From contig NZ_AP025487.1 in assembly GCF_024347475.1 (NCBI RefSeq), forward strand, positions 2,852,001 to 2,916,000: a stretch of 64,000 bases of DNA. The letters run 5' to 3'. A program made the translations under genes and the position numbers. Shown here piece after piece: positions 1 through 64,000 of the stretch. Source of the DNA: Vibrio fortis (lineage in GTDB: Bacteria > Pseudomonadota > Gammaproteobacteria > Enterobacterales > Vibrionaceae). Positions within the stretch are counted from its first letter, which is position 1; every line of letters begins with the position of its first letter. The notes beneath the pieces are model-generated. The model was not told the DNA's origin. It ran no database searches and was given only the letters and a program-made list of their open reading frames with translations.

Positions 1-467
1 TGCCGCGACAGTGTTAACTCCGATGGTTCAAACAACTGCTCATCGAAAGAGACTAAGACCCGCTCCTCTACTATTTTTGAGACAGAATCTGGAAGATAAA
101 CAACCACTTTATCTGTCAGCCAAGGAATACCATGAGTAAAGGTTCCAATGGTCAAAGCCAGTATTGCGATACAGCAAATTAAGATCGCTGAGACATTCTT
201 TTCAAGCTTGCCCATCCAGTCATGTTGGCCATGCTGTTTAAGAAATGCCGTGAGTTCATCACATGGTTGTGCCACAAACAACCAGCCGTCAGGAAATGTA
301 AATTTACTTGGTGTCGAACCAACACCGACATTGATTTTCACATCAGCAATGTTAGCTGAACTACGCTGATCGCTGGCATTAATAACCAACATCCCATCGA
401 GCGAAATATCGAGAGTGGCCTCACAGCGTTTTGAGCTGCGAGGCGGATGAGCGACACCGTTCAACAT
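1..467 (-). CDS. M48-family metallopeptidase, N-terminal part only (runs off the window)
   Basis: Reading the minus strand from an ATG at 467-465 gives about 155 uninterrupted codons to the window edge. The ATG shares its A with the yjgN stop codon (TAATG), so the two genes are translationally coupled. The visible part has a soluble N-terminal region of about 90 residues and one hydrophobic helix at about residues 92-112, followed by a soluble segment. This is the layout of the N-terminus of the M48 metallopeptidases that follow yjgN in Vibrio. The HExxH zinc site that would prove it lies outside the window, so the call rests on context and N-terminal layout. The protein is probably an inner-membrane protease. 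Confidence 0.55.
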   Translation of the reverse strand, partial: MLNGVAHPPRSSKRCEATLDISLDGMLVINASDQRSSANIADVKINVGVGSTPSKFTFPDGWLFVAQPCDELTAFLKQHGQHDWMGKLEKNVSAILICCIAILALTIGTFTHGIPWLTDKVVVYLPDSVSKIVEERVLVSFDEQLFEPSELTLSR

Positions 468-1639
468 TAACCAATACCAAGGTCGACATCAAAGGCTTGC
501 ACAACCTCATCTGAAACGGCTGACTTAACGTTAGAGTCTTGATCGCTTGCAACCAACGAGTCTAAATCACCGTAAACAAAGGTATTCTCAGCGAGGTAAT
601 GTGTTGTTCGAACCATAACCCAAGGTCGAGCTAAACCAATGGTTACCACCTGAAGTAAGAAGTTCGTGACCACTAAACTGACATAACCTTTAACCGTTAG
701 CGTTGAGGAGAAGCTAAATTGCGACGCTTCCTCAGCATCCTTACCTTCAAGAACCAACTGCGAGAATGTATAGTTACGCACTTTTACTTTAAGGTAAGCG
801 CCAATTGCGAGACCGATAGCAATAAAGGCTAAGTAGTATCCGATCATAAAGGTCACTAGATCGCTGTGTCCCATGAGATCAACAAAAGACTCAGGGTTAC
901 TAACTAGGTTCACTCCCACAATTGCAACAAAGCTCACCACGACAAGAGCCATTAATACCATCCAAATCAGTGTCGCAATCAAATAGGTTTTAAAATAGAA
1001 CGCGTTGGTGTAATCAGCTTTAAACTGGCGCTCTCCGTAACGATATCCATTAGCGAAATAGTTTGCGATACCCACTAGTGACCAAGCCTGTAGATAAACA
1101 TAGGCCGGCAGTAACACCAACATCGCAACAACTCCCGCAATCACATTGAGCTGCATTGCAAACACAACCGCACCCATCGCAGCGACGAAGCCTAAGGTTG
1201 CAAGCGTACCACGCCCTAAAATCGCCCAATACGCTCCCGCGATCGTGCCATGAAACGAGAAATGCACATTGCGGAAACTGGTCATCGCAGAATCAAAGCG
1301 CGCATTGCTGCGTGACAATAGAGGTAATAGCAGTACAAATGCCACGATTAAGCCTAAAGATAGCAGAGGTGAGATTTGTTCAGACACAGACCAAATCACC
1401 ACACAAACGACTGCGATAATTCGCCCCTTTAAGATCTGCATAGGTGTTCCGTGATACTCAAAGCTATCGCCTGCAATTGACGTGTGACCATAGAAATAGC
1501 GCTTATTGCGCACTTTCGCCCACGCTGAATAAATCCCAAGCGTAATTACCGATAGCAGGATATTCACAATCCATATGCCAAAGTACTCTTTGCCTTTCCC
1601 ACTAAAGTGAACTTTAGTCTCCAACCCTTTGGTTTCCAT
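467..1639 (-). CDS. yjgN: YjgN family (DUF898) multi-pass inner-membrane protein
   Basis: 390 aa with roughly nine hydrophobic segments. The N-terminal part (about residues 10-60, with FSGKGKEYFGIWIVN and GIYSAWAKVRNKRYFYG) is echoed near the C-terminus (TVKGYVSLVVTNFLLQ, GLARPWVMVRTTHY), so the protein looks internally duplicated, as in DUF898. Function is unknown in the family. The gene overlaps the next one by one base at TAATG, which suggests the membrane protein and the M48 peptidase act together. The start at 1639 is the first ATG before the family motif. E. coli yjgN sits in the same 95-96 min neighbourhood as rraB and argI. Confidence 0.85.
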   Translation of the reverse strand: METKGLETKVHFSGKGKEYFGIWIVNILLSVITLGIYSAWAKVRNKRYFYGHTSIAGDSFEYHGTPMQILKGRIIAVVCVVIWSVSEQISPLLSLGLIVAFVLLLPLLSRSNARFDSAMTSFRNVHFSFHGTIAGAYWAILGRGTLATLGFVAAMGAVVFAMQLNVIAGVVAMLVLLPAYVYLQAWSLVGIANYFANGYRYGERQFKADYTNAFYFKTYLIATLIWMVLMALVVVSFVAIVGVNLVSNPESFVDLMGHSDLVTFMIGYYLAFIAIGLAIGAYLKVKVRNYTFSQLVLEGKDAEEASQFSFSSTLTVKGYVSLVVTNFLLQVVTIGLARPWVMVRTTHYLAENTFVYGDLDSLVASDQDSNVKSAVSDEVVQAFDVDLGIG

Positions 1640-1971
1640 TTTTTACTCCATCTGACGTTTATCATTAACCCATGTACATCTAAGTGCACATTGGGAGAAT
1701 GCACGCTATAGAAACACGCCGTGCTAATCAATCAGCTAGGTTGATAAATCAAAGGAAGTTATCATAATTTTTATAAATAATTACAATCAGTTAGATGATT
1801 TTAATTGATGCGTTTATCAGTATTTCTATCGTGACTTTTTTGCGGAGTCTTCCCTGTTTGTTTCTTTGATAGCTTTTACCTATCAAAACAATATTAACTT
1901 CCCATTAGATTTAATGATAATTATTCTCAATAATAAACCTATCGAAACACATCAACGATTGAGTAATTATC
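1640..1971. other. Divergent intergenic region yjgN / DUF2061 gene
   Basis: This 332-bp AT-rich gap carries the promoters of two divergent genes. The one clear site is the Fur-box-like sequence at 1910-1928. No small ORF with a convincing ribosome binding site was seen. Confidence 0.5.
1910..1928. promoter_or_regulatory. Fur-box-like operator
   Basis: The 19 bp here match the classic Fur consensus GATAATGATAATCATTATC at 15 of 19 positions, including an uninterrupted TAATGATAAT. The site lies 43-61 bp upstream of the DUF2061 start, where a repressor would cover the promoter. Iron regulation of the downstream gene is inferred. Confidence 0.55.
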
Positions 1972-2376
1972 ATGAAAAAGACACTAACCTTTGCAGCACT
2001 TCATTTTACTATCGCGTTTAGTGTCGCTTACATTCTGACTGGCGACATTCTAATTGGTAGTTTAATTGCCATGATTGAACCTTCAGTAAATACCGTCGCT
2101 TTCTATTTTCATGAAAAGGCGTGGGCTCAGGTCCCTGCGCTAAAAGCTCGTCAATGGATGACTAAATTGAAGACCGCCAGCTTCGCTACCATTCACTTCA
2201 GCGTCGCATTTACCGTGGTTTACTTATTAACAGGTGATGCCTTTGTGGGCGGCGTAATGGCCATGTTAGAACCAACATTGAACACAGTCGCTTACTACTT
2301 CCATGAGAAAATTTGGCTGAAACAAACAAGTAGCCAGACAAGACAACCTCAGTTTTGTTTGCATCAACACGCTTAG
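1972..2376 (+). CDS. Tandem DUF2061 small membrane protein
   Basis: 134 aa made of two copies of a DUF2061 unit. Copy 1 (about residues 4-50) has [18 protein letters not shown] then [18 protein letters not shown]. Copy 2 (about 68-117) has [18 protein letters not shown] then [18 protein letters not shown]. Each copy has two short hydrophobic helices. Most DUF2061 proteins contain a single copy of about 70 aa, so this is a duplicated form. Function is unknown. The upstream Fur-like box suggests expression under iron limitation, and a terminator follows at 2388-2414. Confidence 0.8.
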
Positions 2377-2387
2377 TCGCAATATAT

Positions 2388-2414
2388 TGGGTCACTTATC
2401 AGTGGCCCATTTTT
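2388..2414 (+). terminator. Rho-independent terminator after the DUF2061 gene
   Basis: An 8-bp stem (TGGGTCAC / GTGGCCCA, one G-U pair) with a 6-nt loop is followed by TTTTTAT. It overlaps the longest in-frame start of the next gene and argues against that upstream start. Confidence 0.7.
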
Positions 2415-2425
2415 ATAGGCAAAGT

Positions 2426-2920
2426 ATGGAAATTATTGCTGGCTTTAACCTCAGACCAATTCAACCACAAGACAACCCAAGCATTGCTGAGGTGATTCGC
2501 CAAGTCTCCGCAGAACACGGCCTCACCGAAGACAAAGGTTATGGGGTTGCTGATCCAACTTTGGATGATATGTACTCTGTCTATTCTCAAGATAATGCGA
2601 TGTATTGGGTAATTGAGTATCAAGGAAAGGTGGTTGGTGGTGGCGGTTTTGCTCCGTTAGCCGGAAAGCCGGAGGTGTGTGAGCTACAAAAGATGTATTT
2701 CTTAGAGCAGACGCGCGGTCACGGGTTGGCCAAACGTATTGTAGCCCTAAGTCTTAAGCTCGCTAAGCAACAGGGCTATAAGCAGATGTACTTAGAAACG
2801 ACTGAGTGTTTAGGTGCTGCAATCAAGCTCTATGAGTCTTTAGGTTTTGAACACCTAGACAGTGCTTGGGGAGAGACAGGCCACGACGCATGCGAAGTGG
2901 TCATGGCCAAAGCGCTTTAA
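2426..2920 (+). CDS. GNAT-family N-acetyltransferase
   Basis: 164 aa from the ATG at 2426. A longer in-frame start at 2387 is unlikely because it would lie inside the preceding terminator hairpin. The GNAT fold is visible: [19 protein letters not shown] at the start, the core strand [10 protein letters not shown], the acetyl-CoA loop [20 protein letters not shown] (about residues 98-117, Q/RxxGxG/A type), and a C-terminal [11 protein letters not shown]. The substrate cannot be told from the sequence. It is convergent with the next minus-strand gene. Confidence 0.85.
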
Positions 2921-2954
2921 TATAGTGGAATAATAGCGATATTCTCTAATGATA

Positions 2955-3749
2955 TTAGCGCAGAAAGTTGCTCACACATGAAGCCGGGTTAAGGGCAACA
3001 AAAGAGCTCTCTTTCTGCCCATCAAGCTCAATCTCTAATTCATATAAATGTTTAGGATTGGGCTTGTTAATGTCAAATACCAGCGGAGCTTCAACCTGGA
3101 AAATCACGCCAGTATGCTCGGCGCGTACATCAATCGGCATCACGAGCGTCATCCCATTGAACTTAATTGATGCTGACACCAGTCCCGATTTGAGTGTCTG
3201 ATAAATCACATCGACTTTGAATTCACAACCACCACCGTGGTGCCAGATCTGCTCAGTCACTACCTGCTCTAGCTTTATATGGCGAACAAACTGTAAGTAT
3301 GGTGCCTGCCAAACTCCCATACGTGAATCAGACTTGGCTACGGGTGTTGTCGGCGTTGCCTCTTCCATATCTTCTTCAAGTAGCAGCCCCTCTTCTTCCT
3401 CAAGGAACAAGATCTCAAAACGATTACGACCCGCTTGCATGTAAGGACGGATATCTTTGCGGTACTCTTCTTGGCTACCATCGCAATCGAAGACGGCTAC
3501 ACCATTAAGTCGAACCTCGGCAAAATAGTCGACGCCCGCCATAACCAGCTCTACGAAAGGGCACGCTAACATTGCATCATCGACTTCAATGTCGTGCATC
3601 AAATGCCACTCTTGAGCTGCAATCTCTTCTTCACTTAGCGAGTCTGGGAGTTTTGCGCTCAGCGGTGCAGGAAACGTAATATCATCTTGGGGTATAGAGA
3701 GGTCAGTTAATGGCGATATTTGCCAAAGACCATCAAGTTGCAGCCGCAT
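2955..3749 (-). CDS. Glycoside hydrolase family 2-type sugar-binding domain protein, no catalytic domain
   Basis: 264 aa. The N-terminal half resembles the galactose-binding-like beta-sandwich that opens GH2 beta-mannosidases and beta-galactosidases: MRLQLDGLWQISPL, then VELVMAGVDYFAEVRLNGV and RKDIRPYMQAGRNRFEILF. The protein then passes an acidic stretch (EEEEGLLLEEDMEE) and ends with a second beta-rich part. It is far shorter than a GH2 enzyme and the TIM-barrel catalytic domain is absent, so it probably binds rather than cleaves. It has no signal peptide and appears cytoplasmic. It lies downstream of rraB on the same strand, separated by the rraB terminator. Confidence 0.6.
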   Translation of the reverse strand: MRLQLDGLWQISPLTDLSIPQDDITFPAPLSAKLPDSLSEEEIAAQEWHLMHDIEVDDAMLACPFVELVMAGVDYFAEVRLNGVAVFDCDGSQEEYRKDIRPYMQAGRNRFEILFLEEEEGLLLEEDMEEATPTTPVAKSDSRMGVWQAPYLQFVRHIKLEQVVTEQIWHHGGGCEFKVDVIYQTLKSGLVSASIKFNGMTLVMPIDVRAEHTGVIFQVEAPLVFDINKPNPKHLYELEIELDGQKESSFVALNPASCVSNFLR

Positions 3750-3827
3750 ATCATTCCTTGAGCTAGATCAATTTTGACCGCATTATAATGAATACACGCA
3801 CATAAAGACATTGGTTTTTATATGGGC

Positions 3828-3857
3828 AAAAAAATACCAGCAACAATGTGCTGGTAT
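3828..3857 (-). terminator. Terminator of rraB
   Basis: On the minus strand a 9-bp perfect stem (ATACCAGCA / TGCTGGTAT, 6-nt loop) is followed by seven U. It lies 20 bp past the rraB stop codon. Confidence 0.85.
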
Positions 3858-3877
3858 CTTTCAATTCAGTAGCGAAG

Positions 3878-4291
3878 TTACTCTTCGTCTTCATCATCTT
3901 GTGGGTAGATAGCATCTTCACCTTCGTAGTAAGTGCCCCAACCGTCATAGATGATGTCAAATTTCTCAGCCAGATTAACCAGCTTCTCAACTTGCTCGTC
4001 AATCGCTTCTGCATTAAGAGCCGACTGCATAGTCGCATCACAGCAAAGCAGCTTGTTGCCGTCTTCGTCTTCTGTCTCTTCTGCTTCTAATACTTCAAAG
4101 CCCATCTTGAATGCTTCAACAACCGCTTTCTCAAGTACATCGAAATCTTCAGCAAATAGGTGGTGCTCAATTTCGTAAAGTGCATCAGGATCGCTACCGT
4201 CTTCGATCAATGCTGCAATGATATCGCGAGTCTCTTCCTTTTGAATCTCAATTAATTCTTCTACTGATAGATATTCATCTTCGTGAGACAT
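3878..4291 (-). CDS. rraB: Ribonuclease E inhibitor RraB
   Basis: 137 aa, very acidic, matching E. coli RraB (YjgD) in length and sequence. It opens with [20 protein letters not shown], has [19 protein letters not shown] in the middle, and [17 protein letters not shown] near the end, followed by an acidic tail. RraB binds the C-terminal half of RNase E, inhibits the RNA degradosome and so changes the stability of a subset of mRNAs. It acts in the cytoplasm. It is transcribed alone: a terminator follows and a 575-bp divergent intergenic region separates it from arcA. Confidence 0.93.
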
Positions 4292-4617
4292 GTTTCTGCT
4301 CCAGAGTGTTGACTATGAAAGGATCAAATTTGATTGCCACGAAATATGGCATGGATCGCGCAGAAAAGCCACCTAGATCATCGGGCAACAGCAAACTTTA
4401 TCCCTTCGTAAAGCCACTCAAACAGAGCCAAAAGTAAAATCACAATCACAGAAACAAATATTCAACATATTATTAACCAAAAGCACTTTTAGCATTTCAT
4501 TTCAACGACTGTTCTGGTTGTGTTTGATTGGAAATGCCTGATTAATCACTGTGAATGCATACATACAATTTGTGTGACTTGCATAAGATCTCGCTCTATT
4601 CAATTAAAGTGCATATT

Positions 4618-4635
4618 AGTGAATAAAAAATCACT
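4618..4635. promoter_or_regulatory. ArgR box-like site upstream of arcA
   Basis: The 18 bp agree with the ARG-box consensus TNTGAATWWWWATTCANW at all but two defined positions (TGAAT, then an A-tract, then TCA). It lies about 230 bp upstream of the arcA start. Regulation by the arginine repressor is inferred. Confidence 0.5.
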
Positions 4636-4760
4636 TTACCGCTGTTTTTAATTTCTATTTCCCAGATGAATAGCAGCATAGAAACGCAGAAATCGATGAT
4701 TTGGTTCCAACCCATCAAAATAGTCAGAAAATAACAAATATGGCCTAATGGCGAAATTTT

Positions 4761-4778
4761 TATCCAAATTTATTCAAA
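4761..4778. promoter_or_regulatory. Second ArgR box-like site, proximal to arcA
   Basis: The right half (AAATTTATTCAAA) matches the ARG-box consensus closely and the left half is degenerate, with three mismatches at its defined bases. It lies about 33 bp upstream of a CATAAT candidate -10 (4811-4816), a position suited to affecting RNA polymerase. Confidence 0.45.
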
Positions 4779-4866
4779 TAACCTGTTTTTTCTATCTTTA
4801 GCTAGGCTTGCATAATGCGATCAAGCTTGTCATAAATAGACGCTGGATTAAAAGTAAGGATGCAAA

Positions 4867-6087
4867 ATGAGTAAGCTGTACGTTGGCTCCGAAGTCGGTC
4901 AATTAAGACGAGTTCTATTAAATCGACCAGAAAGAGCACTCACCCACCTCACCCCTTCAAACTGTCACGAACTTCTTTTTGATGATGTGCTAGCAGTAGA
5001 AGCAGCGGGTGAAGAGCACGATGCCTTCGCATCAACACTTCGCAACCAAGGCGTTGAAGTGCTATTGCTACACGACCTATTGGTCGAAACATTAGATGTT
5101 TCTGAAGCTCGTGAGTGGCTACTCAATACCCAAATTTCAGATTTTCGCTACGGCCCAACCTTTGCGCGCGATCTAAGAAACTACTTAGCGCAAATGGATA
5201 ACGAACACCTCGCAACAATTTTGCTTGGCGGTTTGGCTTATTCAGAGCTACCTATCGCTTCATCGTCAATGCTGCCAAAGATGCACCGTCCATTGGACTT
5301 TGTGATTGAGCCGTTACCAAACCACCTATTTACCCGTGACACCTCTTGCTGGGTATATGGTGGGGTGTCGCTCAACCCAATGATGAAGCCTGCACGTCAG
5401 CGTGAAACTAACCACCTACGCGCTATCTACCGCTGGCACCCGGTATTTGCGGGGCAAGATTTCATTAAATACTTTGGCGATGAAGACCTACACTACGACA
5501 ACGCTAATATTGAAGGCGGTGACGTATTGGTTATTGGTAAAGGCGCGGTTCTTATCGGTATCTCTGAACGAACCAAGCCACAGGGTGTAGAGAACCTTGC
5601 CGCTAGCCTATTCAAATCAGGCCAAGCAAAAGAGGTTATCGCTATCGACCTGCCTAAGCACCGTTCATGTATGCACTTAGATACGGTGATGACACACATG
5701 GATATTGATACCTTCTCTGTATACCCAGAGATCGTACGCAAGGATCTTGATACATGGCGTCTAACACCGAAAGAGAACGGTGAGATGCGTGTTGAGAAAG
5801 CGGATAACTACTTGTCAGCGATCGAAGGTGCACTAGGCCTAGATCAGCTTAAGATCATCACAACTGGTGGTGACAACTACGAAGCAGAGCGTGAACAGTG
5901 GAACGACGCAAACAATGTCCTTACTGTAAAACCAGGCACAGTGATTGGCTACGAGCGTAATGTCTACACCAATGAGAAGTACGACAAGGCAGGCATCGAG
6001 GTTCTCACCATTCCAGGTAATGAATTAGGCCGTGGACGTGGTGGTGCTCGTTGTATGAGTTGTCCAATCGAGCGTGACGGCATCTAA
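4867..6087 (+). CDS. arcA: Arginine deiminase
   Basis: 406 aa. It converts arginine to citrulline and ammonia, the first step of the arginine deiminase pathway, in the cytoplasm. Family motifs are all visible: [20 protein letters not shown] at the N-terminus, [33 protein letters not shown] with the catalytic His and Asp, and [13 protein letters not shown] at the C-terminus, whose first Cys (residue 396) is the nucleophile. The ATG at 4867 has AAGGA 8 nt upstream. The next gene is ornithine carbamoyltransferase, the second step of the pathway. A carbamate kinase gene (arcC) is not adjacent. A terminator separates the two genes. Confidence 0.95.
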
Positions 6088-6112
6088 TTTCAACTTCCTC
6101 CCTTCCCTTCTC

Positions 6113-6143
6113 AAAGGTCGGCTCTAACATGCCGACCTTTTTT
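6113..6143 (+). terminator. Terminator between arcA and argF
   Basis: A 10-bp perfect stem (AAAGGTCGGC / GCCGACCTTT) with an 8-nt loop runs into a T tract. arcA and argF therefore have separate main transcripts. Confidence 0.85.
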
Positions 6144-6152
6144 ATCAAATTA

Positions 6153-6170
6153 ACAAAATAAATATTCACA
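6153..6170. promoter_or_regulatory. ArgR box-like site upstream of argF
   Basis: AAT, A/T spacer, ATTCA: it matches TNTGAATWWWWATTCANW except at three left-half bases. It lies 63-80 bp before the argF start, in the short gap after the arcA terminator where the argF promoter must be. Confidence 0.45.
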
Positions 6171-6232
6171 AATATAGCATTTTTATGTTTAACTAAAGCC
6201 TTCATTGATTCTATTTGCTCAAGGAGCGAGAT

Positions 6233-7234
6233 ATGGCTTTTAATCTTCGCAATCGTAACTTTCTAAAATTGCTCGACTTTACTCCAAAAGAGATTCAATT
6301 CTTACTGGATCTGTCAGCAGATCTAAAGAAAGCTAAGTATGCAGGTACTGAACAGAAAAAACTGGTCGGTAAAAATATCGCACTGATCTTTGAAAAAGCC
6401 TCTACTCGTACTCGATGTGCCTTTGAAGTTGCCGCGTTTGATCAAGGTGCTCAAGTCTCTTACATCGGGCCATCTGGCTCACAGATCGGTCAAAAAGAAT
6501 CAATGAAAGACACCGCTCGCGTACTGGGTCGTATGTACGACGGCATTGAGTATCGTGGTTTTGGTCAGAGCATTGTTGAAGACTTAGGAGCCTATGCAGG
6601 TGTTCCTGTCTGGAATGGCCTTACCGATGAGTTCCATCCAACTCAGATCTTAGCCGATTTCCTGACCATGCTAGAACATGGCCGTGGCAAACAACTGCAC
6701 CAACTCAGCTTTGCCTATCTAGGTGATGCGCGTAACAACATGGGTAACTCGCTGTTAGTTGGCGCGGCAAAAATGGGCATGGACATTCGCCTCGTGGCTC
6801 CGAAAGCGTTCTGGCCTGAAGAGCAGTTGGTTGAAGAGTGCCAAACCATCGCACAAGCAACAGGCGCGATAATTACGTTAACGGAAGACGTAGCTGAAGG
6901 CGTGAAAGGCTGTGACTATTTATACACGGATGTTTGGGTCTCTATGGGTGAATCCCCTGAAGCTTGGGATGAACGTGTCGCAGTAATGAAGCCGTATCAA
7001 GTGAATATGGATGTGATCAAGCTTACTGGAAACCCACAAGTGAAGTTCATGCACTGCTTACCTGCGTTCCACAACAATGAAACCGTAATTGGCCAGCAAG
7101 TTGCTGACAAGTATGGCATGAATGGATTGGAAGTGACCGATGAAGTCTTTGAGTCCGATTACTCAATTGTCTTCGATGAAGCAGAGAACCGTATGCACAC
7201 CATCAAAGCAGTCATGGTTGCAACACTCGGATAG
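6233..7234 (+). CDS. argF: Ornithine carbamoyltransferase
   Basis: 333 aa. It joins carbamoyl phosphate and ornithine to make citrulline (arginine synthesis), or runs backwards in the deiminase pathway to give carbamoyl phosphate. Motifs: [13 protein letters not shown] (carbamoyl phosphate loop, about residues 53-65), [17 protein letters not shown] and [12 protein letters not shown] with the catalytic Cys. The ATG at 6233 is chosen over an in-frame start 18 bp upstream because AAGGAG sits 8 nt before it and the protein then begins [10 protein letters not shown] as in homologues. Location behind arcA and before pyrB makes both an anabolic and a catabolic role possible. Confidence 0.93.
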
Positions 7235-7273
7235 GCCATCAATGTCATAACAATAAAAGGTTGATGTAATCGC

Positions 7274-7314
7274 TTGCGCTCACAAATTGAAAGCGTATAA
7301 TTCTCGGCAATTTG
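7274..7314 (+). promoter_or_regulatory. pyrBI promoter with conserved AATTTG start region
   Basis: A perfect -10 TATAAT (7296-7301) is followed 7 nt later by AATTTG (7309-7314). In E. coli pyrBI the transcript starts in the same AATTTG at the same spacing, and UTP-dependent slippage at the T run aborts transcription when UTP is high. The -35 (TTGCGC, 7274-7279, 16-bp spacer) is weak. The resemblance is visible; the mechanism is inferred from E. coli. Confidence 0.65.
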
Positions 7315-7330
7315 TCTGAGAGTAGTGAAA

Positions 7331-7423
7331 ATGACACCTATCAATATTATGACATCGTTGAATATTGCGCGTAAGCTGGCTAGCTTACAAGGTCGTCTAT
7401 TCTGCTCAGAAACCTCTTTTTAA
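7331..7423 (+). CDS. pyrL: pyrBI operon leader peptide
   Basis: A 30-codon ORF starting at ATG 7331 ([16 protein letters not shown] at the start, LFCSETSF at the end) whose TAA stop sits at the base of the attenuator stem. In the E. coli pyrBI leader a ribosome that keeps pace with polymerase blocks formation of the terminator when UTP is low. The stop-codon position just at the hairpin fits this exactly. The peptide sequence is unlike E. coli PyrL, which is expected because the act of translation matters, not the product. Confidence 0.7.
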
Positions 7424-7449
7424 AGCCTCCCATTATGGGGGGCTTTTTT
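7422..7449 (+). terminator. pyrBI attenuator
   Basis: An 8-bp GC-rich stem (AGCCTCCC / GGGGGGCT, one G-U pair) with a 5-nt loop is followed by six T. It lies between the leader peptide stop and the pyrB start, the standard place for UTP-sensitive attenuation of aspartate transcarbamoylase. Confidence 0.8.
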
Positions 7450-7481
7450 ATGGTCATTACATTATTGTGGGGAAGAAGATC

Positions 7482-8411
7482 ATGGCGAACTCGCTCTATA
7501 AAAAGCACATCATCTCAATTCCAGAGCTTTCTCGTGAAGAGCTAGAATTGATTGTTCAAACAGCTGGTCAGTTGAAAGCGGAACCGAATCCTGAGCTGAT
7601 TAAAAACAAAGTTGTCGCGAGTTGTTTCTTTGAGCCTTCAACACGTACTCGCCTCTCTTTCGAAACAGCCATTCAACGCATTGGCGGCGACGTGATTGGT
7701 TTTGATAGCGGCGGTAACACTTCTCTAGCGAAGAAAGGTGAAACCCTAGCGGACTCGGTACAAGTTATCTCTTCTTACGTCGATGCTTATGTTATGCGCC
7801 ACCCTCAAGAAGGTGCAGCACGTCTGGCTTCTGAGTTTTCTAACGGCGTGCCTGTGATTAACGCCGGTGACGGTGCTAACCAACACCCAACACAAACGCT
7901 ACTAGACCTGTTTTCTATCGCTGAAACACAAGGTCGTCTTGATAACCTTAACGTCGCGTTCGTGGGTGACTTAAAGTACGGCCGTACCGTTCACTCTCTG
8001 ACTCAAGCACTGGCCAAGTTCAATAACATTCGTTTCTACTTTATCGCGCCTGAAGCTTTAGCAATGCCAGATTACATCTGTGAAGAGCTAGACGAAGCGG
8101 GTATTGAATACCAACTTCTGACTGATATGGATGCGGTAATTCCAGAGCTGGATGTGCTGTATATGACGCGTGTACAAAAAGAGCGTTTTGATGAGTCAGA
8201 GTACGCACACATTAAGTCTGCTTACATCCTAACAGCTGCGCTACTAGAAGATGCAAGAGATAACCTTAAGGTTCTTCACCCGCTACCGCGCGTCGATGAA
8301 ATCACTATCGACGTCGATAAAACGCCACACGCTTACTACTTCCAGCAAGCTGAGAATGGTGTTTACGCACGTGAAGCACTGCTAGCCCTTGTTCTTAACG
8401 AAACGCTGTAA
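7482..8411 (+). CDS. pyrB: Aspartate carbamoyltransferase catalytic subunit
   Basis: 309 aa. It makes N-carbamoyl-aspartate from carbamoyl phosphate and aspartate, the committed step of pyrimidine synthesis. Motifs: [24 protein letters not shown] and HPLPRVDE. The start at 7482 ([10 protein letters not shown]) is preferred over the longest ORF from 7365, because the extra 39 codons would run through the attenuator hairpin; a purine-rich GGGGAAGAAG precedes 7482. pyrI follows after 13 bp, so the ATCase catalytic and regulatory chains are co-expressed. Confidence 0.95.
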
Positions 8412-8424
8412 TAGGAGAGATATC

Positions 8425-8886
8425 ATGTCTAAAGGAACTCAGTTAAAAGTTGAAGCGATCAAAAACGGCACGGTAATCGACCATATCCCAGCGAACGTCG
8501 GTATTAAGGTATTAAAGCTGTTTGATTTGCATAACTCTCACCAGCGCGTCACTATCGGTCTTAACCTTCCTTCTTCTGCATTAGGTGGCAAAGACCTATT
8601 GAAGATTGAGAATGTATTCGTAACAGAAGAACAAGCGAACAAACTGGCACTTTACGCACCACATGCAACCGTGAACCAGATTGAAGAATACGAAGTCGTT
8701 AAGAAACTAGCACTGGAACTTCCAGACCAAATCAACGATGTATTTGAGTGCCCTAATACCAACTGTATTACTCACAATGAGCCAGTTGAGAGCAGCTTTA
8801 AAATCTTTGAAAAGAATGAAGATATTCGCCTGAAGTGCAAATACTGTGAAAAGGTCTTCTCTCGCGAGATCGTCACTGAGAGATAA
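8425..8886 (+). CDS. pyrI: Aspartate carbamoyltransferase regulatory subunit
   Basis: 153 aa, the same length as E. coli PyrI. It binds ATP, CTP and UTP and gives allosteric control of PyrB. The N-terminal allosteric domain includes [18 protein letters not shown]. The C-terminal zinc domain carries the four cysteines in CPNTNC and LKCKYC, which hold the structural zinc at the PyrB interface. AGGAG lies 9 nt before the ATG at 8425. A terminator at 8922-8951 ends the operon. Confidence 0.96.
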
Positions 8887-8921
8887 GCTTCGTGTAGCAC
8901 GAGCTTAATGTAAAAACTATG

Positions 8922-8951
8922 AAATACCTCGCCTGTGCGGGGTATTTTATT
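8922..8951 (+). terminator. Terminator of pyrBI
   Basis: Stem AAATACCTCGC / GCGGGGTATTT with a 4-nt loop followed by a T-rich run. Another hairpin (8884-8907, AAGCT..CGTG / CACGAGCTT) lies just upstream but lacks a T tract. Confidence 0.75.
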
Positions 8952-9020
8952 CTTTACCTAATGCAGCTTTGAAGGCACACTGAATTTCGATTTTTATCTA
9001 ATAAAATGATGGAACCTATA

Positions 9021-9410
9021 ATGACTAAAGTACTTCACACAGAATCAGCTCCAGCAGCAATCGGCCCATACGTACAAGGTGTTGACCTAGGCAACATGGT
9101 ACTGACTTCAGGTCAGATCCCAGTAAACCCAGCTACTGGTGAAGTGTCTTCTGACATCGCAGAACAAGCTCGTCAATCTCTTGAAAACGTTCAAGCTGTT
9201 GTTGAAGCTTCTGGCCTAACAGTAAAAGACATCGTAAAACTAACGGTATTCGTTAAAGACCTTAACGATTTCGGCACAGTAAACGAAGTTTACGGCAAGT
9301 TCTTCGACGAGCACGGCGTTGCAAACTACCCTGCACGTTCATGTGTTGAAGTAGCTCGACTTCCTAAAGATGTTGGTATCGAAATCGAAGCTATCGCAGT
9401 TCGCAAATAG
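9021..9410 (+). CDS. ridA: 2-iminobutanoate/2-iminopropanoate deaminase RidA
   Basis: 129 aa of the YjgF/YER057c/UK114 family. RidA hydrolyses reactive enamine/imine intermediates released by PLP enzymes such as IlvA and so protects other PLP enzymes. Visible signatures: IGPYVQGVDLGNMVLTSGQ, the substrate-binding Arg in PARSCVEVARLPKDV, and VGIEIEAIAVRK at the end. Start 9021 (MTKVLHTES) gives the family length, with ATGGA upstream; two further ATGs at 9006 and 9009 would only add five residues. The terminator at 9425-9455 follows. Confidence 0.94.
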   Translation: MTKVLHTESAPAAIGPYVQGVDLGNMVLTSGQIPVNPATGEVSSDIAEQARQSLENVQAVVEASGLTVKDIVKLTVFVKDLNDFGTVNEVYGKFFDEHGVANYPARSCVEVARLPKDVGIEIEAIAVRK

Positions 9411-9424
9411 TTTCGACCAGATAC

Positions 9425-9455
9425 AAAAAAGGTTGCCACGACGGCAACCTTTTTT
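9425..9455. terminator. Bidirectional terminator between ridA and plsC
   Basis: A long stem (AAAAAAGGTTGCC / GGCAACCTTTTTT) with a short loop has A and T runs on both sides and serves the two convergent genes. Confidence 0.9.
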
Positions 9456-9479
9456 AATATCGGATAAACGCTAAAGCGA

Positions 9480-10205
9480 TTACTTGCTGTTGAGTGCTTT
9501 CACTTCTTCATCAAGCTCAGCAAGTTTTGCTTTCATCTGCTCACGACATTCATTCGCTAGTTCACGAACATTCGACTTATCAAAGCCTTCAACACTAACT
9601 GGTGGTAGCATCTCTACGATAACGTGACCGTTATTCCAACGGTTCAGCTTAACTCCGCCTGTTGAACTACAAACGATTGGGATAATCGGTAGACCAGCAC
9701 CAATAGCTGCATGGAATGCGCCCGTTTTAAATGGCAGTAAACCACGGCCACGCGAGCGAGTCCCTTCTGGGAACATCCATACCGATACATCACTGCCTTT
9801 TAAGTTATCAACCACTTGGTCAATTGTACCAACCGCTTTGCTACGGTTCGCACGGTCAATCAGGATATTACCTGTCAGCCAGTAAAGCTGACCAAATAAT
9901 GGCATCCACGCTAGGCTTTTCTTACCAACGGTAACTACTTTTGGTGTTACAGCAGAAGAAACTGTGAATAGATCCCAGTTATTTTGGTGGTTGGCAATGT
10001 AAACGTGTTGGCCGCGTGAGTAGGCGTCTTCTGGAATACGTAGCTCCAAAGTGATACCGAAGATCTTTGACATACGGCCAAAGTAACGACCAAAAGTAAA
10101 TACGTGCTTTGGATTACGTGGGCTCAACAAGCAGTAACCACAACCAAACACAAACATGAAAATCGCAAATATTGCTACAGCGAAAATACGTAATATTGCT
10201 ATCAT
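9480..10205 (-). CDS. plsC: 1-acylglycerol-3-phosphate O-acyltransferase (PlsC type)
   Basis: 241 aa, one N-terminal hydrophobic segment (MIAILRIFAVAIFAIFMFVFG) and the PlsC acyltransferase domain. HQNNWD is the HX4D catalytic motif (about residue 73), FPEGTRSRGRG is the glycerophosphate-binding motif, and LPIIPIV follows. It acylates lysophosphatidic acid to phosphatidic acid at the inner membrane. The start at 10205 is chosen because GAGGAA lies just upstream; the longer ORF from 10277 would add 24 residues lacking homology. murA lies upstream, separated by a terminator. Confidence 0.88.
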   Translation of the reverse strand: MIAILRIFAVAIFAIFMFVFGCGYCLLSPRNPKHVFTFGRYFGRMSKIFGITLELRIPEDAYSRGQHVYIANHQNNWDLFTVSSAVTPKVVTVGKKSLAWMPLFGQLYWLTGNILIDRANRSKAVGTIDQVVDNLKGSDVSVWMFPEGTRSRGRGLLPFKTGAFHAAIGAGLPIIPIVCSSTGGVKLNRWNNGHVIVEMLPPVSVEGFDKSNVRELANECREQMKAKLAELDEEVKALNSK

Positions 10206-10284
10206 TTTGTTCCTCAACAACCGCTTAACTAGGTCTGTTTTTATTACGCATGATGGTAACAGAGTCGTAAGCGGCAAAATACAA

Positions 10285-10321
10285 TAAAAAAGCCGAAACC
10301 AAAGTTTCGACTTTCTTTTTT
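10285..10321. terminator. Terminator downstream of murA
   Basis: Stem GCCGAAAC / GTTTCGAC (one G-U pair, short loop) flanked by an A run on one side and a T-rich run on the other. In minus-strand orientation it ends the mla-murA transcript with a T run. Confidence 0.7.
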
Positions 10322-10352
10322 ATTATCTCGTCATGCTTCGTAATATCGAGGC

Positions 10353-11881
<1,529 letters not shown>

Positions 11882-11894
11882 AAATAGCTCCTGC

Positions 11895-12203
11895 CTAATC
11901 TTTTAAGTGTTCTGCCATCATTGGCTGGATATTGCTCAATTGGAACAACGTTCGTAATTGTTCTGGCACGAAACTGAACATTATATGACAGTTTTGATTT
12001 TTTGCATGCTCTATTAAGTGAATTAGCATCACCATTCCTGATGAATCGATGCGCTCAACGGTGTTGAGGTTCACTTGCACGTGAGATTCTGTCGTTTTCC
12101 ATGCTTGTAATGTGCGCCAAATTGCAGGCACGCTGTCGCGGTCAAGATCGCCACTTAGCTGAAATTCGACGGAGCTGAGTTCACTCCATTGCGTTTGACT
12201 CAT
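11895..12203 (-). CDS. mlaB: MlaB, STAS-domain subunit of the Mla lipid transporter
   Basis: 102 aa STAS domain. The core [27 protein letters not shown] contains the DSSG motif that contacts the MlaF ATPase. MlaB stabilises MlaF and supports its ATPase activity at the cytoplasmic side of the MlaFEDB complex. Its start overlaps the mlaC stop by 4 bp (ATGA type), so translation is coupled. Confidence 0.9.
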
Positions 12204-12844
12204 TTTTTCGAGCTCTCAAAACGAATAGGTTGTGCTGCTAGCTGCTCTAATTCTTTGGCAACAGATAGAATACCCTGCTGGCGAATCTTGGTGTTCCATT
12301 CCGACTGCTTGCTTGAGAGTAAGCTAATACCCTCAGCTACCATATCGAAAGCTTTCCATTCGCCCGTTTTCTTGTCTTTACGTAGCTTGAATTCAAGCTT
12401 GATGTTTGGTCTTGGCGAGTCAATGATGTCGACCTTGATGCTGGTAATGCGGCTATCAGGCTTAATCTTTGGCTCAGGGCCAAACTGAATAGTTTGATCT
12501 GTGTATTGCGTCAGTACTTGAGCGTAAGAAGACACTAGATATTTACGAAACGCGCCAATGAAAACACGCACGTCCTCTTTCTTTGCGCCTTTCAGGTTAG
12601 GACCCAAAAGTTTAAGTGCTGCATACTGTGCGTTGACGTAAGGCATCAACTCTTCTTCAACAATTACCTTCAACAGCTCAGGATCTTGTTTGATGTTCTC
12701 TTGCTCAGCCTTCAGACGATTAAATGCCACCTCAGAAACCTGAGTCATCATTTGATAAGGTTGGGTGCGGTCGATATTCTCTTCTGCCACAACATTGGTC
12801 GCAAAGATCATAGCCACGACCACCATAAACATTCTTTTTAACAT
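12200..12844 (-). CDS. mlaC: MlaC, periplasmic phospholipid carrier
   Basis: 214 aa with a signal peptide (MLKRMFMVVVAMIFATNVVA, cleavage before EE). MlaC shuttles phospholipid between the outer-membrane MlaA-porin complex and MlaD at the inner membrane. Family features include YVNAQYAALKLLGPNLK, FRKYLVSSYAQVLTQY and EWKAFDMVAEGISLL. The start at 12844 is preferred to the longer ORF from 12904 because it begins a clean signal peptide, has GAGGAA upstream and avoids overlap with mlaD. Confidence 0.92.
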   Translation of the reverse strand: MLKRMFMVVVAMIFATNVVAEENIDRTQPYQMMTQVSEVAFNRLKAEQENIKQDPELLKVIVEEELMPYVNAQYAALKLLGPNLKGAKKEDVRVFIGAFRKYLVSSYAQVLTQYTDQTIQFGPEPKIKPDSRITSIKVDIIDSPRPNIKLEFKLRKDKKTGEWKAFDMVAEGISLLSSKQSEWNTKIRQQGILSVAKELEQLAAQPIRFESSKK

Positions 12845-12848
12845 GAAT

Positions 12849-13340
12849 CTATTCCTCAGTTGTCGCTTCGTCAGAGCCGCCAACGCTGTATAGCACTTGG
12901 CCAATCAGATCTTCTAATACTAATGCAGATTTGGTGTCTTCGATAACATCACCATCAACCAGCATCTCTTCATCTTCGAAGACAAAACCTGGAACGAGGC
13001 TAATGTACTGCTCACCGATCAAACCTGATGTCAAAATCTGTGCGCTTGACGTCTCAGAGAACTGATCATACTTCGCATCAATCGACAGCTCGACAACAGG
13101 CAGATAGCTTTCTGCATCTAGCTGAATGCTGTTCACGCGGCCAACAACAACCCCACCGACCTTCACAGGAGAGCGCACTTTCAAGCTGCCGATATTATCA
13201 AACGTCGCTTTCAGTGTGTAAGTATGGTTGGAACCGAGCCCTTTCACGTCAGCGACTTGAAAGATCATGATTAAGATTGCGCAAATTCCTGCGATAACAA
13301 AGCTACCGACCCATAATTCTAATTTTCGAGTTTGTTGCAT
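12849..13340 (-). CDS. mlaD: MlaD, MCE-domain subunit
   Basis: 163 aa with an N-terminal transmembrane anchor (LWVGSFVIAGICAILIMIFQVAD) and one MCE domain (about residues 38-115), including KVRSPVKVGGVVVGRV and ILTSGLIGEQYISLVPG. MlaD forms a hexameric ring in the periplasm above MlaE and passes lipid to or from MlaC. It lies 2 bp from mlaE and 4 bp from mlaC. Confidence 0.94.
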   Translation of the reverse strand: MQQTRKLELWVGSFVIAGICAILIMIFQVADVKGLGSNHTYTLKATFDNIGSLKVRSPVKVGGVVVGRVNSIQLDAESYLPVVELSIDAKYDQFSETSSAQILTSGLIGEQYISLVPGFVFEDEEMLVDGDVIEDTKSALVLEDLIGQVLYSVGGSDEATTEE

Positions 13341-13342
13341 GA

Positions 13343-14122
13343 TTAATTCCCGAACATCAATGCTGTAAGAACAAAATCTAGCCCTAACACTGCTAGAGAA
13401 GAGTGAACCACGGTACGCGTGGTCGCACGGCTAATACCTTCCGAGGTTGGTATTGCGTCATAGCCATTAAAGAGAGCAATCCAAGTTACGGTAATCGCAA
13501 ATACCATACACTTAATCATGCTGTTGCCGATGTCTCGGCCAAGTTCCACCGATGACTGCATCGCCGACCAGAAGCTGCCATGGTCGATGCCCTTCCAGTC
13601 AACACCAACCAATTGACCGCCCCATATACCAATGGCCATAAAGATCATCGCCAATAGCGGCATAGAGATGAGACCGGCCCACAGTCGTGGTGCAATAACT
13701 CGTTTAAGAGGATCCACCGCCATCATTTCAAGGCTGGAGATTTGCTCGGTTGCCTTCATGAGTCCGATTTCAGCAGTCAGCGCTGAACCTGCTCGACCAG
13801 CAAATAACAGTGCCGTCACTACCGGCCCCAATTCACGTAGCAGCGACAGTGCAACCATTTGACCAAGGTTGCCTTCTGCCCCGTAGTCAATCAACACAAC
13901 GTAGCCTTGCAGACTAAGCACCATGCCGATAAAGAGCCCTGAAACCACAATGATCGCAAGTGACTGTACACCTACGCTGTAGAGCTGTTTCACCAATAAT
14001 GGGAAGTTTTTCAAGCGAGGAATACCAAAGAAAGCGCCCCACAACATCAAGCTTGCGCGACCAAATGCTTCGCACATAGCTAGTGTTCGGCGCCCAACCC
14101 CAGCGATATAATTTACAAACAT
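13343..14122 (-). CDS. mlaE: MlaE, permease subunit
   Basis: 259 aa integral membrane protein with about five hydrophobic segments. Family signatures are [49 protein letters not shown] (coupling region) and a C-terminal [26 protein letters not shown]. It forms the membrane channel of the MlaFEDB transporter, which maintains outer-membrane lipid asymmetry. The gene follows mlaF after 1 bp. Confidence 0.94.
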
Positions 14123-14123
14123 A

Positions 14124-14918
14124 CTAGAATAGATCCTTCTCTAAACTCTGAGCTGGGAATCGAAACGGCACTGGACCATCTGCTTCACCATTCAAGAACT
14201 GCTGCACTCTTGGATCGCTATTTTGTCGCAACTCCTCAGGTGTCCCTTTGGCAATAATTTTGCCATCGGCCAATAAGTAAACCCAATCGGCAATGCTCAT
14301 CACCTCTGGAACATCGTGTGACACCACAATTGAAGTGAGACCTAACGCTTGATTGAGATTGCGGATCAACTCTACCAGTACACCCATGGTGATAGGGTCC
14401 TGACCAACAAAAGGTTCGTCGTACATAATAAGATCGGGATCGAGCGCAATTGCTCGCGCTAAGGCAGCACGCCTTGCCATACCTCCCGACAGTTCGCTTG
14501 GCATCAACTGTGCGGCACCACGAAGCCCAACGGCCTCCAACTTAAGCAGCACAATGGTACGAATCAGTGATTCATCCAGCTCAGTATGCTCACGCAGTGG
14601 AAAGGCGACGTTATCGAAGACATTCAGGTCAGTGAAAAGTGCCCCTGACTGGAACAACATGCTCATTTTTTTACGAGCTTGGTAAAGCTTGCGGCGCGAC
14701 AAACGAGGAATGTTGTCGCCATCAAACCAAATTTCACCTTGGTCTGGAGGGAGCTGACCACCGATCAAGCGCAACAAGGTTGTTTTACCAATCCCTGATG
14801 GCCCCATGATGGCTGTCACTTTTCCTTGAGGGACTTCGAGATCGATATTATCGAAGATCATTCGCTCCCCTCGAGAAAAGCTGAGGTTTTTAACTTTCAC
14901 AAGCTCATTGTTTAGCAT
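14124..14918 (-). CDS. mlaF: MlaF, ATPase subunit
   Basis: 264 aa ABC ATPase. Walker [11 protein letters not shown] (about residues 39-48), signature [14 protein letters not shown], Walker [14 protein letters not shown] and the H-loop SHDVPE are all present. It powers the MlaFEDB phospholipid transporter. Start 14918 ([14 protein letters not shown]) gives the length and beginning of homologues; the longer ORF from 14996 would extend 26 residues into the promoter region. AAGGAA lies about 11 nt upstream. It is the first gene of the mlaFEDCB-ibaG-murA operon. Confidence 0.93.
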
Positions 14919-15182
14919 GCTTTTGTTATTTCCTTGCTCTAAAAAACGCCAATAAATGTGCTCATGATAAGTAGTCTGAATGAGAATTAAAAGCACTGTT
15001 CGATTAATTGTAGCAAATCAAAACCTCGAGCAGGGAATTGAAAGTATTAAGAAATATCCCTACAAATGCACTTTCTTTACAACTTAGTCAGAATTAATTG
15101 TATCCGTGACTTCCCTTTTATCTAGCAACACGTCAAAATTAGCGGTTAATTGTCCATTTTTTATTAATTTTTAGGAATCATC

Positions 15183-16148
15183 ATGCTTGAAGCGATTGCG
15201 TTTCTTATTATCGGCCTAGGTTTTTTGGTGTGGAGTGCAGATAAACTGGTTTACGGTGCGGCGGCATTGGCTCGCAACTTCGGAATCTCCCCCCTAGTTA
15301 TCGGTATGACGATTCTTGCAATGGGCTCTTCTGCCCCTGAAATGATGGTTTCTGCAACCGCTGCGCTTGACGGAAAAACGGATACAGCCGTAGGTAACGT
15401 GCTTGGTTCTAATATCGCCAACATCGCACTGATTTTAGGTATTACTGCACTGATTAAGCCGCTTTCTATTAGCTCTGCGGTTATCCGTCGTGAACTGCCA
15501 CTAATGATTGGTGTCACACTACTAGCTGGCGCACTTCTGTGGGATAGCTACCTTGGCTTCTATGAAGGTGTTTTACTGTTCGTACTGTTTGGTGCTTTCT
15601 TGTTTGCGATGTTGCAAATCAGTCGTCGTGAAAAGAGCAAAGGCGACGCTTTTATCGAAGAGCAAGAATCAGAGATTCCTGAAGGTGTGAGCAACATCAA
15701 AGCGGCAATGTGGGTGGTTGTTGGTCTGATCATCTTGCCTATCTCTGCTGATATGTTGGTAAACAACGCCGTCGTTATCGCAAAATACTTTGGTATGAGT
15801 GACCTTGTTATCGGTCTTACCATTATTGCTGTGGGTACTAGCCTACCTGAATTGGCGGCCTCTCTTGCGGGTGTCATGAAAGGCGAAGACGACATGGCCG
15901 TGGGTAATATCATTGGTTCAAATGTCTTCAACATTCTTGCCGTAATGGGTATCCCAGGTATTTTGAACCCTTCTATTCTAAGCGAATTCGCTATGGGTCG
16001 TGACTTCTGGGTCATGCTCGGCGTTTCTCTGCTGTTGGTTGTTATGGCGCTGGGTAAATCGCGCAGCGTCAACCGCATTGAGGGTGGTGCTCTTGTGATC
16101 TGCTTCTTGGCATACCAAGGCTACCTGCTGATGAACATGTCAGCGTAA
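15183..16148 (+). CDS. yrbG: Calcium/sodium antiporter YrbG
   Basis: 321 aa, about ten transmembrane helices in two inverted repeats. The alpha-repeat signatures of the CaCA exchanger superfamily are seen twice: GSSAPEMMVSA with GNVLGSNIANIALILG, and VGTSLPELAASLAG with GNIIGSNVFNILAVMG. It should exchange Na+ (or H+) for Ca2+ at the inner membrane. It is divergent from mlaF and opens the yrbG-kds-lpt-rpoN gene series, as in E. coli. Confidence 0.92.
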   Translation: MLEAIAFLIIGLGFLVWSADKLVYGAAALARNFGISPLVIGMTILAMGSSAPEMMVSATAALDGKTDTAVGNVLGSNIANIALILGITALIKPLSISSAVIRRELPLMIGVTLLAGALLWDSYLGFYEGVLLFVLFGAFLFAMLQISRREKSKGDAFIEEQESEIPEGVSNIKAAMWVVVGLIILPISADMLVNNAVVIAKYFGMSDLVIGLTIIAVGTSLPELAASLAGVMKGEDDMAVGNIIGSNVFNILAVMGIPGILNPSILSEFAMGRDFWVMLGVSLLLVVMALGKSRSVNRIEGGALVICFLAYQGYLLMNMSA

Positions 16149-16190
16149 TCACTAACAAAGTATTCCTTTTATAAGACTCTGGAGTATCTG

Positions 16191-17162
16191 ATGTCTCAGT
16201 CATTCGATTACCGTAGTGTTGCTAAACAAGTATTAGAGATTGAGGTTGCTGGCCTCAATCAACTTGACCAGTATTTTAATGAAGATTTCTGTCGCGCTTG
16301 TGATCTCATCCTTAACAATAAAGGCAAAGTCGTTGTGATGGGGATGGGGAAATCAGGTCATATCGGCAATAAAATTGCTGCAACACTGGCAAGTACCGGT
16401 ACCTCTGCGTTTTTTGTTCACCCAGGTGAGGCAGCGCATGGCGATTTGGGCATGGTTGAGTCGGGCGATATCGTGCTTGCTATCTCCAACTCAGGTGAAT
16501 CAGATGAGATCCTTAGCCTATTCCCAGTATTAAAACGCCTGAACATTAAGATCATCAGCATGACTGGTAAGCCAAAGTCAAACATGGCGACTCTGTCTGA
16601 TATCCATCTTCAAATTACCGTACCTGAAGAGGCATGCCCGCTTGGCCTTGCGCCAACCAGTAGTACAACGGCTACTCTCGTTATGGGTGATGCTCTGGCT
16701 GTCGCTCTGCTACAAGCTCGTGGCTTTACCGCAGAAGATTTTGCTCTATCCCACCCTGGTGGAGCCCTCGGTCGACAACTGCTTTTGAAACTTGAAGATA
16801 TTATGCATACCGGTGATGCACTACCTATGGTATCGCCTAACGCACTGGTTCGTGACGCTCTGCTTGAGATATCGCAAAAAGGCTTAGGTATGACAGCGGT
16901 TGTAGATGCACAAGGCAAAATGCTCGGCATCTTTACTGATGGGGATTTACGTCGAATTCTCGACAAGCGTGTCGATATCCACACCACTCAGATTGGTGAA
17001 GTGATGACACAAAACCCAACCGTTGCCAATCCAAACATGTTGGCAGTTGAAGGCCTTAATTTAATGCAAGAGAAAAGCATCAACGGCTTGATGCTTTGCC
17101 AAGATGGCGATCTCGTTGGTGCACTTAACATGCACGACTTATTAAAAGCAGGAGTAATGTAA
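16191..17162 (+). CDS. kdsD: D-arabinose 5-phosphate isomerase
   Basis: 323 aa. It converts ribulose 5-phosphate to arabinose 5-phosphate, the first step of Kdo synthesis for LPS. An N-terminal SIS domain (about 30-170) contains VVMGMGKSGHIGNKIAATLASTGT and SNSGESDEIL, and two CBS domains follow (about 200-323). It overlaps kdsC by one base at TAATG, so the two Kdo enzymes are coupled. Confidence 0.94.
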   Translation: MSQSFDYRSVAKQVLEIEVAGLNQLDQYFNEDFCRACDLILNNKGKVVVMGMGKSGHIGNKIAATLASTGTSAFFVHPGEAAHGDLGMVESGDIVLAISNSGESDEILSLFPVLKRLNIKIISMTGKPKSNMATLSDIHLQITVPEEACPLGLAPTSSTTATLVMGDALAVALLQARGFTAEDFALSHPGGALGRQLLLKLEDIMHTGDALPMVSPNALVRDALLEISQKGLGMTAVVDAQGKMLGIFTDGDLRRILDKRVDIHTTQIGEVMTQNPTVANPNMLAVEGLNLMQEKSINGLMLCQDGDLVGALNMHDLLKAGVM

Positions 17163-17719
17163 TGGCTGAAACAGTATCAACACTTTATGGCTCAGTCGAT
17201 GCGGACGTTTTTAAGATCGCAAAAGAGATAAAGCTGCTAATCTGTGATGTAGATGGTGTGTTTTCTGATGGCCTTGTTTACATGGGAAATCAAGGCGAAG
17301 AGCTCAAAACCTTCCATACTCGTGATGGATATGGTGTGAAATCTCTGATGAACGCAGGGATTGAAATCGCCATTATTACTGGACGCCAATCGCAAATCGT
17401 TGAAAACCGCATGACCGCTCTTGGTATTAAGCTGATCTATCAAGGCCAAGACGACAAAGTTAAAGCTTATCAAGATATCTGCGATAAACTGAATATTGCC
17501 CCAGAACATACTGGCTACATTGGTGATGACCTGATTGACTGGCCAGTGATGGAAAAAGTCGCATTAAAGGTGTGTGTTGCAGATGGACATCCACTGTTGG
17601 TTCAACGTGCAAACTACGTAACCAATATCAAAGGCGGTCACGGCGCAGTACGCGAAGTTTGCGACCTCATTTTACAAGCAAGGGATGAGCTAGACGTGCA
17701 CAAAGGTCTAAGCATATGA
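17162..17719 (+). CDS. kdsC: 3-deoxy-D-manno-octulosonate 8-phosphate phosphatase
   Basis: 185 aa HAD-family phosphatase. The DxDx(V) motif is ICDVDGVFSDG (about residues 25-35), followed by RDGYGVKSL, ITGRQSQIVENR and GDDLIDWPVM. It removes phosphate from Kdo-8-phosphate to give Kdo. It overlaps kdsD at its start and lptC at its stop (4 bp), consistent with a single operon. Confidence 0.95.
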   Translation: MAETVSTLYGSVDADVFKIAKEIKLLICDVDGVFSDGLVYMGNQGEELKTFHTRDGYGVKSLMNAGIEIAIITGRQSQIVENRMTALGIKLIYQGQDDKVKAYQDICDKLNIAPEHTGYIGDDLIDWPVMEKVALKVCVADGHPLLVQRANYVTNIKGGHGAVREVCDLILQARDELDVHKGLSI

Positions 17720-18279
17720 GTTTAACTCGTATTATCTATTTAATTTTATTGTTTGTTGCTTCTTGGTCAGCCTATTACCTGTATGACAAAGAGCAGAACA
17801 CAGCGATCCAGGTTGCTCCTAACCTGGAGTTGCCAGTATTCAGTGGAAGAAATCTAGATAATATCAGCTACGACCAAGCCGGCATTCGTAGCTATCAAAT
17901 TGAATCAAGTCATCTAGAGCACTACTCCAAAAGTGGCGATACCATTTTTGAAAACCCAGTGCTCTCGGTATTTCGCGACGGCCACACGATCGAATGGCAA
18001 ATGATCGCAAGACGTGCGGTACTCGACGAAGACCAAACCCTGACACTTTATGATAATGTAATAGTGAAAAACCTATTACCAGAAGCCAGCTTCGACAACA
18101 TGACTATGGATAAGTTGGTTGTTGAGCTCACCAGCCGAGACTTTCATTCGGAAAGCACAGTACGTCTGATCGGCCCATTATTTGAAACAGAGGGACAAGC
18201 TATGAAGGGCAACTTCGATAGCAATACTGCAACCCTCTTTGAAACTGTTCAAGGTAGATATGAAACTCTTACACCTTAG
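17716..18279 (+). CDS. lptC: LptC, LPS export bridge protein
   Basis: 187 aa with an N-terminal transmembrane anchor (RIIYLILLFVASWSAYYLYD) and a periplasmic beta-jellyroll, with YQIESSHLEHYSKSGDTIFENP near residue 55. LptC links the inner-membrane LptBFG extractor to LptA. Its reading frame overlaps the start of lptA by 20 bp. Confidence 0.92.
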   Translation: MSLTRIIYLILLFVASWSAYYLYDKEQNTAIQVAPNLELPVFSGRNLDNISYDQAGIRSYQIESSHLEHYSKSGDTIFENPVLSVFRDGHTIEWQMIARRAVLDEDQTLTLYDNVIVKNLLPEASFDNMTMDKLVVELTSRDFHSESTVRLIGPLFETEGQAMKGNFDSNTATLFETVQGRYETLTP

Positions 18280-18754
18280 TTTACTAGCTTTCGCGTTTGC
18301 AGCGCCAAACGCCCTTGCCCTGTCATCCGATACAGAGCAGCCTGTTTATATCGACTCTGATAGCCAGCAGCTCGATATGAAGAGCAACAAGGTTACGTTT
18401 GAAGGCGATGTAAAACTTAAGCAAGGCAGCATCAATATTAACGCTGACAAAATCATCGTTACGCGTAATGCAAGCAGCGGTGAAATCGAGGCGATTCAAG
18501 GTTTTGGTAAACCAGCGCTTTTCTCACAGCTTACCGACGATGGTAAAACGCTAAACGGACAGGCGTTTGAGCTGAATTATCAGCTGAGCACAGACAAGCT
18601 CATCATGACCAAAGAGGCACAACTGTCTCAAGATGGCAACTTGATTCGTGGTTCTAAGATCACCTATCAGATCTCCTCACAAAAACTGGTTGCTGACAGC
18701 GATAAAAATGAGCGCGTTTCAACCGTTCTTCAACCTGCACAAGTGAACAAATAA
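18260..18754 (+). CDS. lptA: LptA, periplasmic LPS transport protein
   Basis: 164 aa with a signal peptide ([20 protein letters not shown]) and one OstA/LptA beta-jellyroll: [40 protein letters not shown] and a C-terminal [15 protein letters not shown]. LptA oligomers carry LPS across the periplasm to LptDE. Start 18260 is preferred over 18239 because it begins the signal peptide directly and has AAGG upstream. Confidence 0.93.
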
Positions 18755-18756
18755 CT

Positions 18757-19482
18757 ATGGCAGTCTTAAAAGCGCAAAACTTAGCTAAGACCTACAGCAA
18801 ACGTAAGGTCGTGACAGACGTGAGCCTACAAGTTGAGTCTGGACAAATTGTTGGCTTGCTGGGTCCAAATGGCGCCGGTAAAACCACCTCTTTCTACATG
18901 ATTGTGGGCTTGGTTGCGCGTGATGAAGGCACCATCAGTATCGACGATAACGACATCAGTATCCTACCGATGCACAGTCGTTCACGTTTAGGTATCGGCT
19001 ACCTGCCACAAGAAGCTTCGATCTTCCGCAAATTGTCAGTTGAAGACAACATCATGTCGGTACTGCAAACGCGTAAAGAACTGACCCCTGAAGAGCGCCA
19101 AGATAAGCTCGAAGACCTACTTGAAGAGTTTCACATCCAGCACATTCGTACCAGTAACGGTATGGCGCTTTCGGGTGGTGAGCGACGTCGTGTTGAAATC
19201 GCTCGTGCGCTTGCTGCAAACCCTCAGTTTATTCTGCTCGATGAGCCGTTCGCGGGTGTTGACCCAATCTCAGTTATTGATATCAAGAAAATCATCGAAC
19301 ATCTGCGCGATCGCGGTCTAGGTGTATTAATCACAGACCACAACGTTCGCGAGACGCTAGACGTGTGTGAAAAGGCTTATATTGTGAGCCAAGGGCACTT
19401 GATTGCGGAAGGTTCACCGGAGGATGTTCTCAATAACGAACAGGTGAAACAAGTTTATCTAGGCGAACAATTCCGTCTATGA
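18757..19482 (+). CDS. lptB: LptB, LPS export ATPase
   Basis: 241 aa ABC ATPase. Walker [14 protein letters not shown], signature [15 protein letters not shown], Walker [14 protein letters not shown] and the H-loop ITDHNVRE are present. It drives LPS extraction by LptBFG. It follows lptA after 2 bp and precedes rpoN by 54 bp, the usual enterobacterial arrangement. Confidence 0.96.
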
Positions 19483-19536
19483 TTATATAGAGCGTATCGA
19501 GAATTCTAAGAATAATAACTAGGTAAGTAATACTGA

Positions 19537-21003
19537 ATGAAACCCTCATTACAACTTAAGCTAGGCCAGCAATTAGCAATGACCCCGCAGCTACAACAAG
19601 CGATCCGTTTGTTGCAGTTGTCTACGTTGGATTTGCAACAAGAGATTCAAGAGGCTTTAGAGTCGAACCCACTTCTCGACGTAGAAGAAGGGAATGATGA
19701 CGCTCCTACGAACTCTGAAGAAAAGCCTAGCCGTGACGAGAAAGAAGCAGCAGAAGCGACTGCTGAACCAGACTTACCTGACAGCTCAGATCTAATTGAA
19801 AAATCAGAGATCGGCAACGACTTAGAAATCGATACCACCTGGGAAGACGTCTACAGTGCCAACACTGGTAATACAGGCATTGCTATCGATGATGACATGC
19901 CAGTTTACCAAGGCGAGACCACCCAAAGTCTGCAAGACTACCTGTTATGGCAATTAGACCTGACGCCGTTTTCTGAAACAGACCGCACTATTGCATTAGC
20001 GCTTATTGATGCTATTGATGACTACGGCTACCTGACTGTCTCAAGCGAAGACATCCTTGAGAGCTTCGACAACGAAGAAATTGAACTCGACGAAATTGAA
20101 GCTGTTCGTAAACGTATTCAACAGTTCGATCCTCTTGGTGTTGGTTCGCTTAACCTACAAGATTGTTTGTTGTTACAACTCGCAACTTTCCCTGAAGATA
20201 CCCCATGGCTGAAAGAGGCTAAGTTAGTACTTACTAGCCATATCGACCAACTGGGTAATCGTGATTACAAGCTAATCATCAAAGAGACTAAGCTTAAAGA
20301 GGCAGAGCTACGTGAAGTTCTGCAGCTTATACAGCAGCTAGACCCACGTCCAGGCAGTAAAATCACACCGGATGAAACCGAGTATGTGGTGCCTGATGTA
20401 TCGGTGTTTAAAGACCTAGGTAAGTGGTTAGTGACCATTAACCCAGATAGCGTACCAAAGCTGAAAGTGAATCAGCAGTACGCCGATCTAGGCAGTAAAG
20501 GCAACAGTGCTGACAACCAATACATTCGCTCCAACTTGCAAGAGGCAAAATGGCTAATTAAGAGCCTAGAGAGCCGAAATGAGACGCTACTCAAAGTTGC
20601 GCGATGCATTGTTGAACATCAGCACGATTTCTTCGAACATGGTGAAGAAGCCATGAAACCTATGGTGTTAAATGATGTTGCACTTGCAGTCGACATGCAT
20701 GAATCAACAATATCTCGTGTTACGACACAGAAATTCATGCACACACCACGAGGCATCTTCGAACTGAAATATTTCTTCTCTAGCCATGTCAGCACTGACA
20801 ACGGCGGAGAGTGTTCATCAACAGCAATTCGCGCTCTGATCAAGAAACTGGTGGCCGCTGAAAACACAGCCAAGCCGCTCAGTGATAGCAAGATTGCTGC
20901 TTTACTGGCTGACCAAGGAATTCAGGTAGCTAGAAGAACCATAGCAAAATACCGTGAATCTTTAGGCATTGCCCCTTCGAGTCAGCGTAAACGCCTGCTA
21001 TAA
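19537..21003 (+). CDS. rpoN: RNA polymerase sigma-54 factor
   Basis: 488 aa. Region I is [20 protein letters not shown] with the Gln/Leu-rich helix; an acidic region II follows (about 48-115); region III has the core-binding domain and the C-terminal RpoN box [10 protein letters not shown] (V to I at one position), which reads the -24 element. It requires enhancer-binding activators and in Vibrio controls flagella, nitrogen metabolism and more. The downstream hpf-ptsN-rapZ-ptsO genes form its conserved neighbourhood. Confidence 0.97.
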
Positions 21004-21050
21004 GCTAATTTAGCTATAGATATCAGACAACTAACTGAAAAGGAAAGTCT

Positions 21051-21338
21051 ATGCAAATCAATATTCAAGGCCATCACGTTGATCTTACCGATTCAATGCA
21101 AGACTATGTTCACACCAAATTTGAAAAGCTTGAGCGCTTTTTTGAGCACATTAATAACGTTCAAGTTGTATTAAAAGTTGAGAAAATCAACCAGATTGCA
21201 GAAGCTACGCTTCATGTGAATCAAGGCGATATTCATGCGACAGCTACCGATGAAAATATGTATGCTGCAATTGATTCATTAGTTGATAAACTCGTCCGCC
21301 AACTCAACAAGCACAAAGAAAAGCTAAGTAGTCACTAA
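21051..21338 (+). CDS. hpf: Ribosome hibernation promoting factor (short form)
   Basis: 95 aa, matching short HPF. MQINIQGHHVDLTDSMQDYVHTKF opens the beta-alpha-beta fold, and IHATATDENMYAAIDSLVDKLVRQL is the second helix region. It binds the 30S decoding centre and promotes 100S ribosome dimers in stationary phase. AAGGAAAG precedes the ATG. ptsN starts one base after its stop codon. Confidence 0.95.
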   Translation: MQINIQGHHVDLTDSMQDYVHTKFEKLERFFEHINNVQVVLKVEKINQIAEATLHVNQGDIHATATDENMYAAIDSLVDKLVRQLNKHKEKLSSH

Positions 21339-21339
21339 C

Positions 21340-21801
21340 ATGCAATTAAGCGAAGTACTTTCATTGGACTGCACCAAAAGTGCAGTCCAATGCACAAGCA
21401 AGAAAAGAGCCCTAGAAATCATCAGCCAGATCGCAGCCGAGAGTTGTGGTCAAGACTCAACAGAATTGTTCGAGTGCATGCTGAGCCGAGAGAAGATGGG
21501 CAGTACCGGCATCGGAAATGGTATCGCTATTCCCCATGCCCGTATGAATGTCAGCGATAAAGCGATCGCAGTCCTATTGCAGTGCCAAGACCCTATCGAA
21601 TTTGATGCAATTGATAACCGCCCTGTCGACCTACTATTTGCACTTTTGGTTCCTAGTGAGCAATGTAAAGAGCATCTTAAAACCCTTTCTTGTATGGCAG
21701 AGCGACTCAACGACAAACAAACATTGAAACAACTGCGTAATGCGCAAAGCGACCAAGAGCTTTACGACATTATGATTCAAGTGCCAACTTGCGAGCAATA
21801 A
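21340..21801 (+). CDS. ptsN: Nitrogen PTS enzyme IIA (PtsN)
   Basis: 153 aa EIIA of the fructose/mannitol type. GIAIPHARM contains the phosphorylated His (about residue 66) and the C-terminal part has [20 protein letters not shown]. It receives phosphate from NPr (PtsO) and regulates potassium uptake and stress responses rather than moving sugar. Codons 8-18 contain a perfect 13-bp inverted repeat (21362-21392) that would fold into a strong mRNA hairpin close to the start codon. Confidence 0.95.
21362..21392. repeat. 13-bp perfect inverted repeat inside the start of ptsN
   Basis: CATTGGACTGCAC and GTGCAGTCCAATG are exact reverse complements around a 5-nt CAAAA loop. The structure lies 22 nt after the ptsN ATG, within coding sequence (residues about 8-18). 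There is no following T tract, so it is not a simple terminator. Confidence 0.85.
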
Positions 21802-21802
21802 C

Positions 21803-22672
21803 ATGCGCCTTATCGTAGTCAGTGGTCAATCGGGAGCTGGGAAAAGTGTCGCACTGCGAGTTCTTGAAGATCTCGGTTATTACTGCGTTGATAACTTACC
21901 TGTCGACCTGCTCGGCAACTTTGTCGAATCAGTCAAAGAGAGCAACCAAAACGTAGCAGTAAGCATCGATATACGTAACCTTCCTAAAGAACCTCACCTT
22001 GTTACAGAGACGCTGGTTCAGTTAGAAGATGCCGCTAATATCGATGTCAGCGTACTGTTCTTGGATGCGAGTAAGCAAACACTGCTAAAGCGCTACAGCG
22101 AAACTCGTCGCATTCACCCACTCTCGCTGGGTAATGACAAGCTCTCTCTAGAACAAGCCATCGACCTCGAAAAACAGCTGCTTTCGCCATTGTCTGACCA
22201 AGCCGATATCTTGCTCGATAGTAGTGATTGCAACCTCTACGAATTAAGTGAGCAGGTGCGCCTTAAGATTGAAGGCAAAGAGAAGCAAGAGCTGATTATT
22301 GTTTTCCAATCCTTTGGTTTTAAATACGGTTTACCTAGCGACGCTGACTACGTATTTGATGTGCGCTTCTTACCTAACCCGCATTGGGAGCCAGACCTAA
22401 GACCGCTAACAGGGCTTGATGCGCCAATTCACTCTTTCCTAGAGAAACATCAGGAAGTGCTCGAATTGAAGCAACAAATTCAAGGCTTTGTCGAACAATG
22501 GCTACCAATGTTAGAGAAGAACAATCGCAGCTATCTCACTGTAGCGATTGGTTGTACTGGCGGTAAACATCGCTCTGTATACCTGACTCAAAAGATCGGT
22601 GAATACTTTGACCAACTCGGTCACCAAGTACAGATTCGACACGCTTCATTAGAAAAGAACCAACAGGCCTAA
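21803..22672 (+). CDS. rapZ: RNase adapter protein RapZ
   Basis: 289 aa. The N-terminal P-loop is [19 protein letters not shown] (about residues 7-25), and the C-terminal half has [21 protein letters not shown] and [14 protein letters not shown]. In E. coli RapZ binds the GlmZ sRNA and recruits RNase E, lowering GlmS levels when glucosamine-6-phosphate is plentiful. Start ATG 21803 follows the ptsN stop after 1 bp. Confidence 0.95.
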
Positions 22673-22675
22673 ATC

Positions 22676-22951
22676 ATGGAATTGACCCGCACTGTACTCA
22701 TTCAAAACCGTTTGGGACTTCATGCTCGCGCAGCAGTCAAACTGGTCGAGCTTGCTCAGAGCTTTAATGCCACTCTGACAATCCATAGCGAAGACGAAAA
22801 AAGCGCAACCGCAGACAGTGTGATGGGACTGCTCATGCTTGAATCGGCACAAGGTCAACACATTCGCATTCAAGCTGAAGGCGATGATGCCCAACAAGCA
22901 CTTGATGCCGTGTGCCACCTAATCGAAGACAAGTTTGACGAAGGCGAGTAA
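22676..22951 (+). CDS. ptsO: Phosphocarrier protein NPr
   Basis: 91 aa HPr-like protein. [18 protein letters not shown] contains the phospho-acceptor His (residue about 16) and [17 protein letters not shown] is the second HPr motif. NPr passes phosphate from EI-Ntr (PtsP) to PtsN. It is the last gene of the rpoN cluster, followed by a small hairpin at 22958-22976 without a clear T run. Confidence 0.93.
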
Positions 22952-22957
22952 CTAAAA

Positions 22958-22976
22958 CGAGGGTACTATGCCCTCG
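22958..22976 (+). terminator. Possible weak terminator after ptsO
   Basis: Stem CGAGGG / CCCTCG with a 7-nt loop, 7 nt after the ptsO stop. No strong T tract follows, so termination here is uncertain. Confidence 0.35.
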
Positions 22977-23104
22977 CTGTTATCTCCCCTTACAGCTCCT
23001 ACCAAGCCTAAATCTTAGTTCTCTATAAGTTAATGATTTAAATACGTCATAGAATTAAGTTACTATTCCTAGCATCCGAAGAATAATGAGAAGAGGAGGA
23101 AAAC

Positions 23105-24460
23105 ATGGCCGAGCAACTAGATTTTGACCAAGCTCACCAAACCCTCCAAGAAGTCAGCGAAGCCCTTGAAAACGGCCGATTTGTTCACGTACGTCGACAA
23201 CTTCAGGACATGGAACCTGAAGATATTGCACACCTTTTAGAAGCCTCCCCTCGCAAGAGTCGTGACGTACTTTGGCAACTTACCGATCCTGAAGACTACG
23301 GTGAAATTCTTGATGAGCTGAACGAAGACGTTAAGGATGCGTTGGTGTCAAAAATGGCACCCGAAACCCTCGCAGAGGCAACCGAAGGCATGGAGACCGA
23401 TGATGTCGCCTACGTACTTCGAAGCCTGCCTGATGATGTGTCTCGAGAAGTTCTTTCACAGATGGACTCAGCAGACCGAGCCTTGGTTGAGAATGCTCTT
23501 TCCTACCCTGAGGACTCTGCGGGTGCGTTAATGAACACCGACGTAATCACCATTCGTGGTGATGTCGACGTCGATGTTGTTCTACGTTATCTGCGTATTC
23601 GAGGCGAACTGCCAGATGCGACCGATGCTCTTTATGTTATTGATGAAGAAGACCGTTTAATCGGTAACCTCTCTCTAACAACGCTGATTACCACCCAACC
23701 AGATACGCTTGTTTCTGAAGTAATGGACGATGCGGATGAGGCAATCGCAGTTGAGACGAATGCGTCTGATATTGCCAGCCTGTTTGAGCGTCGTAATTGG
23801 GTATCTGCGCCGGTGGTTGATGAAAACCAACACCTTGTCGGTCGTATCACCATCGATGACGTGGTCGACGTGATTCGTGAAGACGCCGAGCACTCGATGA
23901 TGAGTATGGCGGGTATGGATGACGACGAAGATACCTTCGCGCCGGTCGTAAAATCTGCGCGTCGCCGTAGTGTGTGGCTTGGTGCAAACGTGTTAGCGGC
24001 ACTCGCTGCAGCTTCTGTATCGAATATGTTTGAGGCGACCTTAGATCAGATGGCCGCCATTGCGGTACTCATGACCATCGTACCGTCAATGGGTGGTGTG
24101 GCAGGCAACCAAACTGTTGCTCTAGTGATTCGTGGCTTAGCGCTAGGTCACATCGGTGACAGTAACAAACGCGAATTACTACTCAAAGAGGCCGCCATCG
24201 GCTTCCTAAACGGCATTCTATGGGCGTGTATCATTGGTGGTATTGTGGTTGCTTGGAAAGGCAATTGGATACTCGGTGGGATTATCTCAGCCGCAATGAT
24301 GACTAACCTGATTGTGGCAGGTATTGCTGGGGTAACCATCCCTGTCATGCTCAAGAAGATGAACATCGATCCAGCATTGGCTGGCGGTATGGCACTGACC
24401 ACTGTGACTGATGTAATCGGCCTATCGGTATTCTTGGGCTTAGCCACGATACTGATCTAA
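23105..24460 (+). CDS. mgtE: Magnesium transporter MgtE
   Basis: 451 aa. The cytoplasmic N domain (about 1-135, ending in PEDSAGALMNTD) is followed by two CBS domains (about 140-265) and five transmembrane helices (about 290-451). TIVPSMGGVAGNQTVALVIRG and the C-terminal DVIGLSVFLGLATI match the pore region. MgtE is a Mg2+-gated channel in the inner membrane. AGGAGG precedes the ATG, and a strong terminator follows at 24500-24525. Confidence 0.94.
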   Translation: MAEQLDFDQAHQTLQEVSEALENGRFVHVRRQLQDMEPEDIAHLLEASPRKSRDVLWQLTDPEDYGEILDELNEDVKDALVSKMAPETLAEATEGMETDDVAYVLRSLPDDVSREVLSQMDSADRALVENALSYPEDSAGALMNTDVITIRGDVDVDVVLRYLRIRGELPDATDALYVIDEEDRLIGNLSLTTLITTQPDTLVSEVMDDADEAIAVETNASDIASLFERRNWVSAPVVDENQHLVGRITIDDVVDVIREDAEHSMMSMAGMDDDEDTFAPVVKSARRRSVWLGANVLAALAAASVSNMFEATLDQMAAIAVLMTIVPSMGGVAGNQTVALVIRGLALGHIGDSNKRELLLKEAAIGFLNGILWACIIGGIVVAWKGNWILGGIISAAMMTNLIVAGIAGVTIPVMLKKMNIDPALAGGMALTTVTDVIGLSVFLGLATILI

Positions 24461-24499
24461 TCTGAGCAATAGCTTGCTTGATACGAGACACCAAATAAC

Positions 24500-24525
24500 A
24501 AAAGGGAGCCAGCGGCTCCCTTTTT
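24500..24525. terminator. Bidirectional terminator between mgtE and pmbA
   Basis: Stem AAAAGGGAGCC / GGCTCCCTTTT with a 3-nt loop, flanked by A and T runs. It serves both convergent genes. Confidence 0.9.
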
Positions 24526-24551
24526 AATTGTTCAGATTTGCGAGAGTTGAA

Positions 24552-25895
24552 TTACTCACCCGCTACTTTCATAGATTCAAGCAAGATAGAACCTGTTTGG
24601 ATCTGAGAGCGAGTCTCGACATCGCTACCAACCGCTACAATCTGGTTAAACATATCTTTCAGATTGCCTGCAATGGTCACCTCAGACACAGGGTATTGGA
24701 TTTCACCATTCTCTACCCAGAAGCCAGCAGCACCACGAGAGTAATCGCCCGTTACTGTGTTTACGCCTTGCCCCATAACTTCCGTCACAAGGAAGCCTGT
24801 GCCTAGCTCTTTCAGCATTTGCTCAAAGTTTTGACCTGTCGACTGTACAAACCAGTTGTGAATACCACCAGCATGCCCCGTTGGCGTCATATCCATCTTG
24901 CGAGCTGCGTAGCTAGTCAGTAGGTAAGTCGCAAGCACACCGTCAGTAATGATTTCACGGTTTTGGGTATAAACGCCTTCGCTGTCAAATGGGCTCGATG
25001 CTAAGCCACGCAAGATATGCGGTCGCTCAGAGATATTGAACCACTCTGGCAAAATCTTCTCACCAAGGTGATCAAGTAAGAACGAGGCTTTACGGTAAAG
25101 GTTACCGCCGCTGATCGCCATAACGAGGTGCCCGATAAGACCGGTTGCCACATCGGCAGCAAACATGATTGGGTATTGACCTGTTGGGAGCTTCTTGGCA
25201 TCCAAACGGCTAATGGTCTTCTCTGCTGCTTCTTGACCAACACGCTCAGGCGTCCACAGCTCATCACGGTGACGTGCAACGGTGTAGCTGTAGTCTCGCT
25301 CCATTTCACCGTTTACGCCCTGTCCAATCACACAACAGCTGGTGCTATGGCGGCTTGATGCATAGCTCGCGAGCAAGCCGTGGCTATTACCGTAAACCTT
25401 TACGCCGTAGTGGCTATCGTAGCTAGCACCATCGCTCTGCTTGATCTTATCGCTGTACGCCAGTGCTTGCTTCTCAGCCGCAATCGCGATCTCAGCTGCG
25501 TAATCAGGGTTTGGTTCATCTGGGTGGAACAGATCCAAGTCTGGTATTTCTTTAACCATGAACTCTTTTGGAGCTGGGCCTGCGTGAGGATCTTCAGAGG
25601 TATATTGAGCGATATCCAAAGCTGCGGCTACCGTTTGGGCAATCGCCTTTTCGCTCAAATCAGATGTAGATGCACTGCCTTTTTGTTGGCCGCGATAAAC
25701 AGTAATACCAAGGGCACCATCACTATTAAATTCAACGTTTTCAACCTCACACATGCGTGTAGAGACACTCAAACCCGTTGATTTAGTAATAGCCACCTCT
25801 GCAGCATCCGCACTGACTGAAGCCATATCTAACGCTTTTGCTACTGCTGCTTCTAACTCAACACGTTGCTGAGCGACTTGCTGTTTTACATCCAT
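24552..25895 (-). CDS. pmbA: Metalloprotease PmbA (TldE)
   Basis: 447 aa of the TldD/TldE family. In E. coli TldD and TldE form a heterodimeric protease that trims microcin B17 and degrades the CcdA antitoxin; TldE itself lacks the zinc site. Family stretches include [36 protein letters not shown] and [15 protein letters not shown]. Start 25895 ([10 protein letters not shown]) fits the family; the ORF from 26096 would run through the divergent promoter and into darP. tldD is not in the window. Confidence 0.93.
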
Positions 25896-26013
25896 ATCTA
25901 TTCTATTTTTGAGGGTCAATATTACGTAGGATAACAAGAATTTCGCTTTCTCCCCAAGATTCTTGCTAAAATAGCGGATATATTCGATTGAGATAGTGAT
26001 ATAGGCAGAAAAG

Positions 26014-26541
26014 ATGGCTCGCAAAAACCAAAAAGCCCCATGGGAACCAGAAGAAGAAATCATCTGGGTAAGTAAGACGGAAATGAAAGAAGACATGGAA
26101 GCGCTACAAAAGTTGGGCGAAGAGCTCGTAGAACTTAAGCCTTCTGTACTAGAGAAATTCCCTCTGTCTGAAGATTTGGCGGAAGCGATTAAAGATGCGC
26201 AACGCTTTAAAAATGAAGCGAAGCGTCGTCAGCTGCAATACATCGGTAAAGTGATGCGTAACGAAGATCCAGAGCCAATTCAGGCTGCTCTAGATAAGGT
26301 TCGTAACAAGCACTCTCAAGCAACGGCTGAACTGCATAAGCTTGAACAGTTGCGTGATCGTATTGTTGAAGACGGTGATGCTGCTATCTCTGAAGTTGTT
26401 GAAGCGCACCCGGAAGCAGACCGCCAACGTCTACGTCAATTAGCGCGTCAGGCAAACAAAGAGAAAAAAGCTGGCAAGCCAGCAAAAGCGTACCGCGAGA
26501 TCTTTCAAGTTCTTAAAGAACTGAAGCAAGACGAGCTTTAA
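26014..26541 (+). CDS. darP: Dual-action ribosomal maturation protein DarP (YjgA)
   Basis: 175 aa, charged and helical. It starts [25 protein letters not shown] and contains [25 protein letters not shown], hallmark of DUF615/YjgA. DarP binds late 50S precursors and helps peptidyl-transferase centre maturation. It is divergent from pmbA, as in E. coli, and ends at a strong terminator. Confidence 0.94.
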
Positions 26542-26558
26542 GACTTACAGTGCAATCG

Positions 26559-26587
26559 AAAAGGCCTAGCTTCTGCTAGGCCTTTTT
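26559..26587 (+). terminator. Terminator of darP
   Basis: Stem AAAAGGCCTAGC / GCTAGGCCTTTTT with a 4-nt loop. It also could serve thiQ from the other strand. Confidence 0.9.
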
Positions 26588-26630
26588 CATATCTGCGTAT
26601 TTTCTACTAAACCTATTTTAGAGTAAGAGA

Positions 26631-27335
26631 TTACTCACCGGCTCGGACAAAGGCTGCCAACTCAGGTTGCGAGTGCTTTGCAGTAAGCGCGTCTATCGCA
26701 TCAGCCACCAGCACCTGCCCTTTAGCAACAAACGCAAATTTATTGGCGATACTGCGAGCGTCTCCCAGATGATGAGTCACCATAATCACCGTAATATTTC
26801 GCTCAGCCGCTAACTGCTTCACCAAAGCCAACATCTCTTCTCGCAACAAAGGGTCAAGAGCAGAGAATGGTTCGTCTAATAGCCAAATAGGATGCGGCTG
26901 TACAAAGCATCGAGCCAGCGCGACGCGCTGACGCTGCCCGCCAGAAAGATGCTCCGGTAATCGGTCGAGATACTCTGCCACACCCACCTGTTCTGCGGCT
27001 TGTAACACTTGCTGTTGCTGCTCTTTGGTTAGCTTAAGACCTGGGTGCAACCCTAAGCCGATATTTTCTCTAACGGTAAGATGCGCAAACAAATTGTGTT
27101 CTTGGAATAACATTGCGAGTGGACGCTGATAGGCATCCAAACCGACAAGGGATTGGCCGGAGACCGAAATGGCTCCTGATGACGGTTCAATGAACCCAGC
27201 AATCAATGCCAGCAGTGTCGACTTACCCGCACCGCTCGGCCCCATCAAGGCAACAACATCACCTTGTTCTGCCATGAAATCAAAGTGAAATAGCTCCTGA
27301 TGGTAGTGGTAATCAACATCTTGCATCACTAACAT
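26631..27335 (-). CDS. thiQ: Thiamine ABC transporter, ATPase ThiQ
   Basis: 234 aa. Walker A GPSGAGKSTLL (about residues 32-42), signature LSGGQRQRVALAR, Walker B WLLDEPFSALDP and H-loop VTHHLGDA. It powers uptake of thiamine and its phosphates with ThiB and ThiP. Its ATG overlaps the thiP stop (TAATG). It is the last gene of the riboswitch-controlled operon. Confidence 0.94.
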   Translation of the reverse strand: MLVMQDVDYHYHQELFHFDFMAEQGDVVALMGPSGAGKSTLLALIAGFIEPSSGAISVSGQSLVGLDAYQRPLAMLFQEHNLFAHLTVRENIGLGLHPGLKLTKEQQQQVLQAAEQVGVAEYLDRLPEHLSGGQRQRVALARCFVQPHPIWLLDEPFSALDPLLREEMLALVKQLAAERNITVIMVTHHLGDARSIANKFAFVAKGQVLVADAIDALTAKHSQPELAAFVRAGE

Positions 27336-28933
27336 TAGGCACCTCTCTGGTTAGATGTTCGAGTAAATAAGAATTCAATGAAACTGAAGCTACCCACACT
27401 CAGTATCAGTAGGCTAACAGACACCACCGCTGCCGCTTCCATCTGATAGCTGCCCAGCAGCTGAAACAGGTATAAAGGTAGAGTTCTAAAGTCTGCGCTT
27501 CCAAACAGCGCGATTGCACTCAAGTCCCCCATCGACAACATGAAGCTAATCGAGAAAGCTTGCGCCATCGGTTTACGCAGAGCACGCCACTCCACCAACT
27601 TAAATCGGTGCCACCCTTTCATACCTAAACTCGCACACAAGTACTGATATTGCTGGGCAACGTGCAGCATAGGCTGAGCTAAGTTTTTAATCACGTACGG
27701 GAGCGCCATCAAGCTATTAACGGCAATCACAACAAAAAAGGCTAAGCTAAACACATCGGTTATTGAGCGAAGCAATAGAAAGATACCAGTGCTCACCACC
27801 AAGCCGGGAGTCACCAAAATAATGGTGCCGATGAGCTCAATCTTATCAGCGCGAAAGGTCTTGTTTTGCAAGCGCCATGCTCGACTGGTCATCAAAATGG
27901 CGACCCCGACTAATAGTGCAATCACACTTGCACTAAGTGCCACTTTCAGTGAGTTCAACAGCGCTAACCAAAACGGCTCGCTGGTTAGCACCGTTATCGC
28001 TTCACTGTTTAAACCACCCACAATCACCATCAACAGTGGAGGTAAAACCAGTAATGAGGCTACGATGATCCAAAAGCTATCCCAAGCTTTTGAACTATAG
28101 GTGTCCTTAACCAAGAACTTCGCTTCAGACAATTGGCCAACGCTGACGGATACAGGCTTGGAAAGGCGTTGAATACTCACAGCCAATACACCACAGAGCA
28201 GCATCTGCCAGATTGCTAACAGAGCCCCAGCTTGAAGATCAAAATCAAATTTAATCGCTTGATAGATAGCAAGCTCGATGGTTGTTGATTTAGGGCCACC
28301 ACCCAGAGCCATCACAGTCGCGAAGCTAGTAAAGCAGAGCATAAATACCAAACCACACACATGAGGCAACTGCTGTTTAAGACGCGGCCATTCAACCCAT
28401 TTAAATTTGTCCCAGTGACTCATTCCAAGGTGAGCACACAACTTGTGTTGCTCAACCGGAACCGTGTCCAGAGCTTGAAGTAGCAGCCGACTTGCATAGG
28501 GCAAATTGAAAAAGACATGCGCGAGCAAAATACCATTCAATCCATAGATGGAGAATGGCAGATCCAGTTCAACCGTTTGGAGCAGTTTAGCGAGCCAGCC
28601 ACTGTTACCATAGATAGCTAAAAGACCAAAGACACCAACCAAAACAGGCAGAACTAAGGTTGATGCGAACAATCTTAGCAGCAGAGAACGCCCTGGAAAT
28701 TGACGACGTGACAAGGCATGTGCGACTGGAATAGCAAAAACGACACTCAACAAAGTAGATAGCGTCGCTTGATAGAAACTGAACTTGGTAACGTGCCAGT
28801 AGTAAGGATCAGACCATACTTGACTGATATCAAGAGAAGGGGCATTGCTTAGCAATGCCCCTACCGATGAAACCACAAAGGCGGTAATGATCATCGCGAC
28901 CCAAATACCCACCTTAGGTGTATTCTTTAACAT
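27335..28933 (-). CDS. thiP: Thiamine ABC transporter, permease ThiP
   Basis: 532 aa, about twelve transmembrane segments: two permease units fused in one chain, as in E. coli ThiP (536 aa). Each half carries an EAA-type loop: LCAHLGMSHWDKFKWVEWP (first half) and LCASLGMKGWHRFKLVEWR (second half). It forms the inner-membrane channel for thiamine. Two hairpins precede it in the thiB-thiP gap. Confidence 0.93.
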   Translation of the reverse strand: MLKNTPKVGIWVAMIITAFVVSSVGALLSNAPSLDISQVWSDPYYWHVTKFSFYQATLSTLLSVVFAIPVAHALSRRQFPGRSLLLRLFASTLVLPVLVGVFGLLAIYGNSGWLAKLLQTVELDLPFSIYGLNGILLAHVFFNLPYASRLLLQALDTVPVEQHKLCAHLGMSHWDKFKWVEWPRLKQQLPHVCGLVFMLCFTSFATVMALGGGPKSTTIELAIYQAIKFDFDLQAGALLAIWQMLLCGVLAVSIQRLSKPVSVSVGQLSEAKFLVKDTYSSKAWDSFWIIVASLLVLPPLLMVIVGGLNSEAITVLTSEPFWLALLNSLKVALSASVIALLVGVAILMTSRAWRLQNKTFRADKIELIGTIILVTPGLVVSTGIFLLLRSITDVFSLAFFVVIAVNSLMALPYVIKNLAQPMLHVAQQYQYLCASLGMKGWHRFKLVEWRALRKPMAQAFSISFMLSMGDLSAIALFGSADFRTLPLYLFQLLGSYQMEAAAVVSVSLLILSVGSFSFIEFLFTRTSNQRGA

Positions 28934-28958
28934 AAAGGGTGATTGTCTCGATGTTTAT

Positions 28959-29000
28959 CCTCTAAAATAGATAGAGGCTGAGTACCCAACACTGGGCACT
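28959..29000. other. Two consecutive hairpins in the thiB-thiP gap
   Basis: AGTACCC / GGGCACT (28981-29000, one G-U pair, 6-nt loop) and CCTCTA / TAGAGG (28959-28977). Neither has a long T run on the minus strand. Such structures after a binding-protein gene often protect its mRNA or reduce transcription into the permease genes. That role is inferred. Confidence 0.5.
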
Positions 29001-29003
29001 TAA

Positions 29004-29996
29004 TTAAAAAGTCAGGGCGTTTTGCCACTCACGAATCCACGGCTTACGCTTCTCTGCCACTTCCTCTGAGGTAAAGCTCAGAGATTTTTTAGGCATAGTT
29101 AGCTGATCAAATCCTTTCGGCAACTCCACACCTGTCACTGGGTACATCCAGTTACCGGTTGGCATCGCCGATTGGAATTCATCACTTAGAATGAATGCCA
29201 TGAACTCATCCGCTAGCTTCTCATTATCACTGCCTTTCACTTTTGCTGCCACTTCAACTTGCGTGTAATGACCTTCAGCAAAATCTGCAGACGCGTACTT
29301 AGTGTCGCTCTCTGCAATGATGTGATAAGCCGGAGAAGTCGTGTATGAAAGCACCATATCTGACTCTCCCTCTAAAAACATAGAGTAAGCCTCAGACCAA
29401 CCTTTAGTTACGGTCACGGTTTTCTTTGCTAGCTGTTTCCAAGCTTGCGTTGCATCATCGCCATAAACCGACTTCATCCAAAGCATCAAACCTTGGCCTG
29501 GAGTTGAGGTACGAGGATCTTGGTAAATCACTTTTAGATCATCACGCTGCTCAACCAACTCTTTCAAGCTCTTTGGTGGGTTTGATAACTTTTCTGTGTT
29601 GTAGATAAATGAGAAGTAACCGAAATCATAAGGAACAAAGGTGCTGTCGTCCCAGCCATTAGGTAGCACAACAGAAGAGGTATCAACGCTGTGTTCAGCA
29701 AGTAGGCCTGTTTTCTTCGCTTCCGCCATCAAGTTCTGGTCAAGACCAAGCACAACATCGGCTTTGCTGTTACCGCCTTCTAGGCGCAAGCGGTTAAGAA
29801 TAGAAACCCCGTCCTCCAACGCAACAAAGTTGACGTCACAGCCACATTTTTCTTCAAACGCTTTTTCCACAGCTGGGCGTGGGCCCCAATCTGCAGCGAA
29901 GGAATCGTAAGTATAAACAGTTAACGTATTATCGGATGCTAATGCGGAAAAAGAAGCAGCTGTGGTTACAGCAAGAGTGGTTAATGCAAATTTCAC
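29004..29996 (-). CDS. thiB: Thiamine-binding periplasmic protein ThiB
   Basis: 330 aa with a signal peptide (KFALTTLAVTTAASFSALA). The mature protein begins SDNTLTVYTYDSFAADWGP, very like E. coli ThiB/TbpA, and includes YQDPRTSTPGQGLMLWMKSVYG. It captures thiamine, TMP and TPP for ThiPQ. The start codon is GTG at 29996-29994, with GGAGAG about 8 nt upstream. The TPP riboswitch lies 62 nt upstream. Confidence 0.94.
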   Translation of the reverse strand: MKFALTTLAVTTAASFSALASDNTLTVYTYDSFAADWGPRPAVEKAFEEKCGCDVNFVALEDGVSILNRLRLEGGNSKADVVLGLDQNLMAEAKKTGLLAEHSVDTSSVVLPNGWDDSTFVPYDFGYFSFIYNTEKLSNPPKSLKELVEQRDDLKVIYQDPRTSTPGQGLMLWMKSVYGDDATQAWKQLAKKTVTVTKGWSEAYSMFLEGESDMVLSYTTSPAYHIIAESDTKYASADFAEGHYTQVEVAAKVKGSDNEKLADEFMAFILSDEFQSAMPTGNWMYPVTGVELPKGFDQLTMPKKSLSFTSEEVAEKRKPWIREWQNALTF

Positions 29997-30057
29997 TGGA
30001 CGCTCTCCATGGTCTGAGCGGCACAGGCTTGAGGGAGGACAATGGAAAAGTACTGCC

Positions 30058-30166
30058 TAACTCAATTCCTACGCCAGCATTATCTGGTTCAGGTTTACGG
30101 GTCCCAAGTTGATACTTGATCTCAGCCGCCATTCATAATTTGAATGGTTAGCTCCCCGATGAGTGA
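30058..30166 (-). promoter_or_regulatory. TPP riboswitch (THI element)
   Basis: On the minus strand the conserved TPP aptamer parts occur in order: ACTCA (P1), CGGGGAGC, a P3 arm with CATTC / GAATG, CTGAGA, GGACCC, ACCTGAACCAGATAATGCTGG, CGTAGGA and TTGAGT (P1 closing). No terminator with a T run follows before thiB, so control is probably translational: a CCTCCC downstream of the aptamer could pair with the GGAG of the thiB ribosome site. The aptamer is seen; the control mode is inferred. Confidence 0.9.
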
Positions 30167-30211
30167 GCAGAATTGTAATTGTATTTTAACCAATAAGCTA
30201 CAAAGTTCGCC

Positions 30212-30835
30212 TTAATGGCGCTGATCGTAACCCCATCTTGGCACTAACCCCTGCTCTATGCCCAAGTGGTCAAGAATGCGAGCTACCATGAAATCTATGA
30301 GGTCATCGATCGACTTTGGCTGATGATAAAAGCCAGGAGCAGCAGGCATGATAGTCACGCCCATGGTCGAGAGTTTGTGCATATTCTCTAAGTGCAGAGT
30401 TGAGAATGGCGTCTCTCGAACGACGAGAAGCAGTTGACCGCGCTCTTTCATGACCACGTCTGCAGCGCGTTCAATTAAGTTATCTGACATACCGTGAGCA
30501 ATCGACGCAACACTTCCTGCCGAGCAAGGGCAAACCACCATCTGCTTGGGAGCTGCGGACCCAGAAGCAACAGGAGAGAACCAATCGTCTTTGCCACACA
30601 CTACTAAACGGTCAGGGTCGCAATCTAGATGTTTAACCAACGCTGCTTTAGCAGCATCCGGGCCTGAAGGCAGTTTGAGATCATGTTCGGTCGCAAGCAC
30701 CACTCTAGCCGCCGACGAGATCAACAGGTAAACCTGATAATCAGCGGCGAGCAAGCACTCTAATAAGCGCAAACCATATGGGGCACCGGAAGCGCCAGTG
30801 AATGCGAGGGTAATCGCTTTACTCTGTTTCGTCAT
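30212..30835 (-). CDS. ubiX: Flavin prenyltransferase UbiX
   Basis: 207 aa. [15 protein letters not shown] (about residues 12-26) binds FMN, and the C-terminal part has [15 protein letters not shown] and [19 protein letters not shown]. UbiX makes prenylated FMN, the cofactor of the UbiD decarboxylase in ubiquinone synthesis. It follows mpl on the same strand after 39 bp and is probably co-transcribed with it. Confidence 0.94.
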
Positions 30836-30874
30836 GATCTCTCGTACTTCTAAAATCGATTGGAACGCGTGTAT

Positions 30875-32233
30875 TTAACCTTTGGCTGCCAATCCATCAA
30901 GCAATTTCTGATGAATGCCGCCAAAACCACCATTGCTCATCACCAAAATTTGATCGCCTGGTTGTGCTTGCTCAACAATGCTCTTCACGAAGGCATCGAG
31001 GTCATCACTGACTACTGCGGGTTGGTGGCAAGCATCTGCGACGTCTTGAACCGACCAATCAATGTTGTCTGGTTGAAACAAGAAGGTGCTGTCGGCTTGC
31101 TTTAACGAATCGGCAAGGGTTTCTTTGTGAACCCCTCGTTTCATCGTAGCAGAGCGAGGCTCTAACACAGCGATAATTTTATTGTTGCCGACCTTATTAC
31201 GTAAACCACCCAAGGTTAGTTCAATTGCCGTTGGATGATGTGCAAAGTCGTCGTACACCGTTACCCCTGCCACTTCCCCTTTAAGCTCTAAACGGCGCTT
31301 AGTATTGATAAATTTCGCCAAAGACTCACACGCCAAGTCCGGAGTCACACCCACGTGTCTTGCGGCCGCGATCGCCATCAAGGCATTATTAACGTTATGG
31401 TCCCCGACTAGCGGCCAATCGACCTGACCAACACATTCACCTTGGAAGAACACATTAAACTTCGAGCCATCTTTGACTAGCTTTTCAGCACGCCAATCCG
31501 CCTCTTCACCAGCAAATTCAGTTTCACTCCAACAGCCGCGAGACAAGACATCTTCCAAAGCCCTATCCTGCTGAGGAGCAAAAATTCGACCATTGCCCGG
31601 AACAGTACGGATCAGGTGGTGGAATTGACGCTTAATCGCCTCAAGATCGTCGAAAATATCCGCATGATCAAACTCGAGATTATTCATAACCAAGGTGCGC
31701 GGATGGTAGTGAACAAACTTAGAACGCTTATCAAAAAAAGCACTGTCGTACTCGTCAGCTTCGACGACAAAAAACATGCTTTCACCCAGTCGCGCTGAGA
31801 TACCAAAGTTACCCAACACCCCGCCAACTAAGAAGCCCGGCGCATAACCACAATCTTCGAGAACCCATGCCAGCATACTGGCAGTCGTGGTTTTTCCGTG
31901 TGTCCCTGAAACAGCAAGAACCCAACGGTCATGCAGCAGGAACTCTTGCAACCACTGCGGACCTGAGGTGTATTTCAGGTTGTTATCCAGTACATATTCA
32001 ACACAAGGATTACCACGGCTCATCGCATTGCCAATCACGACCAAATCAGGTCTTGGCTCTAACTGGCTTGGGTCAAAACCTTCAATAATTTCGATACCTT
32101 GAGACTCTAATAGTGTGCTCATTGGCGGGTACACATTGGCATCACAACCTGTCACTTTGTGACCTAATTGACGGGCTAATACCGCTGCACCACCCATAAA
32201 GGTGCCGCAAATTCCTAAGATATGAATATGCAT
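30875..32233 (-). CDS. mpl: UDP-MurNAc:tripeptide ligase Mpl
   Basis: 452 aa Mur ligase. The N-terminal Rossmann region is HILGICGTFMGGAAVLARQ, the ATP loop is SGTHGKTTTASML (about residues 109-121), and DFAHHPTAIELTLGGLR and EPRSATMKRG follow. Mpl attaches recycled L-Ala-gamma-D-Glu-meso-Dap to UDP-MurNAc in peptidoglycan recycling. Start 32233 matches the family; the longer ORF from 32290 adds 19 non-homologous residues. It is divergent from fbp, as in E. coli. Confidence 0.94.
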   Translation of the reverse strand: MHIHILGICGTFMGGAAVLARQLGHKVTGCDANVYPPMSTLLESQGIEIIEGFDPSQLEPRPDLVVIGNAMSRGNPCVEYVLDNNLKYTSGPQWLQEFLLHDRWVLAVSGTHGKTTTASMLAWVLEDCGYAPGFLVGGVLGNFGISARLGESMFFVVEADEYDSAFFDKRSKFVHYHPRTLVMNNLEFDHADIFDDLEAIKRQFHHLIRTVPGNGRIFAPQQDRALEDVLSRGCWSETEFAGEEADWRAEKLVKDGSKFNVFFQGECVGQVDWPLVGDHNVNNALMAIAAARHVGVTPDLACESLAKFINTKRRLELKGEVAGVTVYDDFAHHPTAIELTLGGLRNKVGNNKIIAVLEPRSATMKRGVHKETLADSLKQADSTFLFQPDNIDWSVQDVADACHQPAVVSDDLDAFVKSIVEQAQPGDQILVMSNGGFGGIHQKLLDGLAAKG

Positions 32234-32493
32234 ATATCGCTTCCAAAAACGGGGCAAAAAGACTGATTTCTTAATCAAGATTATGTGCATTTCTTATCAT
32301 GAATCGCCCAACAAAAGCGAGTCACAATGCAAAACAAATTTAGTCGACATTCTAAGTGAGATCTGTGTCGCTTACTTCATTACCATTAAAAAGATCTAAA
32401 GCTTAGAATTTAAGTAAGCGACTAGATGAATAATGCCCACTTAAGAGGCAACCCAGTAGCGCTTGAATCCCCCAATTATTCAGAGAAGTTTAA

Positions 32494-33519
<1,026 letters not shown>

Positions 33520-33540
33520 AACTTAATTCTCCCTGAAACT

Positions 33541-33577
33541 AAAAAGCCAGTACTCACGTACTGGCTTTATTGTTTTT
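33541..33577 (+). terminator. Terminator of fbp
   Basis: Stem AAAGCCAGTAC / GTACTGGCTTT with a 4-nt loop, followed by ATTGTTTTT. Confidence 0.88.
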
Positions 33578-33592
33578 AGAGTTTCGAAAGGT

Positions 33593-33943
33593 CTAGCGAA
33601 GATCAAACTTCGACTGCGCACCACCTTCAAACTTAATACGGAACCACTTGTCTATATCATCACAGATACCGTGGTATTGCTCACCTTTACGACCTAATGA
33701 TCTTGGATTCTGAGAGCAATACTCAATTCGTCCCGCCTCGTATCCTTTGTCATAAGCCGCATAAAGTTCAGAATCAACAGGTGATGCAGCTGACTTAGAC
33801 AGTGTCGCTTCATCTTTTTTCGTGTAACCCTTCATCGCAGTTTGTTCACCAAACAACTGCCAATCATCAACATTCGATGTAGATGGTGGGGATTGAGCAC
33901 AACCGAAAAGCACTAAAGAAAACACCAATACTAGATATTTCAT
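33593..33943 (-). CDS. DUF2799-like lipoprotein
   Basis: 116 aa with a lipoprotein signal peptide; the lipobox is LFGC with Cys at residue 15. The mature part has DDWQLFGEQTAMKGYTKK and AYDKGYEAGRIEYCSQNP, the pattern of DUF2799 proteins (a Trp/Gly start then a Gly/Cys repeat). Function is unknown. The residue after Cys is Ala, so the Lol rules would send it to the outer membrane. GGAGG precedes the ATG. It is monocistronic or at the end of the tam cluster. Confidence 0.75.
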   Translation of the reverse strand: MKYLVLVFSLVLFGCAQSPPSTSNVDDWQLFGEQTAMKGYTKKDEATLSKSAASPVDSELYAAYDKGYEAGRIEYCSQNPRSLGRKGEQYHGICDDIDKWFRIKFEGGAQSKFDLR

Positions 33944-34022
33944 AATTTCCTCCTACTAGAAAGACTCACTGAGACTCTAACTACTACGTCGGAACTTTAC
34001 TCCTGGCTCATACTTCAAACAC

Positions 34023-34373
34023 TTATTTTCGTTTACACCAGTCACCAGAAAGAATCTCTCGTTGCTCAGATAAATCAAACTGATACAAATAAACCCACGC
34101 TAATCCAAATATAGTCTCAATTTGTTCACGACGGTACTCAATAGGTACATCTTCGAGCCGATCGAGCGAAGCCAAAACATCGTCGTTGACTATATAGACC
34201 TCCCCAACCACTTTTTTCTTTCCGAAAATCATGCCTGGGTAGCGGCCTAAATCGTACAGTGCAAATTGAGCTGGGGTTACCCAATCGCCCAACTTCTTGC
34301 TCTGCTTTAGAAAGTGATGGTTATGCTGCCCTTTTCTAAGCGTCCCATAGACAAATACAAGGTGCGACATCAT
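34023..34373 (-). CDS. ytfP: Gamma-glutamylcyclotransferase-family protein YtfP
   Basis: 116 aa. It has the GGCT/AIG2-like motif VFVYGTLRKGQHNHHF at the N-terminus and GRYPGMIFGKKKVVGEVY in the middle; RLEDVPIEYRREQ holds the likely catalytic Glu. Substrate is unknown for bacterial YtfP. The second Met (34370) is an equally good start. It follows tamB by 21 bp on the same strand, as in E. coli ytfMNP. Confidence 0.85.
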   Translation of the reverse strand: MMSHLVFVYGTLRKGQHNHHFLKQSKKLGDWVTPAQFALYDLGRYPGMIFGKKKVVGEVYIVNDDVLASLDRLEDVPIEYRREQIETIFGLAWVYLYQFDLSEQREILSGDWCKRK

Positions 34374-34394
34374 CTAGCCCAACTCATTTATCGA

Positions 34395-37300
34395 TTACTC
34401 AAACTCGAACTGATAGAGCAGGTCTACCGCACTATCTACGCCAGACACCGCTTCTACATATAGGTCTTGCATCAAACGGTAACGCACAGTGAACTCGCCC
34501 AAAGAGTCGAAGATACCAACACCGTATTTCACTTGTAAGCCAGGTAAGATATAACCACTCACTGTCACTTGTGAGTCTTCACCAGAACCCGCGGTATCAA
34601 GCTGAAGATCTTGGACACCGAAGGCCTCACCAATCTCTCCCACCACCTTACCGCTCTTAGCTAAGCTTAAGCCAATCAAGGTTGTTGTCATCGAGCCACT
34701 ACCCGCTTCACCATCGATATCTTGTCCACGAAGCAGGTACGAAAGCGCATTAGCTTGTGGCATCGAAGGTTCCGAGTAGATATCAATTGTTGGTTCCGTC
34801 GCTGGTCCTGTCACCCTAACACCCGCGGTCACATCATCTTGGGTATTGTCAGGGTTTCGAATTGCGTTGATTGCGACATAAGGCTGATCAGGTGGACCAT
34901 TCATCAAGATCTTACCTTCTTCAATGATCAAATCCTGCCCAAAGGATTGGTACGTACCATCAACGATATTAACCTCCCCCGTAATGAATGGGCCTTGATC
35001 TTTTTGAGCCACATTCAATTTACCGACTAGGTCACCTTCAAGGCCGAACGCCGACAGTTTAAAGTCATCACCAATCGAAATATTGATATTCGTTTCGACA
35101 TTAAATGGAACTTTAGTTTCGCCCTCTGGTTGCAAGTCTTTATTGAGAATCACTTGATCCGAAGATATGCCAACAGCACTTGGTGGCAGCTCTTCAACCA
35201 CTATCCGTCCCCAAGGCAGTGCAATATCACCCGTGATACGAGCAAGCTTTGGAGAGACATCAATCGTCATGTCAGGTACAACTTTCACTTTGACCATTGG
35301 CGGGACATCGACCATCAGGTCATCTGCAAATACTCGCACCTGAGTACTCCACGCCTCAAGATCTTGCCATTGCCCGGTACCTTCAACATCTAGTTGCCCA
35401 TCAGGGGTAACGATGTCTGCGTCCAGTTTTGCACTATAGCCATCAAAATCGAGTCCGATACGCCCATCTTTAATATCAACAGGCGTAATGTCGCCCTTCA
35501 TTTGCATGTCATCTACCGCAAATGAGCCAAAGACTTGAGGGTGCATCAGAGAACCTTGTACCTTAAGGTCACTCGACAAGTTTGCTTGTAATAAGCTGTA
35601 TTCACCTAATAGCGGCGCAAGGAAATCAAGGTGGAAAGTGCTGAGCTTGAGCGCAGCTTCTACTTGCTTATCTTCAACCACAACATCAGGCAATACCAGT
35701 GAGCCGGTTAGGTCTCCATTATCGGTCACATCAAGTAGCCAATCTGCCTCAAGTCGATTGTCCTTCAACTCGGCATTAACGGTTATGCTCTCCCAGCCTA
35801 ATGTGATGGACTCTCCTGCATCTTGAATCACTTGACCTTTTGGCAGCTCTACTTGAGCGTTCACTTGAGGTGCGAGCTTCTCATCCCACTTCGCTTCAGC
35901 TTGAACATTTATTGAACCTGTTAGTTGAGTGGCCTTAGGGATGAACTGTTTTACCTGCTCAAAGTCGAAATCAGTGATCGCAAGTTTAGCTGCACCAGAT
36001 TTACCCGCTCTAATATCTTCCGTTAAACAGACACTTGAACCAGCCTGTAACCAACAGTGCGCGGCAACGTCGGCAAATTGCTTATCAATATCCGCTGTGA
36101 TAGCAACTGGCTTCTCAAGTCGCCATGGCCCCTGCTCTGTTGTGATCGTCACGCGTTCAAGTGCACCTTTCCAGATCATTGATGGCTTCTGAACCAATTC
36201 ACCAGAGATAGCCAGACTGGTTGAGACAATGTCGGACACCACATCTAGAGTGAGCTTATGGTTCTTCTCACCGCCATCAACTCTGAGCTCAACACTCTCT
36301 ACTTTCTGTTCTTGATAGCTGATGCCATTAGCATTGAGCACAATGTCAGCTTGAGGAGCCGGTAATGGTGTCACAGAGCCGTTTAAAGCTAAGCTGTCGA
36401 GTGTTGCCTCGTCTTTCCATTTAACGCTATTGATGTTCAGACCCAAATCGACATTTGGCTCTTTCATTGGACCCGATAGAACGATATCGCCAATCAAGGT
36501 ACCTCTTAAATCAGGGACACTTTTCACCAACTCAGGGAAATCAATGGATACATTCATATCCCATTGCTTATCAAGCTTACCCACTACGTTGATAGCATTG
36601 ATACCATGCGATAAACGTAATCCAGATGTCTGAACGCTTGGTTCTCCAGAGGCTGTTTTATCAGATGCGGAAAGCTGACCTTGAATATTGAGGGGGTACT
36701 CTCTCAAGATGCCATCGATATCTAAAGTTGGTAGCTCCACCTGCCAGCCACCAGCCTCAGTTAAACTGCCTGATGTTTTTAGGTTACCACTGATGTCCCC
36801 TTCGGCTTCTGGCCATTGCAACCCAGGCTGAATATGTTGTAAGCCAATGTCCGCTTGCCAGTTCACAAGGTCTTTCCAATTGGCTTTCACAGCACCAGTG
36901 ACATGCCCACCCAATGTTGCGATATCAAGGCTCTGCAAGTCGATGTGCTCTGTGCTACCCGCACCTTCAACATTAAGACCAATATCCGGGATATCTTTCC
37001 CCTTAGCGTCCGCATCCAGATTTAATTGGAAACCTTCCAAAGAGCCATTGGCTTTTAGTTGTTTGATAGCAACCTGATAATCACTACTCCCTTTCAAAGG
37101 CCATTGCGCTTGCCCATCCGTCAGTTTAAGGTCAAACGGCAAGGTAGGTTCTAGAGGTTTAAGTTCGCCAGAGAGCTTTGCTTCAATCAAATCCGATAAG
37201 GTAGCATCCAGCGTCAACTCTTCCACGCTGCCGTTTGCTGATAGTTGTAGCTTTTGCCCAGCAACATCGGTCTCTTTAACCAATGCACTGAGGTCAAGTT

Positions 37301-38150
37301 CAAGAGGATAGCCGCCCTTTAGAGCCACTTTTGCTGCTAGGTTTGCTGTGGCTTGTGGCATGTCCAGCTCAAGTGTTTGCACATCCACATCATGTCCACC
37401 GACTTTCGCTTCTAGCCCTAGGTGATGAACGACAATGGGTGTCTCTTGCTCAAGCGTAAAGCGATTCAAATCAAAGCGTTCTAAAGCGATGGTCAATGGA
37501 ATCCAAGCTTCTGGTAAAACTATTGCTTCGGCTTCTTTAGTTGCTTCAGGTTTTGCATCCTCTTCAACGGAAGGCTCTGCTTCCGCAAGCTTAACCGTTA
37601 GATCATCGAACAAGGTCGGAGAGATGGTTAACACGTCCCCTTTCATATTCATCGCCGTAGAAAAACGCTGCCAATCGACCTTATTTCCCAAGATATCGAG
37701 GGAGATATCCTCAAAATTGATTCGATTCAATGTAATAGGTAACGGCGTCGAGATAGAAGTCAGTGGTGCTGTTGGTTCTGGCTCTTCTTCTGCTGGGGGT
37801 GGCAGTTCAGTAAAGGCGAAATCGAGCCCTTTTAGCGTCAGTTCATCTACGCATACCTGAGGGTCGAGTAAACATCTTGGATTGATCGCCAGCTCAACCT
37901 TTTCGAGCTGAGTATTGATATGTAGGCTGTCATCGACAAATTGGACATTATGAAGGCTAAAACGAGGGAAAAGCGCCCCTTTGGTGCTCTCAACCTTTAG
38001 TTGTGGTAACGCTTTTTCGGCTCCCCAAAGCACAGCATTTAAGCCTGGATTGGTAAACAGAGCGAGGCCAACTAAGGTCAAGACAAGAAGCAAAATAGAG
38101 ACGATAGAGATCGAAGTCCATTTGAAAATTTTGCCGATCACTTTAATCAT
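34395..38150 (-). CDS. tamB: TamB, AsmA-like inner-membrane lipid-transport protein
   Basis: 1251 aa with an N-terminal anchor (SISIVSILLLVLTLVGLALF region, about residues 10-32), a very long periplasmic beta-taco body and the C-terminal DUF490 domain (last 350 residues, with VDGTYQSFGQDLIIEEGKILMN and ANALSYLLRGQDID). TamB and TamA span the envelope and contribute to phospholipid transport to the outer membrane and assembly of some outer-membrane proteins. The start overlaps the tamA stop by 4 bp. Confidence 0.94.
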   Translation of the reverse strand: MIKVIGKIFKWTSISIVSILLLVLTLVGLALFTNPGLNAVLWGAEKALPQLKVESTKGALFPRFSLHNVQFVDDSLHINTQLEKVELAINPRCLLDPQVCVDELTLKGLDFAFTELPPPAEEEPEPTAPLTSISTPLPITLNRINFEDISLDILGNKVDWQRFSTAMNMKGDVLTISPTLFDDLTVKLAEAEPSVEEDAKPEATKEAEAIVLPEAWIPLTIALERFDLNRFTLEQETPIVVHHLGLEAKVGGHDVDVQTLELDMPQATANLAAKVALKGGYPLELDLSALVKETDVAGQKLQLSANGSVEELTLDATLSDLIEAKLSGELKPLEPTLPFDLKLTDGQAQWPLKGSSDYQVAIKQLKANGSLEGFQLNLDADAKGKDIPDIGLNVEGAGSTEHIDLQSLDIATLGGHVTGAVKANWKDLVNWQADIGLQHIQPGLQWPEAEGDISGNLKTSGSLTEAGGWQVELPTLDIDGILREYPLNIQGQLSASDKTASGEPSVQTSGLRLSHGINAINVVGKLDKQWDMNVSIDFPELVKSVPDLRGTLIGDIVLSGPMKEPNVDLGLNINSVKWKDEATLDSLALNGSVTPLPAPQADIVLNANGISYQEQKVESVELRVDGGEKNHKLTLDVVSDIVSTSLAISGELVQKPSMIWKGALERVTITTEQGPWRLEKPVAITADIDKQFADVAAHCWLQAGSSVCLTEDIRAGKSGAAKLAITDFDFEQVKQFIPKATQLTGSINVQAEAKWDEKLAPQVNAQVELPKGQVIQDAGESITLGWESITVNAELKDNRLEADWLLDVTDNGDLTGSLVLPDVVVEDKQVEAALKLSTFHLDFLAPLLGEYSLLQANLSSDLKVQGSLMHPQVFGSFAVDDMQMKGDITPVDIKDGRIGLDFDGYSAKLDADIVTPDGQLDVEGTGQWQDLEAWSTQVRVFADDLMVDVPPMVKVKVVPDMTIDVSPKLARITGDIALPWGRIVVEELPPSAVGISSDQVILNKDLQPEGETKVPFNVETNINISIGDDFKLSAFGLEGDLVGKLNVAQKDQGPFITGEVNIVDGTYQSFGQDLIIEEGKILMNGPPDQPYVAINAIRNPDNTQDDVTAGVRVTGPATEPTIDIYSEPSMPQANALSYLLRGQDIDGEAGSGSMTTTLIGLSLAKSGKVVGEIGEAFGVQDLQLDTAGSGEDSQVTVSGYILPGLQVKYGVGIFDSLGEFTVRYRLMQDLYVEAVSGVDSAVDLLYQFEFE

Positions 38151-39859
38151 AACTCAGGTCCTAAAGTGAAGTGGATTTGGAATTCATCACCTGGGTCTGC
38201 ATCTAGACCCCATGCGAAGTCTAGGCTAACCGGCCCCACTGGAGATGCCCAACGAATACCGACACCAGTACCTGATTTTAAATCAGGTGTATCATTGAAG
38301 GCATCACCAACATCATAGAACATAGCCCCCCACCAGTTGCCATAGAGACGATACTGATACTCAAAGCTTGCTGTGGTCATAAACTTTGCACCCGTTAGTG
38401 CATTACTCTCATCTCGGGGGGAGATAGACTCATACCCATAACCACGAATACTATTGTCACCACCCACGAAGAATCGCAGAGATGGCGATAGCTTTTCAAA
38501 TTCATCCGCAAAGTTAGCGCCATATTCCAAGCGCGTCAGGCCGCGATGATTCTCACCAAGGCTACGAATCCAAGCTGTACTGCCCTGAAAACGAATCACC
38601 TTAGTCTCAGACAGTAGTGAATCATCACCTGCTTCCAACATAATAGTTTGCTTGTCACCCCACATCGGCATCGCCCCACCACGAGTTCGTGTGCGAGAGA
38701 AAGAGACACCCGGCAAAACAAACTGAGCGACATCATCTTGAAGACCCTGCTCATAGTTCTCTAATAGGTAACGAACAAACACCGTGCGTTGCCAACCATT
38801 GTCCAAACGCCAATAGCGCTCAAGTTTCAGGTTTGACTCCAAGCTCTTAGTATCTCGGTTATCGACATTTTTCATACCGTAAGTGACTTGGTAGTAGTCG
38901 TTAAGCACATCATCAAGCGGTATTTTATAACTCGCCGTAATGGTCTGTTCTGGTTTTGAGATTGAGAGACTGCTATTGAAGCTGTGGCCGCTGCTATTTA
39001 CCCACGGTTTTTTCCATTTCAGGCTACCTTTAACCCCTAAATCAGTAGAAACACCAATACCCGTTTCAATCTGATTTCGAGCTTGAGGCGCTAAACTCAC
39101 CTTCATTGGAATCTCGCGGCCGCTGCCTAATTGACCAAGGTCGGGTTCAACGAACACAGAAGAGAACCAATCAGTGTTAGAGAGGTTTTGGTTATATTCC
39201 CCCACTTTAGCGATTTCGTAAGGCTGACCTTGCTCAAAAGGCTTCAATGACTGCACTTTATCGTCTTCAATCTGGCTGCCTGTCACGGTCGTTTCACCAA
39301 AGTGATAGCGAATCCCACTGTCGTAATGCAATCGAACATAAGCGCGATTCAGTTCGGGAGCGACCTCTAAGCGACTCAATTCGTAATTGCCATCAAAGTA
39401 GCCTTTGGCTAAACCCAGATTACGCATTGATGACTTTAACGAGTCGTAATGGCTGTGGTTAAGAACTTTTCCCTTCTCTAGGTTGCTCTTTTCTACTAAC
39501 GCTAAGAAGTCAGGATCGTTTTCCGCTTCACCAGAAATAACAATATCAGAGGTGTAGATGATAACAGGCTCACCAGGCTTAACGTTGACCAAGAGTTCAG
39601 TGTTGTCTTCAGAGGGCGTGAAGGTAATTTTAGGGTGGTAATAGCCGAGCGCGTTAACCGCTTCTTTGATCATCGATTCTAGACGGGATTGAAAACGTAA
39701 AGATACAGAATACTCCTCTTCTGGAATGGCGCTTAGGTAAGCATCTACATTATCTTCAAGCGCACCATCTAGCCCCTCAATCTCAAGAGAGACATCGGCA
39801 AAGGCAAGGCTTGATGACAGCAAAGTGCCAATCAGAACTGGTAAAGTTTTTCTTATCAT
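38147..39859 (-). CDS. tamA: TamA, Omp85-family outer-membrane protein
   Basis: 570 aa. Signal peptide MIRKTLPVLIGTLLSSSLAFA, then three POTRA domains (about 22-260) and a 16-strand barrel. The Omp85 barrel marks are visible: VGGDNSIRGYGYESISP (lid-lock VRGY/F loop type) and a final strand ending DEFQIHFTLGPEL. It is the outer-membrane partner of TamB and coupled to it by a 4-bp overlap. Confidence 0.94.
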   Translation of the reverse strand: MIRKTLPVLIGTLLSSSLAFADVSLEIEGLDGALEDNVDAYLSAIPEEEYSVSLRFQSRLESMIKEAVNALGYYHPKITFTPSEDNTELLVNVKPGEPVIIYTSDIVISGEAENDPDFLALVEKSNLEKGKVLNHSHYDSLKSSMRNLGLAKGYFDGNYELSRLEVAPELNRAYVRLHYDSGIRYHFGETTVTGSQIEDDKVQSLKPFEQGQPYEIAKVGEYNQNLSNTDWFSSVFVEPDLGQLGSGREIPMKVSLAPQARNQIETGIGVSTDLGVKGSLKWKKPWVNSSGHSFNSSLSISKPEQTITASYKIPLDDVLNDYYQVTYGMKNVDNRDTKSLESNLKLERYWRLDNGWQRTVFVRYLLENYEQGLQDDVAQFVLPGVSFSRTRTRGGAMPMWGDKQTIMLEAGDDSLLSETKVIRFQGSTAWIRSLGENHRGLTRLEYGANFADEFEKLSPSLRFFVGGDNSIRGYGYESISPRDESNALTGAKFMTTASFEYQYRLYGNWWGAMFYDVGDAFNDTPDLKSGTGVGIRWASPVGPVSLDFAWGLDADPGDEFQIHFTLGPEL

Positions 39860-40027
39860 GTTTAATTGGTGAAAGTTATCAATACGTTAAGAATCAAAGG
39901 GAAATCATACCGCTAATTCAATGTCGCGTCTGTAATAATTCAAGCAATAAAACGGTCTAATTTAAAGAGTTAGTCGTATATTTAAAGACGTTTAAAGCGT
40001 AATGATACCTCTAAAAGGAACACAGAC

Positions 40028-40657
40028 ATGCTTAACAAACAACAAATGGTTTCTGAAGCAACGGCTTTGCCAGGGAACCTTCACCCCATCACAGTATCTG
40101 AACCACATTTCGTCAACCAAAGTGATCTGTCTGCTCCACCAGCCGCTGGACAACAAGAAATATTACTTGGCCTTGGGTGTTTTTGGGGGGCTGAGCGCTT
40201 GTTCTGGCAGCTTGAGGGGGTCGTTTCAACCTCTGTCGGTTATGCTGGTGGCTTCACTAAAAACCCGACATACCAACAGGTTTGTACTGGTGAAACAGGT
40301 CATACAGAAGTAGTACGCGTGATATTCGACCCGAGTATCTTACCTCTTGAAACACTGCTCAAAACGTTTTGGGAACGTCATGACCCAACTCAAGGTATGC
40401 GCCAAGGGAATGATTTAGGAACACAATATCGCTCTGCAATCTACACCTTTAGTGAGCAACAACAATCAATTGCTGAATCCTCGAAACAGAGTTACCAAAA
40501 AGCAATGCAAGCTGCGCGAGGATCAGAGATCACCACTGAGATACAACCAGCCGGTGAGTACTTTTATGCAGAAGATTATCATCAACAATATTTAGCTAAG
40601 AACCCAAACGGCTATTGTGGACTAGGCGGAACAGGAGTTTGTTTCCCACCTCAGTAA
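40028..40657 (+). CDS. msrA: Peptide methionine sulfoxide reductase MsrA
   Basis: 209 aa. [12 protein letters not shown] carries the catalytic Cys (residue 51); the resolving cysteines are in the C-terminal [14 protein letters not shown]. It reduces methionine-S-sulfoxide in proteins. AAAAGGAAC precedes the ATG at 40028. It is divergent from tamA, as in E. coli (msrA / ytfM), and convergent with ytfK. Confidence 0.95.
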
Positions 40658-40681
40658 CACGAGTCACTCATCGACAGAAAC

Positions 40682-40712
40682 AAAAAAGGGCTTTGATATC
40701 TCAAGCCCTTTC
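40682..40712. terminator. Bidirectional terminator between msrA and ytfK
   Basis: Stem AAAGGGCTT / AAGCCCTTT, 9-nt loop, with A run upstream and T-rich sequence downstream. Confidence 0.85.
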
Positions 40713-40736
40713 ATTCCAGCTATATCAGTCAAGCAA

Positions 40737-40937
40737 TTACATCGACATACAAGCGATGGTGCCATTCACTTCTTTAAATACATTTAGCTTTTTTTGATCC
40801 GTTACTTCAGGAAGAAGAACTTTACCTTGGTCGAATCTAAATTCACCGATACCTTCGATGCTGAATTGACCTTTGAATAGGACTTTAACGAAACGCGCCA
40901 CTTGACGAGGGCGGTAAGTAGAAAATTCACGTAGCAT
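40737..40937 (-). CDS. ytfK: DUF1107 protein YtfK
   Basis: 66 aa. STYRPRQVARFVKVLFKGQF and IGEFRFDQGKVLLPEV align along the length with E. coli YtfK (YNPLQVAKYVK.., FEFDKGKILIP..). YtfK binds SpoT and promotes (p)ppGpp accumulation under phosphate or fatty-acid starvation in E. coli. Start 40937 is chosen since GAGG lies 6 nt upstream; the ORF from 41015 would add 26 unrelated residues. It is divergent from ytfJ. Confidence 0.85.
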   Translation of the reverse strand: MLREFSTYRPRQVARFVKVLFKGQFSIEGIGEFRFDQGKVLLPEVTDQKKLNVFKEVNGTIACMSM

Positions 40938-41189
40938 AAACAACCTCAATTCCTTTTGAGTACAACAGTTTGTGATCAGCTCTTCACTTTTGAGCAAAGC
41001 ACAAATAACAGCCATATCCGTTGGCTGATAGCAAGAAAACCTGCCGATTCCCCTGATATAGTTGCATTATACCCTTTAGTAACAACTCCGCAACACCTTT
41101 CGACAACGTACGATAAAAAAGTAAGCAAGGCATTTTGTTTATTTCATATTATACTTCGAGGGCAAACCAACAAGCGGAACAAAAATATA

Positions 41190-41741
41190 ATGAAAAACAA
41201 AACTCTACTGGCTTTATTAGCCGCAGCCTCTCCACTCTTCGCCAATGCTCACAACCTAACGGTCGGCGAAACTCTACCACCTGTCAGCGTCACTGCTCAT
41301 GGTGAAATCACCTTAAATGACGGTTCGACAGGCTATCAAGCTTGGGCAACCACAGACATGCTAGGTAAGGTACGCGTTGTTCAAGCGATTGCTGGACGCA
41401 GCAGCTCGAAAGAGCTCAATGCTCCTCTAATGGCAGCGATTACCGCTTCTAAATTTCCAGAAGATGCTTACCAAACCACAACCATCATTAACCAAGATGA
41501 TGCCATCTGGGGTACCGGTTCTTTTGTGAAGTCATCGGCAGAAAGCAGCAAGGAAGAGTTTCCTTGGTCTTCAATGGTACTGGATGAAGAAGGTACCGCA
41601 GCATCTGCTTGGGCTCTACAAGAAGAGAGCTCTGCGATTATCGTTCAAGACAAACAAGGTAAAGTCCTATTTGTAAAAGAAGGGGCGTTAAACGAATCCG
41701 AAGTCTCTGAAGTCATTCAACTTATTAAAGCAAATCTTTAA
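41190..41741 (+). CDS. ytfJ: YtfJ-family periplasmic protein
   Basis: 183 aa with a signal peptide (KNKTLLALLAAASPLFANA). The mature part has a thioredoxin-like layout, with MLGKVRVVQAIAGRSSSKELNAPL, FVKSSAESSKEEFPWSSMVLD and IIVQDKQGKVLFVKEGALNESE, as in E. coli YtfJ (184 aa). No CxxC is present, so it is not a classical oxidoreductase. Start 41190 begins the signal peptide; the longer ORF from 40956 crosses the ytfK gene start. Confidence 0.88.
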   Translation: MKNKTLLALLAAASPLFANAHNLTVGETLPPVSVTAHGEITLNDGSTGYQAWATTDMLGKVRVVQAIAGRSSSKELNAPLMAAITASKFPEDAYQTTTIINQDDAIWGTGSFVKSSAESSKEEFPWSSMVLDEEGTAASAWALQEESSAIIVQDKQGKVLFVKEGALNESEVSEVIQLIKANL

Positions 41742-41772
41742 TAATAATTACTCTCTTTTACGAGATTTCTTG

Positions 41773-41808
41773 AAAGGACATTGTTATATTATAACAACGT
41801 CCTTTTTC
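41773..41808 (+). terminator. Terminator of ytfJ, overlapping the Zur box
   Basis: AAAGGAC and GTCCTTT flank the 17-bp palindrome at 41781-41797, giving one long stem with a single internal mismatch, followed by a T-rich run. It ends ytfJ and at the same time contains the operator of the zinc operon. Confidence 0.75.
41781..41797. promoter_or_regulatory. Zur box
   Basis: TTGTTATATTATAACAA is a perfect palindrome. Its central 15 bp match the gammaproteobacterial Zur core TGTTATANTATAACA at every defined base. It lies 31-47 bp upstream of the first gene of the zinc operon, where the Zn-bound Zur repressor would block transcription. Confidence 0.85.
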
Positions 41809-41827
41809 TTTTTTGGTTCAACTCATC

Positions 41828-42121
41828 ATGATCTGGCGAGCCCACTCACTCACAACTAGACGTTCTGTCCTGTGCATGCTCGGGTTAATGATCATGTTGT
41901 CGTGGTCTGTGGCCCACCACATCGTTGATGCCGACATTGAACACCACACACACCATCAATGTGAACTTTTTTCAGCCAGTCAGCTTGGTTTTGCTCACGA
42001 TTTACCACAACTGCCTGAATTAAGTATCAATTTCATTGTCCTAACCAGTGAACCAGCTCGTAAGCTACAAAGACTATACTTTGCTTATCTCGCGCGTTCA
42101 CCACCTGTGAAGATGACTTAA
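41828..42121 (+). CDS. Small His-rich membrane/periplasmic protein (DUF2607-like), first gene of zinc operon
   Basis: 97 aa. A hydrophobic segment (about residues 12-28, SVLCMLGLMIMLSWSVA) is followed by a His-rich stretch HHIVDADIEHHTHHQCELF with seven His and a Cys, suited to binding zinc outside the cytoplasm. It resembles the DUF2607 proteins of Vibrio, but that family match is from memory. ATG 41828 is preferred to a TTG at 41813; the ribosome site is weak. It is the first gene after the Zur box, and probably one of the five zrg genes. Confidence 0.6.
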   Translation: MIWRAHSLTTRRSVLCMLGLMIMLSWSVAHHIVDADIEHHTHHQCELFSASQLGFAHDLPQLPELSINFIVLTSEPARKLQRLYFAYLARSPPVKMT

Positions 42122-42167
42122 TCAATTAACCTGCTTTTAATTCATCTTTTTTATTTAGGAATACCCA

Positions 42168-42884
42168 ATGAAACCTTCTATTTTAGCCGCTGTTATCGGC
42201 ATGACTGTATCTGCTACCGCTATCGCTGATGATCACTTCCGTTCTCATGATGCTCACGTTCACGGAGCGGTTGAAGTCAATATCGCTCAAGATGGCAACG
42301 AGCTTTTGGTTGAAGTAACCGCTCCAGGTGCTGATGTTGTTGGTTTTGAGCACGCACCTCAGACACCAGAGCAAGTCGCAGCACTAGAAAAAGCAACTGC
42401 GCTACTGAATCAACCAAGTAAGCTATTCATGTTCGAAGGTGCGGATTGTACGCTAGAGTACAAATCTGTAACTCATACCTTGGGTGAAGACGAGCATGAA
42501 GGCCATGATCACGACGACCACAAAGGTCACGACCATGACAAACATGATCATGATGACCACGAAGGGCACGACCATGACAAACATGATCACGATGACCACG
42601 AAGGTCACGACCATGACAAGCATGAGCACCATGACCACGAAGGTCACGACCATGACAAGCATGAGCACCATGACCACGAAGGTCACGACCATGCTGCAGG
42701 TGGGCACGGTGAGTTCACTATTGAATACCATTACCAATGTTCAAACGTGGCTAAATTAGACACAGTTGAGACACAGTGGTTTTCTAACTTTGCCAATACA
42801 GAATCAATCACAGTTAATCTATTAACAGATCGTGTACAGACTCAACAGAAGCTAGCACCAAACAACACTAGCTTCCGTTTCTAA
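42168..42884 (+). CDS. zrgA: ZrgA-type zinc-binding periplasmic protein (DUF2796)
   Basis: 238 aa with a signal peptide (KPSILAAVIGMTVSATAIA). The conserved DUF2796 start is DAHVHGAVEVNIAQDGNELLVEV, and FMFEGADCTLE and FTIEYHYQCSN follow. Residues about 106-178 are a His/Asp-rich array of 13-residue repeats of the type HDHDDHEGHDHDK, encoded by 39-bp DNA repeats. The protein is the zinc-capturing component of the Zur-regulated ZrgABCDE uptake system known from V. cholerae. A 13-bp hairpin follows at 42915-42942 before the ABC genes. Confidence 0.82.
   Translation: MKPSILAAVIGMTVSATAIADDHFRSHDAHVHGAVEVNIAQDGNELLVEVTAPGADVVGFEHAPQTPEQVAALEKATALLNQPSKLFMFEGADCTLEYKSVTHTLGEDEHEGHDHDDHKGHDHDKHDHDDHEGHDHDKHDHDDHEGHDHDKHEHHDHEGHDHDKHEHHDHEGHDHAAGGHGEFTIEYHYQCSNVAKLDTVETQWFSNFANTESITVNLLTDRVQTQQKLAPNNTSFRF
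42504..42695 (+). repeat. 39-bp in-frame tandem repeats encoding a His-rich metal-binding array
   Basis: Five units start at 42504, 42543, 42582, 42621 and 42660 (the last shortened to 36 bp). Units 3 and 4 are nearly identical at DNA level. Each encodes 13 residues with five or more His. Repeat number could change by slippage without breaking the frame. Confidence 0.85.
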
Positions 42885-42914
42885 CACTGTATTGATACAG
42901 AAGCACAACGTACA

Positions 42915-42942
42915 GCAGCCAAGTGAGCACTCACTTGGCTGC
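42915..42942. repeat. 13-bp perfect inverted repeat between zrgA and the ABC genes
   Basis: GCAGCCAAGTGAG and CTCACTTGGCTGC are exact reverse complements separated by two bases. No T tract follows. It probably forms an mRNA-stabilising or partly terminating hairpin inside the operon. Confidence 0.75.
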
Positions 42943-43040
42943 CTTGCTCTCAAACCAGTAGAGTTGCCCCAATGGTGATTCCTTGAGCAACTATTAAGAA
43001 TATCGATTTAAGCAAAACCGCTTAGCGAGCAGGAGCTTAT

Positions 43041-43757
43041 ATGTCCTTTGACCAATCATCGCTTGTCGTTAAATTGGAAAATGTCAGTTTCCGATGGAAG
43101 CCAGACCTACCACCAACGCTCGAAATACCCTCTCTTCATATCCATGCCAAAGAGCACCTTTTTATTAAAGGGCCAAGTGGCTGTGGAAAATCAACATTAC
43201 TAGGGTTATTGACGGGAATAAACCAAGCACAGCAAGGTGAGGTTTCTATCTTAGGTCAAGACCTAAACCAACTATCGCCGCGTCAACGCGACAAGTTTAG
43301 AGCCGACCACATAGGCTATATTTTCCAGCAATTTAATCTGTTGCCCTATCTATCTGTAACGGACAACGTGACACTACCTTGCCAGTTTTCCAACATCAGA
43401 AAGCAAAATGTCATTCAGGGAAATAGTGGATTAAAGGCAACCGCAGAAACCCTTCTTCAAAGGCTTAAATTGCCGGAAGCATTGATGGATAAGCCAGTAA
43501 CCGAGCTCAGCATTGGCCAACAACAACGTGTTGCGGCCGCAAGAGCGTTAATGGGGCAGCCACAAATCATTATTGCCGATGAACCAACATCCGCACTAGA
43601 CCATGACAACAGAGAAGCCTTCATTGAACTGCTGCTCGAGCAAGCGGACCAAGCTAACTCTACGCTTATCTTTGTGAGTCACGATCCCACACTGGAAAAG
43701 CTGTTCACACGCAGCATCGACCTTACGACCGTAAACCAAGCGAAGGCTATCGTATGA
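43041..43757 (+). CDS. ABC transporter ATPase of the zinc operon
   Basis: 238 aa of the LolD/MacB class. Walker A GPSGCGKSTLLGLL (about residues 39-52), Q-loop YIFQQFNLLPYLSV, signature ELSIGQQQRVAAARAL and Walker B IIIADEPTSALD, then FVSHDPT. The FtsX-type permease follows with a 4-bp overlap. Together they form the ABC part of the Zrg zinc uptake system. This class normally moves lipoproteins or acts mechanically, so its use in metal uptake is unusual. Confidence 0.88.
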   Translation: MSFDQSSLVVKLENVSFRWKPDLPPTLEIPSLHIHAKEHLFIKGPSGCGKSTLLGLLTGINQAQQGEVSILGQDLNQLSPRQRDKFRADHIGYIFQQFNLLPYLSVTDNVTLPCQFSNIRKQNVIQGNSGLKATAETLLQRLKLPEALMDKPVTELSIGQQQRVAAARALMGQPQIIIADEPTSALDHDNREAFIELLLEQADQANSTLIFVSHDPTLEKLFTRSIDLTTVNQAKAIV

Positions 43758-45013
43758 AAGTAATTACTCACTTAGCACTCAAAAGTGTGCTAAATCGTAA
43801 GGCCACCGCCATTCTTACGATTCTTACCGTAGCCGTTTCCGTCATTCTTTTGCTTGGCGTAGAGCGTGTACGTACAGAAGCCAAAAGCAGTTTCGCCAAC
43901 ACCATTTCAGGAACTGACCTTATTGTTGGCGGCCGTTCTGGACAGGTTAACTTGCTGCTCTATTCAGTATTTAGAATCGGCAACGCAACGAATAACATCG
44001 ACTGGAAAAGCTACCAAGAGTTCAGCCAGCACAAAGCGGTAAAATGGGCGATCCCAATCTCACTCGGTGATTCGCACAAAGGTTTCCGCGTCATGGGTAC
44101 TAACCACAGCTATTTTGAACACTATCGCTACGGCAGTAAGCAACTACTTACTATCGAGCAAGGACGTGAGTTTAATGAGCTATTTGATGTGGTTATCGGT
44201 GCTGATATCGCGAAAAAGCTCAACTATAAGATTGGCGATAAAATCATCTTAGCGCACGGTATTAGTGATGTGGCATTCAGTCGCCACGACAACCTGCCAT
44301 TTACTGTCGTCGGTATCATTGCTCCAACAGGAACACCAGTAGACAAAACGGTACACGTGTCACTGGAAGCTATTGAAGCTATTCACGTTGGCTGGGAGTC
44401 AGGGGCTAACCTCGGCCATACACCAGATGCCGAGACACTTAAAACCTACGACTTTCAACCAAAACAGATCACGGCAATGATGCTTGGCTTAAACTCCAAG
44501 ATTCAGACATTCGCACTGCAACGTGAAATCAACACCTACCATCAAGAACCACTGAGCGCAATCATGCCTGGTATTGCTTTACATGAATTATGGGGCATGA
44601 TGGCGGTTGCGGAGCAGGCACTACTCGTTGTATCTGGTTTTGTCGTTGTGGCGGGACTACTCGGCATGCTCAGCAGTCTACTGACTAGCTTGCAAGAGCG
44701 TCGCAGAGAGATGGCTATCTTACGAGCGATGGGCGCAAGACCAAGGCATGTATTCGGTCTACTGATCAGTGAAGCCAGTGCGCTTACTTTCCTTGGTATT
44801 ACGTTAGGCGTCGGATTACTCTTTGGTTTAATTGCAGTAGTTGCTCCTATCGTGCAACAAAGTTATGGTATCAACATATCAATATCCGCAATCACCCCAC
44901 ATGAGTGGAAACTCATTATGATGGTTCAGGTTGCTGGAATTATCATTGGCTTTATTCCCGCATTCCGAGCGTATCGTCAATCTCTTGCTGATGGCATGAC
45001 CATTCGAATCTAA
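43754..45013 (+). CDS. FtsX-like ABC permease of the zinc operon
   Basis: 419 aa. One N-terminal transmembrane helix (about 16-37), a large periplasmic MacB-like domain (about 40-280) and three C-terminal helices (near 295, 345 and 390) with the FtsX coupling motif LQERRREMAILRAMGARPRHVFGLLISEA. It pairs with the ATPase encoded just upstream. Homologous to one of the zrg permease genes of V. cholerae; the exact letter is not assigned here. Confidence 0.86.
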   Translation: MKVITHLALKSVLNRKATAILTILTVAVSVILLLGVERVRTEAKSSFANTISGTDLIVGGRSGQVNLLLYSVFRIGNATNNIDWKSYQEFSQHKAVKWAIPISLGDSHKGFRVMGTNHSYFEHYRYGSKQLLTIEQGREFNELFDVVIGADIAKKLNYKIGDKIILAHGISDVAFSRHDNLPFTVVGIIAPTGTPVDKTVHVSLEAIEAIHVGWESGANLGHTPDAETLKTYDFQPKQITAMMLGLNSKIQTFALQREINTYHQEPLSAIMPGIALHELWGMMAVAEQALLVVSGFVVVAGLLGMLSSLLTSLQERRREMAILRAMGARPRHVFGLLISEASALTFLGITLGVGLLFGLIAVVAPIVQQSYGINISISAITPHEWKLIMMVQVAGIIIGFIPAFRAYRQSLADGMTIRI

Positions 45014-45027
45014 TATAGGAACACATT

Positions 45028-45540
45028 ATGCAGCACAAACTCTTGCTGATCCTTGGGTTGCTTCTTTTTCCGTTTGCGACAACCGCATACGCAGAAGCAC
45101 CATCAACAGAAGAATCCGTCCTTACTTTGGAATGGATTGACCTAATTCCAGAATCGGAACGTGCCCAGCTCGACCCTTTTGGCATGCCAACCGTCGATCA
45201 CAGCCAGGAAAGCCCTCAACAATCTAAACTAGGCGCTGTTCGTCCAGAACTGAATGGCAGCAAAGTAAAGATTCCAGGTTTTGTTATCCCGCTTGAAGGA
45301 GATGAGAATATGATCACCGAGTTTCTACTGGTGCCATATTTCGGAGCATGTATTCACGTTCCGCCACCGCCACCAAACCAGATCATCTATGTGAAGTTTC
45401 CAAAAGGCGCACCGATTCAACAATTGTGGGATGTTATCTATTTAGTGGGAACACTGAAAACAGAAACCATTACGCACGATTTGGCGCAGACTGGCTATCT
45501 AATTGAAGGGGTAGCAATCGAAGAATACGACGATATGTAG
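45028..45540 (+). CDS. DUF3299 periplasmic protein, last gene of the zinc operon
   Basis: 170 aa with a signal peptide (residues 1-22, ending TTAYAEA). The DUF3299 core is KVKIPGFVIPLEGDENMITEFLLVPYFGACIHVPPPPPNQ; the Cys-x-His of GACIH could bind a metal. DUF3299 proteins often accompany FtsX/LolD-like ABC transporters. It follows the permease after 14 bp and is followed by a terminator. Confidence 0.83.
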   Translation: MQHKLLLILGLLLFPFATTAYAEAPSTEESVLTLEWIDLIPESERAQLDPFGMPTVDHSQESPQQSKLGAVRPELNGSKVKIPGFVIPLEGDENMITEFLLVPYFGACIHVPPPPPNQIIYVKFPKGAPIQQLWDVIYLVGTLKTETITHDLAQTGYLIEGVAIEEYDDM

Positions 45541-45562
45541 GGATATCGACTTATCGATTATG

Positions 45563-45595
45563 AAGATGGTAGCTCAATTGGGCTGCCATTTTTTA
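45563..45595 (+). terminator. Terminator of the zinc operon
   Basis: Stem ATGGTAGC / GCTGCCAT (one mismatch) followed by six T, 25 bp after the DUF3299 stop. Confidence 0.8.
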
Positions 45596-45656
45596 TAGGC
45601 AACGTTTATAAGCAACTAGTGTTATAACAATTTTCTAACGATGAAGTATCGCTAGG

Positions 45657-45761
45657 TTAAGCAATATATTTAGACAGATACGCTAGAATAGCGACATAAC
45701 TAACGAGTAATAGTCCGATTGCCAGCTGTTTCTTCAGCTTATTATCATTCACCTGATTCAT
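45657..45761 (-). CDS. 34-aa single-pass membrane protein, too short for standard ORF calling
   Basis: Read on the minus strand from ATG 45761 the product is MNQVNDNKLKKQL then AIGLLLVSYVAILAYL then SKYIA. It has a polar, Lys-containing N-terminus, one 16-18 residue hydrophobic helix and a short tail. The ribosome site AAGGAGGAG, 4 nt from the ATG, is close to perfect anti-16S complement, which is hard to explain by chance. The upstream 160 bp is AT-rich. No function can be assigned; the topology is typical of small regulatory membrane proteins. Confidence 0.65.
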   Translation of the reverse strand: MNQVNDNKLKKQLAIGLLLVSYVAILAYLSKYIA

Positions 45762-45924
45762 AACTCCTCCTTGGATTACACAACAAATTTAACATTTTAT
45801 TATCATCAGAAAAAGTAAATTTTGTTTAATCCTTCAACTTTACTCGTAATATCTAGTCACAAGTTCAATAAAGAGTTACATTTTAACCAGTTAGATTTCT
45901 GTCTTAAGGTTTGTAGGTATCGTT

Positions 45925-46836
45925 ATGTCTGACTCTCAACAACCCGTGATCATTGAACACGTGAATGACACCGCTCCCAAGCAAGAAAAAAAGCCCCATA
46001 TTGCTGACAGCGCCAGTCGCATGCTCAATATCGCCCAGAACTTCGGTTTAGATGCTCTGCTTAGCCCAGGAAGTAAATCGTCAGATAAAGGTGAGAAATC
46101 GCTAATAGAGCGAGCACTGCTGCGAGAAAAGAAGCGTAAAGAGCTACGTCAAAAGAACCTTGAACAGATCCTAAAATTAGCGCACATGTCGTGCAAAGAT
46201 GAAGCAGCTGGCGACCCAGACCAAGACTGGCTGTATCGATTTTTCGACATGGCTCAAGAGATCCATAATAGCTCGATGCAGAGATTGTGGGCTCAAGTGC
46301 TAAAGAGAGAAGTGACCAATCCAGGCTCGACCTCAATGAAGGCACTGAAAATCCTGCAAGATATGACACCTAAAGAGGCACTAACTCTACAACGCGCTGC
46401 TTCGTTAGCATGTAGCTTTGGTAGCGACCATAGCCGCAAGCTATTGCTCGGTTTCAAAACGCAGGCGGGCTTATTCAGTTTTGGTAAAAGAACTGGCGCT
46501 AGCACTATCAATTTGGGCAGCCATAACCTGCCCTATTCAAGCTTATTGCATCTCATTGAGCTCGGTATTCTGCATGGAACAGAATTGGAATCCGGTGAAA
46601 TTGATTTTGACCCAGCACTCAACCTAACCTATCAAGGAAAGCAGATGGCCATTACGCCGCTCTCAAAAGGGGTGAAACTTGTCTATTATCGCTTCAGCCC
46701 AACCGGTAATGAACTGTGTGTGCTGCTCGGAAATAAGCCTAATAGTGCCTATTATGACCAGCTTATTGCGCTGTTAAATCAGAAGTTTACGGTACAGGCC
46801 GAAGCGAAACCTGGCAGCGTAAACCACACCGTATAA
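45925..46836 (+). CDS. TIGR03899-like cytoplasmic protein of unknown function
   Basis: 303 aa without signal peptide or membrane segment. A Lys/Arg/Glu-rich helix (about residues 55-80, LIERALLREKKRKELRQKN) precedes AAGDPDQDWLYRFFDMAQEIHN and MQRLWAQVLKREVTNPGS, the pattern of DUF2806/TIGR03899 proteins of Vibrio and relatives. The C-terminal half is mixed alpha/beta. The start at 45925 follows a G-rich but poor ribosome site. Function is unknown. It is convergent with cysC. Confidence 0.7.
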   Translation: MSDSQQPVIIEHVNDTAPKQEKKPHIADSASRMLNIAQNFGLDALLSPGSKSSDKGEKSLIERALLREKKRKELRQKNLEQILKLAHMSCKDEAAGDPDQDWLYRFFDMAQEIHNSSMQRLWAQVLKREVTNPGSTSMKALKILQDMTPKEALTLQRAASLACSFGSDHSRKLLLGFKTQAGLFSFGKRTGASTINLGSHNLPYSSLLHLIELGILHGTELESGEIDFDPALNLTYQGKQMAITPLSKGVKLVYYRFSPTGNELCVLLGNKPNSAYYDQLIALLNQKFTVQAEAKPGSVNHTV

Positions 46837-46837
46837 A

Positions 46838-46868
46838 ACAAAATAGCCTTGGTGATAAACCAAGGCTA
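46838..46868. terminator. Terminator between the TIGR03899-like gene and cysC
   Basis: Perfect 10-bp stem TAGCCTTGGT / ACCAAGGCTA with a 5-nt loop; the T-rich side is on the minus strand, so it mainly ends the cys operon. Confidence 0.8.
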
Positions 46869-46897
46869 CATAGAGTTATGTTGACGATAACTTATTG

Positions 46898-47518
46898 TTA
46901 GTTAGCAATAATCTGGCGAGCTTCTAATGCTTCAATACACTGCTCCACCAGCTCATCTAATGTCTTATCACCAGCAGGAAGATCGATCTCTGGCGTTTCA
47001 GGAGCCTCATAAACGGAGCTGATGCCTGTAAAATTCGGGATCTCACCTGCTCTTGCTTTCTTATAAAGTCCTTTAGGGTCACGCTGCTCACACACCTCGA
47101 TTGGCGTGTTCACATAAACCTCTAAAAACTCACCATCGGGTAATAGATTTCGTACTAACTCACGCTCAGCTTTATGAGGAGAGATAAAGGCAGAAAGTAC
47201 GATGAGACCGGCATCGGCCATCAGCTTGGCGAGCTCACCAATACGACGAATGTTCTCACGGCGATCTTGCTCTGAAAAACCCAGATCACTACACAATCCA
47301 TGTCGAACATTATCGCCATCGAGAAGATAAGTATGGTAACCCAGCTGTGCTAAGCGAGTTTCTAACGCACCAGCCACCGTCGATTTACCTGAACCCGATA
47401 ACCCTGTAAACCACAATACCGCTGGTTTTTGTGACTTGAGTTGAGAGCGAAAGGCTTTATCAACAGAGTGCTCATGCCACACGATATTCTCGTCTTTCGG
47501 TTTCACTGCAGTGGTCAT
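46898..47518 (-). CDS. cysC: Adenylyl-sulfate kinase
   Basis: 206 aa. The P-loop is [17 protein letters not shown] (about residues 38-54), then [18 protein letters not shown] and [19 protein letters not shown], and [10 protein letters not shown]. It phosphorylates APS to PAPS in sulfate assimilation. It is the last gene of the cysD-cysN-permease-cysC operon, 24 bp after the permease. Confidence 0.95.
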
Positions 47519-47542
47519 AATTAGTCCTTTAAATAAACAGCA

Positions 47543-49267
47543 TTAAAATGGGAAAAAATAGGGGATTAGCGTGAGTACTAGCCCAGAATAAACAATGGAG
47601 ATCGGGATACCGATACGCAGATAATCTGTCAGGTGGTAGTTGCCTACGCTATACACCAATAAATTGGTTTGATAGCCATAAGGGGAGATGAAACTCGCAC
47701 TGGCTCCAAACAGAACTGCCATAATAAACGGCATAGGATCAACACCATAACCAACCGCCATGCTGTAGCCGATTGGAAAAGAGAGTGCTGCTGCGGCGTT
47801 GTTGGTCACCAGTTCAGTTAACACTAAGGTCATTAAATAGGTCGCCACCAGCGCACCAAATACGCCCCAGCCATTAAACGCTTCAATAAACATCTGCCCC
47901 ATCTGTTCAGATAAACCAGATGAAATCATCAATTGTGCAATCGACAGCGCAGAGCCAACGATCACCACAATATCAACTGGGAAGCGACGTCTTAGCTCAC
48001 TCAGCTGTACCACTCCAAACGCAACCAGCAATAACAGAAAACCAGCTAACCCTTTGATAATCGGTAGCATGTTAGTAAGCGCTAGGCCTATTACAGCCGC
48101 AAACCCCAATAAAACCAAGGCTGACTTATCCGAATCCAACTTGGCACTTGAATCCAAATCATTCATCAACACAAACTCTTTGCTGTGTTGCTGGCGTTGC
48201 TCTTCAAAGCGTTTACCCGGTACCAACACCAAAGTATCACCCGCCGTTAATGTGATGTTTCCTAACCCACCCTCAAGGCGTTCATGGCCGCGACGAATCG
48301 CCACGACTACCGCGTCAAATCGTTCTCTAAATTGGCTAGTTTTCAATGTTTTATTACAGAAGCTTGCTGATGAGCTCACGACCACTTCAACAAAGCTCTG
48401 GCCATTGAGATGATGCTGACCAAACAGAGTTAGTCCTTGGATTTCTTGCAGAGTCGCGACACTCTCGACATCGCCACAAAACAACAATCGGTCGCGTGCT
48501 TGCAACACGAAATCAGGGTCAATTGATGCCGTTGTCTTGCCATCACGAATGACTTCCGCCAGAAACAGTTTACGCAGTGCTCTGAGGTTATTTTCGCTTA
48601 CGCTACGCCCTACCAGAGGAGAGCCAGGTTCAACACGAGCTTCCAAGAAATAAGGTAACTCATCTTGCGAGCCGTCATCGTAGCTTGGTAGGAAATAACT
48701 CAACGGAATCAAGATCAGTACACCACCGACTAACACCGCCAAGCCGATCAACGTCGGTGTGAAGAAGTTCAAACTCGGTAAGCCAGCGTCTTCCACAAAG
48801 CTATTGATGATCAAATTGGTTGAGGTGCCGATCAAGGTTAAGGTACCACCCAAAATCGCAGCATACGAAAGTGGGATCAGTAGCTTAGAAGGTGCATGTT
48901 GTTGATTGCGTTTGATCGCACCGATCAACGACACCACAACCGCAGTATTATTAGTAAAAGAAGAAAGTAACGCTGTGGAAACACCCAACTTTGCCACAAC
49001 TGTACCAAGCCGACCTTCTGAAATGTTCCGGCTTACCCAGCTGATTAAGCGAGTTTTCTCCAACGCACTTGAAGCGAGAATTAGCAGCACTAAGGTAAGT
49101 AGTGATGAATTTGTGAAATTGCCAGCCAGACTGGATACATCGATCATTCCAGCCATAAACGCAATGAAAGCCGCACCTGCAAAAATAAAGCTCGGTTTAA
49201 TACGCGTCGTTAGAAGGCAAGTTACGATGCCAAGCAATAGCGCTAATACAAATCTTTGTTGCCACAT
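47543..49267 (-). CDS. SLC13-family permease with two TrkA-C domains, probable sulfate transporter
   Basis: 574 aa. An N-terminal block of five to six membrane helices (about 1-200) with SFTNNTAVVVSLIGAI and LIGTSTNLIINSF is followed by two RCK/TrkA-C regulatory domains (about 205-365) and a second membrane block with VTNNAAAALSFPIGYSMA and GASASFISPYGYQTNLLVY. The paired NT-containing loops are the substrate and sodium sites of DASS carriers. Position between cysN and cysC suggests sulfate import. Confidence 0.85.
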   Translation of the reverse strand: MWQQRFVLALLLGIVTCLLTTRIKPSFIFAGAAFIAFMAGMIDVSSLAGNFTNSSLLTLVLLILASSALEKTRLISWVSRNISEGRLGTVVAKLGVSTALLSSFTNNTAVVVSLIGAIKRNQQHAPSKLLIPLSYAAILGGTLTLIGTSTNLIINSFVEDAGLPSLNFFTPTLIGLAVLVGGVLILIPLSYFLPSYDDGSQDELPYFLEARVEPGSPLVGRSVSENNLRALRKLFLAEVIRDGKTTASIDPDFVLQARDRLLFCGDVESVATLQEIQGLTLFGQHHLNGQSFVEVVVSSSASFCNKTLKTSQFRERFDAVVVAIRRGHERLEGGLGNITLTAGDTLVLVPGKRFEEQRQQHSKEFVLMNDLDSSAKLDSDKSALVLLGFAAVIGLALTNMLPIIKGLAGFLLLLVAFGVVQLSELRRRFPVDIVVIVGSALSIAQLMISSGLSEQMGQMFIEAFNGWGVFGALVATYLMTLVLTELVTNNAAAALSFPIGYSMAVGYGVDPMPFIMAVLFGASASFISPYGYQTNLLVYSVGNYHLTDYLRIGIPISIVYSGLVLTLIPYFFPF

Positions 49268-49328
49268 ATACCTGTCCTTGTATGGCGAGAGCCTAAGCTC
49301 TCGCCGATTGCTTTACATCGAAGCTGAA

Positions 49329-50756
49329 TTACTTAAGTAATTGACTGATATCTTTGGCATCCCAGTGTGGGAAATGCTTACGAACCAGAGCATTAAATTC
49401 GATCTCAAATGCTGAGAAGTCACCGACTTTTTGCTCAACAGAATCTAAGCGTTCACGGATTAAACCAGCACCAACCGTTACATTGGTTAGACGGTCAATC
49501 ACGATGAAACCACCGGTATCCGCACTATCGCGATATTTATCCAGTGCAACGGTTTCATTTAATGACCACTCGCACAGACCAATACCATTAAGCGGCAGCT
49601 CAGAGGCATCATGTGTTGCAAGATTATTGATGTCGTATTGATGACGAACCGCTGTCACCTGACCTACCGTCTTCTTGCCCGCGATTTTGATATCGTACTC
49701 ACGACCCGGTTGCAGAGCTTGCTCCGTCATCCAAACCACGTCAGCCAGGATGTGATTGGTTGATTGCACTTCAGCACTCTCAAGCACAATCAAATCACCA
49801 CGACTGATATCGATCTCGTCTTCAAGCGTCAACGTCACAGCAAGGCCAGCCTGCGCCGACTCTAGATCACCATCAAAGGTAACAATGCGTGCTACTTTCG
49901 AGGTTTTACCTGATGGAAGCGCCTTGATTTCGTCACCCACTTTCACACTGCCAGAAGCTATCGTGCCGGCAAAGCCACGAAAATCTAGGTTTGGACGGTT
50001 CACATACTGAACAGGGAAGCGGAACTCACCTGCCGAGCGTTTCTGGTCGATATCAACGTTCTCAAGTACTTCAAGTAGCGATGGACCTTCAAACCAAGCC
50101 AGCTCTTTACTCGCCGCAGCAACGTTTGCACCCTCTAGCGCTGAAACCGGTAGGATTTGAATATTCGTCTCGCCCTCTAGGTTTTCTGCAAACTCTAGGT
50201 ATTCGTCACGAATCTCTTCAAAGCGATCTTGTGAGTAATCGACGAGATCCATCTTGTTAACCGCAACCACGAAATGTTTCAAACCTAGTAGGTTAGAAAT
50301 GAACGAGTGGCGACGAGTTTGATCCAGTACGCCCTTACGTGCATCAATCAAGATCACCGCCAGATCACAAGTCGATGCACCGGTTGCCATGTTACGTGTG
50401 TACTGCTCATGCCCTGGAGTATCAGCAATAATAAATTTACGTTTTTGAGTCGAGAAATAACGGTATGCCACATCAATGGTAATGCCTTGCTCACGCTCCG
50501 CTTGCAAACCATCAACAAGTAGCGCTAGGTCAGGTTTCTCACCCGTAGTACCTACGCGTTGGCTATCGTTATGAACCGCTGCCAGTTGATCTTCATAGAT
50601 CTGTTGGGTGTCATGGAGTAAGCGACCGATCAAAGTACTCTTACCATCATCGACCGAACCACATGTTAGGAATCTAAGCATCGATTTATGTTGGTGCTGA
50701 CTTAGGTAACCTTCGATCCCAAGTTCAGCCAATTCAGCTTCTACTGCACTATTCAT
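49329..50756 (-). CDS. cysN: Sulfate adenylyltransferase subunit 1 (GTPase)
   Basis: 475 aa. The EF-Tu-like GTPase motifs are [34 protein letters not shown] and NKMDLVDYS; beta-barrel domains follow. GTP hydrolysis by CysN drives APS synthesis by CysD. It does not carry a fused CysC domain, in keeping with a separate cysC in the operon. It follows cysD after 18 bp. Confidence 0.96.
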
Positions 50757-50774
50757 TTTTCTTTCCTTAGATCC

Positions 50775-51683
50775 TTAGAAATAACCTTGACGCTTTTTCA
50801 GCTCCATGGAGCCCGATTGATCGTGGTCGATCGCTCGCCCTTGACGCTCACTGGATGTCGCCACCAGCATCTCTTCAATGATGCCTGTTAATGTATTGGC
50901 TTCAGATTCAATTGCCCCTGTCAGTGGGTAGCAACCAAGTGTACGGAAACGAACACTCTTCTCTTCAATCACCTCGCCTTCTTGCAGCTCCATACGGTCG
51001 TCATCAACCATAATCAGCATGCCATCACGCTCAACAACGGGACGCTTCTCTGAAAGGTAAAGCGGTACAATCTCGATGTTTTCTAGGTAGATGTATTGCC
51101 AGATATCCAGCTCAGTCCAGTTTGACAGCGGGAATACACGAATGCTCTCGCCTTTGTTTACCTGGCCGTTGTAGGTTTTCCATAGCTCTGGACGTTGGTT
51201 TTTCGGGTCCCATGTGTGGTTCTTGTCACGGAAAGAGTAAACACGCTCTTTCGCACGCGACTTCTCTTCATCACGACGAGCACCACCAAAGGCTGCATCA
51301 AAACCGTACTTGTTTAACGCCTGCTTCAAGCCCTGAGTCTTCATTATATCGGTGTGCTTTGATGAGCCGTGGACAAACGGGCTACAACCCATTGCTAAAC
51401 CTTCTGGATTCTTATGAACCAAAAGATCGAAGCCGTACTTCTCAGCAGTACGATCACGAAACTCAATCATTTCACGGAATTTCCAGTCGGTATCCACGTG
51501 TAGAAGAGGGAAAGGGATTTTGCCCGGATAAAACGCTTTGCGAGCTAGGTGAAGCATCACAGAAGAGTCTTTACCGATGGAGTACATCATCACTGGGTTA
51601 TCAAACTCAGCCGCTACTTCACGGATGATATGTATACTCTCCGCTTCAAGCTGTTTTAGGTGGGTTAAACGTTCTTGGTCCAT
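50775..51683 (-). CDS. cysD: Sulfate adenylyltransferase subunit 2
   Basis: 302 aa. The PP-loop is [21 protein letters not shown] (shortened SGGKDS type), with [19 protein letters not shown] and [22 protein letters not shown]. It makes APS from ATP and sulfate with CysN. It is the first gene of the operon; the 438-bp upstream region contains several inverted repeats that could be CysB sites. Confidence 0.96.
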
Positions 51684-52121
51684 TTCAGTGCTTCCTTTAA
51701 GGCTCGTATCACGAGCGATGCAATACTTGGTTCAACCAAGCATGGGAGTTAACTCATTCACCGTGATGTGAATTGGCGTATTCGGTAGCAACAAAAAATC
51801 TTTGCTATGCATTCAAGCCCAATACGCCCTCAATAAAAACATTATGACGAGCCTCTCATATTACTGGAAATTCTAAAATTTCATTTTTTATTCGAAAAGC
51901 TGATAAGGAATGGTTGTAACATTTATTCCTTATAGAAATGAATGGGCTACCTTTAATAAACGCTTGTTGCGTATGGATTGAGCGGTTTGGGATAAGGGTG
52001 GCAGAACAGCATAAAGTAATAAGATCCATGTCACGAATTAGCACATGTCGTACTCATTGTTTCATTCCACTTTGTTACATTACGCAACAAATTCTTCCCC
52101 ATCCAATCTTGGAGCTCCATA
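51684..52121. other. Divergent intergenic region cysD / cpdB with inverted repeats
   Basis: 438 bp. ATAAGGAAT (51903-51911) and ATTCCTTAT (51925-51933) form a 9-bp perfect inverted repeat; around it TTCATTT (51880-51886) and AAATGAA (51936-51942) also pair, and a GAAATT / AATTTC pair lies near 51866-51881. Near cpdB, TTTGTT / AACAAA (52071-52091) is a weaker pair. LysR-type activators such as CysB bind this sort of structure; the assignment is inferred. Confidence 0.45.
51903..51933. promoter_or_regulatory. Candidate cysD operator (possible CysB site)
   Basis: A 9-bp perfect inverted repeat, ATAAGGAAT and ATTCCTTAT, with a 13-bp spacer lies about 220-250 bp upstream of cysD. Sulfur regulation by CysB is expected for cysDNC but I could not test the motif. 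Confidence 0.35.
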
Positions 52122-54098
52122 ATGAAAGTTGCAATGAAACCTTTATCGCTAGCGGTACTGGCTGGACTAGGTTTGACTCTAGCTGGCTGTACAACCACCC
52201 CAGACACAGATGAAGTAATCAAACTGCGCGTCGTAGAAACGACTGACATTCATACTAACCTAATGGATTACGACTACTACAAAGACAAGCCATCACAGAA
52301 GATCGGTTTAGCGCGTACTGCAACTCTTGTAAAAGAAGCTCAAAGTGAAGTAACGAACAGCATTCTTGTTGATAACGGTGACTTGCTGCAAGGTAGCCCT
52401 ATGGGTGACTACATGGCAGACAAAGGCATTGTTGCTGGTGAAGTTCACCCAGCATACAAAGCGATGAATCAACTAGATTACGATGCAGCAAACATCGGTA
52501 ACCACGAGTTCAACTACGGTCTTGAGTTCCTAGAAGAATCTATAAACGATGCTGATTTCCCATACATCAGTGCTAACGTTTACGATGCAGAAACTAAAGA
52601 ACACTACTTCACGCCTTACATCATTAAAACTCACACCTTTGCAGATACTGCAGGTGTAGAGCATGAAGTAAAAGTGGGTTACATCGGTTTTGTTCCACCA
52701 CAAATCATGACTTGGGATAAGAAGAACCTTGAAGGCAAAGTTATCGCTCGCGACATCCTAGAGACTGCGAATGAACTGGTTCCTCAAATGAAAGCTGAAG
52801 GCGCTGAGGTTATCGTTGCGATTCCTCACTCTGGCGTTTCTCAAGACCCATACAAAGCGGGCGAAGAAAACTCAACGCTTTACCTATCTGAAGTAGAAGG
52901 CATCGATGCGATTGCATTTGGTCACTCTCACGCGGTATTCCCAGGCAAAGGCTTTGACAACATCCAAGGTGTTGACAACCAAGCGGGCACAATGAACGGC
53001 GTTGCGGCGGTTATGCCAGGTCGTTGGGGTAGCCACGTAGGTATTATGGACCTAACGCTGGCACAGAAAGACGGCAAATGGGAAGTAGTAAAAGGTCAAT
53101 CTGAAGCTCGTCCTATCTACGACAAAGTAGAGAAGAAATCACTGGCTGCGGCAGATGAAGGCATTGTGACAGCTCTGGAAAAAGATCACGCAGGTACTCG
53201 TGACTTTGTAAACCAACCAATCGGCCAAGCTGATGACGTGATGTACAGCTTCCTATCTCTTGTACAAGATGACCCTACGGTTCAAATCGTTAACCTTGCA
53301 CAGAAAGACTACGTTGAGCGCTTTATTCAAGGCGACCCAGACCTGGACGGTACACCAGTACTTTCTGCAGCCGCTCCGTTTAAAGCAGGTGGCCGTAAGA
53401 ATGACCCAGCAAACTTCACTGAAGTAGAGTCTGGTCAACTGACTTTCCGTAACGCTGCCGATCTATACCTATACCCGAACACGCTTGTTGCAATGAAGGT
53501 AAAAGGTAAAGAAGTTAAAGAGTGGCTAGAGTGTTCAGCAGGTCAATTCAACCAAATCGACGCGAACTCTACAGCTCCACAATCACTGATTGAGTGGGAT
53601 AACTTCCGCACTTACAACTTCGATGTTATTGACGGTGTGAACTACCAAATCGACGTTACACAGCCAGCAAAATACGACGCGAACTGTAAAGTGGTTAACC
53701 CTGAGTCAGAGCGTATCATTGGCCTAACCTACCAAGGTAAGCCAATCGACATGAACCAAGATTTCTTGATTGCGACCAACAACTACCGTGCTTACAGTGC
53801 TAAGTTCCCAGGTACAGGTGTTGAGTACATCGCTTTTGATGCACCGGACGAGAACCGTACTGTTCTTGCAAACTACATCTCTCGCGTAAGCAAAGAGCAA
53901 GGTAAAGTAAGCCCAACAGCGGATAACAACTGGTCTTTTGCTCCAATCGAGACAAGCAAAAAGTTAGACATTCGCTTTGAAACATCACCAAGCGAGAAAG
54001 CGGCACAGTTCATCAAAGAGAAGGGTCAATACCCGATGAAACGTGTTGCGACTGACGATGTTGGCTTTGGCGTTTACCAAATCGACCTAACTAAATAA
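52122..54098 (+). CDS. cpdB: 2',3'-cyclic-nucleotide 2'-phosphodiesterase/3'-nucleotidase, lipoprotein form
   Basis: 658 aa. The N-terminal metallophosphoesterase domain shows [34 protein letters not shown] and FGHSHAVFP; the C-terminal 5'-nucleotidase domain begins near residue 370 with [11 protein letters not shown]. It degrades extracellular 2',3'-cyclic nucleotides and 3'-nucleotides for phosphate and nucleoside uptake. The signal peptide ends in LAGC (Cys at residue 25), so it should be lipid-anchored, whereas E. coli CpdB is soluble in the periplasm. GGAG precedes ATG 52122; an in-frame ATG at 52134 is also possible. Confidence 0.93.
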
Positions 54099-54416
54099 GA
54101 TTTTTCAATCATCTTTAGTTAATGTTTCAAAAGGCTGAATTTAACGATTCAGCCTTTTTTTATATAGGTAAATCATCTCTGTAAAAATCTTTATTTTTCT
54201 GGATGTTAATCGTCAAAATCGTTTAATTTTAAGCAAGTCCCTTATCCCATAAATTCACAATTCCCTCCCCCTATTTCAGCTCTCAAGAGCGAACAGCAAG
54301 TACAAAAAGTCTACAACTCACTGCAAGTTTTTATCCACTGCCCGTGTCTATTTCATTTACTACACTCAATGAGTGGTCAGTAAGGCATTCATTTATACGA
54401 TAGATAGGGACATTTG
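54099..54416. other. Intergenic region cpdB / DedA operon
   Basis: 318 bp with the cpdB terminator and then AT-rich promoter sequence for the DedA-led operon. No recognised operator was seen. Confidence 0.45.
54129..54162 (+). terminator. Terminator of cpdB
   Basis: Stem AAGGCTGAAT / ATTCAGCCTT with a 6-nt loop and a run of seven T. Confidence 0.9.
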
Positions 54417-55004
54417 ATGGGCACCATCGAAAGCATTCAAGCGTGGTTACATTCAGGGGAAGAGTCTCTGCTCTGGCTGATGCTCGGTACCATTGTGCTC
54501 TCTTATCTACTTGAAGACTTAGCCATTGTGTCTGCGGCAGGACTGGCGACTCAAGGCCTCTTGCCAGCACAGTATGCACTATTGGCTATTTTCATCGGTA
54601 TCGCAACCGGTGACTTGGGGCTCTATTACCTTGGTAAATCAGGGCGATATTTTAGAGGTGTCCGTTATAAAGCTCTGACTAACCGTTACTTTCGCACGCT
54701 TCGAACCAAGCTTCGTCACAACTCATTCAGTAGCCTTTTTATCATTCGCTTTATTCCAGGGCTGCGCACTGTTGGTTTTACCTTAAGTGGCTTTTTCGTC
54801 ATCCCTCTTCCGATTTTCTTATTGGCCGTTATCAGTGCGACTGCGCTCTGGACTGGTGTGGTCTTCTCTACCATCTACTATTTAGGGACATCAGCGTGGC
54901 TGCAAACCTCTGAATATCAATGGGTCGTTATCCCGTGTGCTATTGCATTGCTGTTTATCAGTAATCGATTAATGAATAAAACCTACTCTAGAGGACTGTC
55001 ATGA
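54417..55004 (+). CDS. DedA-family (VTT domain) membrane protein
   Basis: 195 aa with about five hydrophobic segments. DedA features are the reentrant segment LSYLLEDLAIVSAAGLATQG, the GDLGLYYLGKSGRY motif and RFIPGLRTVGFTLSGF with the conserved Arg and Gly-Pro. DedA proteins include flippases for undecaprenyl phosphate and phosphatidylethanolamine. ATG 54417 with AGGGA upstream is chosen over a TTG 3 bp earlier. It opens a tight operon and overlaps the ATP-grasp gene by 4 bp. Confidence 0.85.
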   Translation: MGTIESIQAWLHSGEESLLWLMLGTIVLSYLLEDLAIVSAAGLATQGLLPAQYALLAIFIGIATGDLGLYYLGKSGRYFRGVRYKALTNRYFRTLRTKLRHNSFSSLFIIRFIPGLRTVGFTLSGFFVIPLPIFLLAVISATALWTGVVFSTIYYLGTSAWLQTSEYQWVVIPCAIALLFISNRLMNKTYSRGLS

Positions 55005-56134
55005 GTTCACCGCAAGATATTCACATCATTCCAGCACATCAAATCAATGCCGGGATGCCCTTACTCGAAAAAGATACCGTGCGTAGCGTTTCTCCCTATG
55101 AGTTTCTTCCTGCTTGGTTTTTCTACACGCCAGTGGTGGCTCAGAGTTTGATTCAAGGGTTACGGCATTTTGACTGGGCCCTGCCTTTAGTTGCCAACCC
55201 AAGCATCAAACTCAGTGGCATGGTTGGAGAGTCAAAGCACGATATCTTGAGTCTTGCAGGATCATACAGTCAGCGCTGGATCTCTCCCTTTATTACGTTA
55301 ACCAAAACCGATCTCAACAGTGAAAAACAGGCAGAGGATGCACACCGAGCCTTGATCCAATCGAATCTTGATTTCCCCGTCGTCGCTAAGCCGGATCTTG
55401 GCTGTCGCGGTGCGGGCGTTAAATTGATCAATACTCAAAATCAGCTAGAACAATATGTTGAGTCCTTCCCTCAAGGCGCTCGTTTTTTGCTACAAGAAAA
55501 AGCGCCTTACCAAGCAGAAGCGGGACTGTTTTACGTTCGTTATCCCAATCGTCGCCAAGGAGAGATCATTTCGATCACACTCAAATACGCGCCAATGGTG
55601 ACAGGCGATGGCACATCTACAGTCAAGCAGTTAATTGAAAGCAGCCCACGCGCGGGACAGCTCAGCCACCTTTACCTGCCAAGGCATCAAGATAAGTTGG
55701 ATCATGTACTTGCTGATGGCGAAGAGTTTCAACTCGCTTTTGCTGGCAGCCATAGCCGTGGCTCTATTTTTAGAGATGGTAATCAGTACATCACCAAAGC
55801 GCTAACCGAACGCCTAGATGAGATATTTAACGATTTTGATGGATTCCACTATGGAAGATTAGACGTCAAGTTCAAAGACATTCATAGCCTGATGAGGGGC
55901 GAAGAATTTACGATTCTTGAGGTCAACGGGGCGAGCAGTGAGGCAGCACACATCTGGGATCGAAACACCCCACTACGAGAAATATTTTCTACGCTGCTTC
56001 AGCAATATCGCATTCTTTTTGATATTGGCGCGCAACAGAAACAGCGAGGCCATCAGCCACCTTCTTTTAAAAGTCTGTTTGCTGCGTGGCAAGAAGAGCG
56101 ACGCCTTGTTCAACAATACCCGACCACTGACTAA
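55001..56134 (+). CDS. ATP-grasp-fold ligase of unknown substrate
   Basis: 377 aa. The ATP-binding loop is FPVVAKPDLGCRGAGVKL (about residues 125-142), and the metal site is FTILEVNGASSEAAHI (about 303-318), with Glu and Asn as Mg2+ ligands. Between them lie YVRYPNRRQGEIISIT and HYGRLDVKF. This matches the D-Ala-D-Ala ligase/carboxylate-amine ligase superfamily. The substrate is unknown. The 4-bp overlap with the DedA gene and 19-bp gap to the DinB gene point to shared function. Confidence 0.8.
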   Translation: MSSPQDIHIIPAHQINAGMPLLEKDTVRSVSPYEFLPAWFFYTPVVAQSLIQGLRHFDWALPLVANPSIKLSGMVGESKHDILSLAGSYSQRWISPFITLTKTDLNSEKQAEDAHRALIQSNLDFPVVAKPDLGCRGAGVKLINTQNQLEQYVESFPQGARFLLQEKAPYQAEAGLFYVRYPNRRQGEIISITLKYAPMVTGDGTSTVKQLIESSPRAGQLSHLYLPRHQDKLDHVLADGEEFQLAFAGSHSRGSIFRDGNQYITKALTERLDEIFNDFDGFHYGRLDVKFKDIHSLMRGEEFTILEVNGASSEAAHIWDRNTPLREIFSTLLQQYRILFDIGAQQKQRGHQPPSFKSLFAAWQEERRLVQQYPTTD

Positions 56135-56153
56135 CCTTATACGAGGATCATGA

Positions 56154-56696
56154 ATGAACCCGATAGCCCAACCAAGCGCCTTCACTTCTTTCTCTCCTAG
56201 TATCCAAGGAGCTGTTGAAATATTGAATCAAGGCCAAGAGTTCTTGTTAGCCATCTCTGACAGTGACTACCTGATACGTGCTAAGCCACACGTCTCAAGC
56301 TCCATTGGTGAGCATACTCGCCACACGCTTGATCTCTTTCATGCTCTGATTTTAAAAGAGAACGCGACCATTGATTACAACACACGTCGCCGCGGTCATC
56401 CAGTCGAGTTCGACCGCTCGATTGCCTTAAAAGAGATCCAATATGTCATCAACTGGCTTGAGCGATTAGATCATGATGATCTCAAAGCTCCTATAACGGT
56501 CCAAACCGAGGTTTCAATGGATACTCAGGTGCTTGCAAATTTGCCTTCAACGCTCGAAAGAGAGATCACTTTTGCTGCCCTACATGCGAATCATCATTAC
56601 GCAATGATCAAGGTGATCACCACCTTCCTTGACGTAGAAACCTGCAACACCTTTGGCTATGCCCCAACCACCAATAGCTACCTGAGGGAGCAGTAA
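56154..56696 (+). CDS. DinB-family protein
   Basis: 180 aa four-helix-bundle protein. The likely metal-binding His residues are in SSIGEHTRHTLDLFHALI (about residues 46-63) and AALHANHHYAMIKVI (about 143-157), as in DinB/YfiT metal enzymes. Members include thiol transferases that act on bacillithiol or mycothiol; no activity can be assigned here. AGGAT precedes the ATG, and the NRDE gene begins 2 bp after the stop. Confidence 0.8.
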   Translation: MNPIAQPSAFTSFSPSIQGAVEILNQGQEFLLAISDSDYLIRAKPHVSSSIGEHTRHTLDLFHALILKENATIDYNTRRRGHPVEFDRSIALKEIQYVINWLERLDHDDLKAPITVQTEVSMDTQVLANLPSTLEREITFAALHANHHYAMIKVITTFLDVETCNTFGYAPTTNSYLREQ

Positions 56697-56698
56697 TC

Positions 56699-57448
56699 AT
56701 GTGTTCAGTATCTTGGCTTCTCGAAGAAAATGGCTATCAGGTCTTTTTTAATCGTGATGAGCAGAAAACACGAGCGTTAGCTATGCCGCCGAAGCAATAT
56801 CAGGTTAACGGTGTCGATATCATTATGCCGCTTGACCCTGCTGGAGGTGGTAGTTGGATCAGCATTAACGAGTTTGGTCTTTCACTGTGCTTGCTCAATA
56901 ACTACCAAGGTATTGTGCCAGATGGTCCATTGACTAGCCGTGGGATATTGCTTAAGAACATGTCGTCATGTCGCAATATCAATCAGCTCACAGAGGCATT
57001 TCAGCGACTAGATTTGAATGCTTTCGCGCCATTTACCCTGCTCGCTTTCGCCCCCAATTTGACCCAACACAACGGTGTCGTCGTCGCTTACAAGTGGGAT
57101 GGACTTGAGCACAACATTGTTGAAACCGATTCGCCACTGTTCTCTTCAGGCATCGATTTGGCAAGAGTGCAGGCCCACCGACAAGCAAAATACGACCAGC
57201 TTATCTCTGCAGGTAAGAACCAACAAAGTTTATTGAAGTTCCACTCTCACCATCACAGTGAACAACCCCATTTGGGTACTTGTATGCACCGTACCGATGC
57301 TCACACAGTCAGCTTTACCCATTTACGTAATCAGCAGGGCCAAGCGTCGATGTTCTACGCATCGGGAGCTCCCTGTGAACCGCTACAACCTGCTCAGATA
57401 AACCAGCAACGTTTCACCTTCGACCTTGCCCCAGCAATCAACTTATAG
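56699..57448 (+). CDS. NRDE (TANGO2-like) family protein
   Basis: 249 aa. MCSVSWLL carries Cys2, the N-terminal nucleophile-like residue, and VFFNRDEQ contains the family-defining N-R-D-E (residues 18-21). GGGSWISINEFGLSLCLLNNY and RGILLKNM follow, as in TANGO2 proteins. In animals TANGO2 is linked to heme and lipid handling; bacterial members are largely uncharacterised. It sits between the DinB and YHS genes in the same operon. Confidence 0.83.
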   Translation: MCSVSWLLEENGYQVFFNRDEQKTRALAMPPKQYQVNGVDIIMPLDPAGGGSWISINEFGLSLCLLNNYQGIVPDGPLTSRGILLKNMSSCRNINQLTEAFQRLDLNAFAPFTLLAFAPNLTQHNGVVVAYKWDGLEHNIVETDSPLFSSGIDLARVQAHRQAKYDQLISAGKNQQSLLKFHSHHHSEQPHLGTCMHRTDAHTVSFTHLRNQQGQASMFYASGAPCEPLQPAQINQQRFTFDLAPAINL

Positions 57449-57460
57449 ATGGAGTCTATT

Positions 57461-57898
57461 ATGAGAAAACTACTCACGATGATCATGCTACTTGTAAGCC
57501 CATACGTGCTTGCCGCCGATGAAATCTATACCGGCTTTTTCAGCAATAAAGCACTCGATGGCTACGATACAGTCGCCTACTTCACTTCTGGCCAGCCCAT
57601 TGAAGGAAGTAAAAAGTTCAGCACCGAATACAAAGGCGCGGATTGGTACTTCTCTTCTGAAAAGAATCTGACTTTATTTGTTAATAATCCTGAAAAGTAT
57701 GCGCCTCAGTATGGTGGTTATTGCGCATGGGCCGTTTCTGCCAAAAACGACTTTGCACCTGGCGATCCACAATATTGGACCATAGTTGATGACAAACTTT
57801 ACCTTAACTACGACCAAGAGATTCAAGAGACGTGGGAGCAAGACCGTGCACAACACATTCAACAAGCCGATAAAGCTTGGCCGAAGCTGATCAAGTAA
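57461..57898 (+). CDS. YHS-domain periplasmic protein
   Basis: 145 aa with a signal peptide (MRKLLTMIMLLVSPYVLA). The mature part has ALDGYDTVAYFTSGQPIEGSK, TEYKGADWYFSSEKNLTLF and PEKYAPQYGGYCAWAVS, the YHS (Tyr-His-Ser-type metal-binding) pattern. The Cys of GGYCAW may bind a metal. Start 57461 with GGAG 7 nt upstream is chosen over 57449. It is the fifth gene of the DedA-led operon. Confidence 0.8.
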   Translation: MRKLLTMIMLLVSPYVLAADEIYTGFFSNKALDGYDTVAYFTSGQPIEGSKKFSTEYKGADWYFSSEKNLTLFVNNPEKYAPQYGGYCAWAVSAKNDFAPGDPQYWTIVDDKLYLNYDQEIQETWEQDRAQHIQQADKAWPKLIK

Positions 57899-57955
57899 GG
57901 GAATCACGAGGCATATTCCTAGCTTAACAACCTCCTTTAATAAGGTAGCTATATT

Positions 57956-59719
57956 ATGATTGATAGTCCTTTTCGTTTACCACGTTACACGCCTTTTGGC
58001 CTAGGAGAGTCTGTTGTCGAGTGGGCAACTGGGCTATCTAAGCTAGACCGACTCTATCAAGATCGACAAGACGAGTTATCTAGCTTTGAATTCATGAATT
58101 ACACCCTATCGGCACTCAATATTGACTACTCCATTGCATCGGGAAGCACGGACAACATCCCCAAAGAGGGGCCTGTGGTGATCGTGGCAAACCACCCGCT
58201 TGGCGCCATTGAAGGAGTGATCCTTGCTGATCTCGTCGGATCGGTTAGAAAGGATGTGAAGGTACTGGCCAATGAACTGCTCAAGCGACTGCCTGAGTTG
58301 GATGATCTTTTCATTGGTGTCGATGTCTTCAATAGCAAAGAATCAAAACGAACCAATGCCAAAGCGATCAGAGACGCTAATCGTCACTTAGCTGACGGCG
58401 GATTACTGATTGTATTTCCGGCTGGCGAAGTGTCTAGCTACCGTAAAGGAGCAAAAACACTCACTGATATCGAATGGAGCAAATCAGTCGCGAAATTCGT
58501 TAAACGTCATCAAGCCACAACAGTTCCTATCTTTATCAATGGCAAAAACAGTGAGCTTTTCTATCAAGCAGGGCGTGTTCACCCGCTGCTAAGGACGGCT
58601 TTACTTGGTCGTGAGCTCCTAAACAAGCAAGCGACAACCATCTCTATTTCAATTGGCGCTTCCATCCCTTATTCAGAGATAAAGTCGTTTGAACAAGAGA
58701 TGGATATCGTCAACTACCTGAGGCTCAATACCTACCTAATGAGTCAACAAGCGAGTTCTGATAGCCCCATCCAAGCGCCCTCTTTTGATACTCAAGTGAT
58801 CGCCCCAATTCCATCAGAGGTATTAGCGATTGAGGTTGGTTCACTTCCCAATGAAATGAAGCTCCTTGAGCAAGGCGAGTTTGAGGTCTACTGTACACCA
58901 AGCCAATCTATTCCTAATCTGATGCGTGAAATTGGCCGAGTTAGAGAAGAGAGCTTTCGAGAAGTCGGCGAAGGCAGTGGACTCGCCTGTGATTTAGATG
59001 AATACGACCTTTACTACCATCAACTGTTCGTATGGAACAAAGCCAGGGCGGAGCTGGTTGGTGCCTATAGATTGGGTATGGTGGACAAACTGATAGCCGA
59101 ACACGGACTTGATCAGCTCTACTCCCGTAGCCTGTTTAACTACAATCAAGAGTTCATTGATACCCTTGAAAACAGCATTGAGCTGGGGCGTTCAGTGGTG
59201 AGTAAGCCTTATCAAAAGAGTCTTAATTCACTGTTGCTACTGTGGAAAGGCATCGCGACCTTTGTGTCTCGTCACCCACAATACACTCATCTTTTTGGCC
59301 CAGTCAGCATCAGCAACGATTACAGTCATAACGCACGATTGTTGATCGCCACGACCTTATCTATCCACCACTACGATGAAGAGAAAGCTAACCTAGTTTC
59401 ACCATCATCGCCTTTGAACAGCAGTAGTCATGTGTTCTGGCAAAATCACTTGCTCTCTTCTTTGGCGAGTGTCCCATTGCTCTCCAAAGTCCTTGCACGC
59501 ATGGAGCAAGGAAAAGGCCTTCCGGTGTTACTTCGCCAATATCTGGGCATGAACGGCAAACTGGTGTGTTTTAATGTCGACCCATCTTTTAATGACGCCT
59601 TAGATGGTTTGATTGTCGTGAACCTTAAAAAAGTACCGCTAAAAACGCTTGGTAAATACATGGGTAGAGAGCAAGCTCAAGATTACTTGGATTCTCATAC
59701 CTCCTCTCAAGCTAAGTAA
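57956..59719 (+). CDS. Two-domain acyltransferase, OlsF-like (lysophospholipid acyltransferase + GNAT-type N-acyltransferase)
   Basis: 587 aa. The N-terminal domain (about 50-260) has the acyltransferase block VIVANHPLGAIEG (His80, with Glu86 in place of the usual HX4D Asp spacing) and FPAGEVSS (154-161). The C-terminal domain (about 290-480) resembles OlsB-type hemolysin-like N-acyltransferases, with EFEVYCTPSQS and ELGRSVVSKPYQKSLNSLLLLWKG. This two-domain plan is that of OlsF, which makes ornithine lipids; V. cholerae has such an enzyme. It may use ornithine or another amine. It follows the YHS gene by 57 bp. Confidence 0.72.
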   Translation: MIDSPFRLPRYTPFGLGESVVEWATGLSKLDRLYQDRQDELSSFEFMNYTLSALNIDYSIASGSTDNIPKEGPVVIVANHPLGAIEGVILADLVGSVRKDVKVLANELLKRLPELDDLFIGVDVFNSKESKRTNAKAIRDANRHLADGGLLIVFPAGEVSSYRKGAKTLTDIEWSKSVAKFVKRHQATTVPIFINGKNSELFYQAGRVHPLLRTALLGRELLNKQATTISISIGASIPYSEIKSFEQEMDIVNYLRLNTYLMSQQASSDSPIQAPSFDTQVIAPIPSEVLAIEVGSLPNEMKLLEQGEFEVYCTPSQSIPNLMREIGRVREESFREVGEGSGLACDLDEYDLYYHQLFVWNKARAELVGAYRLGMVDKLIAEHGLDQLYSRSLFNYNQEFIDTLENSIELGRSVVSKPYQKSLNSLLLLWKGIATFVSRHPQYTHLFGPVSISNDYSHNARLLIATTLSIHHYDEEKANLVSPSSPLNSSSHVFWQNHLLSSLASVPLLSKVLARMEQGKGLPVLLRQYLGMNGKLVCFNVDPSFNDALDGLIVVNLKKVPLKTLGKYMGREQAQDYLDSHTSSQAK

Positions 59720-59796
59720 TTCAACATAAGCTAGCGCTATACCTAAGCCATAGAAAGTGCGATTATCTTTGCATTGAAATGGCTTAGGTAGTGACC

Positions 59797-60363
59797 ATGC
59801 ACCACGCATTAACAGAACAATTAGAAAGCTTTGGCTTTACCCCATCCCAAATCGAGTCTCTCCTTGAGATAGCTAAACCACTAGAGTTGCCTACTCGACA
59901 TATCCTCACCAATCAAGGCGAGGTGCCAGACTCGTTTTACTTCATTGTTGAAGGCCTATGCCACGCGTGTTATCTAACGCAAGAAGGTAAACAGTTCAGC
60001 AAAGAGTTCTATTGGGAGCATGATTGGGTGATAGGCTTTGAAAGCCTGATTAAGCAACAACCGTCTCCATACCTGTTAGAGACATTGACGCCAATCTCAC
60101 TGTTTGAGCTACCAATGCAAGCCCTGACAGAGTGGCGCGATACGAACAACCCTCTGTACCTCAAGCTGCTCGAGACTCAATTGATGCACAAAGAGAACAA
60201 AGAACGCTTTATGTTGCTCTATACCCCAGAGCAGCGCTACCAACTGTTCTGTGAACATTACCCAGACTTGCTGCAGCGCTTGAACGACAATCAAATTGCA
60301 GCCTACCTTGGCATTACTGCAATCAGCCTGAGCAGAATCAAGAGCAGAATTAACAATGGTTAA
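59797..60363 (+). CDS. Crp/Fnr-family regulator with cyclic-nucleotide-binding domain
   Basis: 188 aa. A cNMP-binding domain (about residues 25-110) shows LTNQGEVPDSFYFIVEGLCHACYL; a short C-terminal helix-turn-helix is NDNQIAAYLGITAISLSRIKSRI (about 165-187). It lacks the Fe-S cysteine pattern of FNR. ATG 59797 with AGGT upstream is chosen; a GTG at 59791 is in frame. It lies 77 bp after the acyltransferase gene and may regulate the adjoining genes. Confidence 0.8.
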   Translation: MHHALTEQLESFGFTPSQIESLLEIAKPLELPTRHILTNQGEVPDSFYFIVEGLCHACYLTQEGKQFSKEFYWEHDWVIGFESLIKQQPSPYLLETLTPISLFELPMQALTEWRDTNNPLYLKLLETQLMHKENKERFMLLYTPEQRYQLFCEHYPDLLQRLNDNQIAAYLGITAISLSRIKSRINNG

Positions 60364-60420
60364 TGCACGGCATCCTCGGTGCTGCTAGATTGGCGCCAAG
60401 TACAGATTTAGGAAGATATT

Positions 60421-60873
60421 ATGATCACTTGGTCTACCCCAACCTTTGCCGAATTAACCACAACCGAGCTTTATGAGTTACTGAAGCTGCGAGTAGACGT
60501 GTTTGTTGTCGAGCAAACTTGTCCCTACCCAGAACTGGATGGCAAAGACACTCAGCCTGGTGTGCGCCACCTCTTGGGGTATGAAGGCGGCCAACTGGTC
60601 GCTTGCGCTCGTTTGCTGCCTGCGGGTACCACCTATGACAATGTCAGTATTGGTAGAATCGCAACCAAAGCCGAAGCTCGAGGTGCCGGTTTAGGCCATA
60701 AGCTTTTAACGGAAGCCATCAAGCATAGCCATGAGCTGTGGCCAAATAGCACCATTGATATCGGTGCTCAACAACACTTAGAAGCCTTTTATCAAAGTCA
60801 CGGCTTTGTCACGATCTCAGAGATGTACCTTGAGGACGATATTCCGCATATCGATATGAGATTACAGGGCTAA
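60421..60873 (+). CDS. elaA: GNAT-family acetyltransferase ElaA
   Basis: 150 aa. LLKLRVDVFVVEQTCPYPELDGKD, ACARLLPAG, IGRIATKAEARGAGLGHKLL (acetyl-CoA loop) and YQSHGFVTISEMYLEDDIPHIDM match ElaA along its length. Substrate unknown. It overlaps the DMT gene by one base (TAATG). Confidence 0.9.
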   Translation: MITWSTPTFAELTTTELYELLKLRVDVFVVEQTCPYPELDGKDTQPGVRHLLGYEGGQLVACARLLPAGTTYDNVSIGRIATKAEARGAGLGHKLLTEAIKHSHELWPNSTIDIGAQQHLEAFYQSHGFVTISEMYLEDDIPHIDMRLQG

Positions 60874-61718
60874 TGTCCAACATTACACTTGGGATTTTGC
60901 TGCTGGTGGCGGGTAATTTTTTTGCTTCGCTCTCTGATGTGGCAGTAAAACTGCTCGATGGTGAAGTTCCGCCACTGCAATACATCTTCTTTCGCCAACT
61001 ATTGTCGCTGCTCTTAATCACACCACTATGGCTGAGGCAAGACAAAGCAAAGCGCCGACTCAAACAGGCAAAAATAACCTTTGCTCGTGGTCAGCTTATA
61101 CTCATCGGTAGTGGATGTATGGTTGTGGCCATCACTCACTTACCATTGGCAACAGCCAATGCCGTGTTTTATGTAGCGCCGCTGTTGATGTTGCCACTAT
61201 CGATACTGCTATTAAGTGAACGACCAGCATTGGGGAAAGTGGTTGCCACAACGGTAGGTTTTATCGGTGCGCTCATCGTACTAAGACCATCACAATTTCA
61301 TTGGGCTGCGGTGTTTGCACTTGGTACCGCATGCACGCTTGCACTGTTCAATGTATTGGTTCGCAAGCTCCCAAGTGAGCAATCCGTCGTTACAACCCTT
61401 TGGTGGACAACGCTGTTCTCGCTACCTGTGTCAATAGTACTGTGTATACTATTTTGGTCACCGGTGTCATGGGTTCATCTTAGCTACATAGCCTTAAGCG
61501 CAACGCTGATCTTGGCTTATAACGGGTTGGCAGTTTCGGCTTATCAGAAAGCACATTCGAGCCAAATTGCCCTAGCAGAATACTCGGGGTTAGTTTTCGT
61601 AGCGCTCATCGGTATGATTTGGTTTAACGAAGTCCCAGATATTCTCACTTTCATCGGTATTCTTTTGATTGTACTGCCATTAGCGCCAATTCCGCGCATA
61701 AAAAAAGGAGCGAGATAA
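60873..61718 (+). CDS. DMT-superfamily (EamA) transporter
   Basis: 281 aa with about ten transmembrane helices in two EamA repeats (about 5-135 and 145-277). NFFASLSDVAVKLL, FFRQLLSLLLITPLWL and LAEYSGLVFVALIGMIWFNEVPD are typical of this metabolite exporter family. The substrate is unknown. It is translationally coupled to elaA, and its stop codon lies inside the terminator stem. Confidence 0.85.
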   Translation: MSNITLGILLLVAGNFFASLSDVAVKLLDGEVPPLQYIFFRQLLSLLLITPLWLRQDKAKRRLKQAKITFARGQLILIGSGCMVVAITHLPLATANAVFYVAPLLMLPLSILLLSERPALGKVVATTVGFIGALIVLRPSQFHWAAVFALGTACTLALFNVLVRKLPSEQSVVTTLWWTTLFSLPVSIVLCILFWSPVSWVHLSYIALSATLILAYNGLAVSAYQKAHSSQIALAEYSGLVFVALIGMIWFNEVPDILTFIGILLIVLPLAPIPRIKKGAR

Positions 61719-61727
61719 TCGCTCCTT
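61703..61727. terminator. Terminator overlapping the DMT transporter stop codon
   Basis: Stem AAAAGGAGCGA / TCGCTCCTTT with a 5-nt loop. The transporter stop codon falls in the loop, so the stem includes the last coding codons. It also acts on ytfB from the other strand. Confidence 0.8.
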
Positions 61728-61744
61728 TCTGAATTTTTTAATAC

Positions 61745-62305
61745 TTACTTGCTGCGGCCAAAACCACCATCAGATAGGCGGAAGAACATCACCGAGCTGC
61801 TGCCTTTCTCAAGCTGAAGAATGTCTAACTGACCATTCTCTGCGAGCTTAAATCGAACTAATTGGCCTTTTCTGATCTGACTCAGAGGTTTATCGTCGCC
61901 CTCGATGCGTACCAGCGCATTAAGGTCAGACAACGGCAGTTGGTTATTACGAAATACCTGCGCTAAGGTATCCCCTTGTTGTACCAAGTACTCTTTCCAA
62001 TGGCTTGATTTTAGAGACTGCTGTTGCTCACTTTTCTGCTCGCTCAAACCGACAGTATTAATCTCAAGCTCGACGCGGCTAGTTGCCGGCTCGCTTTGAG
62101 TCATTTCTGATTTTGGAAAAGGGACGATTAATAGCAACAATACGACAGGCGTCAGCACCATCAAAGCGCGTTGGTGTAATTTAGGCAAGCTCTGCCATAA
62201 GCCACTAATCTTATTTTTGACTTCGCCAAATTCGATGGCATTGAATTTATCTTTGCACAGCTGCAAATAATCTACTTGTTGTTTCTTCTTATGACGACGA
62301 TTCAT
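61745..62305 (-). CDS. ytfB: OapA/LysM-like cell-envelope protein YtfB
   Basis: 186 aa. A basic cytoplasmic N-terminus is followed by a transmembrane helix (about 46-64, LMVLTPVVLLLLIVPF) and a periplasmic OapA-type domain (about 105-186) with EYLVQQGDTLAQVFRNNQLPLSDLN and IRKGQLVRFKLAENG. Such proteins bind glycan and are linked to cell division in E. coli. It is divergent from fklB, as in E. coli. Confidence 0.85.
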   Translation of the reverse strand: MNRRHKKKQQVDYLQLCKDKFNAIEFGEVKNKISGLWQSLPKLHQRALMVLTPVVLLLLIVPFPKSEMTQSEPATSRVELEINTVGLSEQKSEQQQSLKSSHWKEYLVQQGDTLAQVFRNNQLPLSDLNALVRIEGDDKPLSQIRKGQLVRFKLAENGQLDILQLEKGSSSVMFFRLSDGGFGRSK

Positions 62306-62519
62306 ACGGCTGCGCCCTAACTATTGATTAACTACAGTATAAAAACCAAAACTTGAACAGTATAGATTTTTCCTTCATTACGGGAGCAATGCAATAAAAA
62401 TAGTGCCATTGTGATTTGAGTACGTGAAAGCTAGGGCGAATCAGGGTGTAGCCGTTTCTTCGAGCTGTTAATACTGGTATTCTTACCTTTTTCGTACTGA
62501 CACAAAAAGAGTAACTTTC

Positions 62520-63140
62520 ATGTCTGAAGTAAAATTTGAAACTGTAGAGCAAAAAGCTAGCTACGGTATCGGTCTACAAATGGGCCAACAACTAGCTGGT
62601 TCTGGTCTTGAAGGCCTAAACGTTGACGCAATCGCTGCTGGTATCGCAACTGCACTAACTGGTGACATGCCAGCTATCGAAGTTGACGAAATCAACAAAG
62701 CTCTTCAAGAGCTTCACACTCGCGCAGAAGCAATCCGTCAAGAAGCAGCTAAAGCAGCAGCAGCTGACGGCGAAGCGTTCCTAACTGACAACGCTCTACG
62801 TCCAGAAGTAACTGTTCTTGAGTCTGGTCTACAGTACGAAGTAATCACTGAAGGTACTGGTGAAATCCCAACTGCTGATAAGCAAGTTCGCGTTCACTAC
62901 CACGGTGAGCTAACAGACGGTACTGTATTTGACAGCTCTGTATCTCGCGGTCAACCAGCTGAGTTCCCAGTAACTGGTGTTATCCAAGGTTGGGTTCAAG
63001 CTCTACAAATGATGCCTGTAGGTTCTAAGTGGAAACTATACATCCCACAAGATCTTGCATACGGTGAGCGTGGCGCAGGTGCTGCTATCCCTCCATTTGC
63101 AGCTCTAGTATTCGAAGTAGAACTTCTAGCTATCCTTTAA
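62520..63140 (+). CDS. fklB: FKBP-type peptidyl-prolyl cis-trans isomerase FklB (FKBP22)
   Basis: 206 aa, the same length as E. coli FklB. The N-terminal helical dimerisation region is about 1-100; the FKBP domain (about 110-206) has [41 protein letters not shown] and [23 protein letters not shown]. It accelerates proline isomerisation. Codon use is biased to frequent codons, which suggests high expression. Confidence 0.95.
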
Positions 63141-63196
63141 TTTTAAAAGCCCTTGGTAAACAATCTACTAAGAGCAAAATAAAGTTAAATTAATAC

Positions 63197-63225
63197 AACG
63201 GCGATGTAACAACATCGCCGTTTTT
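63197..63225 (+). terminator. Terminator of fklB
   Basis: Stem AACGGCGATGT / ACATCGCCGTT with a very short loop and a run of T. Confidence 0.9.
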
Positions 63226-63271
63226 CGTTTATAGTGAAAGTGACGATTACTTTATTACTTAAGGAAGAATA

Positions 63272-63766
63272 ATGAAGAAAGCACTCATCACTGTATTCAG
63301 CGCATTGGCTGTTGCCTCTTGCGCAAGCACTTCAGACCAAGCTTCAACAAGCGCTGCCGCAACGACTGACTATTCTCAACTGACTCAAACAGCACTAATG
63401 GCTGCTGTAAACCTCTGGTCACAGCAAAATGAATCGACGCCTTTGGCAGATACTGTTGCTGAACAAGCATCTGTAAGTAGCGATCAAGCACTGGGTGGTA
63501 TTGGTTCAATGCTGGCACTAGCACAAAACTCTCTAAGCAGTGCCGATAACAAAGAACTGTCTTCACTGATTCCAGGCATGTCGACGCTTGAATCGACAGG
63601 TTTAACTTCTATCCTAAATTCACAAGGTGCTGTAGAAAGTGCATTCTCTGGTCTAGGTATGGACTCTTCAATGATCACGACTTTTGCACCAATTATCCTA
63701 CAAGCGCTTCAATCTCAAGGCGCAACGACTGGGTTACTTGATTCGTTATCGGCGATTTGGGGCTAA
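63272..63766 (+). CDS. DUF2780 (VcgC/VcgE-like) lipoprotein
   Basis: 164 aa with a lipoprotein signal; the lipobox is VASC (Cys residue 17). A Ser/Thr/Ala-rich linker follows and then a DUF2780-type helical domain rich in small residues, with [40 protein letters not shown] and [17 protein letters not shown]. Function is unknown. A terminator follows at 63804. Confidence 0.8.
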
Positions 63767-63803
63767 TCCTTCAACCGATATGAGTTTAGATAGTTTGTAT
63801 TAA

Positions 63804-63828
63804 GGGCACTTCGGTGCTCTTTTTTGTG
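63804..63828 (+). terminator. Terminator of the DUF2780 lipoprotein gene
   Basis: Stem GGGCAC / GTGCTC with a TTCG tetraloop and a run of T. Confidence 0.85.
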
Positions 63829-63841
63829 GGTGTTAGAAATT

Positions 63842-63966
<125 letters not shown>

Positions 63967-64000
63967 TTTTGAGAAAGGAACGCCGTAAAGCAAGAGAAAG

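Follow-up and report, generated by a model that had tools for sequence, protein, structure and literature searches.

In Vibrio fortis, the zinc (zrg) operon and a gene of the TIGR03899/DUF2806 family are separated by a short region in which an ORF of 34 codons can be read on the opposite strand. An initial annotation of the window (the whole 64,000-nt stretch of DNA analysed here) took this ORF for a gene below the usual size cut-offs, encoding a membrane protein, and hinted that the product tunes the neighbouring zinc transporter. The locus hence raises the question of whether such a short ORF is a gene at all, to which of its neighbours it belongs and under which control it is expressed.

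A short gene with a single-span product

The features of the locus are collected in Table 1. The product of the small ORF is MNQVNDNKLKKQLAIGLLLVSYVAILAYLSKYIA (34 aa), and its 3′ side lies about 116 nt past the end of the ZrgA/ABC/DUF3299 operon, opposite and just downstream of it as first described. The near-perfect Shine-Dalgarno (SD) sequence that had been reported, AAGGAGGAG at 45772-45764, has no counterpart ahead of any other membrane ORF of the window. As a chance control, all ATG-initiated ORFs of the 64 kb with a length of 25-60 aa were surveyed. Three of them are preceded by an SD core of five or more bases, and among these the small ORF is the sole one with a hydrophobic segment (mean Kyte-Doolittle value of 2.46, versus 0.14 and 1.14 for the other two).

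Table 1. Features of the small-gene locus (positions in the window).
Feature	Position	Strand	Remarks
DUF3299 protein gene	45028..45540	+	last gene of the zrg operon, convergent with the small gene
Small membrane protein gene	45657..45761	-	34 codons and stop, ATG start
Divergent intergenic region	45762..45924	.	between the small gene and TIGR03899
Shine-Dalgarno AAGGAGGAG	45764..45772	-	direct reading of the sequence; G-rich SD in nearly all relatives
Putative extended -10 TGTTAAATT	45794-45786	-	overlapped by the second half of the ArcA-type box
ArcA-type box TGATAATAAAATGTTAA	45789..45805	-	TGNTAA(N5)TGTTAA; 11/12 core positions
TIGR03899/DUF2806 protein gene	45925..46836	+	divergent neighbour

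In a genus sample of 197 Vibrio genomes, the small ORF was matched in 174 at E<=10 and in 153 at E<=0.01, while the other Vibrionaceae genera carry diverged copies with weaker matches. The gene order (DUF3299> <small TIGR03899>) is identical in 89 of 90 loci, the single exception (L087) being a spurious match. The encoded protein is mostly 34 aa long, with a range of 28-44 aa. In its own frame, the ORF shows a pN/pS of 0.21 among 14 close relatives and of 0.35 among 47 members, whereas the two remaining forward frames give 1.04 and 1.42 (14 close relatives). One reverse frame, with a pN/pS of 0.35, mirrors the coding-frame pattern, as it should since it shares its third positions with the small gene. 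Variability at the three codon positions is 0.22, 0.14 and 0.46, changes occurring mainly at third positions, and the start codon, the SD and the open frame are kept even in relatives with as little as about 35% identity. Frameshifts or stops in close relatives, named in the initial annotation as part of what would refute the gene, were not seen in the relatives that were read, which keep an open frame. With its open frame in relatives, low pN/pS and fixed synteny, the small ORF is a genuine gene under purifying selection.

This bears on the explanation that the DNA is conserved as a regulatory RNA or a promoter, with an ORF present by accident. Conservation does extend upstream of the ORF, as that explanation would have it, but the codon-position pattern, the low pN/pS solely in the coding frame and its mirror, and the persistence of an open frame with start and SD in distant relatives all argue against it, leaving it a probability close to negligible.

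The product is a single-span membrane protein, in agreement with the transmembrane helix first proposed: it has one hydrophobic segment, and its AlphaFold model consists of a single helix (residues 3-33, pLDDT 83). The polar N-terminus also found support, with a net charge of +2.6 over the first 13 residues and of +0.4 over the last 6. In 34 of 36 members, the N-terminus is the more positively charged end, from which the positive-inside rule suggests an N-in topology. Tyr22 is invariant and K11, L18, L26, Y28 and L29 are nearly so; a conserved face of the helix was not significant (662 of 5000 shuffles reach its level). A short and hydrophobic peptide of this kind could also be a type I toxin-like peptide. 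This is very improbable, as the gene occupies one fixed locus genus-wide, evolves under purifying selection (its product has a conserved AYLS-like motif and a Tyr that never varies) and was not found among 72,556 plasmid records.

Searches for a known family gave little. No Pfam or NCBIfam model matches the protein of the window, and a PDB sequence search returned no match, including no chain of any solved complex. A sequence match to small subunits of the CydX type was sought with the same absence from the PDB and with just weak, scattered family matches. Among these, the archaeal SecE model (NF006906) gave weak matches in some relatives (best E 1.3e-5), which were rejected as chance since they reach about 12 to 17 bits, in members inspected singly, for a cut-off of 95. 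PADLOC gave no defence match for the small protein or for TIGR03899.

Inheritance with the divergent neighbour

In nearly all loci read from Vibrionaceae, the small gene adjoins the zrg operon, which would suit the proposal that its product modulates ZrgA/ABC zinc uptake. Co-inheritance however splits the two in both directions. In 15 genomes, most of them read directly, ZrgA is kept while TIGR03899 and a clear small ORF are absent; in the loci of this type that were read, the next gene after DUF3299 is cysC or a uroporphyrinogen methyltransferase-like gene, the latter label coming from a reading of the translation and not from a search. Conversely, a two-contig genome (G141, locus L232) has lost the zrg operon from this locus, with no ZrgA found elsewhere in it, and yet retains the small gene, TIGR03899 and cysC, and in another (G053) the small gene-TIGR03899 pair is kept beside a mere remnant of DUF3299. 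A further genome (G117) is also devoid of ZrgA, its match lying near a contig end, and was not counted. The zinc-uptake link was rejected on this double dissociation, and the DUF3299 gene was judged to lie outside the small-gene system. In addition, the small gene is transcribed separately from the zrg operon, because the two are convergent, and its conserved promoter element is of the ArcA type (see below). A role in zinc uptake, as hinted at in the initial annotation, is thus very unlikely. As a side observation on this operon, a long His/Asp-rich repeat of ZrgA (HDHDKHEHHDHEGHD..., window 42480-42720) splits its family match, and the length of the open frame varies in relatives.

The small gene is instead inherited with TIGR03899. 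A clear small ORF was found in 153 of the 178 Vibrio genomes with TIGR03899 and in none of the 19 without it (Fisher p 1e-14, relatedness ignored), so that a clear small ORF is accompanied by TIGR03899 in all 153 cases. The start-to-start gap between the two genes ranges from 135 to 332 nt in relatives, with a median of 162 nt. No BLAST match to the small ORF (E<=1) was obtained in 30 Vibrionaceae genomes, 19 of which also have no TIGR03899; in 8 of the remaining 11, a diverged single-span ORF occupies the expected site (L092, L096-L102), and three Vibrio loci (L093-L095) have TIGR03899 and no detectable single-span ORF at that site.

Joint deletion of neighbouring genes is an alternative cause of the joint loss of the small gene and TIGR03899; therefore, finding the pair again outside Vibrionaceae, and finding zrg lost by itself, weigh more than the p-value. 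In four further families (f10, f11, f13 and f25), a divergent single-span ORF with the same Y-x4-L core adjoins TIGR03899, and no zrg gene was detected beside the pair in f10, f11 and f25. The order-wide profile search behind these cases was noisy, nearly all weak matches outside Vibrionaceae being due to chance, and only those adjoining TIGR03899 were kept; the profile contained several of the sequences later recovered, and the independent matches are L168 and L170. In several families, TIGR03899 is present in the absence of a detectable small ORF, making the dependence one-way. Overall, the small gene goes with TIGR03899; a partnership between the two proteins is likely, and it may be a physical one.

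Two side observations concern other loci. In genus g47 of family f25, outside Vibrionaceae, zrg-type genes lie near TIGR03899 with no detectable small ORF between them (L160, L162-L164). In a further genome (G116, locus L204, 1495-2389), the TIGR03899 gene is broken into three reading frames next to an intact small ORF and box. Either a pseudogene or an error of the draft assembly could explain the split, and this locus qualifies the rule that no clear small ORF occurs without TIGR03899.

The TIGR03899 protein itself has a confidently predicted fold (pLDDT 89), for which a search against the PDB gave no match below E 0.05 and none that was informative. TIGR03899 was not found in any paper in a literature search. 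Two V. cholerae studies (PMC4014592, PMC9201469) mention VC2556 and VC2557. VC2557, whose number places it near this locus, is given as a pseudogene in PMC9201469; neither gene was equated with the small gene or used as evidence.

An ArcA-type box in the promoter

The aligned upstream regions of the small gene have AAATGATAATAAnTTGTTAAAnTTGTTA in common, whose core TGNTAA(N5)TGTTAA corresponds to the ArcA consensus TGTTAA(N5)TGTTAA (PMC7303359), in which the 11-bp spacing of the repeats forms the core of each ArcA site (PMC3798270). A predicted box scoring at least 11/12 was found in 48 of 50 Vibrio promoters, in 15 of 21 promoters of distant Vibrionaceae and in 6 of 11 from outside Vibrionaceae, for shuffle means of 0.1, 0.07 and 0.02, respectively. 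The best spacer is 5 bases in all three groups; a spacer of 3 is second best because of a third repeat. In reverse orientation, the 5-base spacing never reaches 11, and the box points to the small gene only. Moreover, no box was found within 350 nt at the TIGR03899 loci without small ORF that were examined, including three Vibrio loci, and the box therefore belongs to the small gene.

Four copies of the exact pattern TGWTAA(N5)TGTTAAA are present in the 5.28 Mb genome of the window, one of them in the small-gene promoter. Two others lie between sdhC and gltA and between the malate synthase A (aceB) and glyoxylate carboligase (gcl) genes. The last one (L198, G000:C1:2599409-2599426) stands 5′ of a long-chain acyl-CoA ligase-like gene, for which no NCBIfam model passed its cut-off among the matches listed. 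In E. coli, gltA, sdhCDAB and fadD are repressed by ArcA (PMC3798270). ArcA is encoded in the genome of the window (NF008378, 498 bits for a cut-off of 334), and control of the small gene by ArcA, a point absent from the initial annotation, is likely, judging from its promoter sequence. Only about 27 nt separate the end of the box from the ATG, a distance too small for activation from a site at -35, and the putative extended -10 is overlapped by the second half of the box; repression would hence be expected. As in the ArcA-repressed carbon-oxidation regulon, two TGTTAA-type repeats placed 11 bp apart overlap the promoter, as for occlusion; in contrast to that regulon (PMC3798270), the box of the small gene is a prediction and its product is no carbon-oxidation enzyme.

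A predicted ArcA-type control in common with sdhC/gltA and malate synthase A, together with the small size and single span, would also suit a CydX-like accessory subunit of a membrane-bound oxidase or dehydrogenase in aerobic respiration, with a purely positional link to TIGR03899. This is the main rival explanation. Against it, the small ORF is lost with TIGR03899 in Vibrio that presumably still respire, divergent pairs of this type are seen again in other families, and the protein resembles no chain of a solved complex. We consider such a subunit rather unlikely.

Proposed role and implications

CydX, AcrZ, MgtS and KdpF are small single-span inner-membrane proteins of Gram-negative bacteria, of about 30-50 aa, with one transmembrane helix and a short cytoplasmic tail, and proteins of this kind are usually found just via their conservation and SD site. 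The Vibrio protein shares with them its size, its one helix, a probable short cytoplasmic tail and its recognition from SD and conservation. It differs in that its gene is not beside an oxidase, a pump or a kinase but divergent from a soluble DUF2806 gene, and in its lack of similarity in Pfam, NCBIfam and the PDB. The TIGR03899/DUF2806 family is the conserved genomic partner of the small gene, yet many families carry TIGR03899 with no detectable small ORF.

Taken together, the balance tips slightly towards an ArcA-controlled inner-membrane microprotein of aerobic growth acting with TIGR03899. With a reduced quinone pool, phosphorylated ArcA would cover the core promoter of the small gene and repress it, whereas with ArcA unphosphorylated, during aerobic respiration, the small protein would be made. 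It would be inserted as one helix, containing the conserved L18, Y22, L26, Y28 and L29, with its lysine-rich N-terminus in the cytoplasm, and would probably assist the soluble TIGR03899/DUF2806 protein, the product of the divergent gene. Its most likely action would be to tether TIGR03899 to the inner membrane or to a membrane complex there, or to tune it at that site.

A core but unmodelled gene is added to Vibrionaceae, and its case illustrates how patterns of co-inheritance can set a small protein apart from the adjoining operon that would seem its obvious partner. The conserved ArcA-type box turns a “function unknown” into a testable lead, namely oxygen-dependent expression and respiration, and the pairing offers a first lead on TIGR03899/DUF2806, a family of no known function. 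More speculatively, the two genes may form an undescribed gammaproteobacterial module in which ArcA, via an oxygen-controlled microprotein, switches the location or the activity of TIGR03899. If this tentative proposal were true, the whole DUF2806 family would act at the inner membrane solely during respiration.
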